This document shows, one piece after another, positions 1-64,000 of a DNA stretch of 64,000 nt. Within the stretch, counting starts at the first letter, position 1; each line of letters begins with the position of its first letter. This DNA comes from Helicobacter pullorum NCTC 12824 (GTDB lineage: Bacteria > Campylobacterota > Campylobacteria > Campylobacterales > Helicobacteraceae). Below the pieces are notes generated by a model, which was given only the letters and a program-made list of their open reading frames with translations, did not search any database and was not told where the DNA came from. The stretch lies in NCBI RefSeq assembly GCF_017979475.1, contig NZ_JAERIT010000002.1, positions 186,001-250,000 of the forward strand. The letters run 5' to 3'. A program made the translations under genes and the position numbers.

Positions 1-1268
1 TGCCCTAACTCTCTTCTTCCGGGCGCTGAAATACTACTTGCTTCCCCTACACTAAAAGGCGGGAAATTATAATGCACCATAAAGCGTTCTTTAGAAGATG
101 CTTTGTCGGTTAATAATTCATAACTTTGAGCATCCATATCTCCCCCCAAAGTCGCAACCACCAACGCTTGAGTTTGCCCTCTTGTAAAAAGCACACTAGA
201 GTGAGCATTTGGCAAAAAATTAGTATCAATGCTAATTGGACGCACCTCTTTTAGTCCTCTACCATCTGCTCTTGTAGATTCTTCTAAAACCATCGCTCGA
301 ATAATCTCTCGCTTGATTTTCAAAATCGTCTCTAATATCCTTTTTGAAAGATCTTGAGTATCTTGCGGATATTTTTCTTCCCATTCTTTTTGAATTTTTC
401 TAGCAAAAGCCATCAAAAGACTATGTCTCTCTGTTTTTGAGAGACTTTGAATAATACCTTTTAACTCCCCTAAATGCTCACTTTGAATATACTCCAAAAT
501 CTTTTGACAAACATAAGTTTTTCTTGTTTGTTCTAAATTCAATGAAGGCTTAATATAGTCCTTAAAATGCTCTACAAACAACTTACTTTTTTGGGAAATT
601 GCATTTTTTGCTATCTCCAAAGCCTCTATCATTTCTTCTTCTTGCAATTCATTTGCACTAAAAATAGCTTGCCCTTCTTGTGTTTTTATACCCCCAAAGG
701 TGCGCATTTCAATCATCAACAAATCTTCATTCACACCGCTCACAAATAAATCTAATGAACTTTCTTCTAATTGCTTTAAACTCGGATTAATTACAAAATT
801 ATCTCCTATTTTGCCAATCCTAACAGCACTCACAGGAGAATAAAGCGGAATCTCACTCACATAAAGTGCAGCACTTGCCGCATTTAATGCCAAAAGTTGC
901 AAATCCGCATCTTGGTCTGCACTTAAAACCAAAATGGTAATTTGAGTAGGATAACAATACCCTTTGGGAAAAAGTGGTCGCAAACTCCTATCTACAATCC
1001 TAGCACTTAATGTTTCAAAATCTCCCGGTTTTGCTTCTCTTTTGATATATCCTCCAGGAAACTTCCCTGCTGCATAAGCTTTTTCAATATACTGCACCGT
1101 TAAAGGCAAAAAATCTTCTTCCACTACTTCTTGTGTATCAATAGCAACAGTGGCTAATACGACATTATTCCCACTTTGAAGATACACACTTCCGCTACAT
1201 TGTTTGGCAAATTTATCAAAAATATACTTCTCTTCTTTTTCCAAAAAAGACAAAATAGCTTGTCCCAT
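1..1268 (-). CDS. pnp: Polyribonucleotide nucleotidyltransferase (PNPase), 3' end cut by window edge
   Basis: PNPase is the phosphorolytic 3'-to-5' exoribonuclease of RNA turnover. About 422 codons are visible from ATG at 1268; the frame stays open to base 1, so the C-terminal part with the KH and S1 RNA-binding domains lies outside the window. Family motifs are clear: FPGGYIKREAKPGDFETL near residue 70, the RSLRPLFP segment that follows, and APGRRE at the edge, where the second RNase PH-like domain begins. It is the last visible gene of a minus-strand group purD, RDD, lptD, phosphoribosyltransferase, pnp, an order I recall from H. pylori. The 14-base gap from the gene upstream suggests cotranscription. 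Confidence 0.95.
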   Translation of the reverse strand, partial: MGQAILSFLEKEEKYIFDKFAKQCSGSVYLQSGNNVVLATVAIDTQEVVEEDFLPLTVQYIEKAYAAGKFPGGYIKREAKPGDFETLSARIVDRSLRPLFPKGYCYPTQITILVLSADQDADLQLLALNAASAALYVSEIPLYSPVSAVRIGKIGDNFVINPSLKQLEESSLDLFVSGVNEDLLMIEMRTFGGIKTQEGQAIFSANELQEEEMIEALEIAKNAISQKSKLFVEHFKDYIKPSLNLEQTRKTYVCQKILEYIQSEHLGELKGIIQSLSKTERHSLLMAFARKIQKEWEEKYPQDTQDLSKRILETILKIKREIIRAMVLEESTRADGRGLKEVRPISIDTNFLPNAHSSVLFTRGQTQALVVATLGGDMDAQSYELLTDKASSKERFMVHYNFPPFSVGEASSISAPGRRELG

Positions 1269-1282
1269 TCTTACTCCTTCAT

Positions 1283-1969
1283 TTATGATTGCATATTAGC
1301 AAAAATTTCCTCAATCTTAGCCGATTCTACTGCTGGATAATCTTTGTAATAATACCCAATATCTACAAAATTTTTAGATTTATAAAGACAGAAAATTCCA
1401 TCTGTGACTTCCTCCATCACTTTTGCAACCTCATAGGGTGCAACAGGTGTCGCAAAGTGAATGGTTTTTGCTTGCAAAGTGGTTACTGACTTAATTGCAG
1501 CAAGTGCAGTCAATCCGCTATCAATCCCATCATCTACAAGCAACACCCTCTTATTTTTCAAAGAAATGAGTGGATTTCCTTTGCGGTATTGATAAATCAA
1601 AGGAAGCATTTTATCTTCATATTGCCGTTGAACTTCTCCATAAATATAATCTAAACTAATCTCAAAAGAACGCACTAATTCATCACTAATTACAACATCA
1701 TGGGTTTCAGTTGCCATTGCAATTTCGCATTCTGGATTATTAGGTGCTAAAATCGGGGAAGTAAAAAGAAACCCCAAAGGAGCTTTAATAGCTTGTGCAA
1801 GAGAATTTGCTAGCAAAATACCTTCAAAAGAAATTCCAACCACCACGCAATCTTGCTTTTCAAAAAAGCTAAGTGGCATATTATTAAGAAGCTTCTGTAA
1901 AGCATCATTGCGATTTTCAAATAATGCCTTACGCATCAAAGAATGAGTATTATTTCCTGCTCCCAACAT
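1283..1969 (-). CDS. Phosphoribosyltransferase-family protein
   Basis: A 228-residue protein with the type I phosphoribosyltransferase fold. The PRPP-binding signature VLLVDDGIDSGLTALAA lies near residue 145 and has the two acidic residues that contact the PRPP ribose. The substrate cannot be read from the sequence; a purine or nucleobase salvage role is possible, and ComF-like or regulatory relatives also exist. The ATG at 1969 has a GGAGAGG-type ribosome site just upstream and sits 8 bases after the lptD stop, so it is probably translated from the same transcript as lptD and pnp. There is no signal peptide, so it should be cytoplasmic. Confidence 0.7.
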   Translation of the reverse strand: MLGAGNNTHSLMRKALFENRNDALQKLLNNMPLSFFEKQDCVVVGISFEGILLANSLAQAIKAPLGFLFTSPILAPNNPECEIAMATETHDVVISDELVRSFEISLDYIYGEVQRQYEDKMLPLIYQYRKGNPLISLKNKRVLLVDDGIDSGLTALAAIKSVTTLQAKTIHFATPVAPYEVAKVMEEVTDGIFCLYKSKNFVDIGYYYKDYPAVESAKIEEIFANMQS

Positions 1970-1977
1970 TCCCTCTC

Positions 1978-4110
1978 CTAACTTCCCATTTTCAAATCAC
2001 TACTTAAAAGCGGTATAAATTGAATCGTAAAAAGAATATATTTATCATCTCTTGCTTCTGCACCTCTTGAAGTCAGCATCGGATAAATTTCGCTAACATA
2101 TTTTACCCCAAATGAAAAACAGCGAATCTGCATATCTACGCCTACTTGCCAAGTTTTAAAATATTTCTCCCTATAATCATAACCTGCGTTTGCAAAAACA
2201 TCAAAATTTTCAAATTCTTTTCTAAAACCCATATTAATATAATTTGCCTCACCAAATCTACCATTAATCCAATCTTCTTTGGCAAAGCTTTCTCGCACAA
2301 AATGTCCAAAACTAGCTTTAATATAATTGCTTTCATAATTCACTTGATGAGTAGCTTCTGAGATTCTAGCCTCTTTGTGTGAATAAAAAATATCGCTTAC
2401 AAAACTCCATTGATTATTATAAAAATATTGTATCTCGTTTTCTAATTCCCCAAGTTTATTGTCATTATCCTCAAAATAAAAATATTGCTCCATTTTATGA
2501 GAAAGTATCAAAGAATTATCCAAAGTATAAAAATATTGCGTTCCACCAAGCTTAAACTCTTGCCTATCTCCAGGAAGTGTAAAAAAGGAAGTAAAATCCC
2601 CTTCTTTATGCTCAAATCCGGGCAAAGTATATTCTGCTTCCAAACTGATAGTATGCCCAAAACTATCATATTTTTTTACCAAATCTGTATTAGCTTTGAA
2701 ACGATAATATTGACTAAAATATCTCCCATTATTCAAATTCAAATCTTGCTGTTTATTTGAATAATCCACGCTTGTCCCATAAAAAATAGGCGAAAGTGAG
2801 ATATTCAAAAAATCATTCAACAAACTTTGTGTATAAATAATAGGCAACTCCGCTTCTTGTTGAATCGCACGATACCCAACAGGACGAGTAAAATTACTTG
2901 CCTTATAATCAAAAGAATAATAAAGATTATCCAACAAAATATTGTCAATTTGACGATGATATTGAATCTCTGGAAAAGTTTGCAAGGTATTAGCATTACT
3001 TGTTTGCTCCAAATCCGAATAATACCTCGCTGAAAAGCCCAAATAATCCTCACTGCTCTTTAAATAATAATTCAAGCGTGAAGTTAGTAAATTCCCCTGC
3101 AAATCTGCAATATTTTGTGCATCTTCTTCTTGCAATCTAAAATAATCAATATCAGAAATTTGGGAAATATCTACATACAATCCATCTTCATAAAAATAAT
3201 TTTCAAGTTTAGAAAATAAATTTTCTCGCTCATATTTAAGTTGGATTCCATAATGATCGCGATTCTCTAAATCATAAGTTTGTTGGTAAGAACGACTATT
3301 GCCAAAATAACCCAAATTTACCCACAAGATTTTATCTTGATCATCAATCATTCTAAATTCATTATAAAATCCGCCCCCTCTTTTTGTCCTAATTTGTGGC
3401 ATAAATGTCATATCCCAATTATCATCAGGTGCGATAAAAATAGGCTGCGAATAAAAAAATCCATCATCACTAGAATTACCAACAAGAGGATAAAGCAATC
3501 CCGTTTTTCTTTTGTATCCCAATGAAAAAGACAAATAAGGAAAATAAAGCACTGGAACATCATAAATACAAAGACGAGGGTGCCACACTGTTAGCCATTC
3601 ATCATTAGCATCATATTCTCCCTCTTTTGCCTTAATCGTCCAAATAGGATTATTCACACTGCAAGTAGAAATATTTGTTTCTTTGGTTTGATAAATATTA
3701 TTATTAAACTCTGCACTCTTAGAATCTACCCACAATCCACTTTCAGAATCTTGCAAATAAAAAGGCTCCAAAAAAGAATAATCCTCTTGGAGTCTAATCT
3801 TCACTTCTTGAGATTTCAAATAAAGCGAATTTCCCTTATACGCATTAACATTCCCACTAAGAAGAATCTCTTGCTTTTGTGTATCATAAATGGCTTTATT
3901 AGCTGTTACAAAATAATCAAGATTAATAATTGTAACATGCCCTTTTCCGATGATTTGCGTTTTATTGTATTCCATATCATCAGCTAAAAACTCAAAAATA
4001 GATTCTTGTTGCTGGTTAAACTGCTTGATTGCAGCCCTTGCTTCCATATTACTCGGACTCAAAGCCAAAGCTGCAACTACACTCACCAAACATAAGCTTT
4101 TTTTAATCAT
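1978..4110 (-). CDS. lptD: LPS-assembly protein LptD (Imp/OstA)
   Basis: LptD is the outer-membrane beta-barrel that inserts lipopolysaccharide into the outer leaflet. The 710-residue protein begins with a signal peptide (MIKKSLCLVSVVAALALSPS, cleavage near ARA) and an N-terminal OstA/LptA-type beta-jellyroll (about residues 40-140, with repeated GxVxxxxxD-type strands). It continues into an LptD barrel domain rich in Y/F/N, with the conserved stretch around PVLYFPYLSFSLGYKRKTG near residue 190. It is somewhat shorter than the 784-residue E. coli protein, as expected for this phylum. The position between the RDD gene and the phosphoribosyltransferase matches the conserved Helicobacter order. 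The stop is 8 bases before the next start. Confidence 0.93.
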   Translation of the reverse strand: MIKKSLCLVSVVAALALSPSNMEARAAIKQFNQQQESIFEFLADDMEYNKTQIIGKGHVTIINLDYFVTANKAIYDTQKQEILLSGNVNAYKGNSLYLKSQEVKIRLQEDYSFLEPFYLQDSESGLWVDSKSAEFNNNIYQTKETNISTCSVNNPIWTIKAKEGEYDANDEWLTVWHPRLCIYDVPVLYFPYLSFSLGYKRKTGLLYPLVGNSSDDGFFYSQPIFIAPDDNWDMTFMPQIRTKRGGGFYNEFRMIDDQDKILWVNLGYFGNSRSYQQTYDLENRDHYGIQLKYERENLFSKLENYFYEDGLYVDISQISDIDYFRLQEEDAQNIADLQGNLLTSRLNYYLKSSEDYLGFSARYYSDLEQTSNANTLQTFPEIQYHRQIDNILLDNLYYSFDYKASNFTRPVGYRAIQQEAELPIIYTQSLLNDFLNISLSPIFYGTSVDYSNKQQDLNLNNGRYFSQYYRFKANTDLVKKYDSFGHTISLEAEYTLPGFEHKEGDFTSFFTLPGDRQEFKLGGTQYFYTLDNSLILSHKMEQYFYFEDNDNKLGELENEIQYFYNNQWSFVSDIFYSHKEARISEATHQVNYESNYIKASFGHFVRESFAKEDWINGRFGEANYINMGFRKEFENFDVFANAGYDYREKYFKTWQVGVDMQIRCFSFGVKYVSEIYPMLTSRGAEARDDKYILFTIQFIPLLSSDLKMGS

Positions 4111-4119
4111 TTGGCTACT

Positions 4120-4578
4120 TTACTTCAAATTTACCACAATAGTTTTAGCAACTTTATCGTGCAATGCTTGATAAATCCTATTTTCAAAAACAAACAAAAA
4201 TGGAAGATACATCAACATCTCACTCAAAATTCTAAAACACGAACGCACAAAAGATTGCCCCATTTTAGGATTATCTAGCAATCCCACTTCAATGACGCGA
4301 ATCTTTACAACAATTTTACCAATAGTCGCTCCATAAAAACACACAAATAACCATTGATATACAATTTTGATGATATACAAGGCAATCCAAGAGCTAGAAA
4401 CAATACCCAAAATCGCTTCTTTATCGTGTGAATTTTGGACGATGCTATCCCAATTTATCCCTATTAGCACCATAGAAATTAGCAAATCATCAATAACAAA
4501 CGCTACCAACCGCTTCCAAAGAGGTGCAAGCTCAATCTCCTCTCGCGCTAATGTTTCTTCTATTTTTTCAATATCCAT
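4120..4578 (-). CDS. RDD-family integral membrane protein
   Basis: A 152-residue membrane protein with the RDD signature: an Arg in LWKRLVAFVIDDLL, the paired Asp residues in the first membrane segment, and GATIGKIVVKIRVI near residue 95, which is the usual GxTxGK motif after transmembrane segment two. Three hydrophobic segments are visible. The biochemical role of the family is poorly defined; some relatives have been linked to ion transport. The start codon shares one base with the purD stop (TAATG), so translational coupling to purD is likely. The lptD start follows 9 bases after its stop. Confidence 0.85.
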   Translation of the reverse strand: MDIEKIEETLAREEIELAPLWKRLVAFVIDDLLISMVLIGINWDSIVQNSHDKEAILGIVSSSWIALYIIKIVYQWLFVCFYGATIGKIVVKIRVIEVGLLDNPKMGQSFVRSCFRILSEMLMYLPFLFVFENRIYQALHDKVAKTIVVNLK

Positions 4579-5837
4579 TATTTTTCCAAAGCTTGATATG
4601 CAATATCCTTGCGATACTGCATTCCTTCAAATTGAACACAATCCACCATCAAATAAGCATTCTGTGCTGCTTCTTTTACATTATTGCCCTTACCCACACA
4701 CACCAAAACTCTTCCTCCACTTGCCAATAAATCTTCCCCTTCTTTACTCACTCCAGCATAAGAAATCAAAGAATCTTGAGAATCTTTTGTAAGAATTTTG
4801 ATTTTTTCTTTTTTGGAATTTTTATATGGATAATCTTTTGAAGCAACCACTACACCAACACAAACTTGTTCTTCAATTTCGTAATTTACGCCTTTTAAAT
4901 CTCCCCTAGCACAACCCAAAAAACAATCTAATAATCCATTTTTAAAAAGAGGCATAAGCACCTCACATTCAGGATCCCCAAAACGCACATTAAATTCCAA
5001 CAAATAAGGTTTATTTTTGACAACCATTATTCCACAAAACAATGTCCCACTAAAAGGATTCCCATCTTTTTCCATTCCCTCCAAAGTGGGGATAATAATA
5101 GTTTTTTTCACCTCATCAATCAAATTAGAATCCGCCAATAAAGAAGGTGCATAAGCCCCCATTCCACCAGTATTTGGTCCCTTATCTCCATCCAGTAATC
5201 TTTTATGATCTTGTGCAGGGGGCAAAACGATAAAATCTGCTCCATCACACATTGCAAAAATAGAAAGCTCAAAGCCATCTAAAAATTCCTCTATGACTAC
5301 CTTTTTGCCCGAATCACCAAAACTTTTCCCATCTAACATTTCTTTTGTTACACTTTTGGCTTCTTCATAACTTTGTGCGATAATCACGCCCTTGCCCGCA
5401 CACAACCCATCTGCCTTAACAACAATAGGAAGATTCAAGGTATCAATAAAATCACAAGCTTCTTTATAATCTTGTGTTTGGATAAATTGTGCTGTTGGGA
5501 TTCCATAGCGTTTAGCAAATTCTTTCATATAAGCCTTAGAACCTTCTAATTGTGCCGCTTTTTGACTTGGACCAAAAACCAAAATACCATTTTCTCTTAA
5601 CATATCTGCTAAACCATCTACCAAAGGTGCTTCAGGACCAATTATCACCAACCCAATTTTCTGTGTGATTGCAAACTCTACAAATTCTTGATAATTCTTA
5701 AAATCAATATTTTTCCCAAGTCTGCTTGTTGCCCCATTTCCGGGATAAAAATAAATTCCATCTACTCTACACTCTTTTTGCAAGGCAAGCCCAATAGAAT
5801 ATTCTCTCCCGCCACTTCCAACAATCACTATCTCCAT
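4578..5837 (-). CDS. purD: Phosphoribosylamine-glycine ligase
   Basis: GARS ligates glycine to 5-phosphoribosylamine using ATP, the second step of purine synthesis. The 419-residue length is normal. The N-terminal motif VGSGGREYSIGLALQK, GPEAPLVDGLAD near residue 75, the ATP-grasp loop ADGLCAGKGV near residue 143, NTGGMGAY near 225, and FGDPECEVLMP near 287 are all diagnostic. ATG at 5837 has AGGTAAAGT upstream. It is the first gene of the minus-strand group that runs to pnp. A structured RNA lies directly upstream on the same strand. Confidence 0.97.
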   Translation of the reverse strand: MEIVIVGSGGREYSIGLALQKECRVDGIYFYPGNGATSRLGKNIDFKNYQEFVEFAITQKIGLVIIGPEAPLVDGLADMLRENGILVFGPSQKAAQLEGSKAYMKEFAKRYGIPTAQFIQTQDYKEACDFIDTLNLPIVVKADGLCAGKGVIIAQSYEEAKSVTKEMLDGKSFGDSGKKVVIEEFLDGFELSIFAMCDGADFIVLPPAQDHKRLLDGDKGPNTGGMGAYAPSLLADSNLIDEVKKTIIIPTLEGMEKDGNPFSGTLFCGIMVVKNKPYLLEFNVRFGDPECEVLMPLFKNGLLDCFLGCARGDLKGVNYEIEEQVCVGVVVASKDYPYKNSKKEKIKILTKDSQDSLISYAGVSKEGEDLLASGGRVLVCVGKGNNVKEAAQNAYLMVDCVQFEGMQYRKDIAYQALEK

Positions 5838-5892
5838 ACTTTACCTTTATTTTGATATTTAAAATCTCTACTCCATAGAAATTTTAAAAACC

Positions 5893-6092
5893 AAAAACCC
5901 AAGTGGGCGTCTATCATTGTGTAAGCCCTAAAAGCTAAAGATTCTAGCCACAAGTCTTTTATTAGGCGGCAGATTCTCGTCTCAACTTAAGAGACTGATA
6001 GCGAAAACACCATCACACAAAAAGAAACTATGCAACCAGCAATATTTTATATGTTGGACTACCAAAAAATAAAAACTCGCTCCACTCAGGCA
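5893..6092 (-). ncRNA. Candidate structured RNA upstream of purD, best guess 6S RNA
   Basis: This roughly 200-base stretch has no plausible coding frame and is less AT-rich than its surroundings. The predicted RNA ends pair with each other: CCTGAGTGGAGCG (6090 down to 6078) with CGCCCACTTGGG (5909 down to 5898), 12 pairs with one bulged A. A second helix TTGTGT/ACACAA and an apical GTCTC/GAGAC hairpin sit inside, leaving a large internal bulge. A TATAAT -10 box lies just upstream. A closed terminal stem, central bulge, length near 180-200 and a purine gene next door fit 6S RNA, which captures sigma70 RNA polymerase. I excluded tmRNA, RNase P RNA and SRP RNA because their invariant blocks are absent. 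The 6S assignment is inference; the structure is seen. Confidence 0.5.
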
Positions 6093-6098
6093 ACTAAA

Positions 6099-6104
6099 AT
6101 TATA
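6099..6104 (-). promoter_or_regulatory. -10 box (TATAAT) for the structured RNA
   Basis: A perfect TATAAT hexamer reads on the minus strand from 6104 to 6099, about 7 bases before the inferred 5' end of the RNA. The region upstream is AT-rich without a clear -35 box, as is usual for vegetative promoters in this phylum. Confidence 0.5.
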
Positions 6105-6217
6105 AAATATCCTAGCTAAAAATAGCTTTTAATTTAAAGAATTAACAATAAAATTAATATTTTTTTGGCAAAATACGCCTAATGATAAATATTTTAAAAA
6201 TAATTAGGAGTAAATTT

Positions 6218-6715
6218 ATGATAAAAAAAATGCTCATTTCCACAATTTTAAGCCTTAGTATTTTGAATGCTAATGAATGTGTCTGTTTTGAATTAAAGGG
6301 AGAATTTGGAGAGGAAATCAAAGCAATTTTGAAAAAATATTCCAAAAATCTAGGTTCTAAAGATATTCAAGTTGTTAGAGAAGATGCGGATTTAACAATT
6401 CAAGAAAGAAGTTTTTTAGAGAGCCTTATAGGCACAGGCGAGGTAGCCCCTTCTGCTAAACAAGCCAATTTAGAAAATGGTAAAAAACTCTATAATAGAG
6501 ATTGTGCAAGCTGTCATGGAGAGAAAGGAGAAATCTCTGTGGCAAAAAAATCACCCATTAACACTTGGAGTGCGCAAAACATTGCTGATGAAATCAAAAG
6601 TTATCAAGATCAAAGTTTCCAAGGGCAATCTCGCTTTGTTAAAAACCAAATTGCCACTCGCTACACCAAAAAAGATATGGAAGATGTCGGAGCCTATGTT
6701 GAGAGCTTGAAGTAG
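6218..6715 (+). CDS. Monohaem c-type cytochrome
   Basis: A periplasmic electron carrier of 165 residues. It has a short signal peptide (MIKKMLISTILSLSILNANE), an N-terminal segment of about 70 residues of unknown function, and a class I cytochrome c domain with one haem site, CASCH near residue 96, ending in a typical C-terminal helix (MEDVGAYVESLK). The ATG at 6218 was chosen over 6182 because AGGAG lies 7 bases before it and the signal peptide then starts correctly. Redox partners cannot be named. It stands alone, convergent with the acyltransferase operon downstream. Confidence 0.85.
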   Translation: MIKKMLISTILSLSILNANECVCFELKGEFGEEIKAILKKYSKNLGSKDIQVVREDADLTIQERSFLESLIGTGEVAPSAKQANLENGKKLYNRDCASCHGEKGEISVAKKSPINTWSAQNIADEIKSYQDQSFQGQSRFVKNQIATRYTKKDMEDVGAYVESLK

Positions 6716-6719
6716 AATA

Positions 6720-6746
6720 TGGGGATTTTACATTTATATTTCCCCA
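6720..6746. terminator. Hairpin between convergent genes
   Basis: TGGGGA (6720-6725) pairs with TCCCCA (6741-6746) across a T-rich 15-base loop, in the short gap between the convergent cytochrome and acyltransferase genes. AT-rich flanks on both sides would let it act in either direction. The stem is short. Confidence 0.4.
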
Positions 6747-6753
6747 ATTAAAC

Positions 6754-7533
6754 CTAAGTAGATAGAACAAAATATTTCTCATTATTAGAGATTTTATCGT
6801 TAATAGCCGCTTTGGCTTCTACTAAATCAATCACACCTATTTCCCCTCCCCCAAATGGCAATATTTTTAAACATTGACTTTCTTTAAGAAAATTAGCCAG
6901 TCTCATATAATCAATTTCACTTGAAACCTCCAAATCCCTAACAGAATAAACTACCTCATGGGAATATTTGCTTCCAAAATTACTAACAATTCCCCTAAAA
7001 ATTTTTGGATAACGATAAGAAACACCCAATAAAGTTTCTAAATAATGAAAAAATGTATAGCCTTTATACCAATTCCCAAAAAGTACAATTTTTCCCCTGT
7101 GTTGTATTAATTTCTCATAAACACTATTTTTACCAAGTACTTCATTTGAAATATCAAGATAATCTCTAGCATTAGTCCCAAAAACAGCAAAAGAAAATAT
7201 AGGACATTTTGTTCTCATTACTCCCTTTTTATGTCTAAAATGCTCACTTAAAATACCCATTGTAGAAAAAGATTCTTGTACATTGTAAATTTCATTCTTG
7301 CAGAAACTATAAGTAAAAGTTGGCATTAAAATTGTTCCTTTTAGACAGATATCTAAAAACAAATTAGAAATTCTCTCGCATAATTTATTTTTTTCTAACA
7401 AAGGTTTTCCTATCTTATACAATTCACTATGTATGCAAATATCATCATCTTTTTTAATCCCCAACTCTTTCATTGCTTTTATTAAATCCAAATCTCTTAT
7501 TGTCTTACACTTGTATAAAAAAAGTTCTTCCAC
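6754..7533 (-). CDS. AAC(3)-family acyltransferase
   Basis: A 259-residue member of the family named for aminoglycoside 3-N-acetyltransferase, which moves an acyl group from a thioester to an amine. Visible family features are DICIHSELYKIG near residue 33, GTILMPTFTYSF near residue 70, MGILSEHFRHKKGVMRTKCPIFSFAVFG near residues 93-120, and the FGNWY segment after it. Relatives without drug targets occur in surface-glycan loci, for example next to an acyl carrier protein gene in the C. jejuni flagellar glycosylation region. Here too it lies one base from the ACP gene, so an ACP thioester may be its acyl donor (inference). It is the last gene of the operon. Aminoglycoside resistance is possible but less likely from context. 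Confidence 0.75.
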   Translation of the reverse strand: MEELFLYKCKTIRDLDLIKAMKELGIKKDDDICIHSELYKIGKPLLEKNKLCERISNLFLDICLKGTILMPTFTYSFCKNEIYNVQESFSTMGILSEHFRHKKGVMRTKCPIFSFAVFGTNARDYLDISNEVLGKNSVYEKLIQHRGKIVLFGNWYKGYTFFHYLETLLGVSYRYPKIFRGIVSNFGSKYSHEVVYSVRDLEVSSEIDYMRLANFLKESQCLKILPFGGGEIGVIDLVEAKAAINDKISNNEKYFVLST

Positions 7534-7757
7534 TACAAAACCCCTTTTGCATTCAAATAATCCATAATTGCTTGAATATTCTTAAATTTTTCTATTTCTA
7601 TTTCTTCTCCAAAAATATCTATTTGATAGGACTCCTCTAGTGCTCCAATTAGCTCCATAAAAGAAAAAGAATCTAAATATCCATCAGCCATAAAATCTTC
7701 GCTCTCAAAATCTATTTCATTATTAATTTTTAATAGAATTTTCTTTATTTTTTCCAT
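7533..7757 (-). CDS. Free-standing acyl/peptidyl carrier protein
   Basis: A 74-residue acidic carrier protein. The phosphopantetheine attachment site is the Ser at about residue 30 in DGYLDSFSFMELI; DSF replaces the usual DSL. The four-helix pattern and high Asp/Glu content fit the family. It is not the fatty-acid AcpP, which is normally found beside the fab genes. The neighbour at 8503-11499 is an adenylation enzyme that lacks a carrier domain, so this protein is the natural acceptor for its aminoacyl product (inference). Its stop overlaps the start of the AAC(3)-type gene, so the two are translationally coupled. Confidence 0.85.
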   Translation of the reverse strand: MEKIKKILLKINNEIDFESEDFMADGYLDSFSFMELIGALEESYQIDIFGEEIEIEKFKNIQAIMDYLNAKGVL

Positions 7758-7784
7758 TTAATACTCCTTAAAAAAACATAAATA

Positions 7785-8519
7785 TTATTCATAATTTGCA
7801 AAAATTTCATTATAGATTCCACTTTTGCAATAGCCCAATTTTTCATAAAAATAAATCGCCTTTACATTGTTAGAATCTACCCATAATTCACTTTTTCTAA
7901 CTCTAACTACATTCAAATAATGCTGCATTAATTGTTTGCCCAATCCCATTTGTTTAAAATCCTTATCAATACAAATAAATTCTAAACGGGATAGGAGCCC
8001 TTGAATGGAAAATACCAAAACACCAACTATTTTATTTTTTATTTTTATTATCAAAACTTGTTTTTCAAAAATCATCCTTTCTAAATTTTTCCTATCTATT
8101 AACTTATCAAAAGTCTCATGAAAGCTTTGTAGTAATAAACTCATTACATTTTCCACCTCATCAATACAAGCATAAGTAATAGCATAGTCTTTAGAAATCC
8201 ATTTAACTTCTCTATCCATTTTGATAAATTTTCTTTTTATAAACAAACCATTCTTTTCAAGCACTTTACAAAAAATATTTTTTTGTTCCCCACTATAAAT
8301 AATATTTGTAGCAATTTTCTCGCCAGTGGGAATTACAATCTCATAAGGAAAAACCAAAAAATAATATAACCATTTAGTATTAAATCGGCTTTGCAAAAAC
8401 GATATACCGCTTGTTGTCTCATAAAGAGGAATATGATTAAGATTTTTTATTGTCTCAAAATCAAAACAATTTGTAATAAAACTTTTCTCTCTTCTAAGCA
8501 TTTTAACTTTCAACAACAT
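7785..8519 (-). CDS. GNAT-family N-acetyltransferase with an extra N-terminal region
   Basis: The C-terminal 120 residues of this 244-residue protein are a GNAT domain: the acetyl-CoA loop is FKQMGLGKQLMQHYL near residue 190, followed by the motif B segment NNVKAIYFYEKLGY. The first 120 residues match no domain I recognise and may bind the substrate. The ATG at 8519 overlaps the previous gene by 17 bases and has an AGG ribosome site; a second ATG at 8501 would start just after that stop, and I cannot choose firmly. It sits between the adenylation enzyme and the carrier protein, so it may acetylate the amino group of a carrier-bound or transferred amino acid (inference). Confidence 0.75.
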   Translation of the reverse strand: MLLKVKMLRREKSFITNCFDFETIKNLNHIPLYETTSGISFLQSRFNTKWLYYFLVFPYEIVIPTGEKIATNIIYSGEQKNIFCKVLEKNGLFIKRKFIKMDREVKWISKDYAITYACIDEVENVMSLLLQSFHETFDKLIDRKNLERMIFEKQVLIIKIKNKIVGVLVFSIQGLLSRLEFICIDKDFKQMGLGKQLMQHYLNVVRVRKSELWVDSNNVKAIYFYEKLGYCKSGIYNEIFANYE

Positions 8520-11499
8520 TGCTTTTACCTACTTTTACCAATAATCCATTTTCTACAAATTTTCTAATCCACTCTTTCATATCCAACAAACAAAAACCAC
8601 ATTTATCCGCAATCTCTATTAAATCCAACTTCCCATCACAATACATAAGCAAATTCCTCATATCTTTCACCATACCAAAAGTTTCCTTAGTCGAGAGTTG
8701 CGGATAAAGCCCTCTTTTGCCAAGCTGCGGTTCGCACAAAATGGTATTTTTATATACACCATTAATCTCCAAAACCTCTAAAATCTCACGCACCATCACA
8801 AAGCCACCTTGCAAACCTTTGGGACTAATAAAAGACAAATCATCTAAAGAAGTGTGATATTGTGAATATTCCCCAAACTTACTTCGCATTAAAGTGCAAA
8901 AGGGCAAATCCACACCCGGCGCACAATACTGCCTCTCATCACTTCCCCTTTGCAAATAAGAATAGGCTTTATATCCCCTATACCTTGAATTTAAAATATG
9001 CTTAGCAGCCCTATCTGCGAGGTTATTTCCAGCCCTTGATTCAAGATAAGAATACGCCCCCTCATCTCCAATACAAGTAAGCACAAACCCAGCCACACAT
9101 TTCTCCCTTAACTCCTCTAAATGCTGACTTAGATAATAAATCGCCCCTATGGTTTCAGGCACAAATAAGATTCTATAAGTGTAAAAATGTGGAATCTCAC
9201 TTAAATATTTTGCCAAATAAGTTGCCACACAGATTCCAGAAAGCTCGTTGTTTGCCATTTGCGGATGACAAATATAAGTGCTTAGGACAATCTCCTTGTT
9301 ACTCTCTCCCTTTATTACCACCTCTCCATAACTCATAAATCCGCTCTCAAGCTTTGAATCAATAACGACTTCAAACTTTTCTTTAGAATCTCCAAACTCT
9401 CTTTCTAGCTTTTCTCTTAGCTCCAAGCTCAAGCAAAATCCCCAATATTCTTTATAATAAGAAGTAATATAAGGAATAGCATTTTTCTGCTCTTTTAAAC
9501 TATGCAAATGCGATTTCAACTCCTCAAAAGTGAGAGATTCCCTCACAGGCACAGAATACCCCACCAAATGCAAATTATTCTCCCCAAAATCACAGATTTT
9601 CTCTCCACTAGGCGTGATAATATAAGCCTCATTTACATTCCATTCTTTTGGAATCTCCCAGTCAAAAACTTGAGTATGGCTTGGAACTTCATAAACTTTT
9701 AAATTCCCTCCTAAAATGCTATTAATAATCCTAAGTGTCTCCCTATTCCCATTCCCACTTAAAGAGCGAGGAATCTTAAAAAGTCTTTGTGCAAGCTCAT
9801 ACATCAAAACGCCAAAATTCTTCTTATTTTCTATGAATTGAGATTCAACCCAAACCCTAATTTGCTCTCTATCAATCTTGCCATTGCTATTAAGAGGAAA
9901 AGATTCCAAAGCTAAAATCTGCATTGGTATCATATAATGTGGCAATCTTTGTTTGCATATTTTTAGAATCTCATCACTCTTGATACTTTTAGCCTCAATC
10001 ACCCCCACAATACTTGTAATACCATCGTTTTTTATCACCACACTTACACTTTGTGTTTTGCTAACCTCCCTTAAAACATTATCAATTTCCAAAAGCTCCA
10101 CGCGGAATCCTTGAATCTTTACCTGAAAATCCACACGCCCCAAAAAGCAATACACTTCTTCCCCATTAATTTCTTTTAAAATCCCTAAATCTCCGGTTTT
10201 ATACCACCTTACCCCATTTTTGGTGATAAATTTCTGCTCTGTTTTTTCTCTATCATTCAAATAACCTTGTGCTATTTGATCCCCTCCTAGCCAAATTTCC
10301 CCTTTCTCCCCTTTTGTTACCTCATTTCCTGTCTCATCTCTTAAACTCACCAAAAGCCCATCAAATGGAATCCCTAAAGGCACAATCTTTTCTTGAAGTT
10401 CTGCCCCATAGCAATAAGACATAAAAGCAATTGTAGCCTCTGTGGGTCCATAGAGATTCTCCACCACACTATTTTTACACATCTCACTCCAAAGTTTAGC
10501 ATTCTGTGTTGGAAATTCCTCCCCACAAAACAACGACAATCTCAAACTTGTTATTAAATTAGGTTTTAAAGCTTTAAATTTTATCAAATAAGCAATCAAA
10601 GAAGGCACAGCAAAAAACACACTTAGATTATTTTGTATAATAAATTTAATGGGATTAAAAAGGGATTGCTTGGGAATCACACACAAAGTCGCTCCACTCA
10701 AAAATGCACAAAAAATATCATGCATACTTAAATCAAAAGTAATATCAAAGAAGTTTGAAATTCTATCTTGTGGGCTGAAGCGATACTTTGCAAGCATTCT
10801 CTGTGTATAGGCAAAGAGATTATCACGACTAACCATAACGCCCTTTGGCTCACCTGTGCTACCTGAAGTAAAAAGCAAATAAGCAGTTTTGCTAGGAAAA
10901 TTAGAAATGCTAGAAGAGCTACAATCACAACTTTGCTTAAAATCGCCCCCAAAAGCCGTACAAGATTGCAAGTTTGACTTCAAGCCAGATTCTATATGCG
11001 TTTCTAAGAGCCGCCATTTATTACAATCCAACTCTAAAATCTTTGGAATAACAATAAATTTATGCTTAGGGAATCTCTCCTCTAAATCCCCTAATTCCTC
11101 AACCACAATCACCAAAGATTCTAAAGATTCTGCAATCTCATCAAAAGAATCATAACATTCCCTTCCTAAAAACATTATCCCAGCACCGCTTCGTTTTATC
11201 ATAGACAAAAGTCGTTGGCTTGGAAATTTTGGATTTAGCGGGACATAGGTTTGATAAACTAAAATACAAGCAAGAATAGAAGTATAAACTAAAGCACTCC
11301 GAGAAGCAAAAATAAGTATTTTATCAGAATTAACTGCTAAATGCCCCCTCCCCCCACGCACATCAAGAATCAAAGATGCGAGAATCTTAGATTGAAAACC
11401 TAATTCTTGATAAGTAATTTTTGCCCCCTCTACCTCTAGGGCGATATTATTTGCATTTTTTACAAAAGATTCTTCTAATGCCTTACACAATAAGTCCAT
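8503..11499 (-). CDS. Adenylation enzyme fused to an M28-like (DUF4910-type) aminopeptidase domain
   Basis: A 998-residue two-part protein. Residues 1-545 are an NRPS-type adenylation domain: LLFTSGSTGEPKGV near 210, YGPTEAT near 350, RWYKTGDLG near 425, GRVDFQVKIQGFRVE near 455 and NGKIDR near 538. The Asp of FDLSMHDIF corresponds to the residue that binds the amino group of amino-acid substrates. No carrier, condensation or thioesterase domain follows. Instead residues 600-925 resemble the DUF2172/DUF4910 M28-like fold, with CHPQMANNELSG near 743, PETIGA near 780 and GSDERQYCAPGVDLP near 851, and a winged-helix tail ends the protein. Such M28-like proteins occur in polysaccharide loci. The start has AAAGGAA, which overlaps the ABC-F stop. 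The product is unknown. Confidence 0.85.
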   Translation of the reverse strand: MDLLCKALEESFVKNANNIALEVEGAKITYQELGFQSKILASLILDVRGGRGHLAVNSDKILIFASRSALVYTSILACILVYQTYVPLNPKFPSQRLLSMIKRSGAGIMFLGRECYDSFDEIAESLESLVIVVEELGDLEERFPKHKFIVIPKILELDCNKWRLLETHIESGLKSNLQSCTAFGGDFKQSCDCSSSSISNFPSKTAYLLFTSGSTGEPKGVMVSRDNLFAYTQRMLAKYRFSPQDRISNFFDITFDLSMHDIFCAFLSGATLCVIPKQSLFNPIKFIIQNNLSVFFAVPSLIAYLIKFKALKPNLITSLRLSLFCGEEFPTQNAKLWSEMCKNSVVENLYGPTEATIAFMSYCYGAELQEKIVPLGIPFDGLLVSLRDETGNEVTKGEKGEIWLGGDQIAQGYLNDREKTEQKFITKNGVRWYKTGDLGILKEINGEEVYCFLGRVDFQVKIQGFRVELLEIDNVLREVSKTQSVSVVIKNDGITSIVGVIEAKSIKSDEILKICKQRLPHYMIPMQILALESFPLNSNGKIDREQIRVWVESQFIENKKNFGVLMYELAQRLFKIPRSLSGNGNRETLRIINSILGGNLKVYEVPSHTQVFDWEIPKEWNVNEAYIITPSGEKICDFGENNLHLVGYSVPVRESLTFEELKSHLHSLKEQKNAIPYITSYYKEYWGFCLSLELREKLEREFGDSKEKFEVVIDSKLESGFMSYGEVVIKGESNKEIVLSTYICHPQMANNELSGICVATYLAKYLSEIPHFYTYRILFVPETIGAIYYLSQHLEELREKCVAGFVLTCIGDEGAYSYLESRAGNNLADRAAKHILNSRYRGYKAYSYLQRGSDERQYCAPGVDLPFCTLMRSKFGEYSQYHTSLDDLSFISPKGLQGGFVMVREILEVLEINGVYKNTILCEPQLGKRGLYPQLSTKETFGMVKDMRNLLMYCDGKLDLIEIADKCGFCLLDMKEWIRKFVENGLLVKVGKSNVVES

Positions 11500-11508
11500 A
11501 ATATTCCT

Positions 11509-13104
11509 TTATTCTAAATTTTGTGAGGCAAGATATTCCTCATAGCTTCCACGAAAATCTACCACTTCATTATTTTCTTTAAACTCTATGATTCGATTTG
11601 CAAATGCATCGATTAATTCCCTATCATGACTTACACAAATCACATTCCCACTATATTTATAAAGTGCTTCCCCTAGTGCAATGATTGCTTCTAAATCTAA
11701 ATGATTCGTTGGTTCATCAAGCACCAAAAAATTTCCACCCTCTAACATAAGCTTGCTTAGCATTATTCTGTGTTTTTCTCCACCACTTAGTGACCCCACA
11801 CTTTTTTCTTGCTCCTCTCCACTAAAAAGCATTCTACCCAAAGCATTGCGTATTTCTGTTGTTTCTTTCTTTTTATCAAACCCACGCAAATATTCATAAA
11901 GGCTCTCTTCACCTTTGATGATTTCAGTTGTATTCTGAGGAAAATACCCCCTCTCAATTGTTGCACCCCATTTAATAGTGCCACTTTGAGGTTTTAGATT
12001 CTCACAAATTAGCTCACAAAATGTAGTTTTTCCAATCCCATTGCGTCCAATTAATGCGATTTTATCTCCGGGCAAAATATCCAAAGTCAAATCTTTTAAA
12101 ACACACAAATCCCCATAGCTAAAATTTAATTTTATGATATTTAAAGCCTCATTGCCAATGGTTCGATTTACCCTAAACACAATGCTAGGATCTCTGCGAC
12201 TTGAAACTTCTAGGGCTTGAATATCAAGCTTTTCAAGTTGCTTTTGGCGGCTTGTGGCTTGTTTTGCCTTAGAAGCATTAGCAGAAAATCTCGCAATAAA
12301 AGATTCTAATTCTTCTTTTTCTTTGAGTTTTTTATTGCGTTCGGCTTCTTGCTGTTTGGCAATCAAAGTTGAAGCAATATACCAATCATCATAATTCCCG
12401 CTAAATTCCCTCACACTTCTAAAATCTAAATCTAATATATGCGTGCAAACACTATTTAAAAAATGCCTATCATGCGAAATAACTACAAGCGTCCCTTCAT
12501 GCCGCTTCAACTGCTCTTCAAGATAACTAATTGCACGCAAATCCAAATTGTTTGTCGGTTCATCTAAAAACAAAATATCCGGTTTAGGGAACAACACTTG
12601 AGCCAAAAGCACTTTAAACTTATCTCCCCCTGTAAGAGTACTCATCAATTCATCATGAATCGTAGCAGAAAACCCCAAATCCTCCAAAATCTTCTCAATT
12701 TGCACATCATATTCATAAGTAGGATCCTCTTCTGCACAAATTATCTCTAGCTCCCCTAGACGCTCATTAACCTCATCGCTAAAATCACCTGCTTCATAAA
12801 GTTTTTCTTTTTCTTTGATTGCATCATACAAGCGTTTATTTCCATAAAGCACACAATCTTTGATACTAAAATCCTCAAAAGCAAACTGATTTTGCCCCAA
12901 AACTCCAAGTCTTGCATTAGGATTAAAAGAAATATCCCCACTTGTAGGCTCAATCTCACCACTTAATATCTTTAAAAAAGTAGATTTTCCTGCGCCATTT
13001 GCCCCAATTAACCCATATCTTTTGCCCTTATCAAGCTTCAAATTGACATTTTCAAAAAGCTTTTTTGTTGCATATTGCATAGAAAGTCCAGTAATTTGAA
13101 CCAT
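11509..13104 (-). CDS. ABC-F family ATPase (YbiT-like)
   Basis: A 531-residue protein with two ATP-binding cassettes and no membrane segments, typical of ABC-F proteins that act on the ribosome. The first cassette has GANGAGKSTFLKIL and the unusual signature LTGGDK; the second has GRNGIGKTTF, LSGGEKH and DEPTNHLDLEA. The linker between them (about residues 245-310) is charged and helical. Length and layout are closest to YbiT rather than Uup or YheS. It could be a translation factor or an antibiotic-protection protein; nothing here separates these. It starts 53 bases after uvrB and ends 9 bases before the adenylation gene, so all may share transcripts. Confidence 0.9.
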   Translation of the reverse strand: MVQITGLSMQYATKKLFENVNLKLDKGKRYGLIGANGAGKSTFLKILSGEIEPTSGDISFNPNARLGVLGQNQFAFEDFSIKDCVLYGNKRLYDAIKEKEKLYEAGDFSDEVNERLGELEIICAEEDPTYEYDVQIEKILEDLGFSATIHDELMSTLTGGDKFKVLLAQVLFPKPDILFLDEPTNNLDLRAISYLEEQLKRHEGTLVVISHDRHFLNSVCTHILDLDFRSVREFSGNYDDWYIASTLIAKQQEAERNKKLKEKEELESFIARFSANASKAKQATSRQKQLEKLDIQALEVSSRRDPSIVFRVNRTIGNEALNIIKLNFSYGDLCVLKDLTLDILPGDKIALIGRNGIGKTTFCELICENLKPQSGTIKWGATIERGYFPQNTTEIIKGEESLYEYLRGFDKKKETTEIRNALGRMLFSGEEQEKSVGSLSGGEKHRIMLSKLMLEGGNFLVLDEPTNHLDLEAIIALGEALYKYSGNVICVSHDRELIDAFANRIIEFKENNEVVDFRGSYEEYLASQNLE

Positions 13105-13157
13105 AAAAATCCTTAAAAAATAGATTGCAAAATCATAATAAATTCTTTCTTAAACTC

Positions 13158-15134
13158 TTATAGACTCCGCATTTTTGCTATTTCATCTCTTAATCTTGCT
13201 GCTTCCTCAAAATCCAATCTTTTAGCAGCTTCATGCATTTTTTTGGTGAGTTCTTTTACTAGCTTTTCTCTCTCTATTTTTGGCATTTTTTCTTTCTTTT
13301 TAGCCTTTTCATAAAGCATTCCCAAATCTTGATTTTTTAGATTTTCATCAAGTTTTCTTGAAACACTTTGTGGCGTGATATTATGAGCTTTGTTAAAGGC
13401 TTCTTGTTTTGCCCTACGATAATCTGTAACTTCCATCGCCTTTTTAAGCGAAGGGGTAATTTTGTCTGCAAAGAGCAAAACCCTTCCATTGACATTTCTA
13501 GCAGCTCTTCCCATTGTTTGAATCAAACTCGTCTCACTACGCAAAAATCCCTCTTTGTCCGCGTCCAAAATCGCCACCAAAGAAACTTCGGGCAAATCAA
13601 GCCCTTCACGCAAAAGATTAATTCCCACCAAAATATCAAATTCCCCTACTCTAAGTCCTCTGATGATTTGATTACGCTCAATTGCATCAATTTCTGAATG
13701 CATATACCGCACTTTCAACCCCAAATCGCTATAATACCGCGTCAATTCCTCTGCCATTTTTTTAGTAAGTGCCGTTACTAGCACCTTCTCGCCCCTTGCA
13801 ATGACTTTTTTAGCCTCATCATACAGCACTTCTACTTGATTTTCTACACTCAAAACTTCATAAATAGGGTCTAGCAAGCCCGTTGGTCGAATTAATTGCT
13901 CTGCAATATGATTCTTGCTTAACTCTAACTCTTTTTGTGCGGGTGTAGCAGAAACAAAAAGGAAATGTGGGGCTTTGTGGATAAATTCCTCATATTTCAA
14001 AGGGCGGTTATCCAATGCACTAGGCAAGCGGAATCCATACTCCACAAGCACTTCTTTGCGACTTCTATCGCCTGCATACATTCCGCCAAATTGTGGCAAA
14101 CTCACATGCGATTCATCTACAATCAATAAATAAGGCTTGTTTTTTTGGGCAAAATAATCCAACAAAGAATAAGGTGTCTCACCGGGTTTTTTGCCTGTTA
14201 AATGCCTTGCATAATTTTCTATCCCCTTGCAAATTCCCGTTGATTCTATCATTTCCAAATCAAACTCTGTGCGAGATTTGAGCCTCTCATATTCCACCAT
14301 TTTATTTTCTTTTTTAAAAAAATCCAGTCGTTCTGCAAGCTCTTTTTCAATACTTTTGATTGCTATCTTTAGCCTATCAGCCCCAACAATAAAAGGATTT
14401 GCAGCATATAATACAAAAGATTCTAAATTTCTTATAGGTTTTTTGTCAATGCTATCTAGGATTGTAATTTTCTCCAATTCATCACCAAAAAATTCCAATC
14501 TCACCACTTCATCTTCACTATAAGCTGGATAAATATCAACCACTTCTCCATTTACCCTAAAATCCCCTCTATCAAAGAATGAATCATTGCGTTTATAGCC
14601 CATTTCCACCAATCGCAAAAGCATAGATTTTTGATGATAACTCTCGCCTACTTCAAACTTTTCTATCATCTCCAAGTATTCTTTGGGATTCCCCAAACCA
14701 TAGTTTGCAGACACTGATGCTACCACAATCGTATCATCATAAGCCAAAAGTGAAGTAGTCGCAGATAATCTCAATCTCTCCAACTCATCATTAATGCTAG
14801 AATCTTTTTCAATAAATAAATCTTGACGAGGGATATACGCTTCTGGCTGATAATAATCAAAGTGAGAAATAAAATATTCCACATGGTTTTTGGGGAAAAA
14901 TCCTTTAAACTCACTAAAAAGCTGTGCGGCAAGAGTTTTATTGTGCGTCATAATCAAAGTTGGCATTTGCAACTCTTGAATAATATGTGCCATAGAAAAA
15001 GTTTTCCCACTACCTGTAACACCAATTAAGGTTTGGTATTGAGAACCATCTTTGATAAAGCCACTCAGCTTTTCTATGGCTTGTGGCTGGTCCCCTGCTG
15101 GTTTGTAAGATGAGTTTAAAACAAATTTTTGCAT
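13158..15134 (-). CDS. uvrB: UvrABC excinuclease subunit B
   Basis: UvrB is the damage-verifying helicase-like subunit of nucleotide excision repair. The 658-residue protein has the Walker A motif GVTGSGKT near residue 40, the beta-hairpin region rich in tyrosines ([12 protein letters not shown]) near 93, DESHVS near 338, the helicase motif [12 protein letters not shown] near 540, and a C-terminal UVR coiled coil ([16 protein letters not shown]) that binds UvrC. Length and motifs are normal. Confidence 0.97.
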
Positions 15135-15231
15135 AGTTTAGATTCATTACCTTTTGTGGAGTTTAACCATAATTATAGCCAAAGTATTATCAATTTTCAC
15201 ATGCTAAAAAATTACTCTTTGGGGCTATAAT

Positions 15232-15422
15232 GTGCAAAAATCTAATGATTTGTTAGGAAAGAAATTAAAAGAAGCAAAAAAGCGTCTTTTTCAAAAGCAC
15301 TCGGTATTACAAAAAACAATCAAAAAAAAGAAATCAATAAAATTACAACAACCTCATCAATAAATATAGAGATAAAACATTTCATAGCTGATATTTACCT
15401 AAAAAGTGTGAGGGGAAATTAA
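15232..15422 (+). pseudogene. Possible small gene with a frameshift at an A-AAA-AAG site
   Basis: Two overlapping frames look like one short protein. From GTG at 15232 the frame reads VQKSNDLLGKKLKEAKK to 15282. Shifting back one base at the run A AAA AAG gives ASFSKALGITKNN and continues, ending in IADIYLKSVRGN before TAA at 15420-15422, about 64 residues in all. The zero frame stops at 15363. A lost A in the run, a sequencing error or programmed -1 slippage would all explain it. Against a gene: there is no ATG, and a TATAAT (15226-15231) overlaps the GTG, so the promoter may instead start an RNA after it. I do not recognise the protein. Confidence 0.3.
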
Positions 15423-15648
15423 CTCTTAAACAACAAAATGAAGTGTTTTATTTTTCTCTTATCTATCACAAATTGCTTTTATGATAAAAAGTATAGGCAA
15501 TTTTCACTGAGCAATTTTATATAGAATCTTTCTTGCATTTTTTGATTTTTAATTCCATTTGGTATTGTGTTAGATTCTAAAGCTTTGAGTAGCGATATTT
15601 AGGGATTTTTTGTATTATCATATTTGAAACATTATGTAGCATAAAAAG
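15423..15648. other. Intergenic stretch with no recognised feature
   Basis: Between the possible frameshifted gene and tRNA-Phe the sequence is very AT-rich, with stops in all frames. I see no hairpin terminator, repeat or convincing promoter beyond short AT-rich hexamers. Confidence 0.5.
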
Positions 15649-15724
15649 TGGTGGCTCGAGGCGGAATCGAACCACCGACACGGAGATTTTCAGTCTCCTG
15701 CTCTACCGACTGAGCTATCGAGCC
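15649..15724 (-). tRNA. tRNA-Phe (GAA anticodon)
   Basis: A complete 76-base cloverleaf on the minus strand. The acceptor stem GGCTCGA pairs with TCGAGCC, the D arm is GCTC...GAGC, and the anticodon arm GGAGA-CTGAAAA-TCTCC presents GAA. The T arm is GGTGG-TTCGATT-CCGCC, and discriminator A is followed by an encoded CCA. It stands alone between the 42-residue gene and the uvrB upstream region. Confidence 0.97.
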
Positions 15725-15817
15725 ATTTAAAAACGGAAGTAGAATTATATAGTTTTGTTATTTAATATTTTCTTAAATATCCCTACTTTCTTCTACTCCC
15801 CTGCAAGATAAAGCATT

Positions 15818-15946
15818 TTAGTGCTTTTTTGCTTGTTTTTTAAGAAACTTATACCCCATCCACATCAAAAACACGACGACAAAAATACTCACCCAAGTTT
15901 CATCGGCTCCAACAGGCTTAGAAAAATCAAAAAAATTCTCAAACAC
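15818..15946 (-). CDS. Small single-span membrane protein coupled to ileS
   Basis: A 42-residue frame starts with GTG whose G is the last base of the ileS TAG, with a strong GGAGGGG ribosome site inside the ileS 3' end. The protein begins FENFFDFSKPVGADE, has one hydrophobic span (WVSIFVVVFLMWMGYKF) and ends in a basic tail KKQAKKH, so the N terminus should face the periplasm and the tail the cytoplasm. I do not recognise the family. The good ribosome site, stop-start overlap and positive-inside layout argue that it is real. It may assist a membrane complex, but nothing in the sequence names one. Confidence 0.6.
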   Translation of the reverse strand: MFENFFDFSKPVGADETWVSIFVVVFLMWMGYKFLKKQAKKH

Positions 15947-18729
15947 TATTGCCCCTCCAACACTTCTTTGCACCTTTTGCAAGGCTCATCCACTTCTTGC
16001 GAAATATATTGCCAACATCTAGGGCATTTAAAGCCTTGCGCTTTTAAAATCTTATATTCCATTCCCTCAAATACAAAACTAGCCAAAACTTCTCCTTTGA
16101 CTTCACTTCTTATTTGACTTACCATAAGCCAAAGATTCAATTCTTCAAATTCTAACATTGCTTGTGGGACTGCCAAATCCACTTCCAAAGTTGATTTAAT
16201 CACAGAATCCTTTTTAAGCCCATCAATTTGTTCTAAAAATACACTTCTCAAAGCAAGTAATTTCTCAAAGTCAAATTTAGGATTTTCAAAACTCGGCAAT
16301 GGAGTATAAAGAATCTCAAAAACATCACCACACTTAGAAATGCCACAAGATTCTAATACCGCTTTGCTTTGAGTATGCTCCAATGCTTCATTGATAGTAT
16401 AAGTAAAAATCGGCGCTAAAATACCAAAAAGTCTTCCTGTAATAAGTGCCATTACACTCTGACTTGCTTTGCGTTCTTTGGAAGTTAGGGCATTGCAATA
16501 CAAATTATCCTTACAAATATCCAAATAAATGCCACTAAGCTCTACATTCAAAAAATAAGTTAATTCTTGAATCGCTTTAGAAAACTCATATTCCCCAAAA
16601 AGCCTATTGACTTCATTGAAGCATTCTCTTGCTTGCTTGAGTATCCACAAATCAATCTGATTAAAATTCTCTACTTGAAGTTCATCTAAACCATTGGTAT
16701 TTGCCAATAAAAAGCGTATTGTATTGCGAATTTTACGATAATTCTCTCCCACTTGCTTTAAAATATTTTGGGAGATTCTTTGATCATTTTGGTAATCACT
16801 CATTGCCACCCAAAGCCTTAAAATCTCGCTTCCAAATTCCTTTAATACTTCTTTTGGGACAATCACATTTCCTTTGGATTTACTCATTTTCTCACCATTT
16901 TCATCCATTGTAAAACCATGAGTTAAAATGCTTTTATAAGGTGCCTTTTCATTCACAGCGCAGCTTACAAGCAAAGAGCTATGAAACCAACCCCTATGTT
17001 GATCGCTCCCCTCTAAATACATATCTGCAGGATAACTTCCACTACGATAATTCTCGCTTTTTAGCACCGCTTTCCAAGTGCTTCCACTATCAAACCAAAC
17101 ATCTAAAATATGATGAATCTTCTCAAAATGCTCCGAATCTTTTTGGTATTTTTGAGGCAATAAATCTTTAATTTCCTTGCTCCACCATACATCACAACCT
17201 TCTTTTTCAAAAATCTCGGCTACAAAATCCAAAATTTCCGAATCCAAAAGCACTTCTCCACTGCGTTTATCCCTAAAAAATGCAATAGGCACGCCCCAAT
17301 CCCTTTGCCTTGAAATACACCAATCTGGACGATTTTCAATCATAGAGCGGATTCTATTTTTGCCATGTTCTGGAAAAAATCTTGTTTTATCAATCTCCTC
17401 TAATGCCACCTCACGCAAAGTTTTTCCTTCCTTGCTAAAAGGTTCATCCATGACAATAAACCATTGCTTAGTCGCACGGAAGATAATCGGCTTGTGAGAA
17501 CGCCAACAATGTGGATAAGAATGTCTAATTTTGGTATGTAACAAAAGATTTTTACCCAAAAGCTCAAAGATTCTTGGGTGCGTTTCAAAAACAAATTTTC
17601 CAACAAACTCATCAGGATTAAAAAATAATTTTTCTTTTATCAAAGTCTCATCATAGCAACCATTATCATCAACAGGCATTAGCATTGGCAAATTATATTT
17701 TAAACCCACAAAATAATCATCTTCTCCATGTCCGGGTGCCGTATGCACACAGCCACTTCCATCACCCACTGCTACATGTTCTCCCAAAATAATCTTTGAA
17801 TCTCTTCCATTTAGAGGATTAGTGGCAAATGTATTTTCCAAAATCGATGCTTTAAATACTTTTAAAATTTTATTTTCTACAACCCCCAAAGCTGCTAGCT
17901 TTTCTACCTCTGAAGCGAGGATTATTTTCCCATCACTTGTGAGTGCATAATCTTCATTTGGATTGAGTGCAATTCCACTATTTGCTGGCAAAGTCCATGG
18001 TGTAGTCGTCCAAATCACACAATAAGCTTGCTCTAGCCCAACCTCTCTTGCTCCAATTGCTTCTAAAGCACTATCTTGCAAAGCAAATGCCACAAAAACA
18101 GAATCGCTTTCTTTTTCTTCATATTCCACTTCTGCCTCTGCCAAAGCGGTTTGACAAGCCCAACTCCAATATACAGGCTTGCTGCGTTCTTTTAATAAAC
18201 CTTTTTTAGCCACTTCACACAAAGCTTTATAAATCTCTGCTTCAAAAGCAAATTCCATTGTTTTATAAGGATTATCAAAATCCCCTATTACTCCGAGTTC
18301 CAAAAACTCATTCTTTTGAATCTCGACAAATTCTTGTGCATGTTTTCTACAAAGTTCGCGGATTTTTGTTTTGGGCAAAGAATCCTTTTTTTCTTTTCCG
18401 AGTTTTTTCTCCACTTGCTGTTCTATTGGCAACCCATGACAATCCCAACCGGGCGTATAAAAAACCTTTTTGCCTTGAAAATAGTGGAATTTAACAATGA
18501 TATCTTTTAAAATTTTATTTAAAGCATGCCCAATATGCAAATGTCCATTTGCATAAGGTGGTCCATCATGCAAATTAAAACTCTCACTTGCATTTTTACG
18601 ATTCTCCAAAATGCGATCATAGATTGCATTGTCTTTCCATTTTTGATAAGTCTTTGGTTCATTTTGCGGGAGATTACCCCTCATAGGAAAGGAAGTATTT
18701 GGCAATTCCAATGTTTCTTTATAGTCCAT
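15946..18729 (-). CDS. ileS: Isoleucyl-tRNA synthetase
   Basis: IleRS charges tRNA-Ile and edits valine. The 927-residue protein has the class I motif HIGH in PPYANGHLHIGHALNK near residue 55, the editing domain (TTPWTLPANSG near 240), GWFHSSLL near 560, and KMSKSKGN near 600. It ends with a zinc-ribbon CPRCW...CKRC. I placed the start at ATG 18729, where MDYKETLELP begins behind AGGAT, rather than 33 bases upstream. The stop overlaps the start of the 42-residue membrane protein gene. Confidence 0.96.
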   Translation of the reverse strand: MDYKETLELPNTSFPMRGNLPQNEPKTYQKWKDNAIYDRILENRKNASESFNLHDGPPYANGHLHIGHALNKILKDIIVKFHYFQGKKVFYTPGWDCHGLPIEQQVEKKLGKEKKDSLPKTKIRELCRKHAQEFVEIQKNEFLELGVIGDFDNPYKTMEFAFEAEIYKALCEVAKKGLLKERSKPVYWSWACQTALAEAEVEYEEKESDSVFVAFALQDSALEAIGAREVGLEQAYCVIWTTTPWTLPANSGIALNPNEDYALTSDGKIILASEVEKLAALGVVENKILKVFKASILENTFATNPLNGRDSKIILGEHVAVGDGSGCVHTAPGHGEDDYFVGLKYNLPMLMPVDDNGCYDETLIKEKLFFNPDEFVGKFVFETHPRIFELLGKNLLLHTKIRHSYPHCWRSHKPIIFRATKQWFIVMDEPFSKEGKTLREVALEEIDKTRFFPEHGKNRIRSMIENRPDWCISRQRDWGVPIAFFRDKRSGEVLLDSEILDFVAEIFEKEGCDVWWSKEIKDLLPQKYQKDSEHFEKIHHILDVWFDSGSTWKAVLKSENYRSGSYPADMYLEGSDQHRGWFHSSLLVSCAVNEKAPYKSILTHGFTMDENGEKMSKSKGNVIVPKEVLKEFGSEILRLWVAMSDYQNDQRISQNILKQVGENYRKIRNTIRFLLANTNGLDELQVENFNQIDLWILKQARECFNEVNRLFGEYEFSKAIQELTYFLNVELSGIYLDICKDNLYCNALTSKERKASQSVMALITGRLFGILAPIFTYTINEALEHTQSKAVLESCGISKCGDVFEILYTPLPSFENPKFDFEKLLALRSVFLEQIDGLKKDSVIKSTLEVDLAVPQAMLEFEELNLWLMVSQIRSEVKGEVLASFVFEGMEYKILKAQGFKCPRCWQYISQEVDEPCKRCKEVLEGQ

Positions 18730-18852
18730 TATAATCCTTTTTGATTTTTGGATAACATACAATTTGTAAATTCTACTCTATTTTGCATTAAACAAGTATT
18801 ATTTTACCTTTGTTAAAGTATTTTTAACCATACTTTCATTAAAATTTTTCAC

Positions 18853-20793
18853 ATGAAAAAACTATTTTCTTCCAAAATTTTTCTTAGTTTTTGTGCTGTT
18901 GCTATTATCATTTTAACTTTGCTGGGCTTTATTTTTTCTCCATTTGGAAATTATTTTTTAGCCAAAGCTCTTTTAGCAACTCTCCAAACGCATACACAAA
19001 TGCAATGGAAAAGCAACTCTTTTAAGCTCACTCCTAGCCATTTCTCTTTAGAATTTAGTGCTAAAGATGGGAATTTAGAATTATTTGCACAAGGGGAATA
19101 TTCGCTTTTTTTACGCACATTAAAGGGGGAATTTTTCGCACATTCAAAAGGCTTTGCAACACATTTCAATCAGCATACTCTATACTTCAAAGAAAATCAA
19201 TGGATTGAAGGAAAATTTGCAGGAGACTTTGACAATTACATTCTCCAAGCCTCAAGTAATTTGATAGATTCTCAAAGCGATATAATGGCATATTTCCATT
19301 ATCTCAACCTCCAACACCTTAAGCTTGACCTTAAAAACGGCTCTTTGGCTTATTTATTAGAAATGCTTGAAGAAAAACAATATGGAGATGGGATTATCAA
19401 CCTCACAACCAATCTCTCCAAAAATGAAGAAAAGTTTGATGGCACTCTCAATATTAATATTGAAGGTGGAGAATTAAACCAAGAAGCCTTCTTATCAGAT
19501 TTCAATCTTAGAATCCCTCAAACTAATTTTATGGGGGAACTCCAATCCTCTATTGCACAAAATACTTTCACCCATCAACTTAAAATTTACTCCACTCTAG
19601 GAGACATCACTCTTAATGGAACAACCAATATCCAATCTCTTGCAACCAATACCGATTTTAATATTGAACTTGCAAATCTCTCTCCCCTTTCGCCCTTTTT
19701 TAAACTCCCACTTAATGGTGCCTTTAGTGCAAAAGGAATCGCTAAGGGCGATTTTAAAAATATGCTTTTAGATGGGGAAATACAGCTTTCTAACTCTCCG
19801 CTAAATTACAACTTAAACCTACAAAACCTTAAACCCAAAACACTCAAAATTTCCTCTAAAAATCTCAAGGCGCATTCTCTCTTTTTGCTTTTCAATAAAA
19901 ATCCCTATTTTGAAGGCAATATTGACTTAAATATGGATTTGAGAGATTTTTCTCATGGAATCTCAGGCATCATTACCCTAAAAAGCCAGAATCTATTCAT
20001 CAATAGCCCTCTTTTAGAAGAAAAAATCCAAATAGGCTTCCCCTCTACTCATTTTATCTTTGATTCAAAAATCGAACTTGCCAATGGAAGCGGACTTTTG
20101 GATTACACACTTCAATCTAATCTCATTCTTCTTAAAACACAACAAGGACATTTTACACTTCATCCTTTTGATTTCAATTTTCCCACAGAATTTGAAGTTA
20201 GCAAACTCCAAAACCTTTCTTTTCAGAATAAAACCGCCCTCCAAGGCTCACTAAAATCTAGCGGAAACTACACAAAAGATTCTTTTGATTTAAAAGGAAA
20301 TATTATTTATGAAAACTCAGAAAATCCCTTCTCCCTTCTACTTACACCTCAAAATTTTATCTTGCGAATCAATCAAATACCTTCTAGCCAAATTTACACG
20401 CTTTTTGATAAAATTCCACATTATTTTAATGGGATAGGAAATTTCAGCCTCAATAATGACTTTAATCTTCAAATTAGCAATATCAACTTTGATATTCACA
20501 AACTTACTTTCCAAGATTCACCACTTCTAAGAGAATTTCAATCCAAAACACAACAAAATATTGCAAAAGAAAATTTTAGTGGTTACATTTACAATACCAT
20601 CCTCCAAGATAAAACCATACAAAGCAGGATTCAACTCCAAAGCAATGCACTCAAAATTCAATCCCAAAAAATTGTTACCAATCTAAACAATAAAAAATTA
20701 AAGGGAGATTTCACACTTACCAACCGCAAAGGTGAAAACAAATACACAATCTCTGGCGATATTTCCTCCCCACTCATTCATTCCACAAAATAA
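18853..20793 (+). CDS. AsmA/TamB-like membrane-anchored protein
   Basis: A 646-residue protein with one N-terminal membrane anchor (about residues 9-30) followed by a long region of alternating hydrophobic beta-strand patterns, rich in N, L, S and F, with no catalytic motif. This pattern, and phrases such as DGEIQLSNSPLNYNLNLQNLKPKTLK, resemble the AsmA/TamB/YhdP class of periplasm-spanning beta-groove proteins implicated in phospholipid or protein delivery to the outer membrane. Membership is by pattern, not by a specific signature, so the function is tentative. It is divergent from ileS and monocistronic or leads weakly into maeB. Confidence 0.55.
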   Translation: MKKLFSSKIFLSFCAVAIIILTLLGFIFSPFGNYFLAKALLATLQTHTQMQWKSNSFKLTPSHFSLEFSAKDGNLELFAQGEYSLFLRTLKGEFFAHSKGFATHFNQHTLYFKENQWIEGKFAGDFDNYILQASSNLIDSQSDIMAYFHYLNLQHLKLDLKNGSLAYLLEMLEEKQYGDGIINLTTNLSKNEEKFDGTLNINIEGGELNQEAFLSDFNLRIPQTNFMGELQSSIAQNTFTHQLKIYSTLGDITLNGTTNIQSLATNTDFNIELANLSPLSPFFKLPLNGAFSAKGIAKGDFKNMLLDGEIQLSNSPLNYNLNLQNLKPKTLKISSKNLKAHSLFLLFNKNPYFEGNIDLNMDLRDFSHGISGIITLKSQNLFINSPLLEEKIQIGFPSTHFIFDSKIELANGSGLLDYTLQSNLILLKTQQGHFTLHPFDFNFPTEFEVSKLQNLSFQNKTALQGSLKSSGNYTKDSFDLKGNIIYENSENPFSLLLTPQNFILRINQIPSSQIYTLFDKIPHYFNGIGNFSLNNDFNLQISNINFDIHKLTFQDSPLLREFQSKTQQNIAKENFSGYIYNTILQDKTIQSRIQLQSNALKIQSQKIVTNLNNKKLKGDFTLTNRKGENKYTISGDISSPLIHSTK

Positions 20794-20889
20794 AATTTTA
20801 TAACTTTATCTTTACTAAATTAAGTTTTCTTTTATTTTATTTTTGATTAAATCCTCTACAAATTTTACTCATTTAAGAAGGTCCAAGCT

Positions 20890-22122
20890 ATGGAAGATTT
20901 AAAACAAACTTATCCTGATTCACTTCCTTATCACAAAGGTGGAAAACTCGAAGTTATACCCAGAACTCGCGTAGAAAATGAACATGATTTATCCCTTGCT
21001 TACTCACCCGGAGTTGCAGTGCCTTGCAAAGAAATTCAAAAAGATCCTAATATGGCTTATGAATACACTTCTAAAGGCAATCTTGTGGCAGTTATTTCAA
21101 ATGGGACTGCTGTTTTAGGTTTGGGTGATATTGGTGCATTAGCCGGAAAACCTGTAATGGAAGGCAAGGCAGTTTTATTTAAAAAGTTTGCAAATATCAA
21201 TGCTTTTGATATAGAAGTCAATGAAAAAGATCCAGATAAATTTGTAGAAATCATAAAAGCCATTGCGCCAACTTTTGGAGGGATTAACCTAGAAGATATT
21301 AAAGCGCCTGAATGTTTTTATATCGAAAAACAGCTCAAAGAATCTTTGGATATTCCAATTATGCACGATGACCAACATGGGACAGCTATTATTTCAGCTG
21401 CTGGAATCATCAATGGGGCTAAAATTACAAACAAAAAAATCAATGATTTAAAAGTAGTGGTCTTAGGTGCGGGTGGTGCGGCAATTGCTTGTGCGAAAAT
21501 TGCCAAAAAGCTTGGCGTAAAAGAAATTATTATGTTTGATAGCAAAGGGGCAATTACCACCCACAGAAAAGATAATTTAAATGGCTTCAAAAAAGATTTT
21601 ATTGTAGATAAAGAAATTAATAGCTTCAAAGAAGCCTTAGAAGGTGCAGATGTATTGCTTGGATTATCCAAAGGAAATATTTTAGAAGCTAAAGATATTG
21701 AAGGAATGAATAAGAATCCTATGATTTTTGTGATGAGTAATCCTATTCCAGAAATTAGCCCTGAAGTCATCAAAGAAGTTCGTCCTGATGCAATTATAGC
21801 AACTGGCAGAAGTGATTACCCAAACCAAATCAATAATGTCTTAGGATTTCCATATATTTTTAGAGGGGCATTAAAAGCTCGAGCAAAAGCAATTAATGAA
21901 GAAATGAAACTTGCTGCAGCAAATGCTTTAGCACAACTCGCTCAAGCAGAAATACCCAATGATTTAAAAGCAGAATTAGAAAAAATCCATAAAAGAAAAT
22001 TTGAATTTGGCAAAGAATATATTATCCCTTCACCCTTTGATACAAGATTAAAAGATTTTATTTCCAATGCCGTAGCACAAGCAGCTATTGATAGTGGAGT
22101 AGCAAGGATAAAATCACTCTAA
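20890..22122 (+). CDS. Malic enzyme (malate dehydrogenase, decarboxylating)
   Basis: Converts malate to pyruvate and CO2 with reduction of NAD(P). The 410-residue protein matches the short bacterial form without the phosphotransacetylase-like tail. Visible motifs are [20 protein letters not shown] near residue 27, the catalytic [14 protein letters not shown] region, [10 protein letters not shown] near 157, the Rossmann loop [20 protein letters not shown] near 190, and [23 protein letters not shown] near 300. The cofactor cannot be decided by eye. The enzyme links the C4 pool to pyruvate; H. pylori is not known to me to have it, C. jejuni does. Its stop overlaps the next start by one base. Confidence 0.93.
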
Positions 22123-22328
22123 TGGAAGATTTTGATTATAAACTTGTAATGTTTGGCTTTAGTGCATTGTGTGAGGATTTAGAGGAAGTCCAAAGACGAC
22201 TTTCACTCTATCCCAAAGAAAGATATGAATTAGAAAATGGCGATGAATGTTTTTTGGTAAATCTCAAAACCAAAGAAATCTTTCCTATCACCCTAGAAAA
22301 TGAAAAATTTGTCATTAAGGATAAATAA
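22122..22328 (+). CDS. Small acidic protein coupled to malic enzyme
   Basis: A 68-residue frame whose ATG shares a base with the malic enzyme stop (TAATG). It reads as a soluble alpha-beta protein (LYPKERYELENGDECFLV near the middle) with no membrane segment and no motif I recognise. The composition is coding-like and the start is coupled, so I accept it. Its last 14 bases overlap the end of convergent dapF. Confidence 0.6.
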   Translation: MEDFDYKLVMFGFSALCEDLEEVQRRLSLYPKERYELENGDECFLVNLKTKEIFPITLENEKFVIKDK

Positions 22329-23061
22329 AATCACAAATTTTTCTCACTTTCCCTTTGAGATATAACTTGCCATTTTCCTCCCTTAGATACAAATCCTCTT
22401 TGCTTGCAGGATTAAAAAGACAAGGATTCTTGACTTTATTAGCTAATAACAAATAATAAAACATTGCTGCCATTCCTGTCCCACAAGCTAGAGTTTCATC
22501 TTCAACTCCTCGCTCAAAAGTTCTTGCCAACACTCTATCTTCTCTACAAGAAGCTATATTGATATTTGCATTATATTTATGCCTTAAAAATCTCAAATCT
22601 TCTTTATTCAACCCCATAATCTCTAAATCCTCACAAACCAAATGAGGCACGCCTGTATTTATTAACCACCAATTCTTACCAAATTCGCAAATATCCTTCT
22701 TTAAAACCTCTGCTTTACTCAATGCACTTTCAGCCCAATCCCCTTCTATCTCAACTCCAATCACCCCTGCCTTACTCAAAAATTTCTGACTATTCCCAGC
22801 CAAACCCAAATCTCTAGCATACATACCAGCCGCCCTACTTCCATTTCCGCACATTTCAGCTACACTGCCATCTGCATTATAAAATTCCCATTCAAAATCA
22901 TATTCCCTATGAGGCTTCAAAACAATCAATCCATCTGCCCCAATACCTTCTTGACGATGACAAATTTGCTTTGCCAAGTCGCTATAAGAATCCTCATTGT
23001 ATCTAAAAGTATGCATCAAAATAAAATCATTCCCACTTGCAGAATATTTACTAAAAAACAT
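22315..23061 (-). CDS. dapF: Diaminopimelate epimerase
   Basis: Interconverts LL- and meso-diaminopimelate for lysine and peptidoglycan. The protein carries both catalytic cysteine motifs, AEMCGNGSRAAG near residue 72 and ETLACGTGMAA near 190, plus the start FSKYSASGNDF typical of the family. I set the start at ATG 23061 (248 residues) with GAGG upstream, rather than the TTG at 23076. It converges on the small gene after malic enzyme. Confidence 0.95.
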   Translation of the reverse strand: MFFSKYSASGNDFILMHTFRYNEDSYSDLAKQICHRQEGIGADGLIVLKPHREYDFEWEFYNADGSVAEMCGNGSRAAGMYARDLGLAGNSQKFLSKAGVIGVEIEGDWAESALSKAEVLKKDICEFGKNWWLINTGVPHLVCEDLEIMGLNKEDLRFLRHKYNANINIASCREDRVLARTFERGVEDETLACGTGMAAMFYYLLLANKVKNPCLFNPASKEDLYLREENGKLYLKGKVRKICDFIYP

Positions 23062-23193
23062 CTCAAAAAACCTCAATAATTATTTTTAACATTATAGCAC
23101 CAATCTCATTATCCAAATTCTAAAATTATGAAAATTTTCAAGTTTCTTTATGGTAAAATTCCCATTTATTCTATTTTTATTTCAAGGTTCTAT

Positions 23194-24516
23194 ATGCTTA
23201 GATTCGCACCAAGCCCAACAGGAGATATGCACATAGGGAATCTACGTGCAGCTATTTTCAATTATATTTTATCCCTCCAAAGAAATGAAAAATTTCTTCT
23301 ACGCATTGAAGATACTGATATTGCAAGAAACATTGAAGGCAAAGACAAAGATATTATGTTTTTACTTACTCTTTTTGGGATTAAATGGGATATGCTTGTT
23401 TATCAAAGTGAGAATTTCCCAAGACATCGCCAACTAGCTGATTATCTAATTTCTCAAAATAAAGCTTTTTACTGCTATTGCACCAAAGAATTTTTGGAGC
23501 AAAAAAGGGAAGAAGCCAAAAATGAACACAAAGCCTTTAGGTATGATGATTCGTGGGCAGAATTACAAAAAGATTCCAATCCAAAGCCCACAATTCGTTT
23601 AAAAGGCTCTAAAACTCCTATGGAATTTACTGACAAAATCAAAGGAAAAATAGAATTTGCCCCCAATGAATTAGATAGCTTTGTCATCTTAAAAGATGAT
23701 GGAATCCCAACTTACAACTTCGCTTGTGCAGTTGATGATATGCTTTATGATATTGATTTTATTGTGCGTGGGGAAGACCATGTAAGCAACACGCCCAAGC
23801 AAATGTTGATTCACCAAGCCCTAAACTATCAAAAAAACATAGAGTTTGCTCATTTGCCCATTTTACTTAATGAAGAAGGCAAAAAAATGAGCAAACGCGA
23901 TAATGCTTCTAGCGTCCAATGGCTACTTAATGAAGGTTATTTGCCACAAGCGATTGCAAATTATCTCATTTTAATGGGCAACAAAACCCCTTGTGAAGTC
24001 TTTACACTCAAAGATTCAATCCAGTGGTTTAAAATTGAAAATATTGCAAAAGCACCGGCTAAATTTGATATTAACAAACTCCGCTTCCTCAATCGAGAGC
24101 ATTTCAAGCTACTTAACGAACAAGATTTAGCAGCACTTTTGGGCTATAAAGATTCTAGCATTGGTGCTTTAGCAAAACTCTATTTGCAAGAAGCAAGCAC
24201 TCTCAATGAATTGCGAGATAAAATTGATAAAATTTTTGTCAAAAAATCCTTGCTCCTCAATGAAGTTACAATGGTAGATTTCCAAAAAGAATTAGAGATT
24301 CTACAAAACTCTCTTTTGGAGATACTTGCCACACAAGATTGCTCCCAAAAAAGCTATGAAGAATTCAAAAATCTCGCCATGAGTGCTTCAAATCTCAAAG
24401 GCAAATCTTTCTTCAAACCCCTAAGATTTCTCCTAACAGGTGCCGAGCATGGTCCAGAGTTAAGCGATTTATTCCCATTTCTACGATTTTATCTAAAAGA
24501 TATTATAAGGAAATAA
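23194..24516 (+). CDS. gltX2: Glutamyl-tRNA synthetase, GluRS2 type
   Basis: A 440-residue class I synthetase with HIGN in APSPTGDMHIGNLRAA near residue 12 and KKMSKRDN near 235. Two GluRS paralogues exist in Helicobacter: GluRS1 charges tRNA-Glu and GluRS2 misacylates tRNA-Gln for the GatCAB amidotransferase. The N-terminal sequence and the yggT-slt neighbours match the H. pylori GluRS2 locus as I recall it, so I assign gltX2. ATG 23194 follows AAGG by 7 bases; the longer upstream frame lacks family sequence. Confidence 0.88.
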   Translation: MLRFAPSPTGDMHIGNLRAAIFNYILSLQRNEKFLLRIEDTDIARNIEGKDKDIMFLLTLFGIKWDMLVYQSENFPRHRQLADYLISQNKAFYCYCTKEFLEQKREEAKNEHKAFRYDDSWAELQKDSNPKPTIRLKGSKTPMEFTDKIKGKIEFAPNELDSFVILKDDGIPTYNFACAVDDMLYDIDFIVRGEDHVSNTPKQMLIHQALNYQKNIEFAHLPILLNEEGKKMSKRDNASSVQWLLNEGYLPQAIANYLILMGNKTPCEVFTLKDSIQWFKIENIAKAPAKFDINKLRFLNREHFKLLNEQDLAALLGYKDSSIGALAKLYLQEASTLNELRDKIDKIFVKKSLLLNEVTMVDFQKELEILQNSLLEILATQDCSQKSYEEFKNLAMSASNLKGKSFFKPLRFLLTGAEHGPELSDLFPFLRFYLKDIIRK

Positions 24517-24517
24517 T

Positions 24518-24811
24518 ATGGTTATTAGCACATTCATTGAAGCCATTGCACATATTTTGAATATGGTTATTAACATTTATATTTGGGTAGTTATTATTGC
24601 AGCACTGATTTCTTGGGTGCGTCCAGACCCTTATAATCCGATAGTTCAAATCCTTTATAAACTAACAGAGCCCATTTATGCTAAGATTCGTCGTTTTATG
24701 CCAACAATTATCGGAGGAATTGATATTGCTCCAATAATTGTCATTTTGGCATTACAATTTATCAATCTATTTTTTGTTAAACTACTCTTTAGTTTTGCCC
24801 ATAGCTTTTAG
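24518..24811 (+). CDS. YggT-family membrane protein
   Basis: A 97-residue protein with two hydrophobic spans and the central motif ISWVRPDPYNPIVQILYKLTEPI, which defines the YggT family. The family is implicated in membrane organisation or osmotic tolerance, without a known reaction. It starts one base after the gltX2 stop behind AAGGAA and ends 8 bases before slt. Confidence 0.88.
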   Translation: MVISTFIEAIAHILNMVINIYIWVVIIAALISWVRPDPYNPIVQILYKLTEPIYAKIRRFMPTIIGGIDIAPIIVILALQFINLFFVKLLFSFAHSF

Positions 24812-24819
24812 GATAAAAA

Positions 24820-26433
24820 ATGAAACTTATTATTGCCTTACTCACTCTATTATTTTGCCTTGTCGCAAATGCAAAAGATATTACATTAGAATATTTAAAA
24901 AATCAACCCAAAGGAATTTCACGCGATTTTTATATTTGGCTTTTTTTACAGCAAAATATCACCCCAAAAGAGGCTACTCAAGCTTACAAACTCACCTCAA
25001 GAGAAAATGCAAAAATTTTTAGTTTATACTATAAAAAGGGAGATAATAAAACCCTATCGCGTAAAACTATCTGCCAACAAATGCCATTACCCAAACTCCT
25101 CAAACAAGATACACAATGTATTGCCTTTGGTCTAACACTCAAAGAATCTCAAACGCTTGATAAAAAAACTCTTTTAAACCTCTCTAAAAAACTTGAAAAA
25201 CAAGATAAAATGTTATCAACTCACCTTAGAATCCTAGCCTCTAAAGATCCCTTTTTAAATCTCATAAAAACCGATTCCAAAACTTTTGCAAGTTTCTATT
25301 TCAATGTTTCACAAGAACTAAAACAAAAACTCAATGCCCCCATACCAAAAGCTACACTTATCCAATATATTTCACAAAATAACATTGCCTTTATGAGATT
25401 CTTGCGTCAAGTAATTATCAATCCCAATATGCAAAACCTAAATTATTCTTTAACTCAAATTTCACCCAAAGAGATTCTGCAATTTTTAGATGATGAAAGT
25501 GCTTTTTATTTGGGAATAAATGCTATCAAATACAACAATGCTCAAGATTCATTGCAATATTTTTTGCATTCTAGCCAAGTTGCAAAATACACTTTTGAAA
25601 AAAATCGCGGAATCTTTTGGGCTTATCTTGCCAGCAAAGATATCAATTATCTCCACAAACTATCCCAATCAAAATCTGCTGATATTTATACTCTAGCAAG
25701 TCTAGAAATCACAAACAACACTCCACAATTTGAGATACTCTATGATATAAAAACACCAACCACTCTTGCAAAATGGAATACAAAAAACCCTTTTGAATGG
25801 GAAATTATCAAAGATTCTTATCAAAAAAATCCATCTCAACCTATTCTCCAAAAAGTCTATCACTCTGATACAAAACCCCATTTTGTTTGGCTTAACAAAC
25901 AAAAAGATAAAGAATACTTTCTCAAACCCTTTGCTGAAATTCTTAGCCCTTATTCCAATGACACAAAAGCTCTTTTATACGCATTAGGACGACAAGAAAG
26001 CCTATTTATTCCTACGGCTATTTCTACTTCCTATGCATTAGGGGTAATGCAGCTTATGCCCTTTAATGTAACAGCGCTTGCAAAAAAATTTAAAGAAGAA
26101 AACAAAATTAGCTACCCAGATATGTTTGATCCTGCAATCAATATCCCTTATGCGGAATATTTTACACGCCCACTTATCAAAGAATTTAAACACCCCTTGT
26201 TTGTTTCTTATGCTTACAATGGCGGTCCGGGATTTACTAGAAGATTACTTGCAAAAAATCAACTTTTTAAAAAATCAAATCCACTAGATCCTTGGTATAG
26301 TATGGAAATGATACCCTATGAAGAAACAAGAAAATATGGGAAAAAAGTCTTAGCAAACTACATTATCTACCAAAAAAGCTTTGGCAAAGACATAAAACTC
26401 TTAAATTCCCTCCAACAAACTTTACTCTACTAA
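24820..26433 (+). CDS. slt: Soluble lytic murein transglycosylase
   Basis: A periplasmic enzyme that cleaves glycan strands of peptidoglycan to 1,6-anhydro ends. The 537-residue protein has a signal peptide (MKLIIALLTLLFCLVANA), a long helical superhelix region, and a C-terminal lysozyme-like SLT domain. The catalytic Glu lies in ALGRQESLFIP near residue 389, with GVMQLMPFN and YAYNGGPG downstream. It is last in the gltX2-yggT-slt run and is followed at once by a strong hairpin. Confidence 0.93.
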   Translation: MKLIIALLTLLFCLVANAKDITLEYLKNQPKGISRDFYIWLFLQQNITPKEATQAYKLTSRENAKIFSLYYKKGDNKTLSRKTICQQMPLPKLLKQDTQCIAFGLTLKESQTLDKKTLLNLSKKLEKQDKMLSTHLRILASKDPFLNLIKTDSKTFASFYFNVSQELKQKLNAPIPKATLIQYISQNNIAFMRFLRQVIINPNMQNLNYSLTQISPKEILQFLDDESAFYLGINAIKYNNAQDSLQYFLHSSQVAKYTFEKNRGIFWAYLASKDINYLHKLSQSKSADIYTLASLEITNNTPQFEILYDIKTPTTLAKWNTKNPFEWEIIKDSYQKNPSQPILQKVYHSDTKPHFVWLNKQKDKEYFLKPFAEILSPYSNDTKALLYALGRQESLFIPTAISTSYALGVMQLMPFNVTALAKKFKEENKISYPDMFDPAINIPYAEYFTRPLIKEFKHPLFVSYAYNGGPGFTRRLLAKNQLFKKSNPLDPWYSMEMIPYEETRKYGKKVLANYIIYQKSFGKDIKLLNSLQQTLLY

Positions 26434-26469
26434 CACTCTAAAGTTCTTCTTTAGAGTGTTTATATTTTT
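26433..26469 (+). terminator. Rho-independent terminator after slt
   Basis: ACACTCTAAAG pairs perfectly with CTTTAGAGTGT (11 pairs, loop TTCTT), followed by a T-rich tail. The stem begins at the last base of the slt stop codon. Confidence 0.88.
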
Positions 26470-26591
26470 CACAATTTCTATTCAAATTACCTTTGCTACT
26501 TCTCTATATCTTATCGCTTCAAACGCCATTTAGATTAAAAAATAATTTACTTTTTGTGACTTTATCACCTCTTTTCAAAAAGCTTATATAT

Positions 26592-26597
26592 TATAAT
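26592..26597 (+). promoter_or_regulatory. -10 box before the sulfide:quinone reductase gene
   Basis: A TATAAT hexamer sits 33 bases before the ATG at 26630, within a strongly AT-rich stretch. GGAG just upstream of the ATG is the ribosome site. Confidence 0.45.
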
Positions 26598-26629
26598 TAT
26601 TCCATATCAATTTATTATGGAGTAAAATT

Positions 26630-27982
26630 ATGCAAGACAAAAAAATAAGTCGTCGTGATTTGTTGAAAATAATGGGGGTAAGCGGAATAGCACTTGGAAC
26701 ATCAACTCTAATGCCAACAGCCGCTCAAGCTAAATCTACTTTAGCTCCAAATATTGCAATCATTGGTGCTGGGCTTGGAGGTATTTCACTTTCTGCAAAA
26801 CTCATCAAAGACTTACCTAATGCCAAAATTACAATCTTTGATGCAGACCCCATTTTATACTATCAGCCCGGTTTTACACTCATTGCAGGTGGAATATACA
26901 ATAAGCAAGATACTTTATACAAAAAAGAAGAATTGCTTGATAGCAAAGTAAAGTGGATTAAAGAAAACATTTCCCTTGTAAATCCCGATAACAAGACATT
27001 AACAACTACAAGCAATCAAATATACAACTATGATTATCTCATCATCGCCACTGGAACCACCTATGAATTTGAAAAAGTCAAAGGGCTTGATGAAAATATC
27101 ATTAATGATAAAAATACAAATATTACAACCATATACACTGCAGATGGCGCACTAAAAGCTCAAGAAATGTTTAATAAAATTGAAAAAAGTGGCGGTAAAG
27201 TCCTCTTTGCAGAACCAAATACCGCTATCAAATGTGGTGGCGCAAATAAAAAAATTTATTTTTTATTAGAAGATAGATTAACCAAACAAGGCTTGAGAGA
27301 TAAAGTTGAAATGCACCTTTATGCAGGTGGAAATTCTATGCTTTCTAGTCCTATACACGCAGCAATGATAGAGCAATTTTTTATAGGGCGAAATATGCCA
27401 TATTCCAAACAACATAATTTAGTAGAAATTGACACAAATAACAATATTGCCACTTTTGAAAAAATGATGCCTTACACTGAAAATGGAATCTCCAAAATAG
27501 CAAAAGAGAGAATCCAAAAGCCTTTTGATTATTTATTTATGATTCCAAGAATGACAACTTCAAGTTTTATAAGCGATTCTGGACTTGCTATTACAAAAGG
27601 GGATGTTGCTGGACACTGGGTTGATGTAGATCAATACACATTACAACACAAAAAATATCCGCATATATTTGCCATCGGCGATTGTGCAGGAATCCCAAAA
27701 GGAAAAACGGGTGCTAGTATCCGCAAACAATACCCTGTAATTGCAGAGAATCTCATTGCACATCTCAACGGAGAACCTCTAAAGGCAAAGTTTGATGGTT
27801 ACACCGCTTGCCCTTTATTAACAAGATATGGAAAAGCCGTTATGGTGGAGTTTGACTATAAAGGTGCAGCACCAAGCTTACCTTGCTTTGGAGCAACAAG
27901 AGAAAGTTGGTTAAATTGGTTTGTAAAAATTTATCTTATGAAACCAATGGTAATGAGTGGAATGATTCACGCAAGAGCTTAA
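26630..27982 (+). CDS. sqr: Tat-exported sulfide:quinone oxidoreductase / FccB-like flavoprotein
   Basis: A 450-residue FAD enzyme of the SQR/FCSD family, which oxidises sulfide and passes electrons to quinone or cytochrome c. A twin-arginine signal (ISRRDLLKIMG, then a hydrophobic stretch ending AQA) directs it to the periplasm folded. The FAD-binding motif is IIGAGLGGISLSA near residue 43. Cysteines suited to the redox centre occur in IKCGGANKK near 200, TACPLL near 400 and SLPCFG near 425; two such cysteines form the disulfide or trisulfide centre in relatives. Sequence alone does not separate SQR subtypes from FccB. The DUF2892 protein follows 12 bases later. Confidence 0.8.
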   Translation: MQDKKISRRDLLKIMGVSGIALGTSTLMPTAAQAKSTLAPNIAIIGAGLGGISLSAKLIKDLPNAKITIFDADPILYYQPGFTLIAGGIYNKQDTLYKKEELLDSKVKWIKENISLVNPDNKTLTTTSNQIYNYDYLIIATGTTYEFEKVKGLDENIINDKNTNITTIYTADGALKAQEMFNKIEKSGGKVLFAEPNTAIKCGGANKKIYFLLEDRLTKQGLRDKVEMHLYAGGNSMLSSPIHAAMIEQFFIGRNMPYSKQHNLVEIDTNNNIATFEKMMPYTENGISKIAKERIQKPFDYLFMIPRMTTSSFISDSGLAITKGDVAGHWVDVDQYTLQHKKYPHIFAIGDCAGIPKGKTGASIRKQYPVIAENLIAHLNGEPLKAKFDGYTACPLLTRYGKAVMVEFDYKGAAPSLPCFGATRESWLNWFVKIYLMKPMVMSGMIHARA

Positions 27983-27994
27983 AAAGGAGAAAAA

Positions 27995-28156
27995 ATGAGC
28001 AACTTAGATAAAACTATTCGATTAATCATAGCAATGATACTTTATTTCATCTTTGGCTTTGTATGCCAAAGCTGGTGGTGGCTTATCTCACTACTTCCAC
28101 TATTAAGTGCAGTCTATGGATATTGCCCACTTTATAAAATTTTCAAAAAAAGTTAA
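27995..28156 (+). CDS. DUF2892-type small membrane protein
   Basis: A 53-residue protein behind AAGGAG. It has two hydrophobic spans separated by a short turn and ends in YGYCPLYKIFKK, where the Cys-Pro pair is the hallmark of the DUF2892/YgaP-like membrane family. Family members often accompany rhodaneses or sulfide-handling enzymes, and here it follows the sulfide:quinone reductase, so a role in sulfur or persulfide handling at the membrane is reasonable inference. Its TAA stop overlaps the convergent stop of the U32 gene within TTAA. Confidence 0.78.
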   Translation: MSNLDKTIRLIIAMILYFIFGFVCQSWWWLISLLPLLSAVYGYCPLYKIFKKS

Positions 28157-29427
28157 ATTTTTTGACGCAGGAAGCTAAAAGGCGGGAGTGAGAGTGGAAG
28201 CACAATCCTATTTTCATTCCCGCTATGAATAGATTCTAATTCCTTGCCATTTTCAAGCAAAATTTTATCAAACCGCATAAACTTTTTATCTCCATTGGTA
28301 TAAATCTCACCCAATTCGTTTTTACCTTCATTGATTTCTTTGTTATGCGAACTTACAATTTCTTTGGATTCTCCCACTCTAATAGTATGCCGACAAAGTG
28401 CAAACTTCCCATCTTCACTTACTTCAGCATTGACTTGATAACTTCCCTCGCTAATAGCTGTAAAATGATTTTGTGTATTGTTTTTTTCATAGGGACGATG
28501 TATCAAATATCCATCACTAAAGCCTCTATTTTTTAGCGTTTCAAGCTCTTTTTCATACTCTTGCAATCTAAAATCTCCCTTAAAATACCCATCAATTGCC
28601 CCCCTATAAGCTAAGGCAGTAATTCCGGCATAATAACTAGATTTTGTCCTTCCTTCAATTTTCAAAGAATCAATCACCCCGCTTTCCAATATCATTGGAA
28701 GATGCTCTATGAGTTTTAGATCTTTGGAATTAAAAATATGCGTCCCTATGCCTTCTTCTTCTACAAGTCTCATCATTACGCCATTATCGGGATTACGCAC
28801 ATAATATTCATAATCAAATCGACAATCATTTGCACAACTGCCTCGATTTGGGACACGCCCACTTTGCAAAGCAGAAATCAAACAGCGTCCAGAAAACGCA
28901 AAACACATACTCCCATGCACAAAAATCTCTAACTCTAAATCTGGCAAAGCTTTTTTAATTTCAATAGCATCCCTCAAGCTTAATTCTCTTGCAGCAACTA
29001 TTCTTTTTACTCCCATTTCATAGAAAACTTTTGCATCTAATACATTCAAAACATTAGCTTGCGTGGATAAATGAATAGGAATTTGTGGAGCAATTTCTTG
29101 TGCCAGCTTCACAACCCCGGGTGCAGCGACAATAAACCCATCGGGATTTAATTCTGCCATTTTTTGAATATGCTTCTCTAAAAGCTTGATTTGCGAATTA
29201 AAAGGAAAACCATTGATGGTTACATAGATTTTCTTGCCTCTATTGTGTGTGTATTCTATCCCTTCTTTGAAACTCTCAAAATCAAACTCTTTACCAGAGC
29301 GATTCCGCAAGGAAAAATGGCTTACTCCACCATAAACTGCATCCGCCCCATATTCTAAAGCTATTTTTAATTTCCTAAGATTCCCTGCTGGTGAAAGAAG
29401 TTCTGGTTTCTTTAATTCCTTATTCAT
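28153..29427 (-). CDS. U32-family protein (TrhP/RlhA-like)
   Basis: A 424-residue member of the U32 family, once annotated as collagenase-like peptidases. E. coli relatives TrhP and RlhA hydroxylate tRNA or 23S rRNA using prephenate-linked chemistry. The family signature EIFVHGSMCFAFSGRCLIS is complete near residues 165-185, and SCANDCRFDYEY follows with further cysteines. The N-terminal ELLSPAGNLRKLKIALEYGADAVY is also typical. It lies beside cheZ as in H. pylori. RNA modification is more likely than proteolysis. Confidence 0.85.
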   Translation of the reverse strand: MNKELKKPELLSPAGNLRKLKIALEYGADAVYGGVSHFSLRNRSGKEFDFESFKEGIEYTHNRGKKIYVTINGFPFNSQIKLLEKHIQKMAELNPDGFIVAAPGVVKLAQEIAPQIPIHLSTQANVLNVLDAKVFYEMGVKRIVAARELSLRDAIEIKKALPDLELEIFVHGSMCFAFSGRCLISALQSGRVPNRGSCANDCRFDYEYYVRNPDNGVMMRLVEEEGIGTHIFNSKDLKLIEHLPMILESGVIDSLKIEGRTKSSYYAGITALAYRGAIDGYFKGDFRLQEYEKELETLKNRGFSDGYLIHRPYEKNNTQNHFTAISEGSYQVNAEVSEDGKFALCRHTIRVGESKEIVSSHNKEINEGKNELGEIYTNGDKKFMRFDKILLENGKELESIHSGNENRIVLPLSLPPFSFLRQKI

Positions 29428-29432
29428 TAAAA

Positions 29433-30149
29433 TTATTTTCCAAAACTTGCAATCAATGCTTCAATATCTTCTTCATTCACCACATTTTCTGTTTTATCCC
29501 CTTGGATATGCACCGCTGAGCTTACTCGCTTTGTATCATCAATTTTGCCCTCAAATAAAGAACTCATATATCTTGAAAGCGCACGCATTACATTGATAAC
29601 GCGTTCAATTTTTTGGCGATGAATGTCTTGGTATTGCATAATATCCATTGCCTCTAATGAAGCATTGCTCACATCCTGCACTGCATTAGTAATCTTACCT
29701 ACCACTCCTCTAACCTCTGCAATCTCTTCTAGTTTTTGCGAAAAGGTATGAAAATTAGGAAACTTTGAATGAAGTTTTTGCAACATATCTTCTTGCGAAT
29801 TAATAAAGTTTTCAATCTTTGCTAATCCTTCTTCTATATCCATTCCTGCATTGCTAATAAGTTCTAATTTGTCAAAAGTTTCTGTTGCTTTGACTTCCGA
29901 ATCTCTTGTAACATCATCTAATTGATGCACCACTTTATGTTCTACTGTTGGTGGTGGTGGTGGCCAACTCGCATCTGAATCGATTCGAAAATCTGCTGCC
30001 TTTACCCCTTTGCTTTCATCAATTTTCCCATGTTTATCCTCAAATTGTTCTTCTGGCACCTCTTCTTTGGCTTCTACTTTTGCTTCTTGTTCATCTGCCT
30101 CATCTAATATATTTTCATTTAATAATGCGTCTAATTCCTCTTGTGTCAT
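29433..30149 (-). CDS. cheZ: CheZ-like chemotaxis phosphatase
   Basis: Dephosphorylates CheY-P. This 238-residue protein resembles the divergent Campylobacterota CheZ. The core is a long coiled-coil with MDIMQYQDIHRQKIERVINVMRAL near residues 168-190, where QD and R match the CheZ active-site signature. The N terminus (MTQEELDALL) and C terminus (EEDIEALIASFGK) are short amphipathic ends; the latter resembles the CheY-binding tail. An acidic linker and a run of five prolines, encoded by a GGT-type triplet repeat on the plus strand near 29947-29961, separate the ends from the core. It ends 5 bases before the U32 gene. Confidence 0.8.
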   Translation of the reverse strand: MTQEELDALLNENILDEADEQEAKVEAKEEVPEEQFEDKHGKIDESKGVKAADFRIDSDASWPPPPPTVEHKVVHQLDDVTRDSEVKATETFDKLELISNAGMDIEEGLAKIENFINSQEDMLQKLHSKFPNFHTFSQKLEEIAEVRGVVGKITNAVQDVSNASLEAMDIMQYQDIHRQKIERVINVMRALSRYMSSLFEGKIDDTKRVSSAVHIQGDKTENVVNEEDIEALIASFGK

Positions 30150-30333
30150 TGATCAAACCTCAAAATGTTTATTTTTTGCAATTATACGATTAAAATTTTG
30201 TAACTTTTATTAAAGATGAAAAGTTTTATTTTTTATTGCCCAACACTTTTTGTTGCAAAACTTTAAAGTCAAATAGAATCTTTTCTGATAAAATTCGCAA
30301 TTTTATTTTCTAATCACTTTTGAAGGCGAAACA

Positions 30334-31500
30334 ATGAAAAACACTTCATTAAACACTTGGCTTGGCGTCATTGCAATTAGTCTTGGTGCTTTTATCCTTA
30401 ATACTTCAGAATTTGTTCCCATCGGGCTTTTGAGCCTAATTGCACAAGATTTTCAAATGAGTGAAGCAAAAGTTGGCTTCCTTATTTCAATGTATGCTTG
30501 GGTTGTTGCTCTAGCCTCTCTTCCTTTAATGCTTACTTTTTCAAAAGTAGAATTAAAAAGATTGCTTCTTTGTGTGATGGCTTTATTTGTCATTAGCCAT
30601 ATTCTATCTGGTATGGCAAATAGCTATACAATGCTTATTATTTCAAGGATTGGAGTAGCCTTTTCTCATGCGCTTTTTTGGTCTATTGCTACTCCTATGG
30701 CTGTGCGTGCTGCACCAGAAGGCAAACAATCCTTAGCATTGAGCTTTGTTGTTACAGGAACTGCCATTGCATTTATTGCAGGATTGCCCTTAGGACGAGT
30801 TATAGGATTGTATTTGGGTTGGAGAACAACTTTTTTGGTAATTGGAGCAATTGCCTTTCTTGTTATGCTTGTAATTTGGAGAGTTTTCCCTACAATGCCA
30901 AGCACAGGTGCTATCTCTATCCGCTCTTTGCCACAGATTCTAAAAACTCCTCATCTTTTAGGGATTTATCTCCTTACAATCCTCCTAACTACCGCACATT
31001 TCACAGGATATAGCTATATTGAGCCTTTCTTAGCTAAAAGTGCAAATTTTGACAAAACAGATATCACTCTTATTTTGGTAGCATTTGGTGCAGTAGGCTT
31101 TTTGGGTAGCTTCTTATTTACAAAATACCACGATAATCATACTTTAGGATTCACATACTTTGCAATTTTTGGTATTACTTTTAGCTTATTTATCCTACGT
31201 CTTGCTTCTTATAATCCGTTTTTAATGATTGTTGCTTGTATTTTTTGGGGATTGTGTATTACAATTTTCAATCTCACTTTTCAATCCAAAATCATTCATC
31301 TAGTTCCAAAAGCTACTTCTATTGCCATGTCTATGTTTTCTGGAATTTATAACATCGGAATAGGTAGTGGAGCGTTTATTGGCGGGATTGTAGTGGATAA
31401 GCTTAATGTCAGTTTCATTGGGTATATAGGGGGTCTTATAGCATTTTTGGGTTGCATTTATTACATTACAGCCAAAAAACCTCCAAAGGCTATCAAGTAA
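30334..31500 (+). CDS. MFS transporter, DHA1/sugar-efflux type
   Basis: A 388-residue protein with about 12 hydrophobic spans. The N-terminal segment (NTSEFVPIGLLSLIAQDFQMSE) and the motif LGRVIGLYLGWRTTFLVIGAI near residue 155 are characteristic of the drug:H+ antiporter-1 class, closest by eye to SotB/YdeA-type exporters of sugars or arabinose. The substrate is unknown. GAAGG precedes the ATG. It appears monocistronic. Confidence 0.82.
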   Translation: MKNTSLNTWLGVIAISLGAFILNTSEFVPIGLLSLIAQDFQMSEAKVGFLISMYAWVVALASLPLMLTFSKVELKRLLLCVMALFVISHILSGMANSYTMLIISRIGVAFSHALFWSIATPMAVRAAPEGKQSLALSFVVTGTAIAFIAGLPLGRVIGLYLGWRTTFLVIGAIAFLVMLVIWRVFPTMPSTGAISIRSLPQILKTPHLLGIYLLTILLTTAHFTGYSYIEPFLAKSANFDKTDITLILVAFGAVGFLGSFLFTKYHDNHTLGFTYFAIFGITFSLFILRLASYNPFLMIVACIFWGLCITIFNLTFQSKIIHLVPKATSIAMSMFSGIYNIGIGSGAFIGGIVVDKLNVSFIGYIGGLIAFLGCIYYITAKKPPKAIK

Positions 31501-31609
31501 TGATAAGCCTTCTTATAGATGATAGATTATTTTAAGATAACTATAAAATAATAATTTTTTAGATAAAATCTTAACTTCAATTTTAGATTCTAAGAATAGA
31601 TGGAGATTT

Positions 31610-32377
31610 ATGCGTAATTACCAAAAAATCATTGAAACTCTAGTAGATTTCCTCCAAAAAAAAGTCAAAGAAAAAGGCTTCAAATCAGTTGTATTTGGAT
31701 TGAGTGGCGGAATAGATTCTGCGGTTGTTGCGGTTTTATGCAAACAAGCATTTGGTGATAATATTCATGGAATCTTAATGCCTTCCTTGCAATCTTCAAC
31801 TAATAGCATTCAAGATGCTCTTGAATTATGCGAATCTTTTAAGATCCCCTATTCCATTTGCCCCCTAGAAAAACCACAAAAAGCCTTTTTGCAAACCTTA
31901 GAAGGCTTACAAGATAATCCATCAAGAATTGGGAATTTATGTGCAAGAATCCGTATGATTTATCTCTATGATTATGCTTTTGCTAATCAGTCTTTAGTCA
32001 TTGGCACAAGCAATAAAAGCGAGATTCTTCTAGGATATGGAACAATTTTTGGTGATTTAGCCTGCGCAATTAATCCTATTGGGAATCTTTATAAAACAGA
32101 AATTTTCAAAATCGCTAAGATTCTTCAAATCCCACAAAGTATCCAAAATAAAGCTCCGAGTGCCGATTTATATGAAGGGCAAAGCGATGAAAAAGAACTT
32201 GGCTTTTCTTATGCCATTCTTGATGAAATTATGTTATCATTAGAAAAAGGGCTTTCTAAAAAAGAAATGTTAGAAAAAAATTTATCTAAAACTGCTATAG
32301 AATTTGTTTTGCAAAGAATGCAATTAATGGAATTCAAGAGAAAAATGCCCGAAATTGCTTCTTTGGAAGGATTATAA
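31610..32377 (+). CDS. nadE: NH3-dependent NAD+ synthetase
   Basis: Amidates nicotinic acid adenine dinucleotide to NAD+. The 255-residue protein has the ATP pyrophosphatase loop GLSGGIDSAVVA near residue 32, RIRMIYLYDYA near 109, GTSNKSEILLGYGTIFGD near 128 and KAPSADLYEGQSDE near 180. No glutaminase domain is present, so ammonia is the nitrogen donor. The next gene starts at the following base. Confidence 0.96.
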   Translation: MRNYQKIIETLVDFLQKKVKEKGFKSVVFGLSGGIDSAVVAVLCKQAFGDNIHGILMPSLQSSTNSIQDALELCESFKIPYSICPLEKPQKAFLQTLEGLQDNPSRIGNLCARIRMIYLYDYAFANQSLVIGTSNKSEILLGYGTIFGDLACAINPIGNLYKTEIFKIAKILQIPQSIQNKAPSADLYEGQSDEKELGFSYAILDEIMLSLEKGLSKKEMLEKNLSKTAIEFVLQRMQLMEFKRKMPEIASLEGL

Positions 32378-33508
32378 ATGCTAAAAATTCCCTATTTTAT
32401 CCCCGATATTACAGAAAGCGAAAAAAATATTATTGCTAATGTATTAGAATACCCAAGCCACAATATCATTTCTGAGTTAGAAGAAGAGTTTAAAAAATAC
32501 ATTGGCACAAAATACGCTGTTTCTGCTATTAGCGGCACTGCTGCTTTCCATCTTTGTCTCTTTGCAATGGATATTAAACGCGGTGATAAAATACTTTGCT
32601 CCATCAATTGTCACCCAAGTTTTCCAGAAATGATACGACATTTTGATGCAGAGCCTATTTTTGTGGATATTCAAGAAGATACTTTTGAAATTTCTTATGA
32701 AAGATGCAAAGAAGCCTTAGAAAAAAACAATACCAAAAAATTGCGTGCAATTATTGTTGGCCATATTGCAGGACAAGTTTGTGAAATGGAGCCATTTTAT
32801 CAACTAGCTGATAAATACAATATCAAAGTCATTGAAGATGCCACAATGGCTCTTGGACTAACACACAATGGCGTCAAAATCGGTAATCAAAAAAGCTTTG
32901 CAACAATTTTTAGTATTGTTCTTGATTCTCATAATCCAGTCGCACAAGCAGGATTCCTTACCACTCAAGATGAAGAAATAGCTTCAAAAGCAGCCCTATT
33001 AAGATACCATGGAATCGTTAGTGAAAAGGTTACAAGCATCCGCCCACAATATCTTTATGATGTCATAGGCATTGGCAATAAATATAATCTTAGTTTTTTA
33101 GATGCCGCACTCTGCCTTAGCCAGCTAAGACGCATTGAACATATTATCCAAAAACGCAAAGAAATTGCGGATTATTATATGCAAAGTTTAAAAAATGCTC
33201 CACATATTTCTATGCCGATTATCAAAAACGAACACATTTTTTTTCATTTTATTATCAAAATCGATAAAAATCGCGATCACTTTGCCAAAGAACTCAAAGA
33301 AAGCGGTATTGAAACCGCCTTACATTTTGTCCCTCTTCACCTTTTGACCTACTACAAAACCAAATACAAGCTCAAAATAAGTGATTTTCCAATTGCACTT
33401 AAAAACTATCAACAAATATTAAGCTTACCGATTTATAGTGCAATGAAAAAAGAAGATATTGATTATGTTTGCAAAGAAGTTTTAAGACTTGCAAACCAAA
33501 GGGTATAG
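32378..33508 (+). CDS. DegT/DnrJ/EryC1-fold protein lacking the PLP lysine
   Basis: A 376-residue member of the sugar aminotransferase superfamily by overall pattern: SGTAAFHLCLFAM near residue 55, the Asp of VIEDATMALG near 158 that normally holds the PLP pyridine nitrogen, and a C-terminal HFVPLHL region. The segment that normally reads FSFHxxKxxxxGEGG is FSIVLDSHNPVAQAG near residue 180, so the Schiff-base lysine is missing. In ColD-type dehydratases a His replaces that lysine; here Ser, His or Asn occupies the place depending on alignment. It may be a dehydratase, a binding protein or an unusual transaminase. It sits between nadE and lpxK, which are adjacent in H. pylori. Confidence 0.75.
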   Translation: MLKIPYFIPDITESEKNIIANVLEYPSHNIISELEEEFKKYIGTKYAVSAISGTAAFHLCLFAMDIKRGDKILCSINCHPSFPEMIRHFDAEPIFVDIQEDTFEISYERCKEALEKNNTKKLRAIIVGHIAGQVCEMEPFYQLADKYNIKVIEDATMALGLTHNGVKIGNQKSFATIFSIVLDSHNPVAQAGFLTTQDEEIASKAALLRYHGIVSEKVTSIRPQYLYDVIGIGNKYNLSFLDAALCLSQLRRIEHIIQKRKEIADYYMQSLKNAPHISMPIIKNEHIFFHFIIKIDKNRDHFAKELKESGIETALHFVPLHLLTYYKTKYKLKISDFPIALKNYQQILSLPIYSAMKKEDIDYVCKEVLRLANQRV

Positions 33509-33510
33509 TT

Positions 33511-34410
33511 ATGAAAACATTAGAGCGTTATTTTCTTGCACCTAGCCCTTTACAAAAAATGCTTTCTTTTTGTTTATTGCCCTTTAGTATAATTTATTGC
33601 ATTATAGCTACCACAAAACGCAAAATAGCACATTTTGAAGATTTTAATATTCCTATTATTAGCGTTGGAAACCTTGTCTTAGGGGGAAGTGGAAAAAGTC
33701 CTTTTATCATAGAAATCGCAAAAGATTATGAAGATTGCTTTGTGATACTAAGAGGATATGGCAGAAAAAGCAAAGGGCTAAAAATAGTTAGCCAAAAGGG
33801 CGAAATCCTAGAAACTCCAAAAACAGCAGGTGATGAAGCAATTATGCTTGCAAAAATACTAAAAAATGCCTCTGTTATTGTTAGTGAAAATCGCAAAAAA
33901 GCTATCTTAGAGGCAAAAAAAATGGGTGCGAAAGTCATTTTCTTAGACGATGGATTCCGCTTTAATTTCAAAAAACTCAATATCTTATTAAAACCAAAAT
34001 TAGAACCCTATTTTGATTTTTGTATCCCAAGTGGCGGTTATAGAGAATCCAAAAAAGCCTACAAAGAAGCGGACATAATAGCACAAGAAGGAATTGATTA
34101 TAATAGAAAAGTAGAACTCCTTTATCCCACAGAGAGAATGTTGCTTCTAACTGCGATTGCAAATCCTTCAAGATTAGATTCTTACCTTCCTAATGTGGTT
34201 GGAAAAATTATCTTAAAAGATCATTCCTATTTTGATAAAACAAAAATTTTAGAATCTTATGCCACGCTCAATGCAACTTCACTTTTGGTAACTCAAAAAG
34301 ATGCGGTAAAATTAGAAGAGTTTGGTTTGCCCCTTTCTATTTTGCAGCTTGAATTATCCATTGCACCAAATATCAAAGAGCAAATCAAAAATTATATTGC
34401 AGCTAATTAA
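33511..34410 (+). CDS. lpxK: Tetraacyldisaccharide 4'-kinase
   Basis: Phosphorylates the lipid A disaccharide at the 4' position on the inner membrane. The protein has an N-terminal membrane segment (LSFCLLPFSIIYCIIA) and the P-loop GNLVLGGSGKSPF, which is the LpxK variant, then DDGFRF near residue 148. The start at ATG 33511 (299 residues) follows the DegT-fold stop by 2 bases. The longer upstream frame overlaps that gene and lacks family sequence. Confidence 0.92.
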   Translation: MKTLERYFLAPSPLQKMLSFCLLPFSIIYCIIATTKRKIAHFEDFNIPIISVGNLVLGGSGKSPFIIEIAKDYEDCFVILRGYGRKSKGLKIVSQKGEILETPKTAGDEAIMLAKILKNASVIVSENRKKAILEAKKMGAKVIFLDDGFRFNFKKLNILLKPKLEPYFDFCIPSGGYRESKKAYKEADIIAQEGIDYNRKVELLYPTERMLLLTAIANPSRLDSYLPNVVGKIILKDHSYFDKTKILESYATLNATSLLVTQKDAVKLEEFGLPLSILQLELSIAPNIKEQIKNYIAAN

Positions 34411-34417
34411 TTTATCC

Positions 34418-35137
34418 TTAGGTAAGAAGATACTGAATAGGTATTTGAATGATTACATTATTTTTTGGGATTGGAAAGTCATTAGTAGCTCTCATGATAG
34501 TTTTAATAGCGGATTTATCCAGCAATTGATGCTGAGAAGATTCAATAATCCTAACATTTTCTAGCCCACCTTCTTTTAATAAAGTAAATTCCACCATTAC
34601 AATACCCGTCATTCTTAACATTCTAGCTTTTCTTGGATATTCCAAATTCTTATCAATTGCCTGCTTTACTGAAATCAAAAAAGGATCATTCACTTTCCCA
34701 AAAGTCAATGTTTCTGGAACATTCCCCATTTGCTTTGGAGTTGCTAAGGCATTTTTAGCTTCAGTTGCCATTTCTTTTGTATTTTCTACATTTTCTGTTG
34801 GTTTAATAGGTGTAGGTTGCACAGATTCTACTTGCTTAATAGGCTTAGCAATAGGCTTTGATTTGGGCAATGGTTTTTGGATAGGTTTTGGCTTTTCTAT
34901 TGGAGTTGGCTTAGGGGTTACCTCTTCTTTTGGTGTTGGGAGAGGCTCTTTTGTGGAGGGAGAAAAATGAGAAAGGGAAATCGCAATAGCCCGAGTCTGC
35001 AATCCCACATCTTTAGGAAGAAAGTTTTTAGTAGAATAAAAAATTCCAAAAAATAATATCGCATAAATTCCACTTGCAATCAAAAAAGAATGCAATGTAG
35101 AATTATTGTTGTTGTGTTGCAATACTGAAGTTTTCAT
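34418..35137 (-). CDS. tonB: TonB energy transducer
   Basis: Carries proton-motive energy from ExbBD to outer-membrane receptors. The 239-residue protein has one N-terminal membrane anchor (FLIASGIYAILFFGIF), a Pro/Lys/Glu-rich periplasm-spanning region (KPTPIEKPKPIQKPLPKSK) and a C-terminal TonB fold with EYPRKARMLRMTGIVMVEFTL near residue 165. Its start lies inside the exbD 3' end, overlapping by 35 bases, so translation is coupled. The operon exbB-exbD-tonB is complete. Confidence 0.95.
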   Translation of the reverse strand: MKTSVLQHNNNNSTLHSFLIASGIYAILFFGIFYSTKNFLPKDVGLQTRAIAISLSHFSPSTKEPLPTPKEEVTPKPTPIEKPKPIQKPLPKSKPIAKPIKQVESVQPTPIKPTENVENTKEMATEAKNALATPKQMGNVPETLTFGKVNDPFLISVKQAIDKNLEYPRKARMLRMTGIVMVEFTLLKEGGLENVRIIESSQHQLLDKSAIKTIMRATNDFPIPKNNVIIQIPIQYLLT

Positions 35138-35486
35138 GCCCTTTTCCTTTTAAAATATCAACAATTTGGATAAAAGTCTCAAATTTTGCATCTTTATCGC
35201 TATGTAATTCCACCATAGTTTTAGCCTCCAAACTCTCTAGCTTCACTTTCAATTCTTCTAAGCCAACCAAACTATCATCCAAATAAATTTGATTCTCTTT
35301 ATTGATGAGAACTTTTACCTTTTTTTCATCTTTTTGTTGCTCTTGATTTGCACTTTGTGGCAACTCTATTTGAATCTTGCCCTGTGCGATGAATGTCGAA
35401 ACACTCAATACAATCGCCAAAAGCACAAGCATAATATCAATAAAAGGAACAATATTTAAAGATTCATTTTTAGGAATCTTAATCAT
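35103..35486 (-). CDS. exbD: ExbD/TolR-family proton-channel subunit
   Basis: A 127-residue membrane protein with a short cytoplasmic N terminus, one membrane span containing the proton-conducting Asp ([17 protein letters not shown]) and a periplasmic domain. The start was set at ATG 35486 with AAGG 7 bases before it; the longer upstream reading lies within exbB. It overlaps exbB by 8 bases and tonB by 35, so the three are coupled. Confidence 0.94.
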
Positions 35487-35907
35487 TGTTTTGCCTTGTT
35501 TTATAAAGATTGCTAAGAAGAGTAATCTTCCTATAAAGTGCGTTATAAGCAATCAAAGTAGGAATCGCCACTGCAAGCCCCAAAGCCGTTGCCTTTAGTG
35601 CAAGAGATAAACCAGTCATAATCTCTTTTGTATCAATATTTCCGCTCAACCCCATATCATAAAAAGTAATCATAATCCCAATCACAGTCCCCAAAAGCCC
35701 GACATAAGGTGCATTAGAATAAATAATATAAAGGGTAGTAAGATTTTTTGTAATTGAATCATCAAAAGATTCTTGAGTGGGATAATCACTCAACTTAACT
35801 TTAGAAAAAAATATAACCCGCTCGATTGTCAGCCACAACGCAATAAATCCCATAATTCCTAAAATACCAAAAATCGCATAATCAATAGTTTCTTTAAGAA
35901 TTTCCAT
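35479..35907 (-). CDS. exbB: ExbB/TolQ-family proton-channel subunit
   Basis: A 142-residue protein with three membrane spans and the conserved MotA/TolQ/ExbB segment [21 protein letters not shown] near residue 63, followed by [23 protein letters not shown]. This short form is usual in Helicobacter. It is the first gene of the operon and lies 18 bases downstream of a palindromic Fur-box-like sequence. Confidence 0.94.
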
Positions 35908-35925
35908 TTCTAACCTTTAATATTG

Positions 35926-35942
35926 AAAATAATTATTATTTT
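35926..35942. promoter_or_regulatory. Fur-box-like palindrome upstream of exbB-exbD-tonB
   Basis: AAAATAATTATTATTTT is a perfect 17-base palindrome with a central T. It agrees with the H. pylori Fur consensus TAATAATnATTATTA except at the outermost position of each arm. Iron-regulated TonB systems are classic Fur targets, and this site overlaps the region where the exbB promoter must lie. AT-rich DNA makes chance palindromes more likely, so this is a strong candidate rather than proof. Confidence 0.6.
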
Positions 35943-36184
35943 ATCAATAAAAGCATTAATATTTTTTTAAATAGAAACAAACCATTCATTTATTTCAATA
36001 ACACAAGCCTGCAACAATGGTTTTTGGAGCTAATTAGCTTAGGGAGATAAACTTCCAATCTTTAACTTTAGCTTCTTTATATTCTTAATCTTTTCTTATA
36101 ATATCCATAAAGTCTTTGTGGATTTTATAGCTTTTTGGCTTTTGCATCTTACTCTGCTAAATTGATGAGGGTTATACACCAACA

Positions 36185-36676
36185 TTAATCTGTAAGCGGA
36201 AAAAAGGCGACAAATAGGGAAATTGCCCCATTTTCTTGATTTTCTTCATGTGTTTTATGGCTTTTATTGTGCGGTATGCTTGCTTTGAAATACCATTGCT
36301 TAGGCTGTTCTTGCGTAGGTTTTTGCCATTTTTCTTGCAATGCTTTTGTCCTCTCACAAAGCGGATAGATAAGCCATACTTTAAGCTGTTTGGGTTTGTT
36401 TGCTTCTATCTTTTTATAATCTGTGTTAGATTCTAACTCTGTAATTTCTGGGGCTTTTTGAGATTTTATCTCTTTAGAATCCAGCTTAGATTTTGTATTT
36501 TGGAGAGTGGATTCTAGAGCGTATTTGCTCGCATACGCCCACATTTGATATACATCGCTTTGGGCGATACCATATCGCTTTTCATCATTAGTAGAATCTG
36601 GAATCTTCCATTTGGTATCAAGGATAAGAATCTCATCATTTTTCTCGCCTTTGCCCCGCATTATCATATTTTGCAT
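36185..36676 (-). pseudogene. McrC-like restriction subunit, 5'-truncated remnant
   Basis: The 163 residues match the C-terminal part of McrBC 5-methylcytosine restriction component McrC: LILDTKWK near residue 18, GIAQSDVYQMWAYASKY near 40 and KVWLIYPLCERT near 100. A full McrC is about twice as long or more. The related sequence begins abruptly around FKTKNLMQNMIM and a TGA lies about 20 codons upstream in frame. No McrB GTPase gene is present. It is therefore a leftover of a type IV system, next to an active-looking restriction cluster. Confidence 0.65.
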
Positions 36677-36745
36677 TAAATTCTTTGTTTTAAAAGTCTC
36701 GTAACAACTGATATTTAAAAATCAATATACAACTCAATAAAGACT

Positions 36746-37342
36746 TTATAAGAAAATTCCTTCTTGTTGCAATATCAAAGTAATGCTTTTTCTTTCCTGT
36801 AGGTTAGCAGTGGTTACTATGGTAAATCCTCTTTTTTGTAAATCTTTCAGTGCTTTTCTTGGAATATTCAAGTTTTTATTAAGAAAATCCAAATGTGTCT
36901 CACTCATAGGAGTCTTTCTCAAATGTGATAAAAAAGGATTTCTGGTATTATCTCTATGTGCGTTAATCCCTCTTTGAAATATTGCATCATTGTAGGTTGT
37001 TTGTTCGAGATTTTCGCTTATTAAGTGTTGTCTCATGGCATCATAAAAGTCTTGTAACTTATTATTTTTATCTCGTATTTGATGTATTATTTCTGGTGGT
37101 AAATTATCTAAATATGGTTTTTTGTTTGGATTGATAAGAGTGTCAATATTAAGTGAGTTATAGTAATAAATATTTTCATATATCAGTACAAGTGATGATG
37201 TGAATAATTTTTCATAATAATCAAAATAAAGATTAATGCTCACTCCTTTATATTGGTAGTGTAATTTAATACAGTCTTGAGTATCTCTTGATGTAAATTG
37301 TGAATACTTTTTAATCAAATGTTGTTTTAAGTTTTCTATCAT
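36746..37342 (-). CDS. Unknown protein in a restriction-modification operon
   Basis: A 198-residue basic protein with no motif I recognise. Tyr-rich strands occur in the first half (YEKLFTSSLVLIYENIYYYN) and helices in the second. Its ATG overlaps the methylase TGA (ATGA), so it is translated with the D12 methylase. In such a place a restriction endonuclease, a controller or a protection factor is expected, but I see no PD-(D/E)XK, HNH or helix-turn-helix signature. It is intact. Confidence 0.6.
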   Translation of the reverse strand: MIENLKQHLIKKYSQFTSRDTQDCIKLHYQYKGVSINLYFDYYEKLFTSSLVLIYENIYYYNSLNIDTLINPNKKPYLDNLPPEIIHQIRDKNNKLQDFYDAMRQHLISENLEQTTYNDAIFQRGINAHRDNTRNPFLSHLRKTPMSETHLDFLNKNLNIPRKALKDLQKRGFTIVTTANLQERKSITLILQQEGIFL

Positions 37343-38370
37343 ATATATCTCCTATATTGTTTAGTTTCTACAAAATATTCCATACTAATTTTATGCTCTT
37401 TTTCTTGGCTACTAAAATAGTCATTACTAATCAAAAGCTCTCTGCCAAGCTCTGCCTTTGTCTGCTTAAAATTATTCATACCATATTGCAAACTCCATTC
37501 TTTTATATAAAAATCCTTATAGAGTTCTCGCACAAACTCGCTATCATCATAAGTAAGTAAAAATGTGTGTTTAGTTTTTTTCAGAATTTCACAAAGCCTC
37601 TCGTGATTAAAGCCTGTATGTAAATCCCCTTTTTTGCCATAGAGTTTTGATTTTGTGGCAGAGAAATAAGGCGGGTCTAAAAAGATAAAGACGTTTTTAC
37701 CCTCTTTTTGTATCAAAGATTCATAATCTTTGCAGCTAAATTCTATATCTCGTATCACTTCGCTTATATCTTTTAGTCTTTCAATAGAGCTTTGTGTAAA
37801 GCGAGACTCGTAAGCTTTTTGTGAATAGCCTCCACAATCTATCGTGCCAGAAAAACTAATGCGATTGAGGATAAAAAAATCTATCGCCCTTTGAAAATCA
37901 CTTAGATTCTCACTTCTACGATTAAGCAAAAGTGTATAAAGCTCCCTGCCATTTGTGCATGTATCCTTTATATTTTGAATCTCTTGTATTAATTCTGTGC
38001 TTTGAGTTTTTAGAATCTGCCAAAAGCAATAAAGGTCATAGTTTATATCATTGGCATAGAATTTTATTTCTTGATTTGCTTGTAAGCTCTCACATTGTGC
38101 TTGTATATCAGCAAAAAGTGATATAAGATTCTTTTGTGAATCTTTACATTGTGTGCGTAAAGAGCTTTTAGAATCAAAAGTCTTGGAGTTAAGCGTATAA
38201 TTTACAATCTTAAGATTCTGATATGTTTGCAAAAGATAGAGCCCCACACTTCCACCACCAAAAAATGGCTCTCTATACTCTATAAAATCTTTTGGAAAAA
38301 AATCTTTTAAAAATTTTATTGCTCTTGATTTGCCACCGGGATAACGCAAAGGGGATTTTTTATACATCAT
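37339..38370 (-). CDS. D12-class (Dam-type) N6-adenine DNA methyltransferase
   Basis: A 343-residue methylase. The N terminus has the D12-class signature SPLRYPGGKSRAIKFL, motif I is EPFFGGGSVGLYLL near residue 33, and the catalytic motif IV is DPPYF near 229. The target may be GATC or a related sequence, as with other D12 enzymes, but specificity cannot be read from the sequence. An insertion between motif I and the following core (about residues 55-100) is rich in Ser/Lys/Asn. It lies between a frameshifted nuclease-like gene, which overlaps it by 11 bases, and an unknown gene overlapping by 4. Confidence 0.9.
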   Translation of the reverse strand: MMYKKSPLRYPGGKSRAIKFLKDFFPKDFIEYREPFFGGGSVGLYLLQTYQNLKIVNYTLNSKTFDSKSSLRTQCKDSQKNLISLFADIQAQCESLQANQEIKFYANDINYDLYCFWQILKTQSTELIQEIQNIKDTCTNGRELYTLLLNRRSENLSDFQRAIDFFILNRISFSGTIDCGGYSQKAYESRFTQSSIERLKDISEVIRDIEFSCKDYESLIQKEGKNVFIFLDPPYFSATKSKLYGKKGDLHTGFNHERLCEILKKTKHTFLLTYDDSEFVRELYKDFYIKEWSLQYGMNNFKQTKAELGRELLISNDYFSSQEKEHKISMEYFVETKQYRRYI

Positions 38371-39447
38371 TATTTATCCATACTGCAAAATTATTTGCTT
38401 TAGCCTCTGCATTTAAATCTTGTAAAAGCTTGTTTTGTGTTTTGGTAAAAGCGTTATTTTGCAAAAAAGATTCTATATTATTATTTGGTAGCTTTATGCC
38501 ACTTTGCAAAATACTAGAAGTAAGACGCAACACAACTGTAAAATTTGTGTGTCCTTGCAAAGAATCTATATTGTTATACAACATAAGCTTTAAAAGCCCA
38601 TCTTTTATATCATCACTACTTGGCAAAAGTGCATTTTTACTATGTTTGCTTTCACAAATATAGAAAGTGTCATTATGAAGCAACACATCATCGATTGTGA
38701 AAAAATACTGCCCTCCCAAGTAATTTTCTATCATAATCTTACTCTTTTGCCCTATGCCTATTTGCTCTTTTGGCTGAATAGTGAGACTTTCTCTATTTTG
38801 TGCCATTTGTGCTTTTGTCCTTGAGAATTGCATAAAAGATTCTTTTGTTTGTGATATTTTAGTAGCAAAGGTATCGATATTTTTATGATTATGCAGTGTG
38901 CATTTGAGTTCTTTGGCGATACCATTGTATGAAGTTTTTACTAAACCTATAAGTTTTGAAAGATTATCTCTTTCTAATTGATTCAAATTCCAATGCAATG
39001 CGGATTGATGATAGTTTGATAGCTTATGTAATTGTTGTTTGATATAGTCGTTGTTAAATTGCTGATTAGTAATTTTATCACTGTTATGTGGGTGTGATTC
39101 TGCCTTATCATAATAGCCTAAAATGACATAAACATTTAAGAGACTCATCAATGAAATCGTATCCCATTGCAAATAATCCATATCACCATTTATGCCCTCA
39201 TCTTTGATAAGCGGGATAATGGTAGTGATTTTTTTGAGGCACTAGAGCTAAAAGTATCATACACTCTTGCATAAGGATAAGAGCGGGTGCGTTTAGGGCT
39301 TACCCATTTGCTTAAGGCGAAAGTTTTATCATTAAAATTTATTAGGCATTTGCTAGGAAGTGCGTTAATATCTGTAAAATCACAAGTTTTTAATTCCTCT
39401 TTTAAGTATTTTGTGTAAGAAAAATTTTTAATTGTAGCGTGTAGCAT
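38360..39447 (-). pseudogene. Restriction-nuclease-like gene split by a frameshift
   Basis: ATG at 39447, behind AAGGG, starts an 85-codon frame. A second frame of 273 codons follows. Joining them at the A7 run (39229-39235 on the plus strand as T7) restores a continuous protein of about 360 residues, with KKITTIIPLIKDEGINGD across the join, so one A appears lost from an A8 tract. Near the C-terminal half, IDDVLLHNDTFYICESK fits a PD-(D/E)XK nuclease core and is followed by a conserved-looking HSKNALLPSSDDIKDGLLK. It overlaps the methylase start and is probably the partner restriction enzyme. The lesion may be phase variation, decay or a sequencing error. Confidence 0.65.
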
Positions 39448-39480
39448 AGAATCCCTTTCTAATATATCCCAATATTTTTC

Positions 39481-39567
39481 TCACAGCTCCGTCTTTAGCA
39501 CCGCACCATTTGCGGCGTTGCTGACTAATAGTGAGTAGCGTTTAAGCCACTTGCTTGTGATATTTTT
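39481..39567 (-). pseudogene. Second copy of the ilvD 3' end
   Basis: These 87 bases encode [18 protein letters not shown] and the rest of the final 28 residues plus stop of IlvD, identical in protein to the end of the intact gene at 42311. At the DNA level I count 11 differences in 87 positions, all synonymous. The similarity stops abruptly just upstream. Two alleles that each evolved under selection have therefore been brought together, with the restriction-methylase gene between them. Confidence 0.85.
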
Positions 39568-39572
39568 AAGCA

Positions 39573-39701
39573 TTATAGCATATTTGAAATCTTCACAAAT
39601 TCTCTAAAGCTAGAATCTAGCACACACGATTCCAAACTCCTTTGCGAAAAGAGATACCGTCCATCGCACACAAAGCCCAACTTAAGATTATGTGGTCTAC
39701 T
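39573..39701 (-). pseudogene. Possible C-terminal remnant of an unknown gene
   Basis: Directly after the stop of the restriction-methylase gene, the same frame stays open for about 43 codons and reads like protein (KLGFVCDGRYLFSQRSLES, ending FREFVKISNML before TAA). There is no start codon of its own. It could be the tail of a gene truncated when the locus was rearranged, or chance. It abuts the duplicated ilvD end. Confidence 0.3.
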
Positions 39702-39704
39702 AAT

Positions 39705-42254
39705 TTACATAAAAATATCTTTATAAGATTGCTTTATAATTATTTTGTTTAAAAGCTTTAATTTTTGCTCATTTTCTTTTAGTTCTCGTGCAGCTTGTAA
39801 AAGCTTTTCTTTTGTTTTGGAATCTAAAAGTGGCACTTTTATCTGTCTTAAAAGTTCTTTTGAAAAATTATCTCGAATGCTTCCTGTTGAGAGAATTTTA
39901 ATGTATTTTTGATAAAAAGGTGTTTTAAAAAGATAGAGCAATATTTCACTTTCATAATTTTTTATGCAAAATTGTATATACGCCCCACTTGCAATAGCAT
40001 TATCCCCTATATTGGTTGGCACAAGGGCAAAACTACCGATGTTTGCCCTATAAGGATTATAAACAATATAATTTTTATAGAGTTTTATTTTACTTTGAGT
40101 TTGTCTTGCCAACTCATCGCCAAAAATATATCCGTCAAATTCCATATTCCAATCGGGGCTATTTTTATTAACCGAATAAAGCTCATATTCGCTTTCAAGT
40201 TCGTAATCTTGCTTAGGACGTTTGATTTTTGTATCTTTTATTTCTAGCCCAAAAGATTCTAAAGGTTTAAAATTTTGCAAGATTGCTCCATAATTTTTAA
40301 AAAATAAATAAAATGAGGGATCTAGTCTTTCTTGTATGCTTGAAAATTTTATAGTATGAGAATCAGCCGCATATTTTTTCCAAGATGAAGTGCTATCCTC
40401 ATTCTCCTCAAATAATGGTTTTGTTGCATTTTGTGTATGAGAAGTATCAAAATAGTGTTCTAACAATATATCTAAATCACTTTTTTCTTGTTTTAAAATC
40501 TTGCCATTAGGTTCAAAACCCACATTTTGACAAGTTCCTAAAAATATTTCATAATCAACAATCTCACTAATGGCATTGATAATTTCTTTTTCAGATTCCA
40601 TATCTTTTGTGTGCTTTCGTATTTGCTCGAATATACCATTTTCGTATTTTTCTATATATAAAATCACACTATTTATTGTATCAACTCCTGATTGCACAAA
40701 TGTGTGTTTTGGTAAAGCTATAACGGCTCTAATCCTAGCATTTTTATAAATAAAGTTACGCACAAAAGAATCATTAGGATTAGATAAAATACCCTCTGGT
40801 AAGACAATAAGCATTCTACCACTAGGTCGCAAAAGCCGTATTCCTTTTTCTATAAACAGATTTTGCGTTGAAAGACTAGTTTTATTTTTAGCTATTTCAA
40901 AAGATTGCAAGATTGTAGAATCTTTTTCGTTAAGCCCGAAAGGTGGATTTGCTAAAATAAGTGTACAACCCCCGCTATCATTGAGACTATCATATTCTGT
41001 GACTTTATAGGGATTGCCATACCAATCAAGGGAGCTAAGTCCATTGCCACGCACGATTTGGTCACCATCGCCCCACAAAAACATATTCATTTTAGCGATT
41101 CTTACCGCTTTAGATTCAGCATCTATGCCAAAAATTTGTTTTTGTTTAATTTGTCCTAATGTGTTTTCTTTAGTTGTGCCTATGGCGTGGAAACTCGATT
41201 CTGGAATCTCATCAAGCATTTTTTTAAGAATATGAAAACTTTCAATCAAAAATCCTCCACTCCCACAAGCAAAATCCAAAATAATATCTTTGTGAGAAAT
41301 ATCTGACAAAGCAACCATAAACTTTACAATGCTTCTAGGGGTAAAAAACTGCCCCAAGCCCTTGCCTCTAAGCTGTGATGGTAAAAACTCCTCAAAAGCC
41401 CTACCTTTTATATCAATACTTGTGTCATAGATTAAAAAATCATACTGCTTGATTTTTGTAAAAATTTTTTGAATTGTCTCAAAGCCTAAATCAATACGTG
41501 CATTTTCTCCAAAAATGTTAGGATAATATTTATTCATAGCCTTACAAAACCAATCATTGAGCAAATCAATCGGCTTCGCACTCGGTGTTTTAAAGTCTTC
41601 TAAACTCTCAAAATGCTCTATGCTTTTATCTTTTAATGCCATTTCATTAGCAAGTATGAGATAAAGAATCTTGCTAAAATTATCAAAGGCAATCACCGGG
41701 TCAATCTTTTCACTATCTCGTATGATATTGTGAATGCTCCTAAAAAACTGCCTATAATCCTTGATTTTATTTAGCTCTATTTTATTCTCTGTTGGCTCTT
41801 TGCTCTCTATGATTTGTGTATTTATGTTTGCTTTAGAGATACTAGAAATAAGCTCTTTATAGTTATTGTTATGTAGGGTTTGTATGCTTTCATCAAGCAA
41901 ATTTATTTTTTTATTTCCAGCCAAATATTCACGCAAAATAAGCCTTAGGCCATTTATAGTAAGCGAATAACGCACTTCTTTAGCAAAAGCATAAGAATCT
42001 GTTTGAGCGACATTATCCTTACACGATTCCTTAGGACTCTTTGCTTCAACAAGCAAAACAGGTTTATTTTCTTTATAGACGACTAAATCTGCTTGTTTTC
42101 TGACTTTTTCTCTACCTTGAACAAAGTCTATGCTTTCTTTCCAAAACAAATCTTTTTGCTCATCATAGCCTAAAATTTGCGTAAGTAATGGAAGTATATA
42201 TTTTATCTCTACATCGCTTTCATTTTTAAAAAAACGGCTATCGTATGCAAACAT
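39705..42254 (-). CDS. Single-chain restriction-methylase (type IIG-like)
   Basis: An 849-residue protein that appears to hold all three restriction functions. Residues 1-130 resemble the HsdR N-terminal nuclease domain (QADLVVY...LLVEAKSPKE near 55-78, a PD-(D/E)XK core). Residues 280-560 are an N6-adenine methylase with GQFFTPRSIVKFMVAL, motif I LDFACGSGGFL near 325 and motif IV NPPFGL near 433. Residues 620-849 resemble one target-recognition half of an HsdS subunit with a coiled coil at the end. This order is usual for type IIG enzymes that cut beside their site and methylate it. The gene is intact. ilvD ends flank it on both sides. Confidence 0.85.
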   Translation of the reverse strand: MFAYDSRFFKNESDVEIKYILPLLTQILGYDEQKDLFWKESIDFVQGREKVRKQADLVVYKENKPVLLVEAKSPKESCKDNVAQTDSYAFAKEVRYSLTINGLRLILREYLAGNKKINLLDESIQTLHNNNYKELISSISKANINTQIIESKEPTENKIELNKIKDYRQFFRSIHNIIRDSEKIDPVIAFDNFSKILYLILANEMALKDKSIEHFESLEDFKTPSAKPIDLLNDWFCKAMNKYYPNIFGENARIDLGFETIQKIFTKIKQYDFLIYDTSIDIKGRAFEEFLPSQLRGKGLGQFFTPRSIVKFMVALSDISHKDIILDFACGSGGFLIESFHILKKMLDEIPESSFHAIGTTKENTLGQIKQKQIFGIDAESKAVRIAKMNMFLWGDGDQIVRGNGLSSLDWYGNPYKVTEYDSLNDSGGCTLILANPPFGLNEKDSTILQSFEIAKNKTSLSTQNLFIEKGIRLLRPSGRMLIVLPEGILSNPNDSFVRNFIYKNARIRAVIALPKHTFVQSGVDTINSVILYIEKYENGIFEQIRKHTKDMESEKEIINAISEIVDYEIFLGTCQNVGFEPNGKILKQEKSDLDILLEHYFDTSHTQNATKPLFEENEDSTSSWKKYAADSHTIKFSSIQERLDPSFYLFFKNYGAILQNFKPLESFGLEIKDTKIKRPKQDYELESEYELYSVNKNSPDWNMEFDGYIFGDELARQTQSKIKLYKNYIVYNPYRANIGSFALVPTNIGDNAIASGAYIQFCIKNYESEILLYLFKTPFYQKYIKILSTGSIRDNFSKELLRQIKVPLLDSKTKEKLLQAARELKENEQKLKLLNKIIIKQSYKDIFM

Positions 42255-42310
42255 TTCAAGTCCTTTATTTTTTATTGGTTATATTATAACACAATCATTG
42301 ATTTTTCTCC

Positions 42311-44167
42311 TCACAGCTCCGTTTTTAAGACAGCACCATTAGCGGCGTTGCTGACAAGTAGGGAGTAGCGTTTGAGCCATTTGCTTGTGATGTTTTTATC
42401 TTGCATGATTTTCTGTGCTACGCCTTGTTCTAGCCATTTTGCCCTCCTAGATTCTAAAACCTTAGAATCCACACAGAGCTCCAAACTCCCCTTTGAAACT
42501 GAAATCTCTATCTCGTCGCCATCTTCTATGAGTGCGATTAAGCCTCCCTCTGCGGCTTCTGGACTCACATGCCCGATACACGCTCCACGCGTCGCCCCGC
42601 TAAATCGCCCATCAGTGATTAACGCCACGCTCTCCCCTAAGCCCATGCCCATTATGAGGCTTGTGGGACTTAGCATTTCTTGCATTCCGGGACCCCCCTT
42701 TGGTCCTTCATAGCGGATTACCACGACATTGCCACTTTTTACCTTACCCCCTGCGATACCTTTAATCGCCTCAGCTTGGGAGTTAAAGCAAATCGCTTTG
42801 CCCTTAAATTCTTTCATAGATTCTGCCACAGCGGCGACCTTTAGCACCGCTCCTTCAAGGGCTAGATTCCCAAAGAGAATCTTTAAGCCTCCTACTTGCG
42901 AATATGCATTTTCGTTGGTGTGGATAATGTTGGTATCTGTGATTTTTGCTCCCTTGATTCTCTCACCCAAAGTCTCGCCTGTGATTGTCAGCGCGTCCAA
43001 ATACAGAATAGATTCTGAAACGCCCTCCCCACAAATTCTAGTATTTGTGGTGGTGCTTTGGGAGTTTTTGCAAGGTGCGGGGGTAGGAGTTACCCCATCG
43101 GTAATGACTGCCCCCAAACCTTGCAAATCTGCCGAATGATTACCCAAAGACGAATTTCTTTTAGCCACTTCATTCATCACTGCACTCACTCCTCCTGCCC
43201 TATTAATATCCTCCATATGCACACTACTAAGTGCCGGGGCGATTTTAGCAATATGGGCGACTTTAGTAGCGATAGCGTTGATAGATTCTAAGTCAAACTC
43301 TACCTCCGCTTCCTTAGCGATAGCAAGCATATGCAGCACGGTGTTTGTGCTACCACCCATTGCCATATCCACGACAAAGGCATTATGCACCGCCTTGTGA
43401 TTTAAGATATTGCGGAATCTAAACTGCTCACTTGCTTCAGAATCTAGTGCAATCTTCACGATTCGCCTAGCCGCCGTTCTAAGTAGCTCTTCACGCTCTT
43501 TACTCAACGCCGGTATCGTGCCATTACCGGGCAGTGCCACGCCCATAGCTTCACAAAGCGTATTCATCGAGTTTGCAGTAAACATACCGCTACAGCTCCC
43601 ACCACCCGGACAGGCATTGCACTCTATCTCATGCAGTCGCTTCTCATCTATCTTACCACTCTCATACGCCCCCACCGCTTCAAAGGCAGAGTTCAAATCC
43701 AGCACACTGCCATCATCTAGCTTGCCAGCTTTCATCGGACCGCCACTCACAAAGATTGTCGGCACATTCACACGCAATGCCCCCATAAGCATACCCGGCA
43801 CGATTTTATCGCAGTTTGGGATACATATCATCGCATCAAGACTATGGGCATTCATCACCGTTTCGATACAATCGGCTATCAGCTCACGACTAGGCAGAGA
43901 GTAGAGCATACCATTATGCCCCATAGCAACCCCATCATCAACCCCAATGGTATTAAACTCAAATGGCACGCCCCCGGCTTTGCGTATCTCATCTTTGATA
44001 ATCTCCGCATATTTGTTTAGGTAAAAATGCCCGGGGATAATGTCTATATAGCTATTTGCCACACCTATAAAGGGCTTGTTAAAATCAGAATCTTTTAGCC
44101 CTGTCGCACGCAATAAACTTCGGTGCGGGGCTCTTTGGTAGCCTTTTTTAATCACATCGCTTCGCAT
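42311..44167 (-). CDS. ilvD: Dihydroxy-acid dehydratase
   Basis: An Fe-S enzyme of valine, leucine and isoleucine synthesis. The 618-residue protein has [12 protein letters not shown] near residue 118, [20 protein letters not shown] near 190, and [14 protein letters not shown] near 487. Compared with short bacterial IlvD proteins, residues of roughly 345-395 are an extra segment containing [20 protein letters not shown]. The gene is richer in G+C than its neighbours (a 60-base sample at 43681 is 50 %, one in exbB is 25 %), which suggests acquisition from a relative. Its 3' end is duplicated at 39481. Confidence 0.93.
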
Positions 44168-44181
44168 AAGTTCTCCTTAAA

Positions 44182-44709
44182 TTAAGTTTTATTGAGATAA
44201 TAAACATCTAATCGAAAAGAAAACACCAGCATTTTGCCCTCTTTTTCGATATGAATTGGAAAATTTAAACGCATAATAGCTTTAAAATTTTGAGCTATTT
44301 CAAGTGCTTTTTTAAGTGCTTGAATATCTTTAACCTTTCCACTAATTACATAACGCTGCTTCCAATAATCCCCTTCCAAAATTGGCTCTCCATCTGCTAC
44401 AATCCCTGCTGTATCGAAAATAATTCGCAATTTTTCTTCGATTTCTTGTTGAGTAATTTGGTATTTAAATCCTTCAAGAATCTCTGCATTATTTTTTTGA
44501 TATTCTGCCAAAGATTGCTTTTCTAAATCGCGTTGTTTTTGTATTTGTTCGAGTGTAAAAAGCTCTTTGCGATAATTTGCATTAGTGTTTCTAAAAATAT
44601 CCAACTGAGGCTTTACAAATCCGACAAAAACCCCCGCCACCAAGAAAAAATAAAATACAAAAAAGAAAGTATTCCTTACCCAATCAATCTGTGCAAAAAA
44701 AGCCTTCAT
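44182..44709 (-). CDS. PilO-like inner-membrane protein
   Basis: A 175-residue protein with a short cytoplasmic N terminus, one membrane span (TFFFVFYFFLVAGVFVGFV), a coiled coil (about residues 40-80) and a small alpha-beta domain. This is the layout of PilO and of the GspM class in type IV pilus and type II secretion machines. No sequence signature is decisive; the order M-N-O with its neighbours is the main support. It is translated from an ATG overlapping the PilN-like stop. Confidence 0.55.
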   Translation of the reverse strand: MKAFFAQIDWVRNTFFFVFYFFLVAGVFVGFVKPQLDIFRNTNANYRKELFTLEQIQKQRDLEKQSLAEYQKNNAEILEGFKYQITQQEIEEKLRIIFDTAGIVADGEPILEGDYWKQRYVISGKVKDIQALKKALEIAQNFKAIMRLNFPIHIEKEGKMLVFSFRLDVYYLNKT

Positions 44710-45224
44710 TGAGTTTTCTCCTCTTGATTAAGCTTGCTAACAGAAACAAAGTTATACCAACCATTAGAAAGCAAATAAAAATCGGCTCTACTTTGATTAA
44801 AAATAGATCTCAATGGAACCTCTAACAAAAAAGTATAAATCTGTTTTGATGGTGTTGTCCCATAAAGAGTAAGTTGATACTGCTCCATTTGAATTTTATT
44901 AAGTGTGATTTGCTCTGGTATCATTTCAAAAAGATTAATAATGCTATCTTTTAGCATCAGATTCTGTTTGGCAATAAATTCTCCAAAATGCACAATTTCC
45001 TCTTCTTTGACCAAAAATTGTTGAATACTCTTTATTTCTTCTAAAGTTGTTTTTTGTTCATTGATGGCTTGAATCGCACCATTTTGCATAAAATACCCTT
45101 GAATCTTCAACATCACAACAAAGCCAACAAAAATAAAAAGTGTCAAAAAAATATAACCCCACCAAATGCGAGAAACTTTTTTTAATAATGTTTTCTTGCT
45201 TGGCGAAATAAAACTATAATTCAT
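44706..45224 (-). CDS. PilN-like inner-membrane protein
   Basis: A 172-residue protein with a cytoplasmic N terminus, one membrane span (YIFLTLFIFVGFVVMLKI), a coiled coil and an alpha-beta domain with IPEQITLNKIQMEQYQLTLYG near residue 105. That segment resembles the PilN core, where the first beta strand follows a proline-rich turn. Start and stop overlap both neighbours by 1 and 4 bases, so the trio is a single translation unit. Confidence 0.6.
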   Translation of the reverse strand: MNYSFISPSKKTLLKKVSRIWWGYIFLTLFIFVGFVVMLKIQGYFMQNGAIQAINEQKTTLEEIKSIQQFLVKEEEIVHFGEFIAKQNLMLKDSIINLFEMIPEQITLNKIQMEQYQLTLYGTTPSKQIYTFLLEVPLRSIFNQSRADFYLLSNGWYNFVSVSKLNQEEKTQ

Positions 45225-46276
45225 TATACTTCTCCCTTTGTCTCAAAGAAACAATAAGATTCAAAGCCTAATTCTGCTAGTATTTCTGCGACATTACAAG
45301 GCGTGATTTGAACTTCCAACATTGTAAAATTTTGTATTTGTTTTAATGTTTCTTCTTGTATATCACAAGGATTAAATATTACAATTTCTCTAATAAACTC
45401 ACTCTCATAAATTTCATTATTATAAAATTCATTAATAGCAGATTGAATAAATTTAGATGCCATACTCACGCGTGAAAAATCATCCAAATCTTCATCAGAA
45501 GAATCTTCCAAATTCTCCTCTTTTGCCTCATCTCCTATTTCTTCATTTTCGCTTTTGAGTATTTCAATTAATTCATTATCGCTGTGTTCATTTGCCACAT
45601 CAACTTCTTCTATTTCATTTAACTCATCTTGAATATTATCCTGAATATTTATTTTTTGTATCTCATCTTCATCTTCACTCAATGTGTTTTTAACAATCTT
45701 TAATTCCGAATCAATCTCACTTTCTAAAACATAATATCCGCCAAACAAAACTTCTTCATTTTGTTTTTTTACAATCATAGTCATATTAGAGCGTTGAAAA
45801 AGAATATAGAGCCTACAATCCTCTTGAGGAATCCTTTTTGCCAAAGAATAAAGCACCAAAAAAGGCGAAACAATAAAATCTACACCTGTTTTTAAAAATC
45901 GTTTTTGTGTCTCTGCGATACCATCTTTTGCGATATAAACTGACCAATTATTATAAAAACTTTTGCTTACAACCTCATTGATATTAATGCCATACTTAGC
46001 AAACTCCTCTTTATTGCTGGTGCTAATAGCACCTTGCACAATAGAAGAAGATTGTGTTGCAATGTAAGTAAAAGGATTTTTTGTGCGAATCTTTTTGATA
46101 TATCTTACTGCTTGAGCGGACAACTCCCCCGGGATTGTTTTAAATATCTTAGTTTGTGTCTGAAATTTTTTATTACCTTTATAAAATTGTGCAACAATTT
46201 TGCAATTCTTATGATCAATTTCAACCCCGATAATTATAGTTGAGAAAAAATGTCGGATTGTTTTTGAGAGATTCAT
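45224..46276 (-). CDS. PilM-like protein with a long acidic insert
   Basis: A protein of about 350 residues, likely of actin-like fold (IIGVEIDHKNCKIVAQF near the N terminus resembles the first phosphate-binding strand of PilM). About residues 190-262 form an insert dominated by Asp and Glu (EDEDEIQKINIQDNIQDELN and on). PilM normally binds the PilN N terminus on the cytoplasmic face. A TTG at 46318 would add 14 residues; I prefer ATG 46276 but the ribosome sites are weak. A TATAAT at 46355-46360 on this strand is a possible promoter. No secretin or ATPase gene is nearby. Confidence 0.5.
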   Translation of the reverse strand: MNLSKTIRHFFSTIIIGVEIDHKNCKIVAQFYKGNKKFQTQTKIFKTIPGELSAQAVRYIKKIRTKNPFTYIATQSSSIVQGAISTSNKEEFAKYGININEVVSKSFYNNWSVYIAKDGIAETQKRFLKTGVDFIVSPFLVLYSLAKRIPQEDCRLYILFQRSNMTMIVKKQNEEVLFGGYYVLESEIDSELKIVKNTLSEDEDEIQKINIQDNIQDELNEIEEVDVANEHSDNELIEILKSENEEIGDEAKEENLEDSSDEDLDDFSRVSMASKFIQSAINEFYNNEIYESEFIREIVIFNPCDIQEETLKQIQNFTMLEVQITPCNVAEILAELGFESYCFFETKGEV

Positions 46277-46396
46277 CTTTAATTCAACCTTCAAACTTCT
46301 TTTTTGTATAGTATGCAATTTTGCCTTAATAATAAACTAAATTTTTTCACTTTTATTATAATGTTATAATCTATAAATTTCACACATTCAATATTT

Positions 46397-47158
46397 CTAA
46401 TTTTCATTCCCTTGTTCAATAGAGATTTGCATATGCATTTTACCGCCCATTTCTGGATTTTGTAGAAATTTTATACCCTTTTGAATCATCAATACCCCAA
46501 AAACAATAATAGCCAAAGCAGCAAGATTCATCGCTATTTTTCTAAATAATTGTTTAGAAAATAAAGTATTTGCCAACAAAGCAACAAGCACTAATGCAGG
46601 GATAGTGCCAAGTCCAAAAACCGCCATTACAGCTCCCCCTATAAGCGGATTTGCAAACCCTGCTGCTGCAAACAAAAAAGCATACACAAAACCACAGGGC
46701 AATAAACCATTTAAAACCCCAAGCAAATATAAACTCCAAGGATTCTTAATATCCAAAAATTTCCGAAAACTCTTTTGATACCATTGAGTATTTTGCAAAG
46801 AATGTTCCAAATATGTAAGAAATTTGATTTTACCAAAAAGAGATAATCCTGCTAGCACCATTGCTATACCCGCAAATACAAAAAGACAGCCACGCAAAAA
46901 ACTATCCATAACAAACATACTTCCCAAAATTCCAACAATCACACCAAGCACTATATAAGTACTAATACGCCCAAGATTATAAAGCAAGTGATAGAATAAT
47001 AGATGGATTTTATTGTTTTGAAAACTCGCTCCCAATTTCCCACAATATGCCAACACAATCCCGCCACACATTCCTATGCAGTGTCCAAATCCTCCAACTA
47101 AGGCTATCCCAAAAATACTAATAAAGCTTATTTTATCCACCCTTACACTTTCTCCCAT
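46397..47158 (-). CDS. TauE/SafE- / UreH2-like membrane protein
   Basis: A 253-residue protein with six or seven membrane spans and paired cysteine motifs, GGFGHCIGMCGGIVLAYCGK near residue 22 and LLPCGFVYAFLFAAAG near 153. This is the CcdA-like UreH2 domain found in COG2836 proteins, often linked to copper delivery or cytochrome oxidase assembly. The label sulfite exporter is inherited and unproven. The start overlaps cysS by 16 bases. Confidence 0.75.
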   Translation of the reverse strand: MGESVRVDKISFISIFGIALVGGFGHCIGMCGGIVLAYCGKLGASFQNNKIHLLFYHLLYNLGRISTYIVLGVIVGILGSMFVMDSFLRGCLFVFAGIAMVLAGLSLFGKIKFLTYLEHSLQNTQWYQKSFRKFLDIKNPWSLYLLGVLNGLLPCGFVYAFLFAAAGFANPLIGGAVMAVFGLGTIPALVLVALLANTLFSKQLFRKIAMNLAALAIIVFGVLMIQKGIKFLQNPEMGGKMHMQISIEQGNEN

Positions 47159-48546
47159 ACACTTTTTGTTGGCAAATCCATAATCTCAATTCCCATAGAA
47201 TGCAATCTTTCACGAATCTCATCTGCTTTTGCAAAATCTTTTTGCTTCTTAGCTTCTGTTCTTTGTGCGATAAGATTCTCTATTTCTTGCTTTTGCTCTT
47301 CACTCACACCAAGCTGAAAATATTCAAAAGGATTCTTGCCTCCCACACCCAAAAGCCGCTCTAATATAGCCAAAAATCCAGCTATACTTGAGATTTTATC
47401 TTTTTGTTTTTTATCTAAAAACTCATTAGCTTTATTAATAAATTCATCAACCACACTTAAAGCCTTTGAAATATTTAAATCATCATTTAAAGCTTCCAAA
47501 ATGGCTTCTTTAAATTCTTTACACTGGCTTTCATCTGCTTCTTGTATAGGATAAATACGCTTTTTTATGCGGTAGATTCTATCCAACCGCTTTTTGGCAC
47601 TCAATAAATCTTCTTCAGCAAAATTCAACCCTGCACGATAATGCGTCCCCAACAGATAAAATCGCAAAATCTCTCCATCATAGTTTTTGAGAGCATCTTT
47701 AATAAAAAAGCTATTCCCCAAAGACTTTGCCATTTTTTCACCATTAATAGTTACAAAACCATTATGAATCCAATACTTTGCGATAGTTTGATTTTCTGCA
47801 CAACGCGTTTGTGAAGCCTCATTTTCATGATGAGGGAAAAGCAAATCCGCTCCACCTCCATGGATATCAATAGCATACTGCCCACTATATGCCAAATGCT
47901 TTTTAATCATAGCCGAACATTCAATATGCCACCCCGGACGCCCTTTGCCAAAAGGCGATTCATAGCCAATATCCCCTATTCCCTTATAACTTTTCCACAA
48001 CGCAAAATCTTTGGAATCTTTTTTTTGCTCACTATTGTGGATTCTACTTTGCAATTCCAACTCAGCAACTCTCCCACTTAAAGAGCCATATTTAGAATCT
48101 TTAGCAACAGAAAGATAAATATCTCCATTAGGCGTTTGGTATGCAAACCCTTTGTCAAGCAATTCTTGAATCATTTCACAAATGCTCTCTAAACTCTCTG
48201 TGGCTTTTGGCTCAATATCCGCTCTCTCAACCCCCAAAGCTTCCATTTCATCAAGGTATTTTTGTATATAAGTTTTTGTAATCTCTGTGATGCTTAAACC
48301 TGTTTGGAGCGATTTATTGATAATTTTGTCATCAATATCCGTAAAATTTTTTGCAAAATACACTTTATAGCCATTTTCCCTCAAAACTCTTCTTAATAAA
48401 TCAAAAACAATCGCGCTTCTTGCATGCCCCAAATGAGAATCATCATACACCGTTGGACCACACACATAAAGTCGCACTTCTGGAGGATTAATAGGGATAA
48501 AATCTACTTTTTCTTTCTGGACACTATCATAAATTTTAAGCTGCAT
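47143..48546 (-). CDS. cysS: Cysteinyl-tRNA synthetase
   Basis: A 467-residue class I synthetase. The zinc-binding start YVCGPTVYDDSHLGHARSA contains the HIGH-equivalent, GRPGWHIECSAM is near 220, HGGGADLLFPHHENE near 245 and KMAKSLGNS near 280. A C-terminal anticodon-binding helical region ends at the stop, which overlaps the following gene. Confidence 0.96.
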   Translation of the reverse strand: MQLKIYDSVQKEKVDFIPINPPEVRLYVCGPTVYDDSHLGHARSAIVFDLLRRVLRENGYKVYFAKNFTDIDDKIINKSLQTGLSITEITKTYIQKYLDEMEALGVERADIEPKATESLESICEMIQELLDKGFAYQTPNGDIYLSVAKDSKYGSLSGRVAELELQSRIHNSEQKKDSKDFALWKSYKGIGDIGYESPFGKGRPGWHIECSAMIKKHLAYSGQYAIDIHGGGADLLFPHHENEASQTRCAENQTIAKYWIHNGFVTINGEKMAKSLGNSFFIKDALKNYDGEILRFYLLGTHYRAGLNFAEEDLLSAKKRLDRIYRIKKRIYPIQEADESQCKEFKEAILEALNDDLNISKALSVVDEFINKANEFLDKKQKDKISSIAGFLAILERLLGVGGKNPFEYFQLGVSEEQKQEIENLIAQRTEAKKQKDFAKADEIRERLHSMGIEIMDLPTKSVWEKV

Positions 48547-48695
48547 AAATTTCTCTTTTTTGGATTATAATCAAACTCTAAGTATAGCAAAATTATTTTT
48601 AATTTTAATAAATTGACCAAAACGATATTTACAAAGGATTTGCGAAGATTATGATAGAAAGAATTTTAAGTAGCTAAAAACAAAAGGTATTCTTT

Positions 48696-48720
48696 AAAGA
48701 ATCCCCATAAAGGATTCTTT
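48696..48720. terminator. Hairpin downstream of dsbI
   Basis: AAAGAATCC pairs perfectly with GGATTCTTT (9 pairs, 7-base loop) directly after the dsbI stop. Neither side has a long T run, so termination strength is uncertain. Confidence 0.5.
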
Positions 48721-48729
48721 AATTTAAAA

Positions 48730-50247
48730 TTATTGCAATGTATAAAGGATATTTGCTCCATCTTGATAGCTTTGAATCTTCATATTTCCAGCTTCATCAA
48801 TAAGCAAACTTCTTGCATTTTTAATAGTTTCTGGGTAACTAATAGTTTGAGTAACTTTTTCTGACTTTGGATCAATCACAATAATTACATTATGATTTTT
48901 ACTTAGTGCATAAAGCTCGCCATTGTAATAAACCATAGAAGTTACATAAAGATCACCCAAAGTTTTACCTTCTTTAAGTTCTGCTTGTGGAGTAAATTCT
49001 CCTGATAATGTTCTATCGCTCAATAAATATTTGCTAATTACAAAAGTTTTAGCATTTTTATTGTTTGGAGTTGTAGCCAAATAGAAATATTTTCCATCTG
49101 TTGCCATACTTGCTACATGGAAGAATTTAGACCTCACAGTATCCAAACGCCCTCTTCCTAAACCTTCTCCTTGTCCTTCAAATTTATCCGCACCTTCGAT
49201 AAAGTCTGCATATTGTTTAGCATCATCAGCATTTGGATTTTGTTTAAATCTCAAGAAAGATTTATTAGACCCCATCAAAAGATACTTATCTTCCATATAA
49301 GGAATAATTCCAATAATCGGATCAATAGTTGCAGAGAAATAAGGATCGAGTTTGAAACTAGATTTTACCGCAAAATTATCATCCATTACAGCTACATCGT
49401 ATTTAGAGCTTACAAGATATTCGCCGCGTATATAACTTAAAGTATTAATAGGTTGTGCAAAATCGATTTTTTGCTCTCCTGTAATTTTGAGAGTTTTATC
49501 TACATTTAAAGGTGCATTAGCACTATTATTATCAAATGTGATTCCAAGTTTTGAACTTGCTGGAGCAAAAGCATAATCAGGAGCTTTCACATCTCTTGGC
49601 CCTAAGAATGAAAAACTACTAAATTTGCCATTCCAATAATCTGTACTCCAAATGATATATTTAGGATTTAAACTAAATCTTACTGGGTCTCCTTGTCCTG
49701 CATATGGCGGAATACCAGTGCTTACAAAAGCTTGGAAAACATTAGAAGCAATAATCAAAGTTACAATTACCACAGAAGCAAAAGAAAGCTTAGTCCATTC
49801 TCTAAATTTTTTTCCAGCCATTTCCACATCAAATTCACCAAATTTTGGAGCAAACGCAAAAATCACACCAAGCAACAATACAACTGCCCAGAATACAACT
49901 TCTGCCCAAAAATAAGTATGGAGTCCAAATACTGCTAAACCAAATCCTTGGTCCAAATCACGCATTGCGTGCATTCCATATTGTGCAAAAGATTGATACA
50001 ATCCAAATGCAGCCATAATCAAAATTGCAGCTATATATTTACCTTTCATACCATAGCGAACGATAAATAAAGCCATAACCCCAATGTAAATCATCGCTTC
50101 TCTTTGTCCCCAACATAAAGTACAAGGACTATCACCTAACATATATCCAAACACAACATTTGCAATACCTACAGGCAATAAAACAATCAATAAGCCCGCT
50201 AAACACATTAATGTGTAAAAATTCTTTACTTTTGCATTTTCATTCAT
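48730..50247 (-). CDS. dsbI: DsbB-family oxidoreductase DsbI with C-terminal propeller-like domain
   Basis: A 505-residue membrane protein. The N-terminal 140 residues are DsbB-like with four spans and the quinone-linked redox motif SPCTLCWGQRE near residue 37; a fifth span (near 150-175) leads to a large periplasmic domain with repeated strands, consistent with a beta-propeller. This fusion is the DsbI protein of Campylobacter and Helicobacter, which reoxidises a dedicated periplasmic thiol oxidase. The small dba gene lies just upstream and the two are cotranscribed in C. jejuni. Confidence 0.9.
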   Translation of the reverse strand: MNENAKVKNFYTLMCLAGLLIVLLPVGIANVVFGYMLGDSPCTLCWGQREAMIYIGVMALFIVRYGMKGKYIAAILIMAAFGLYQSFAQYGMHAMRDLDQGFGLAVFGLHTYFWAEVVFWAVVLLLGVIFAFAPKFGEFDVEMAGKKFREWTKLSFASVVIVTLIIASNVFQAFVSTGIPPYAGQGDPVRFSLNPKYIIWSTDYWNGKFSSFSFLGPRDVKAPDYAFAPASSKLGITFDNNSANAPLNVDKTLKITGEQKIDFAQPINTLSYIRGEYLVSSKYDVAVMDDNFAVKSSFKLDPYFSATIDPIIGIIPYMEDKYLLMGSNKSFLRFKQNPNADDAKQYADFIEGADKFEGQGEGLGRGRLDTVRSKFFHVASMATDGKYFYLATTPNNKNAKTFVISKYLLSDRTLSGEFTPQAELKEGKTLGDLYVTSMVYYNGELYALSKNHNVIIVIDPKSEKVTQTISYPETIKNARSLLIDEAGNMKIQSYQDGANILYTLQ

Positions 50248-50259
50248 TTTACAAGCCTT

Positions 50260-50427
50260 TTACAGATTCATATTAGTAAGGATTCCACCCGCCTTATGCG
50301 ATACATAAAGCACAATCATAATTACCCACGAAATCATTACAAGATTAAAAGCCAATTTTTCTTTTTCTGGTTTTTTAATGATTAAAATCATTGCAATTAA
50401 AACCATAAGAAGTTCTAAAAACTCCAT
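50260..50427 (-). CDS. dba: Dba-like small membrane protein
   Basis: A 55-residue protein behind GGAG, with two hydrophobic spans (LLMVLIAMILII and LVMISWVIMIVLYV) separated by KKPEKEK, and a short tail ending TNMNL. Size, position 12 bases before dsbI and the same strand match Dba of C. jejuni, a small protein required for DsbI. The assignment rests on context and topology rather than a motif. Confidence 0.75.
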   Translation of the reverse strand: MEFLELLMVLIAMILIIKKPEKEKLAFNLVMISWVIMIVLYVSHKAGGILTNMNL

Positions 50428-50789
50428 ATTTTCTCCTTCTACAAATTTTCAAAACTCGGATTGCAAAACATAATATTTTTGCAAAACGGACGAAATACTA
50501 TCAAAAAAATTATTGCTATAAACTTAATTTTATAACATAAAGTTATTTTTTAATAAAAAAACTTTAATTTTTGTTACCAAAAAACACAATTTTTTATTTT
50601 ATATTTATCCAAAAATCAAACTATATTTAAGAACGCCAAGTAGCAATCTAAACTTAAAATTTTGCAAAGTATGCCAAAATTTTAAGAAATTTTAATGTAT
50701 AATTAAATCTTGTAATTTTAAACAATATAAATCTTTAAAGGCTCTATCAATTCTTGTTAGAGAAAAAGAGAGAAAAGGTTTTCCACAAA
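50428..50789. other. Divergent intergenic region between dba and the PgbA-type gene
   Basis: About 360 very AT-rich bases without a coding frame. A TATAAT at 50698-50703 is preceded by TG and fits a promoter for the plus-strand gene, with a leader of roughly 80 bases. Promoter sequence for dba must lie in the left part but is not distinct from the background. The AT-rich stretch around 50500-50540 has several partial palindromes that could be regulator sites; none is convincing. Confidence 0.45.
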
Positions 50790-51611
50790 ATGAAATATCT
50801 AAAACTTAAGCTTTTTATTTGCATTTTATTTTTTAGTTCCATAGCATTTGCCTCACCTTTTGGTAATAAACTTATTGTCCCTATTATAGAGTTAGATACA
50901 GATTCGGAGCATTTTGCCTATGTTCCGGCTTTTGATTTAAAGGTTGGCGAAAGTGGAGAGATTATTCGTTGGTTTGACAAAGAACATTCCGGAATTGTCG
51001 CAATGGCAGCTGTAGTAGAAGTCAAAGATAATCGAGCCAAAATTGCTTTTGAACCTTTTGTGGGATTAGAACAATCTGCATTTCCAACCCCACTATTAAA
51101 ACCTCAAAAAAATGATGAAGTGGTTTTTAGAAGCTTTAATGACAGAGCCTTTTTGATTGCACCAACACAAGATATTTATGAAAAAGTAAGAAACGCTTAC
51201 CCCGATGTTACTTGGTTGCACCCAGATTTATTTGCAGCTTATTTAATGGATATAGGGCATACAGCTCCGGTTAAAGGAGACTTTAGAAAAATATGCGCTC
51301 AATATGCCACAGGAGTTGTTTATATCGTCAATCTCAATGAAGGACAGGCATTAGATTGCCAAACTTTCAGCCTTATCAAAAAAGACTATATCACAGGAAG
51401 AGCACCTATTGAAGAGAGAATGTTGCCTTTCTTCTCGCGGATTGGCTCTACAAATCAAGAATGGTTTTTCTACCTTATCAATGACAAGAGAACTCAAGAT
51501 TATTACATTTATTTTGATGCTCTACTCAAGGGAGAAATCAAAGATGAAGATGCGACTTTCTTTGGTAGAATCACAAATTATTTTACACAAAGCATTAAAG
51601 ATATTTTCTAA
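50790..51611 (+). CDS. PgbA N-terminal-domain exported protein
   Basis: A 273-residue protein with a signal peptide (LKLFICILFFSSIAFAS) followed by a domain resembling the plasminogen-binding protein PgbA N-terminal family of H. pylori: NKLIVPIIELDTDSEHF near residue 30, AFDLKVGESGEIIRWF near 55, and TWLHPDLFAAYLMDIGH near 140. PgbA of H. pylori is longer, with a Lys-rich repeat-like tail that is absent here. The gene lies beside glcD as in H. pylori. Whether this protein binds plasminogen cannot be inferred. ATG 50790 is chosen over an upstream TTG because the signal peptide follows directly. Confidence 0.7.
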   Translation: MKYLKLKLFICILFFSSIAFASPFGNKLIVPIIELDTDSEHFAYVPAFDLKVGESGEIIRWFDKEHSGIVAMAAVVEVKDNRAKIAFEPFVGLEQSAFPTPLLKPQKNDEVVFRSFNDRAFLIAPTQDIYEKVRNAYPDVTWLHPDLFAAYLMDIGHTAPVKGDFRKICAQYATGVVYIVNLNEGQALDCQTFSLIKKDYITGRAPIEERMLPFFSRIGSTNQEWFFYLINDKRTQDYYIYFDALLKGEIKDEDATFFGRITNYFTQSIKDIF

Positions 51612-51624
51612 GGATTTCCTCTAA

Positions 51625-53004
51625 ATGACTGAACAAAATATTCAAGATTTAAGAAAAATTGTTGGTAGTGAAGATTGTTATAATGATAAAGCACATTTAA
51701 GTGCATATTGCTATGATGCAACCAAAGAAAGAAAGTATCCCGAATGTGTTGTTTTTCCCCATAACGAGCAAGAAGTCAGCCAAATTCTAAAATACTGCAA
51801 TACCCATAAGATTCCTATTGTCCCTCGTGGTGCTGGAAGTGGATTTACTGGCGGAGCTTTAGCGGTTAATGGTGGTGTTGTTTTGGCACTTGAAAAATAT
51901 ATGAACAAGATTTTAGAAATCGATATGGAAAATATGGTTGCTAGAGTGCAACCCGGAGTTGTTAATATGCAGCTCCAAAAAGCGGTGGAAGCTGTAGGTT
52001 TATTTTATCCACCCGATCCTGCAAGCGAACATTACTCAACCTTAGGCGGTAATGTCAGCGAAAATGCCGGTGGAATGCGTGCAGCAAAATATGGAATCAC
52101 CAAAGATTTTGTAATGGCATTGCGTGCGGTTTTGCCTAATGGAGATATAATCCGTGCAGGCAAAAAAACTATCAAAGATGTCGCAGGATACAATATTGCT
52201 GGGATTCTTATTGCTAGTGAAGGGACTTTGGCAGTGATTACAGAAATTACTCTAAAATTACTAAGCAAGCCAAAATACAAACAAAGCGCAATGGGAGTTT
52301 TTCCAAGTATTCAATCGGCAATGAATGCTGTGTATAAAACAATGGCAAGCGGTATAACACCGGTTGCTATGGAGTTTTTAGACAATCTTAGCATAAGAGC
52401 AGTAGAAGAAAAATTCCACAAAGGTTTGCCAATCCAAGCAGGTGCGATTCTTATTACAGAAGTTGATGGAAATCTACCCGAAGAGATAGATTTTCAGATA
52501 TCAAAAATAAAAGAAAAATTTTATGAAAATGGTGCGAGTGATTTTATCCAAGCAAATAACGAACAAGAAGCAGCAAATCTTTGGTTTGCAAGGAAAAATG
52601 CTAGCCCAAGTATTACAATTTATGGTAGCAAAAAACTCAATGAAGATATTACTGTCCCTCGCTCAAAACTTCCAGAATTACTTGAAAGAATCCAAGAAGT
52701 CTCCAAAAAATATAGCGTTGTAATCCCATGCTTTGGGCATACAGGCGATGGAAATGTGCATACAAATGTAATGGTAGATGGCTCTAAACCAGAAGAAGTA
52801 GAAAAGGGGCATAAGGCTATCGAAGAGATTTTTAAAATTACCGTCGAACTTGGAGGCACTTTGAGTGGAGAACATGGCATTGGGCTTTCTAAAGCACCCT
52901 TTATGGAACTTGCCTTTACACAAGAAGAAATGGAGCTATTTAGGACAATCAAAAAAGCCTTTGATCCAAATAATATTTTAAATCCGGGCAAAATGGCATT
53001 ATGA
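51625..53004 (+). CDS. glcD: FAD-linked (S)-2-hydroxy-acid / glycolate oxidase subunit GlcD-like
   Basis: A 459-residue FAD-binding type 4 oxidase. The PP-loop PRGAGSGFTGGALAVNGGVVL near residue 72, YPPDPAS near 131, TLGGNVSENAGGMRAAKYG near 140 and the C-terminal GEHGIGLSKAPF near 418 with its conserved GDGNVH motif near 375 are typical of GlcD and D-lactate dehydrogenase relatives. No separate glcE or glcF follows. The substrate is probably lactate or glycolate; the sequence does not decide. Confidence 0.88.
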   Translation: MTEQNIQDLRKIVGSEDCYNDKAHLSAYCYDATKERKYPECVVFPHNEQEVSQILKYCNTHKIPIVPRGAGSGFTGGALAVNGGVVLALEKYMNKILEIDMENMVARVQPGVVNMQLQKAVEAVGLFYPPDPASEHYSTLGGNVSENAGGMRAAKYGITKDFVMALRAVLPNGDIIRAGKKTIKDVAGYNIAGILIASEGTLAVITEITLKLLSKPKYKQSAMGVFPSIQSAMNAVYKTMASGITPVAMEFLDNLSIRAVEEKFHKGLPIQAGAILITEVDGNLPEEIDFQISKIKEKFYENGASDFIQANNEQEAANLWFARKNASPSITIYGSKKLNEDITVPRSKLPELLERIQEVSKKYSVVIPCFGHTGDGNVHTNVMVDGSKPEEVEKGHKAIEEIFKITVELGGTLSGEHGIGLSKAPFMELAFTQEEMELFRTIKKAFDPNNILNPGKMAL

Positions 53005-53058
53005 GAAAAACCTTCAAATATATGTTACAATACCCATTCAACAATAAAAGGAATTTTT

Positions 53059-53526
53059 ATGATTTATGATGTGCAAAAAATACGCGAGATTCTACCTCAC
53101 CGCTACCCTTTATTATTAGTGGATAGAATCACAGCTATTACCCCTAATCAAAGCATTGAAGCATACAAAAACATTACCATTAATGAAGAAATTTTCAATG
53201 GACACTTTCCGATACAGCCCATTTATCCGGGAGTTTATATCATTGAGGGAATGGCTCAAGCAGGGGGAGTGCTAGCTTTTATTAGTATGTTTGGAGAAGA
53301 TTCTAGCAACAATGGTGATAAAATTGTTTATTTTATGAGTATTGATAAAGCCAAGTTTAGAAATCCCGTTACACCCGGAGATACTTTAGTCTATAAATTA
53401 GAAGTAGTAAAACAAAAAGGTGGCATTTGGGTATTACAAGGCTATGCTTATGTCAATGAAAAGCTTGTCGCAGAAGCTGAACTCAAAGCAATGATTGTCG
53501 ATAAAACCAAAGAAAAGGGAAATTAA
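53059..53526 (+). CDS. fabZ: 3-hydroxyacyl-ACP dehydratase
   Basis: Dehydrates hydroxyacyl-ACP in fatty acid elongation. The 155-residue hot-dog protein has [13 protein letters not shown] near residue 12, the catalytic His in [24 protein letters not shown] near 50 and [12 protein letters not shown] near 97. It is directly followed by lpxA; both draw on the hydroxyacyl-ACP pool and their adjacency is conserved in Helicobacter. Confidence 0.96.
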
Positions 53527-54330
53527 GTGAGTATTGCAAAAAGTGCCATTATCGCCCCTAGTGCTATTATAGAAGAAGGGGCAACCATAGGTGAAAATGT
53601 TGAAATTGGGCATTATTGTGTAATTGGCAAAAATGTTAAAATCGGAGATAATACAAAAATTTATAATCATGTTACCATTCTTGGCAATACAACTTTAGGC
53701 AAAAGCAATGAAATTTATCCTAATGCAACCCTAGGGACAAATCCGCAAGATCTTAAGTACCATGGCGAACCAAACGAACTCATTTTTGGTGATAATAATA
53801 AAATCCGAGAATTTACAATGATAAATCCCGGAACAGAAGGCGGAGGGAGTAAAACTATCATAGGCAGCAACAATCTCTTAATGGCTTATGTCCATGTTGC
53901 CCATGACTGCATCATCGGCAATAATTGTATTTTGGCTAATGGTGCGACACTTGGAGGGCATATCATTATGGGAGATTATATTAATATCGGCGGTCTAACT
54001 CCAATTCATCAATTTGTAAAAATCGGCGATTATGCTATGATTGCGGGGGCTAGTGCCCTTTCTCAAGATATTCCCCCTTTTTGTATGGCAGAAGGAAATC
54101 GTGCTGTAATCCGAGGTCTCAATCTCCATCGCTTAAGAAAAAATTTCGAACACCATCAAGTTGATAAGATTCATAATGCCTATAAGCGTTTATTTTTAGG
54201 GAATCGCCCTATCCGAGAGATAGCACAAGAAATTTTAGATGAAACCCCCACTGATGAAAATGTTATGAAAATGTGTAACTTTATTTTGCAATCCACAAGA
54301 GGAATCCCATTTATAAGGAAAAGTCTATGA
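53527..54330 (+). CDS. lpxA: UDP-N-acetylglucosamine acyltransferase
   Basis: First step of lipid A synthesis. The 267-residue left-handed beta-helix shows many hexapeptide repeats ([20 protein letters not shown] and onward), the catalytic His in [12 protein letters not shown] near residue 120 and the C-terminal helical trimer domain. The start is GTG, adjacent to the fabZ stop. Its end overlaps clpX by 4 bases. Confidence 0.96.
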
Positions 54331-55568
54331 GCGAGCGAATCTGCAATTTTTGCAAATCCAAAGAATCACCCAAAAATCCTCTCATTACAGGGAATAATGT
54401 CTGTATCTGCAAAAACTGCATTATTGCCTCTTATAGCTTACTTTTTGGCAATGAACCTCATTTGCCCGAGGAAATAGATTCACAACCAGAAGAAGATTTC
54501 AAAATTATGCCCCCAAAAGAATTAAAAGCAATTCTTGATGAGTATGTTATTGGGCAAGAAAAAGCCAAAAAGGTTTTTAGCGTCGCAGTTTATAATCACT
54601 ACAAAAGAATCTTGCAAAACCCGCAAGAAGAAGATACAGAAATTTCTAAATCTAATATTTTACTCATTGGTCCAACAGGAAGCGGAAAAACCCTTATGGC
54701 ACAAACCTTAGCAAAATCACTTAATATTCCTATTGCAATTTGTGATGCAACTAGTCTAACAGAAGCAGGATATGTAGGAGAGGATGTCGAGAATATCCTA
54801 ACTCGCCTCTTACAAGAAGCTAATGGAAATGTGCAAAGAGCAGAAAAAGGAATTGTATTTATTGATGAAATCGACAAAATTTCAAGACTTTCAGAAAATC
54901 GCTCTATCACGAGAGATGTTTCAGGTGAAGGAGTGCAACAAGCTCTTTTAAAGATTATTGAAGGAAGTGTGGTAAATATACCTCCAAAAGGGGGTAGAAA
55001 ACACCCAAATCAAGACTTTATTCAAATCAATACCAAAGATATTTTATTTATCTGTGGTGGTGCCTTTGATGGATTAGAAGAAATCATAGAAAGAAGAATC
55101 GGAGGAAACACTCTAGGATTCCACCACCAAAAAAACACTAAAGTAAATTCACACAACCTTTTAGAAAAAGTAGAACCTGATGATTTGGTTAGCTTTGGAT
55201 TAATACCCGAATTAATCGGTCGTTTGCATATGATTGCTACTTTAGAAAAAATCACCAAAGAAGCAATGGTAAATATCCTACAAAAACCCAAAAATGCACT
55301 CACCAAACAATATAAACAGCTTTTTGCACTTGATGGTGTAGTTTTGACTTTCCAGCCTGAAGCATTAGAGGCGATTGCTGAGCTTGCTATCCAAAGAAAA
55401 ACAGGGGCAAGAGGTTTGCGTTCTATTATGGAAGAAATTATGCTAGATATTATGTATGAGTTACCAGAATTAAAAGGTTATGAAGTAATCATTACAAAAG
55501 AAACCGTTTCTAAAAAAGAAAAACCTTTACTCATCAAGCAAAAGAAAAATGGCAAGAAAAGTGCCTAA
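54327..55568 (+). CDS. clpX: ClpXP unfoldase ATPase subunit
   Basis: A 413-residue AAA+ protein. The N-terminal zinc-binding domain has CNFC and CKNC, Walker A is [15 protein letters not shown] near residue 113, Walker [10 protein letters not shown] near 180, and sensor II lies in [13 protein letters not shown] near 365. A ClpP-binding loop IGF motif is represented by LGFHHQ near residue 268. ATG overlaps the lpxA stop in ATGA. Confidence 0.96.
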
Positions 55569-55588
55569 TTCATCAAAAGAGGAGAAAA

Positions 55589-56623
55589 ATGTTATTAGAT
55601 AGAATAATTGGTTGGTTTTCACACGATATTTCAATAGACTTAGGAACTGCAAATACAATTGTTATCGTCAAAGGGCAAGGTGTTATTATCAATGAACCTT
55701 CAGTAGTTGCTGTAAGAAATGACAAATATGGGAAAAATAAAATCTTAGCGGTTGGTCATGAAGCAAAAGAAATGGTAGGAAAAACTCCCGGCAGTATTTT
55801 GGCTGTCCGCCCCATGAAAGATGGAGTAATTGCGGATTTTGATATGACAGAAAAAATGATTCGCCACTTCATCGAAAAAGCACATCGCAGAAAAGCTCTT
55901 ATGCGTCCAAGAATCATTGTTTGTGTGCCTTATGGTTTAACAGGCGTAGAACGCAAAGCAGTTAGAGAATCTGCTATTAGTGCAGGAGCAAGGGAAGTGT
56001 TTTTGATTGAAGAGCCTATGGCAGCAGCTATTGGTGCTGGACTCCCTGTAAAAGAGCCTAAAGGAAGCTTAGTAGTAGATATTGGCGGAGGGACCACAGA
56101 GATTGGAGTAATCTCATTAGGTGGCTTAGTTATCTCAAAATCTCTTAGAACTGCTGGTGATAAACTAGATAATGCAATAGTTGATTATATAAGACGCAAA
56201 TATAGCTTACTCATCGGAGAGAGGACAGGAGAGATTATTAAAATTCAAATCGGTTCTGCCATTAGCCTTGATGAGCCACTTTCTATGCAAGTCAAAGGAC
56301 GCGATCAAGTGAGTGGATTATTAAATACCATTGAACTTACAAGTGAGGATGTTAGAGAAGCCATCAAAGAACCTCTCAAAGAAATTTCAAATGCCCTCAA
56401 AGATGTCTTAGAGCAAATGCCACCAGATTTAGCAGGTGATATTGTAGAAAATGGGATTGTCCTCACAGGCGGAGGGGCACTCATAAGAGGTTTAGATAAA
56501 TATCTTTCAGAAATCGTAAAACTACCTGTTTATGTAGGTGAAGAGCCTCTTTTATGCGTTGCAAAAGGGACAGGAAAAGCATTAGAAGAGATTGATATTC
56601 TTCAGCAATTATCTTATGAGTGA
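55589..56623 (+). CDS. mreB: Rod-shape determining protein MreB
   Basis: Actin-like protein that directs lateral wall synthesis. The 344-residue length is standard. DLGTANTIV near residue 18, the phosphate-2 loop [15 protein letters not shown] near 158, and the adenosine motif [15 protein letters not shown] near 290 are canonical. mreC follows after 3 bases. Confidence 0.97.
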
Positions 56624-56626
56624 TGA

Positions 56627-57457
56627 ATGAAAAAACTCTTTCTTTGGATTATCTTTATCACTATTGCTTTATTCCTTTCAATGCAAGTCTCCAAAGAAAT
56701 ACACACCAAAGTCCTTTTTTTAAGTGATAGCATCAAAATAGGTATTTTAAACCTAAACAACAATATTATCAATGCTATCACAAGGCATTTCAATCAAGCT
56801 GAACAAATCAAGCATTTGACCAATGAGCTAAAAAACAAAGAAAGCATTCAATATTCATTTGATTTTCTAACCAATCAGCACAATGAGCTACTCCATTCTA
56901 TTCACTCCAATTTAGATTTAAATCTGCCTAATTTTCACCTTGTCCGCACAATCTCTCATGTCAATATCAATGATTATACAAAAATCTGGCTAGAGGTTGA
57001 TCATCAAGAAACCATCACAAAAACAAAAAATGTTATTTTTGGGCTTATCCACAATAATCAAGTTGCAGGAATCGCCACACTCTCAAATGGTAGATTCATA
57101 GGATTTTTAAATGGTGATGAAAAATGCAGTTATAGCGTTATTGTAGGTCCCAACAAATCGCCAGGTATTGCAAAATACGACCCAAACAAAGGTTTTATTA
57201 TAGATTACATTCCTTTGTATCCAAAAATTCAAGTGGGGGATAATATCTATACAAGCGGTTATGATGAGATTTTTTATCCCAATATTTTAGTAGGTCAAGT
57301 AGAATCAATTGAAGAAAGACAAAACTATCAAATCGCCACTATCAAACTTGCTTCAAACCAAACTTCGCAATTTTACTGGCTAGTTGATATAGACAACCAA
57401 GAACGCAGCTTTCTTCAAAACAATTCTAACTCGCAACAAAACAGCAATCAAAAATAA
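56627..57457 (+). CDS. mreC: Rod-shape determining protein MreC
   Basis: A 276-residue inner-membrane protein with an N-terminal span (FLWIIFITIALFLSM), a coiled coil (near residues 60-85) and a periplasmic double beta-barrel domain containing GLIHNNQVAGIATLSN near 143 and QVGDNIYTSG near 205. It helps organise the elongasome with MreB. The tail is Asn/Gln/Ser-rich. Confidence 0.92.
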   Translation: MKKLFLWIIFITIALFLSMQVSKEIHTKVLFLSDSIKIGILNLNNNIINAITRHFNQAEQIKHLTNELKNKESIQYSFDFLTNQHNELLHSIHSNLDLNLPNFHLVRTISHVNINDYTKIWLEVDHQETITKTKNVIFGLIHNNQVAGIATLSNGRFIGFLNGDEKCSYSVIVGPNKSPGIAKYDPNKGFIIDYIPLYPKIQVGDNIYTSGYDEIFYPNILVGQVESIEERQNYQIATIKLASNQTSQFYWLVDIDNQERSFLQNNSNSQQNSNQK

Positions 57458-57612
57458 TTTTATTAAATAAAATATTTTTAACCTTGAAAATGGTAGAATA
57501 AGCTTGTAAAAAGTCATTTTTTCTTTAAACTTAAAATAAATGGCTTTCTTCACATCTTCTTATCGAGAGTTAAAAATATTTTATTTTTAACTATTTTTTA
57601 AAAAGGATGAAA

Positions 57613-58770
57613 ATGGAAAGAGAACAAGTCCTACTCCAAAAAGCACAAGAAAGGCTTAAAGAAATCAATAAATTTCCTGCTTTAAAAAAGGGAAATAGCA
57701 TCAAAAAAATGCTAAAAGAAAATGGTATCTCAAGAAGAGATTTTATGAAATGGGCAGGTGCAATGACTGCTATGTTATCTCTCCCTGCGAGCTTCACACC
57801 ACTTACTGCAAAAGCTGCTGAAGTTGCAGATAGATTGCCTGTGATTTGGTTGCACTTAGCAGAATGTACAGGTTGTAGTGAAAGCTTGCTTAGAAGTGAT
57901 GGACCGGGTATTGCGAGTTTGATTTTTGATTATATTTCACTTGAATACCATGAAACCATTATGGCTGCCTCTGGTTTTCAAGCAGAGCAAAATTTAGAAG
58001 ATGCCATTGAAAAATACAAAGGACGCTATGTATTAATGGTAGAAGGCGGTGTCCCCACTGCATTAGAAGGACAATATCTAACAATCGGTGCTCATGGCAA
58101 AACCGGTTTAGAAAATGCAAAAGAAGCTAGCGAGCATGCTGCAGCAATCTTTGCAATTGGCACCTGTTCTAGCTTTGGTGGAATCCAAGCTGCAAATCCA
58201 AATCCAACAGCTGCTAAACCTTTAAGTGCTGTTACAAATAAACCTGTTATCAATGTCCCAGGTTGCCCTCCTAGCGAGAAAAATATCGTTGGAAATGTTA
58301 TTCACTTTATTCTTTTTGGCACATTACCTAGTCTTGATGCCTTCAATCGTCCAAAATGGGCTTATGGACTTAGAATCCACGATTTATGCGAAAGAAGAGG
58401 ACATTTTGATGCGGGAGAATTTGTGCAAACTTTTGGTGATGAAGGCGCAAAAAATGGATATTGCCTCTACAAAGTTGGCTGCAAAGGACCTTATACTTTC
58501 AACAACTGCTCAAAACTAAGATTTAATTCCCACACAAGCTGGCCGATTCAAGCAGGGCATGGTTGTATTGGTTGTAGCGAACCAAATTTTTGGGATACTA
58601 TGGGACCATTTGAAGAACCACTCGGAAACAAAATCTATGATGTCCCTTTCTTTAGCGGTCAAGATAGAACTGCGGACAATATAGGAATCACATTGTTAGG
58701 AGTTGCAGCAATTGGTATGGCAGCACACGCAATCTTATCTGGCATTAGAAAAAATAATAAAGGGGAATAG
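57613..58770 (+). CDS. hydA: Uptake [NiFe] hydrogenase small subunit
   Basis: The 385-residue small subunit carries three Fe-S clusters. A Tat signal is present (ISRRDFMKWAGAM, then a hydrophobic stretch ending AKA). Cluster ligands include LAECTGCSESLLR near residue 90, GTCSSFGGIQAANPNP near 187, NVPGCPPSE near 220 and the distal/medial cluster cysteines after residue 260. A C-terminal membrane span (ITLLGVAAIGMAAHAIL) anchors it. I start at 57613 because AAAGGAT is well spaced from it. It is the first gene of hydABCDE. Confidence 0.96.
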   Translation: MEREQVLLQKAQERLKEINKFPALKKGNSIKKMLKENGISRRDFMKWAGAMTAMLSLPASFTPLTAKAAEVADRLPVIWLHLAECTGCSESLLRSDGPGIASLIFDYISLEYHETIMAASGFQAEQNLEDAIEKYKGRYVLMVEGGVPTALEGQYLTIGAHGKTGLENAKEASEHAAAIFAIGTCSSFGGIQAANPNPTAAKPLSAVTNKPVINVPGCPPSEKNIVGNVIHFILFGTLPSLDAFNRPKWAYGLRIHDLCERRGHFDAGEFVQTFGDEGAKNGYCLYKVGCKGPYTFNNCSKLRFNSHTSWPIQAGHGCIGCSEPNFWDTMGPFEEPLGNKIYDVPFFSGQDRTADNIGITLLGVAAIGMAAHAILSGIRKNNKGE

Positions 58771-60507
58771 ATGACAAAAAGAATTATTGTTGATCCAATC
58801 ACTAGAATTGAAGGACATTTAAGAATTGAAGTCATTGTAGATGAAAACAATGTAATTACTGATGCTTATTCTAGCTCGACTTTATGGAGAGGAATTGAAG
58901 TTATCGTAAAAAACCGCGATCCACGAGATGTAGGCTTTATGGTGCAAAGAATCTGTGGAGTTTGCACCTATTCACACTACAAAGCAGGGATAACCGCAGT
59001 AGAAGATGCACTAGGTATCAAAGTGCCTTTTAATGCGCAAATGGTAAGATCTTTGATGAATGTTTCTCTAGTTTTACATGATCATTTGGTGCATTTCTAT
59101 CACTTGCATGGGCTTGATTGGTGCGATATCACACAAGCGCTAAAAGCAGACCCCAAAAAAGCTTCCGAACTTGCCTTTAAATATGTAAAAAATCCAATTG
59201 CAACAGGGGCAGATGAGCTAAAAGCAGTGCAAGAAAAAGTAGCGAAATTTGCTAGCTCTAAGCAAGGTTTAGGACCTTTTGCAAACGCATATTGGGGACA
59301 CAAGACTTATCGCTTCTCACCAGAACAAAACCTAATTGTGCTTTCACACTATCTAAAAGCACTTGAAGTGCAAAGAGTGGCTGCAGAAATGATGGCAATC
59401 TTTGGTGCAAAACAACCACACCCACAAAGCCTAACTGTCGGCGGAGTAACTTGTGTTGCAGATATTTTAGACCCATCAAGATTGGGAGATTGGCTCACAA
59501 AATACAAAGAAGTATCAGATTTCATCAATCGTGCCTACTATGCAGATGTTGTTATGGCAGCAGAAGTTTATAAAAATGAACCAAGTGTTTTAAAAGGTTG
59601 TGGAGTAAAAAACTTTATGAGTTATGCAGAGATCCCCGTCAATCACAATGAAACACTTTATAGTAGCGGTATTGTCCGCAATGGAGATATTTCAAAACTC
59701 TTTGAGATCAATGAAGATTTAATCACAGAAGAAGCCACACATTCATGGTATCAAAATGACAAAGCACTTCACCCTTATGAAGGCGACACAACTCCTAACT
59801 ACACAGGTTTCGTTGATGCAGATACTATCGGACCAGATGGCACTCCTATCAAAACAAAAGCTTTGAATCTCGAAGGCAAATATAGCTGGATTAAATCTCC
59901 TCGCTACAATGGAGAACCAATGGAAGTTGGACCACTAGCTGCAATTGTTGTCGGACTTGCAGCCAAAAATCCACGCATTACAAAAATTGCTACACAATTC
60001 CTAAAAGATACAGGATTGCCTATTGAAGCACTCTTTACCACTTTAGGAAGAACCGCTGCAAGATTATTAGAATGCAAACTCTCCGCAGATTATGGGATTG
60101 AAGCTTTCAACTCTCTAGTAGAAAATCTCAAAACAGGGGATCAAACCACTTGCGCTCCTTACAAAATCGATAGCAATAAAGAATACAAAGGACGCTATAT
60201 CGGAAATGTGCCACGCGGTATGCTAAGCCACTGGGTGAGAATCAAAGATGGCGTTGTTTCTAATTATCAAGCTGTTGTGCCTAGCACTTGGAATGCAGGA
60301 CCAAAAGATTCTAAAAATCAAATGGGACCTTATGAAGCTTCTTTGGTAGGGACAAAAATCCAAGATCTTACTCAACCATTAGAAATTATCCGCACTATCC
60401 ATTCTTTTGACCCTTGCATTGCTTGTGCAGTTCATCTAATGGATACCAAAGGAAATGAAATCGGACAATACAAAATTGATCCAATCGCCATAGGTTGCAA
60501 TATCTAA
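58771..60507 (+). CDS. hydB: Uptake [NiFe] hydrogenase large subunit
   Basis: A 578-residue subunit that binds the Ni-Fe site through RICGVC near residue 60 and DPCIACAVH near 549. The residues after the final His are the C-terminal peptide normally removed by the HydD protease, about 23 residues here. It adjoins hydA with no gap. Hydrogen oxidation by this enzyme feeds the quinone pool through HydC. Confidence 0.97.
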
Positions 60508-60517
60508 GGGAGAAATT

Positions 60518-61183
60518 ATGGAAACAAAATACAAACCCGTCTATGAATTTTCAGGATTGACAAGAATATTTCACTGGATTAGAGCATTTGCAATCTTTGC
60601 TCTAATTGCTACTGGCTTTTATCTTGCTTATCCATTTTTATCTGCTAATCCACAATATGATGTCTATTCACTCTCAAGAATCTGGCATGTTATCATCGGA
60701 TTTGCATTGATTGCAGTTTCTATTTTTAGAATCTATCTTTTTATATTTGCAAAAGAATGTCAAATGGAACGCCGCTCTTTTTTGGATTTTATTAACCCTA
60801 TTATTTGGATAAAGATTCTCAAAACCTATTTATTATTAGGCGGACATCCACACAACAAAGGTGCATACAATCCATTACAACTAGCAACTTATATAGGTTT
60901 AATGCTCTTAATCATTGCTATTTCCCTCACAGGTCTTATCCTTTATGCTCATGTTTATCATGAAGGGCTTGGAGGTTTTATTATGAGTTTTACTAGACCT
61001 CTTGAAGTGCTTTTTGGAGGAATTGCTAATGTGCGTTTAGTCCATCATATCTTAACTTGGGCGTTTATTATTTTTATTCCTATCCATATTTATATGGCAA
61101 GCTGGAATGCAGTAAAATTCCCCGGTTCTGGTATTGATACTATCATCAGCGGTTTAAAATTCGAAAAAGACGAACAACACTAG
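60518..61183 (+). CDS. hydC: Hydrogenase b-type cytochrome subunit
   Basis: A 221-residue membrane protein with four spans and haem-binding histidines in IFHWIRA near residue 17, IWHVIIG near 60, HAHVYHEG-type region near 145, and [19 protein letters not shown] near 175-190. It anchors HydAB and reduces quinone. Spacing from hydB is 10 bases. Confidence 0.95.
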
Positions 61184-61191
61184 GAATACAT

Positions 61192-61728
61192 TTGAAAATT
61201 CTCATTCTTGGTATTGGAAATATTCTTTTTGGAGATGAAGGGATTGGAGTGCATCTCTCCAACCTCTTAAAGCTCAATTATTCTTTTGAGGGCGAACACG
61301 AAGTCGATATTGTCGATGGAGGGACTATGGCACAGCACTTAATCCCTATTATCACAAATTATGATAGAGTTTTAATCCTTGATTGCATCGATGCAGATAA
61401 TGCACAAATAGGGGATATTTATTTTTTTGACTTTAGTGCGATTCCAAACAATATTACTTGGGCTGGAAGTGCCCACGAAGTAGAAATGCTCCAAACTCTA
61501 AAAATGATTGAAATGTTAGGTGATTTACCTCCTACAAAAATCTTAGGCGTAAAACCATTTATCATCGGTAGTGACCCAACATTTGAATTATCACAAGAAA
61601 TACTAAAAGCAGCTAAAACTATGGAAGCACAAGCTATAAAGTATCTCCACGAGTTTGGCATTCAAACTCACAAAAAAGACAATCGAGATTTACAAGAAAT
61701 CGCTCATCTTTCTTACAAAGGCTTTTAA
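61192..61728 (+). CDS. hydD: Hydrogenase maturation protease
   Basis: A 178-residue HyaD/HybD-type endopeptidase that trims the large subunit after nickel insertion. It has the start LILGIGNILFGDEGIGVHL with the nickel-sensing Glu and Asp near residues 16 and 62 (LDCIDADN), and a His near 93 in SAHEVEML. The start is TTG, behind AGGAA overlapping the hydC stop region. Confidence 0.92.
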   Translation: MKILILGIGNILFGDEGIGVHLSNLLKLNYSFEGEHEVDIVDGGTMAQHLIPIITNYDRVLILDCIDADNAQIGDIYFFDFSAIPNNITWAGSAHEVEMLQTLKMIEMLGDLPPTKILGVKPFIIGSDPTFELSQEILKAAKTMEAQAIKYLHEFGIQTHKKDNRDLQEIAHLSYKGF

Positions 61729-61729
61729 T

Positions 61730-63382
61730 TTGTTTGTCGCATTAGATTTTTCTTTGATTCACAATCTACAATCCCCAAATACAATCAAAAACTTTTTTCT
61801 TAAAAATCTCTTTTGGAGTGCAAAATCATTTCTCTTAGAAGCACAAGCGATACAAAACAATACCAAAAACTTTACATTAGAATTACAAGGGGAGCAACAA
61901 AAGCTTTTAGACTTCACAAACCACCTCTCCCAAAGCCTTCCGCTCTCACTGCAATGGGCTTTTAAGGAATTGCGTATCTTAGAAAATCTCTCACAAAATA
62001 ACAAAATTTCCACAAATAACGAAATTTCAAACTTTCTAACACCCATAGAATTACAAGAAATCACACACAAGCAATCCCCAAATTTTTGCAATCTATGGCA
62101 GAATTTCATCGATTTCAAACTAGAAAAAATCACCCTTTTAAAAGACAATCAAAAACTCCCCCTCAAACACGCAAAAGACCTACAAGAATCTTTAAGCTTT
62201 TTAAGTCAGTTATTAAAAGAGGGAAAAAGTATTTTTATTAAAACCATTTTTGGCAAAAAAGAATTGCTTTTATTAGACGAAAAGAATCCCACAAAAATCA
62301 ATACCCCCTACCTCTTTATGCCTTTTTGTCTAAACAACGCACAATCTATCTTTAGAATCTCCAATGAAGAAAGTCAAGCTCTAGCCACACTCGAAAAGCC
62401 CATTATCCACCTCAAGCCAAAAGCAATCCTTAAAGACTTTTTTTGTTTAGATGAAGTCCCTTGCATTTTGCCTTTTGATCCTATTTTATTGCTTCTTACT
62501 AAGTTTTTAGAATCTTATAGCGGATTATATCTTTTAGAGCCTAGAGAAAAAATCCAAAATGGAATTTGCTACTTCATAAAAGAAGAAAAATCCCCCCTCA
62601 CTATAACCGTGGCTAAAAACTCTTTGATTTTGCAGCACACAGCACAAAAAGCTCCCAATACACCCCACCCAGAATTAGAATCCTTCCTACAAACCATACA
62701 AGAAGAAAATCTAAAAAGCCTCAATGCCCTCTATTTGGGCGAAGATTCAACGCATTTTATGGTATATTTCAATGGAAGCTTTAAAACCCCTATTGAATTT
62801 AAATTTGAAACAAATTTTCACCTGATTTTAAACACCCTAAAAACGCTCAATTCCACCACACAATCTTTGCTAAAAAACTTCGCCAATGCCAACTGCGAAC
62901 TCATCAAACAGCTAGAAACCTTACCCACAGATTCTAAACCCTCGACCAATCTCTTAGATCTTATCGGAATGTGCGGAATCTTGCTAGATTTGCAAGCCAA
63001 TACCCTAAAAGATTCTACAAAAGCAGTTTTGCAATGTGCCTCACAATTCCTCGGCAGCAAAGGACCGCGGATTGACTTTAGATTAGAAAAAAACGAAGAA
63101 GGCAAAATCTACCTCGATACTTTACGCACTTTGCGTTCTGTAATGAGCTTCAAACTTGCCGGAGTTGAAAAAGAATTATTATGTTTTGGTATTTTGGATT
63201 CTTTTGCTGAATTTTTTGCAAATTTAAGTCGAGATATGGAAGAAAACTACAATACAAAAGGCATTATTATTAGCGGAGAAATCTTTTTAAACAAACAATT
63301 CATCGATCAATTTATACATTATCTACCAAAAGATTCGGAGATTTTTCCAAATAGCATAATGTTTTTTACACCACTTCACTAA
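61730..63382 (+). CDS. hydE: HydE, hydrogenase accessory protein
   Basis: A protein of about 550 residues whose TTG start follows the hydD stop by one base, with AAGG upstream. A longer upstream frame runs inside hydD and is less likely. Position after hydD and the C-terminal segment (residues 420-550, LLDLIGMCGILLDLQ and DTLRTLRSVMSFKLAGVEKE) match HydE of H. pylori as I recall it, which is required for hydrogenase activity. No catalytic motif is evident to me. It is unrelated to the radical SAM HydE of [FeFe] hydrogenases. Confidence 0.75.
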   Translation: MFVALDFSLIHNLQSPNTIKNFFLKNLFWSAKSFLLEAQAIQNNTKNFTLELQGEQQKLLDFTNHLSQSLPLSLQWAFKELRILENLSQNNKISTNNEISNFLTPIELQEITHKQSPNFCNLWQNFIDFKLEKITLLKDNQKLPLKHAKDLQESLSFLSQLLKEGKSIFIKTIFGKKELLLLDEKNPTKINTPYLFMPFCLNNAQSIFRISNEESQALATLEKPIIHLKPKAILKDFFCLDEVPCILPFDPILLLLTKFLESYSGLYLLEPREKIQNGICYFIKEEKSPLTITVAKNSLILQHTAQKAPNTPHPELESFLQTIQEENLKSLNALYLGEDSTHFMVYFNGSFKTPIEFKFETNFHLILNTLKTLNSTTQSLLKNFANANCELIKQLETLPTDSKPSTNLLDLIGMCGILLDLQANTLKDSTKAVLQCASQFLGSKGPRIDFRLEKNEEGKIYLDTLRTLRSVMSFKLAGVEKELLCFGILDSFAEFFANLSRDMEENYNTKGIIISGEIFLNKQFIDQFIHYLPKDSEIFPNSIMFFTPLH

Positions 63383-63633
63383 ACTTTTTTATTTTAAAAT
63401 AGCAATCTTTTTGCATATTTTGTGTAAAAGAGTGTTGCTTCAATAAAGCCTCTCAAAATAAAGCAAAAATATTTTAAAAAGCCTTTGGTAGCTCAAGACT
63501 AGCCTACTTGTTTGAATGAATAAAATTATAGAATAATTTGCGATTATTATTTTTGATAGTGAATTTTATTTGTTTTATAATATAATAAATCCATAAAAGT
63601 GTAATGCTTTAATCTTCAATATAGGTGGCAAAA

Positions 63634-63897
63634 ATGACAAATGCAATTATGCTTCAAGCTCAAAACAGCTTTACTTTGACAGATGAAATGATGAACTCTT
63701 TAAAAGAGCTTTTTGGAGAAAAAATCAATGTGGTAGAACTTGATAATGATATGATTGAAGCCCTGCAAAGCGATTTAAGTCAAACAGATAACATAAGATT
63801 AAAAAATATAGTCAATAAACTTGAAAACAAGGAATTAAAACTTTATTCTGAATTAGAATTTGCCAAAGAACTCAAACAAAAAGGCTATCAGTGGTAA
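63634..63897 (+). CDS. Antitoxin of a type II toxin-antitoxin pair
   Basis: An 87-residue protein with an AGGTGG ribosome site. The small size, the helical middle (LKNIVNKLENKELKLYSELEFAKELKQKGYQW) and its overlap with a toxin start indicate the antitoxin role. The DNA-binding fold class is not evident, so the family cannot be named. A TATAAT-like box lies near 63577. Confidence 0.6.
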   Translation: MTNAIMLQAQNSFTLTDEMMNSLKELFGEKINVVELDNDMIEALQSDLSQTDNIRLKNIVNKLENKELKLYSELEFAKELKQKGYQW

Positions 63898-64000
63898 TTC
63901 GCTATTCCGATGAATTTTTAAATGACTTAAAAAATATAGCAGATTATATCTCATTAGATAGCAAAGATAGGGCTTTTGCTTTCATACAGCAGGTGAAAAC
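63891..64000 (+). CDS. RelE/ParE-type toxin, cut by the right edge
   Basis: A GTG at 63891 overlaps the antitoxin stop by 7 bases. About 36 codons are visible: VIRYSDEFLNDLKNIADYI, then SKDRAFAFIQQVK, the start of a typical RelE/ParE toxin (S.EF..DL..I..YI). The rest is outside the window. Toxin class, ribosome cleaving or gyrase inhibiting, cannot be decided from this part. Confidence 0.7.
   Translation, partial: MVIRYSDEFLNDLKNIADYISLDSKDRAFAFIQQVK

What the first reader, a model, noticed from the sequence alone, without database searches (positions are those of the whole stretch)
6754..11499. Compact acyl-transfer operon: adenylation-M28 fusion, GNAT, free ACP, AAC(3)-type transferase
Four coupled minus-strand genes between housekeeping genes bring together activation (adenylation domain), a stand-alone carrier protein, two acyltransferases of different folds and an M28-like domain. 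Established knowledge: adenylation domains load carrier proteins; AAC(3) folds acylate amines; DUF4910-type M28-like proteins and ACP plus AAC(3) pairs occur in surface-glycan loci. Inference: an amino acid is loaded on the ACP, N-acylated by the GNAT protein and moved to an amino sugar or small amine. No condensation, ketosynthase or thioesterase domain is present, so this is not a usual NRPS or fatty-acid path. I know of no described system with this exact set.
Basis: partly seen in the sequence, partly recalled or inferred. Interest (0 to 1): 0.78.

Follow-up and report, generated by a model that had tools for sequence, protein, structure and literature searches.

The report
Swappable acyl-transfer operon in Helicobacter
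A four-gene Helicobacter operon most likely loads a small amino acid onto a carrier protein, caps it with an acetyl group and attaches it to an amino sugar, probably one that decorates the flagellum, and a close relative carries the same machine with the capping and transfer genes exchanged as a block.

Summary
In detail: a 998-aa adenylation–DUF4910 fusion, a GNAT, a 74-aa carrier and an AAC(3)-fold transferase, tightly spaced. The grouping is not chance. Adenylation domain, DUF4910, carrier and AAC(3) lie together in 10 of 10 other loci of the Helicobacter family. The full set, DUF4910 unfused and apparently split or short at its start, recurs in two genomes of another family, L152 and L183. 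Across phyla AAC(3) lies within 5 kb of DUF4910 in 55 of 77 loci and in no far flank. In relatives a formyltransferase or an uncharacterised ~240-aa protein fills the GNAT slot; one formyltransferase is fused to the adenylation domain. Against the closest cassette seen, exactly the GNAT–carrier–AAC(3) block is exchanged. The pocket resembles that of AlmE, a glycine ligase. DUF4910 is the Cj1295 family, needed for an unusual N-acyl group on flagellar pseudaminic acid in C. jejuni (PMC3068675, passages). New variant of a known kind.

The parts
8503..11499 (-). Adenylation-DUF4910 fusion, 998 aa
   Evidence: fused orthologues
9844..11499 (-). Adenylation domain (about residues 1-552); core motifs and Lys541 present; pocket code DLHFLCLIAK
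8761..9801 (-). DUF4910 (M28-like) domain, residues 567-913, with inserted DUF2172 (619-716)
   Evidence: 3k9t match 2.2e-102
8536..8757 (-). HTH_47 winged-helix domain, residues 915-988
7785..8519 (-). GNAT N-acyltransferase, 244 aa; N-terminal part without a Pfam match and C-terminal GNAT domain with QMGLGK (acetyl-CoA motif, recalled)
7533..7757 (-). Stand-alone carrier protein, 74 aa; DSF motif, Ser30 as expected phosphopantetheine site
6754..7533 (-). AAC(3)-fold acyltransferase, 259 aa, GTG start
6715..8542 (-). Stretch with no blastn similarity to the closest cassette seen (G006): GNAT, carrier and AAC(3), read as exchanged as a unit
   Evidence: GC

Best explanation
The operon makes and transfers an N-capped aminoacyl group. 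The adenylation domain activates a small amino acid (glycine is the best guess, alanine second) and loads it on the stand-alone carrier protein. The GNAT acetylates the free amine of the carrier-bound amino acid; a formyltransferase or a ~240-aa protein of unknown function fills this slot in relatives. The AAC(3)-fold enzyme and/or DUF4910 then move the N-acetyl-aminoacyl group from the carrier to the amine of an amino sugar, most likely a pseudaminic-type sugar of the flagellar glycan. In the preferred division of labour DUF4910 frees or activates the acceptor amine (removing an existing acyl group, or exchanging it directly) and the AAC(3) enzyme forms the new amide. Shown by sequence and comparison: gene content, intact motifs, the conserved unit, the difference of the capping and transfer block between relatives. 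Inferred: the amino acid, the order of steps, the acceptor, and which enzyme makes the amide.
For: Core adenylation motifs and the carrier Ser are present. The pocket matches 4oxi at 7 of 9 aligned code positions and DltA (3fcc) at 5 of 9 (read); that 4oxi is the glycine-carrier ligase AlmE is recalled, AlmE's glycine role is from passages of PMC12930378. The same 10-residue code recurs in three Myxococcales at 34-35% overall identity, in loci that also hold DUF4910, AAC(3) and a carrier (the carrier of L108 is 5.1 kb from DUF4910). The full set with GNAT recurs in L152 and L183 with similar overlaps. The capping slot changes while the adenylation-DUF4910 part stays. Adenylation domain and formyltransferase are one ORF in L151, as F and A domains are joined in linear gramicidin synthetase, where N-formylation follows loading (passage of PMC8949500). 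GNAT homologues picked by sequence alone: of 10 loci fetched out of 18, 9 hold an adenylation domain (8 on the same strand), 7 a carrier, 6 a PseI-like gene (one of them, L186, overlaps the DUF4910 locus L148). AAC(3) lies near DUF4910 in 55 of 77 named loci, all on the same strand, 0 in far flanks. The window AAC(3) falls in a clade whose sister group of ten rows has six in loci with PseB-PseC-DUF4910 (L138, L139, L140, L143, L144, L149). The genome holds PseI and PseH matches over cut-off, two PF01973 (Maf-type, recalled) genes and one phosphopantetheinyl transferase match. Cj1295 decides the N-acyl group at C5 of pseudaminic acid (passages of PMC3068675).
Against: No glycan structure or enzyme assay for this organism was found. 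The operon is not next to glycan genes, and PseI-type genes are near-universal in the relatives (55 of 59 with a match, 47 over cut-off), so co-occurrence does not name the acceptor. In C. jejuni Cj1296/7 (N-acetyltransferase) was out of frame in both variants while Cj1295 alone decided the modification (Table 1 of PMC3068675), which argues against AAC(3) as the required transferase there. 22 of 77 named DUF4910 loci have no AAC(3) within 5 kb, some on short contigs. Adenylation domains lie near DUF4910 in only 10 of 77 named loci (6 have one in the far flank). The specificity code differs in L152 (DNLFLALVDK) and L183 (DNLFLCLDVK), so those may use another amino acid. In L152 the first ~31 residues of DUF4910 are in another frame and in L183 its ORF is only 338 aa, so DUF4910 may be off there. 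GNAT homologues share only 20-35% identity, mostly in the GNAT domain, and two (L152, L140) lack the acetyl-CoA motif.
Confidence: 0.58

Rival explanations
1. DUF4910 itself is the amide-forming (transacylase) enzyme: fused to the adenylation domain, it takes the acyl group from the carrier and puts it on the sugar amine; AAC(3) does a different acylation of the same sugar or is a helper.
For: Fused to or directly beside the adenylation domain in the window and 9 of the 10 other family loci (in L043 an AAC(3) lies between). Cj1295 matters while Cj1296/7 is out of frame in both variants. Das 2014 proposed transacylation and notes that both M28 peptidase active-site residues are replaced. No AAC(3) within 5 kb in 22 of 77 named loci.
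Against: AAC(3)-type enzymes are known amide-forming acyltransferases (recalled) and sit near DUF4910 in 55 of 77 named loci. Carrier type and AAC(3) type go together in the blocks where both were read, which suggests that AAC(3) reads the carrier-bound donor.
Confidence: 0.25
2. The acceptor is not a nonulosonic acid but another amino sugar or lipid (LPS, lipid A or a small amine), as in AlmEFG glycylation of lipid A or D-alanylation by Dlt.
For: AlmE/DltA-like pocket and best NCBIfam score to a DltA model. No Pse-type gene was seen in any of the 10 other family loci, near or far. N-acetylglycyl on Qui4N is known in O-antigens (passage of PMC3210612).
Against: No membrane transferase among the four genes. 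DUF4910 with AAC(3) and carrier lies in Pse clusters in other Campylobacterales. In L041 the cassette is a few ORFs from FliE and a flagellar rod protein gene; L039 and L046 have ORFs of like sizes there.
Confidence: 0.22
3. The operon makes a small secreted metabolite (a capped amino acid amide), as an NRPS-like secondary pathway, not a glycan.
For: Adenylation, carrier, N-capping and transfer enzymes suffice for an N-acyl amino acid amide; the best solved relatives of the adenylation domain are NRPS proteins.
Against: DUF4910 neighbourhoods are sugar loci (Das 2014; 38 of 77 named loci have a Pse-type or related gene in view). No condensation domain in the four proteins.
Confidence: 0.08
4. 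AAC(3) and GNAT are drug-acetylating resistance genes that happen to sit beside an adenylation gene.
For: The Pfam and NCBIfam names are those of resistance enzymes.
Against: Scores far below the resistance equivalogs (50.6 against a cut-off of 270 bits); conserved operon with carrier and DUF4910.
Confidence: 0.02

Closest known systems
Cj1293-Cj1297 region of the Campylobacter jejuni flagellin glycosylation locus (Cj1295 DUF4910, Cj1296/7 N-acetyltransferase; PseB and PseC as names of Cj1293 and Cj1294 are recalled)
   Same: DUF4910 plus an N-acetyltransferase beside it; amino-sugar N-acyl modification
   Different: There DUF4910 is a 435-aa protein of its own, lies in the glycan locus, and the acyl group is di-O-methylglyceroyl; the window has an adenylation-carrier-GNAT donor branch in the same operon
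CA_C2195 (3k9t) neighbourhood of Clostridium acetobutylicum (Das et al. 2014)
   Same: DUF4910/DUF2172/HTH_47 protein with carrier protein and amino-sugar N-acetyltransferases; that paper also mentions gene fusions without naming the partner in the passages seen
   Different: ATP-grasp aminoacyl ligase and glycosyltransferases, and no adenylation domain in its Table 2; zinc ligand Asp195 is Asn in the window
AlmE-AlmF-AlmG of Vibrio cholerae
   Same: AlmE-like pocket; free-standing adenylation plus carrier delivering one small amino acid
   Different: No N-capping enzyme; lipid A acyl-chain acceptor and a transferase AlmG
Initiation module of linear gramicidin synthetase (F-A-T)
   Same: Adenylation, carrier and N-capping of the loaded amino acid; an A-formyltransferase fusion exists in L151
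   Different: No condensation domain; the window has an acetyl-type cap and delivery by AAC(3)/DUF4910

Membership tests
DUF4910 / Cj1295 family | DUF4910 with inserted DUF2172 and C-terminal HTH_47 | tested here: met
   3k9t match 2.2e-102
DUF4910 / Cj1295 family | 3k9t zinc ligands His189, Asp195, His324 | tested here: inconclusive
   both His invariant in the 11 sequences of A1; Asp195 is Asn followed by Glu in the window and in 111 of 118 copies whose motif was found (the sample leans to this type because of the search pattern, and at least five loci are in it twice)
DUF4910 / Cj1295 family | needed for an N-acyl change on a flagellar sugar | not testable with these tools
   needs mutant and mass spectrometry
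Cj1296/7-type AAC(3) | groups with AAC(3) of PseB-PseC-DUF4910 loci | tested here: met
   clade of 15 rows 98/87 holds the window's group of 5 (99/96) and a sister group of 10, six of them in PseB-PseC-DUF4910 loci; no tool names any of these loci as C. jejuni, so kinship with Cj1296/7 itself is inferred from gene order
AAC(3) aminoglycoside resistance enzyme | score above the NCBIfam equivalog cut-off | tested here: not met
   50.6 against 270 bits
DltA / AlmE-type aminoacyl-carrier ligase | adenylation domain with core motifs and AlmE/DltA-like pocket, outside a multimodular NRPS | tested here: met
   but here it is fused to DUF4910, not free-standing
DltA (D-Ala ligase) itself | score above the NCBIfam DltA cut-offs | tested here: not met
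   275.5 against 476 bits and 266.6 against 559.85 bits
DltA / AlmE-type aminoacyl-carrier ligase | loads the cognate carrier with one amino acid | not testable with these tools
   needs purified proteins
NRPS module | condensation or thioesterase domain | tested here: not met
   none in the four proteins

The most novel reading that the evidence does not exclude
A plug-in acyl-exchange system for bacterial amino sugars: a constant adenylation-DUF4910 engine that supplies an aminoacyl group and swaps it for an existing N-acyl group, combined with interchangeable blocks (capping enzyme plus own carrier plus own AAC(3)) that recombine as units and so change the surface sugar's cap (acetyl, formyl or a third kind) between related strains.
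Probability: 0.35. Interest if true: 0.7.

Novelty: new variant of a known kind. Interest (0 to 1): 0.52.

Why it matters
DUF4910 has a crystal structure and a mutant phenotype, but no reaction was shown for it in the papers seen here. Fusion to an adenylation domain, and operons that hold a complete donor branch, turn that question into a small reconstitution with four purified proteins. If right, surface sugars of some Helicobacter carry N-capped amino acids; a search for pseudaminic acid, glycyl and flagellin found two papers, neither titled as a Helicobacter glycan study (listing only). Block exchange would be a route to antigenic variety beside phase variation.

Tried and rejected
Rejected: drug-resistance reading of the AAC(3) and GNAT (scores far under the curated cut-offs). 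Rejected: full NRPS module (no condensation or thioesterase domain). Unlikely: AAC(3) or GNAT as a PseH replacement in this genome, since a PseH over its cut-off lies at G000:C16:154476. Led nowhere: paper searches for a system of this kind (none; two, not to the point by their listing), for pseudaminic acid with glycyl and for N-acetylglutamine (two papers, structures only in the passage seen). Plasmid search for the AAC(3): 75 records, all under 60% identity, 10 listed, context of none inspected. Structure prediction of the GNAT never started, so the nature of its N-terminal half is open. The ~240-aa third-slot protein: three copies scanned against NCBIfam gave nothing and six against Pfam nothing over a cut-off; a profile comparison with CxxCxxCC proteins gave probability 56.6 and E 1e-4 over 103 columns (one of its 12 template rows, L175, was read in a wrong frame), suggestive only. 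PF03692 itself did not ring at those places in 30 genomes.

Corrections made on re-reading: my notebook entry after says that 8 of 10 GNAT loci have an adenylation domain and a carrier; the counts are 9 of 10 (8 on the GNAT's strand) and 7 of 10. The draft also left out that DUF4910 is split or short in L152 and L183.
Full report
WHAT IS THERE. On the minus strand at 6754-11499 lie four genes: an adenylation-DUF4910-HTH_47 fusion, a GNAT, a PP-binding carrier and an AAC(3)-fold protein. Junctions are tight: 17-nt overlap, 27-nt gap, 1-nt overlap, and the first gene starts 9 nt after the ABC-F gene. The adenylation core motifs, the carrier DSF and the GNAT motif QMGLGK are present (what these motifs mean is recalled).

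THE UNIT IN THE HELICOBACTER FAMILY. DUF4910 occurs in 10 of 19 own-genus genomes and 11 of 36 own-family genomes; PF02522 occurs in all 11 of these and in 2 of the other 25 (Fisher p 1.3e-7). In the 10 loci other than the window (nine of the genus, and G025 of another genus of the family) an adenylation domain, a carrier and an AAC(3) lie within 5 kb on the same strand in 10 of 10. Adenylation and DUF4910 are one frame in the window, L039, L044, L047 and, with a stop in the DUF4910 part, L040; in L041, L042, L045, L046 and L048 they are neighbours, and in L043 an AAC(3) lies between. One search marked no such fusion in any other of its 124 loci, apart from the three named duplicates L056-L058.

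TWO KINDS OF BLOCK. Behind the adenylation-DUF4910 part lies one of two blocks, or both. Type b: a capping enzyme, a type-b carrier (49-53% identical to the window's) and a type-b AAC(3) (41-44%): the window with GNAT; L044, L046, L047 and L048 with a formyltransferase. Type a: a type-a carrier, a ~240-aa protein and a type-a AAC(3) (27-31%): L039, L040, L041, L042 and L045, and also L046 and L047, which carry both blocks (the type-a carrier of L047 was found by profile only). L042 also holds a formyltransferase. L043 is a different arrangement with a ketosynthase-III-like gene and short formyltransferase-like matches. Carrier type and AAC(3) type go together in every block where I read both. 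The tree of 86 AAC(3) rows puts the window with the four type-b rows (99/96) and the seven type-a rows in a separate clade (100/99).

BLOCK EXCHANGE. Against L040, at the same chromosomal site and with the most similar adenylation domain seen (73%), blastn similarity runs from 4001 to 6714 (purD side, up to the cytochrome c stop) and again from 8543 through DUF4910, adenylation domain and ABC-F (gaps at 9783-9856 and 10896-11065); nothing aligns between 6715 and 8542. That is the GNAT-carrier-AAC(3) block and nothing else. The block is also AT-rich: 26.4, 26.2 and 28.6% GC against 36.4% for the fusion and 33.5-37.2% for four flanking genes. In the other loci the contrast is weaker. I read this as replacement of the block by recombination; direction and source are not shown, and it rests on one pair.

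OUTSIDE THE FAMILY. L152 and L183, from two genomes of family f11 of the same order (unnamed; I take it for Campylobacteraceae from its PseB-PseC-DUF4910-AAC(3) order), hold DUF4910, adenylation domain, GNAT, carrier and AAC(3) in this order on one strand. In L152 the first ~31 residues of DUF4910 are in another frame and in L183 the DUF4910 ORF is 338 aa, so DUF4910 may be off, as Cj1295 can be. L151 has the adenylation domain and a formyltransferase in one 739-aa ORF, then carrier and AAC(3). Among 32 DUF4910 loci of other Campylobacterales families AAC(3) lies within 5 kb in 23 (21 on the same strand), a carrier in 15, an adenylation domain in 11, PseB in 12 and PseC in 13. In L049 DUF4910, AAC(3) and carrier end a run of PseB, PseC, PseF, PseG, a formyltransferase, PseI, a ligase, an FkbM methyltransferase and a Gfo/Idh-like protein, with no PseH among the ten proteins scanned. 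Among 77 named loci (80 less three Helicobacter) AAC(3) lies within 5 kb in 55, all on the same strand, and in 0 far flanks (698 kb near, 650 kb far); carrier 27 near, 6 far; adenylation domain 10 near, 6 far. These loci are the most similar of 576 found and not an even sample; two of them are also among the 32. Pse-type genes were sought with single sequences, so related NeuA/NeuB-type genes are counted with them: 38 of 77.

A CHECK ON THE GNAT THAT DID NOT USE CONTEXT. The GNAT was searched alone in 398 genomes of the order: 19 with E up to 1e-5, own included. I fetched 10 of the 18 others. An adenylation domain is in 9 of 10 (8 on the same strand, 5 of these directly adjacent), a carrier in 7, an AAC(3) in 6, a PseI-like gene in 6. 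The two without a same-strand adenylation domain (L190, L192) have the two shortest GNAT frames. Identity is 20-35%, mostly in the GNAT domain. L186 overlaps the DUF4910 locus L148, and L140, another hit, was already in hand. No other own-genus genome among those searched had a match.

SUBSTRATE. The pocket code is DLHFLCLIAK. Read from the alignments, 4oxi has D L H L F C L I A at the nine positions covered and DltA (3fcc) D L M T L C T V A: 7 and 5 of 9 in common. [quoted passage not shown] that 4oxi is this protein is recalled from its molecule name. The code is DLHFLCLIAK also in G006 and three Myxococcales, DLHFLCLISK in six other family loci (L039, L041, L044, L046, L047, L048), DVHYMCLIVK in L042, DVHYLCLIIK in L045, and quite different (DNLFLCLDVK, DNLFLALVDK and others) in L043, L151, L152, L183 and more. 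Glycine is therefore a prediction for this lineage only.

MECHANISM. Adenylation domain loads the carrier; GNAT caps the amine; the capped group goes to a sugar amine. The fusion in L151 and the presence of non-homologous capping enzymes in one slot are the best evidence that the second gene acts on the aminoacyl side; F domains of NRPSs formylate after loading on the carrier (PMC8949500, passage). For the acceptor, Hitchen et al. 2010 (PMC3068675, passages) found that Cj1295 decides whether flagellin pseudaminic acid carries the di-O-methylglyceroyl group at C5, and proposed that it cleaves the C5 acetamido group. Das et al. 2014 (PMC4000134, parts 1-3 of 5 and passages) proposed transacylation to an amino sugar, from the loss of peptidase residues and from neighbours that include a carrier and amino-sugar N-acetyltransferases. 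A 2026 paper reports that cj1295 clusters with pseudaminic genes across 16,130 genomes (PMC13130089, abstract and passages). N-acyl amino acids on such sugars have precedents: N-acetylglutamine on C. jejuni pseudaminic acid (PMC3958885, passage) and N-acetylglycyl on Qui4N (PMC3210612, passage). This genome has PseI and PseH matches over cut-off, two PF01973 matches and one phosphopantetheinyl transferase match.

AGAINST. Table 1 of Hitchen shows Cj1296/7 out of frame in both variants, so an AAC(3) was not needed there; other transferases may stand in, or DUF4910 is the transferase. No Pse-type gene was seen in any of the 10 other family loci. Nothing here shows that the adenylation domain loads this carrier.

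VERDICT. Real, conserved and functionally coherent; parts of it were described before; the adenylation-DUF4910 fusion, the complete donor branch and the block exchange were not met in the papers found (searches; Das 2014 mentions fusions without details in what I read). New variant of a known kind.

Noticed in passing
L040 8006-10972 (same place as L056): The A-DUF4910 gene of Helicobacter sp. 11-8110 has one in-frame stop in the DUF4910 part, while its carrier, third-slot protein and AAC(3) are open.
   Followed up: partly
L043, L051, L145, L148, L149, L151, L152 (DUF4910 genes): DUF4910 is split near residue 30 in several genomes, as expected of a phase-variable gene like Cj1295; repeat tracts were not inspected there, and the window operon has no G/C tract of 7 or more and no A/T tract of 9 or more.
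   Followed up: partly
L039, L041, L046: In L041 the cassette lies a few ORFs from FliE, a flagellar rod protein and a penicillin-binding protein; L039 and L046 have ORFs of like sizes there. In the window, L040, L042, L044 and L045 it lies next to the ABC-F gene.
   Followed up: partly
L039:4302-5033 and relatives; L140:9536-10285: A ~240-aa protein without a family over cut-off lies in 7 of 10 other family loci; it has a CC and RPLxCRxYP pattern like CxxCxxCC proteins.
   Followed up: partly
residues 744-755 of the fusion: The zinc ligand Asp195 of 3k9t is Asn with a Glu next to it in 111 of 118 DUF4910 copies whose motif was found.
   Followed up: partly
L188:7589-8965: A 458-aa protein beside a PseI-like gene has an N-terminal part with a THEHFDH motif (recalled as metallo-beta-lactamase type) and a C-terminal part like the window GNAT.
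   Followed up: no
G000:C16:153320-153717: Two partial PseH-like pieces, one with a stop, lie just beside the PseH over cut-off of this genome.
   Followed up: no
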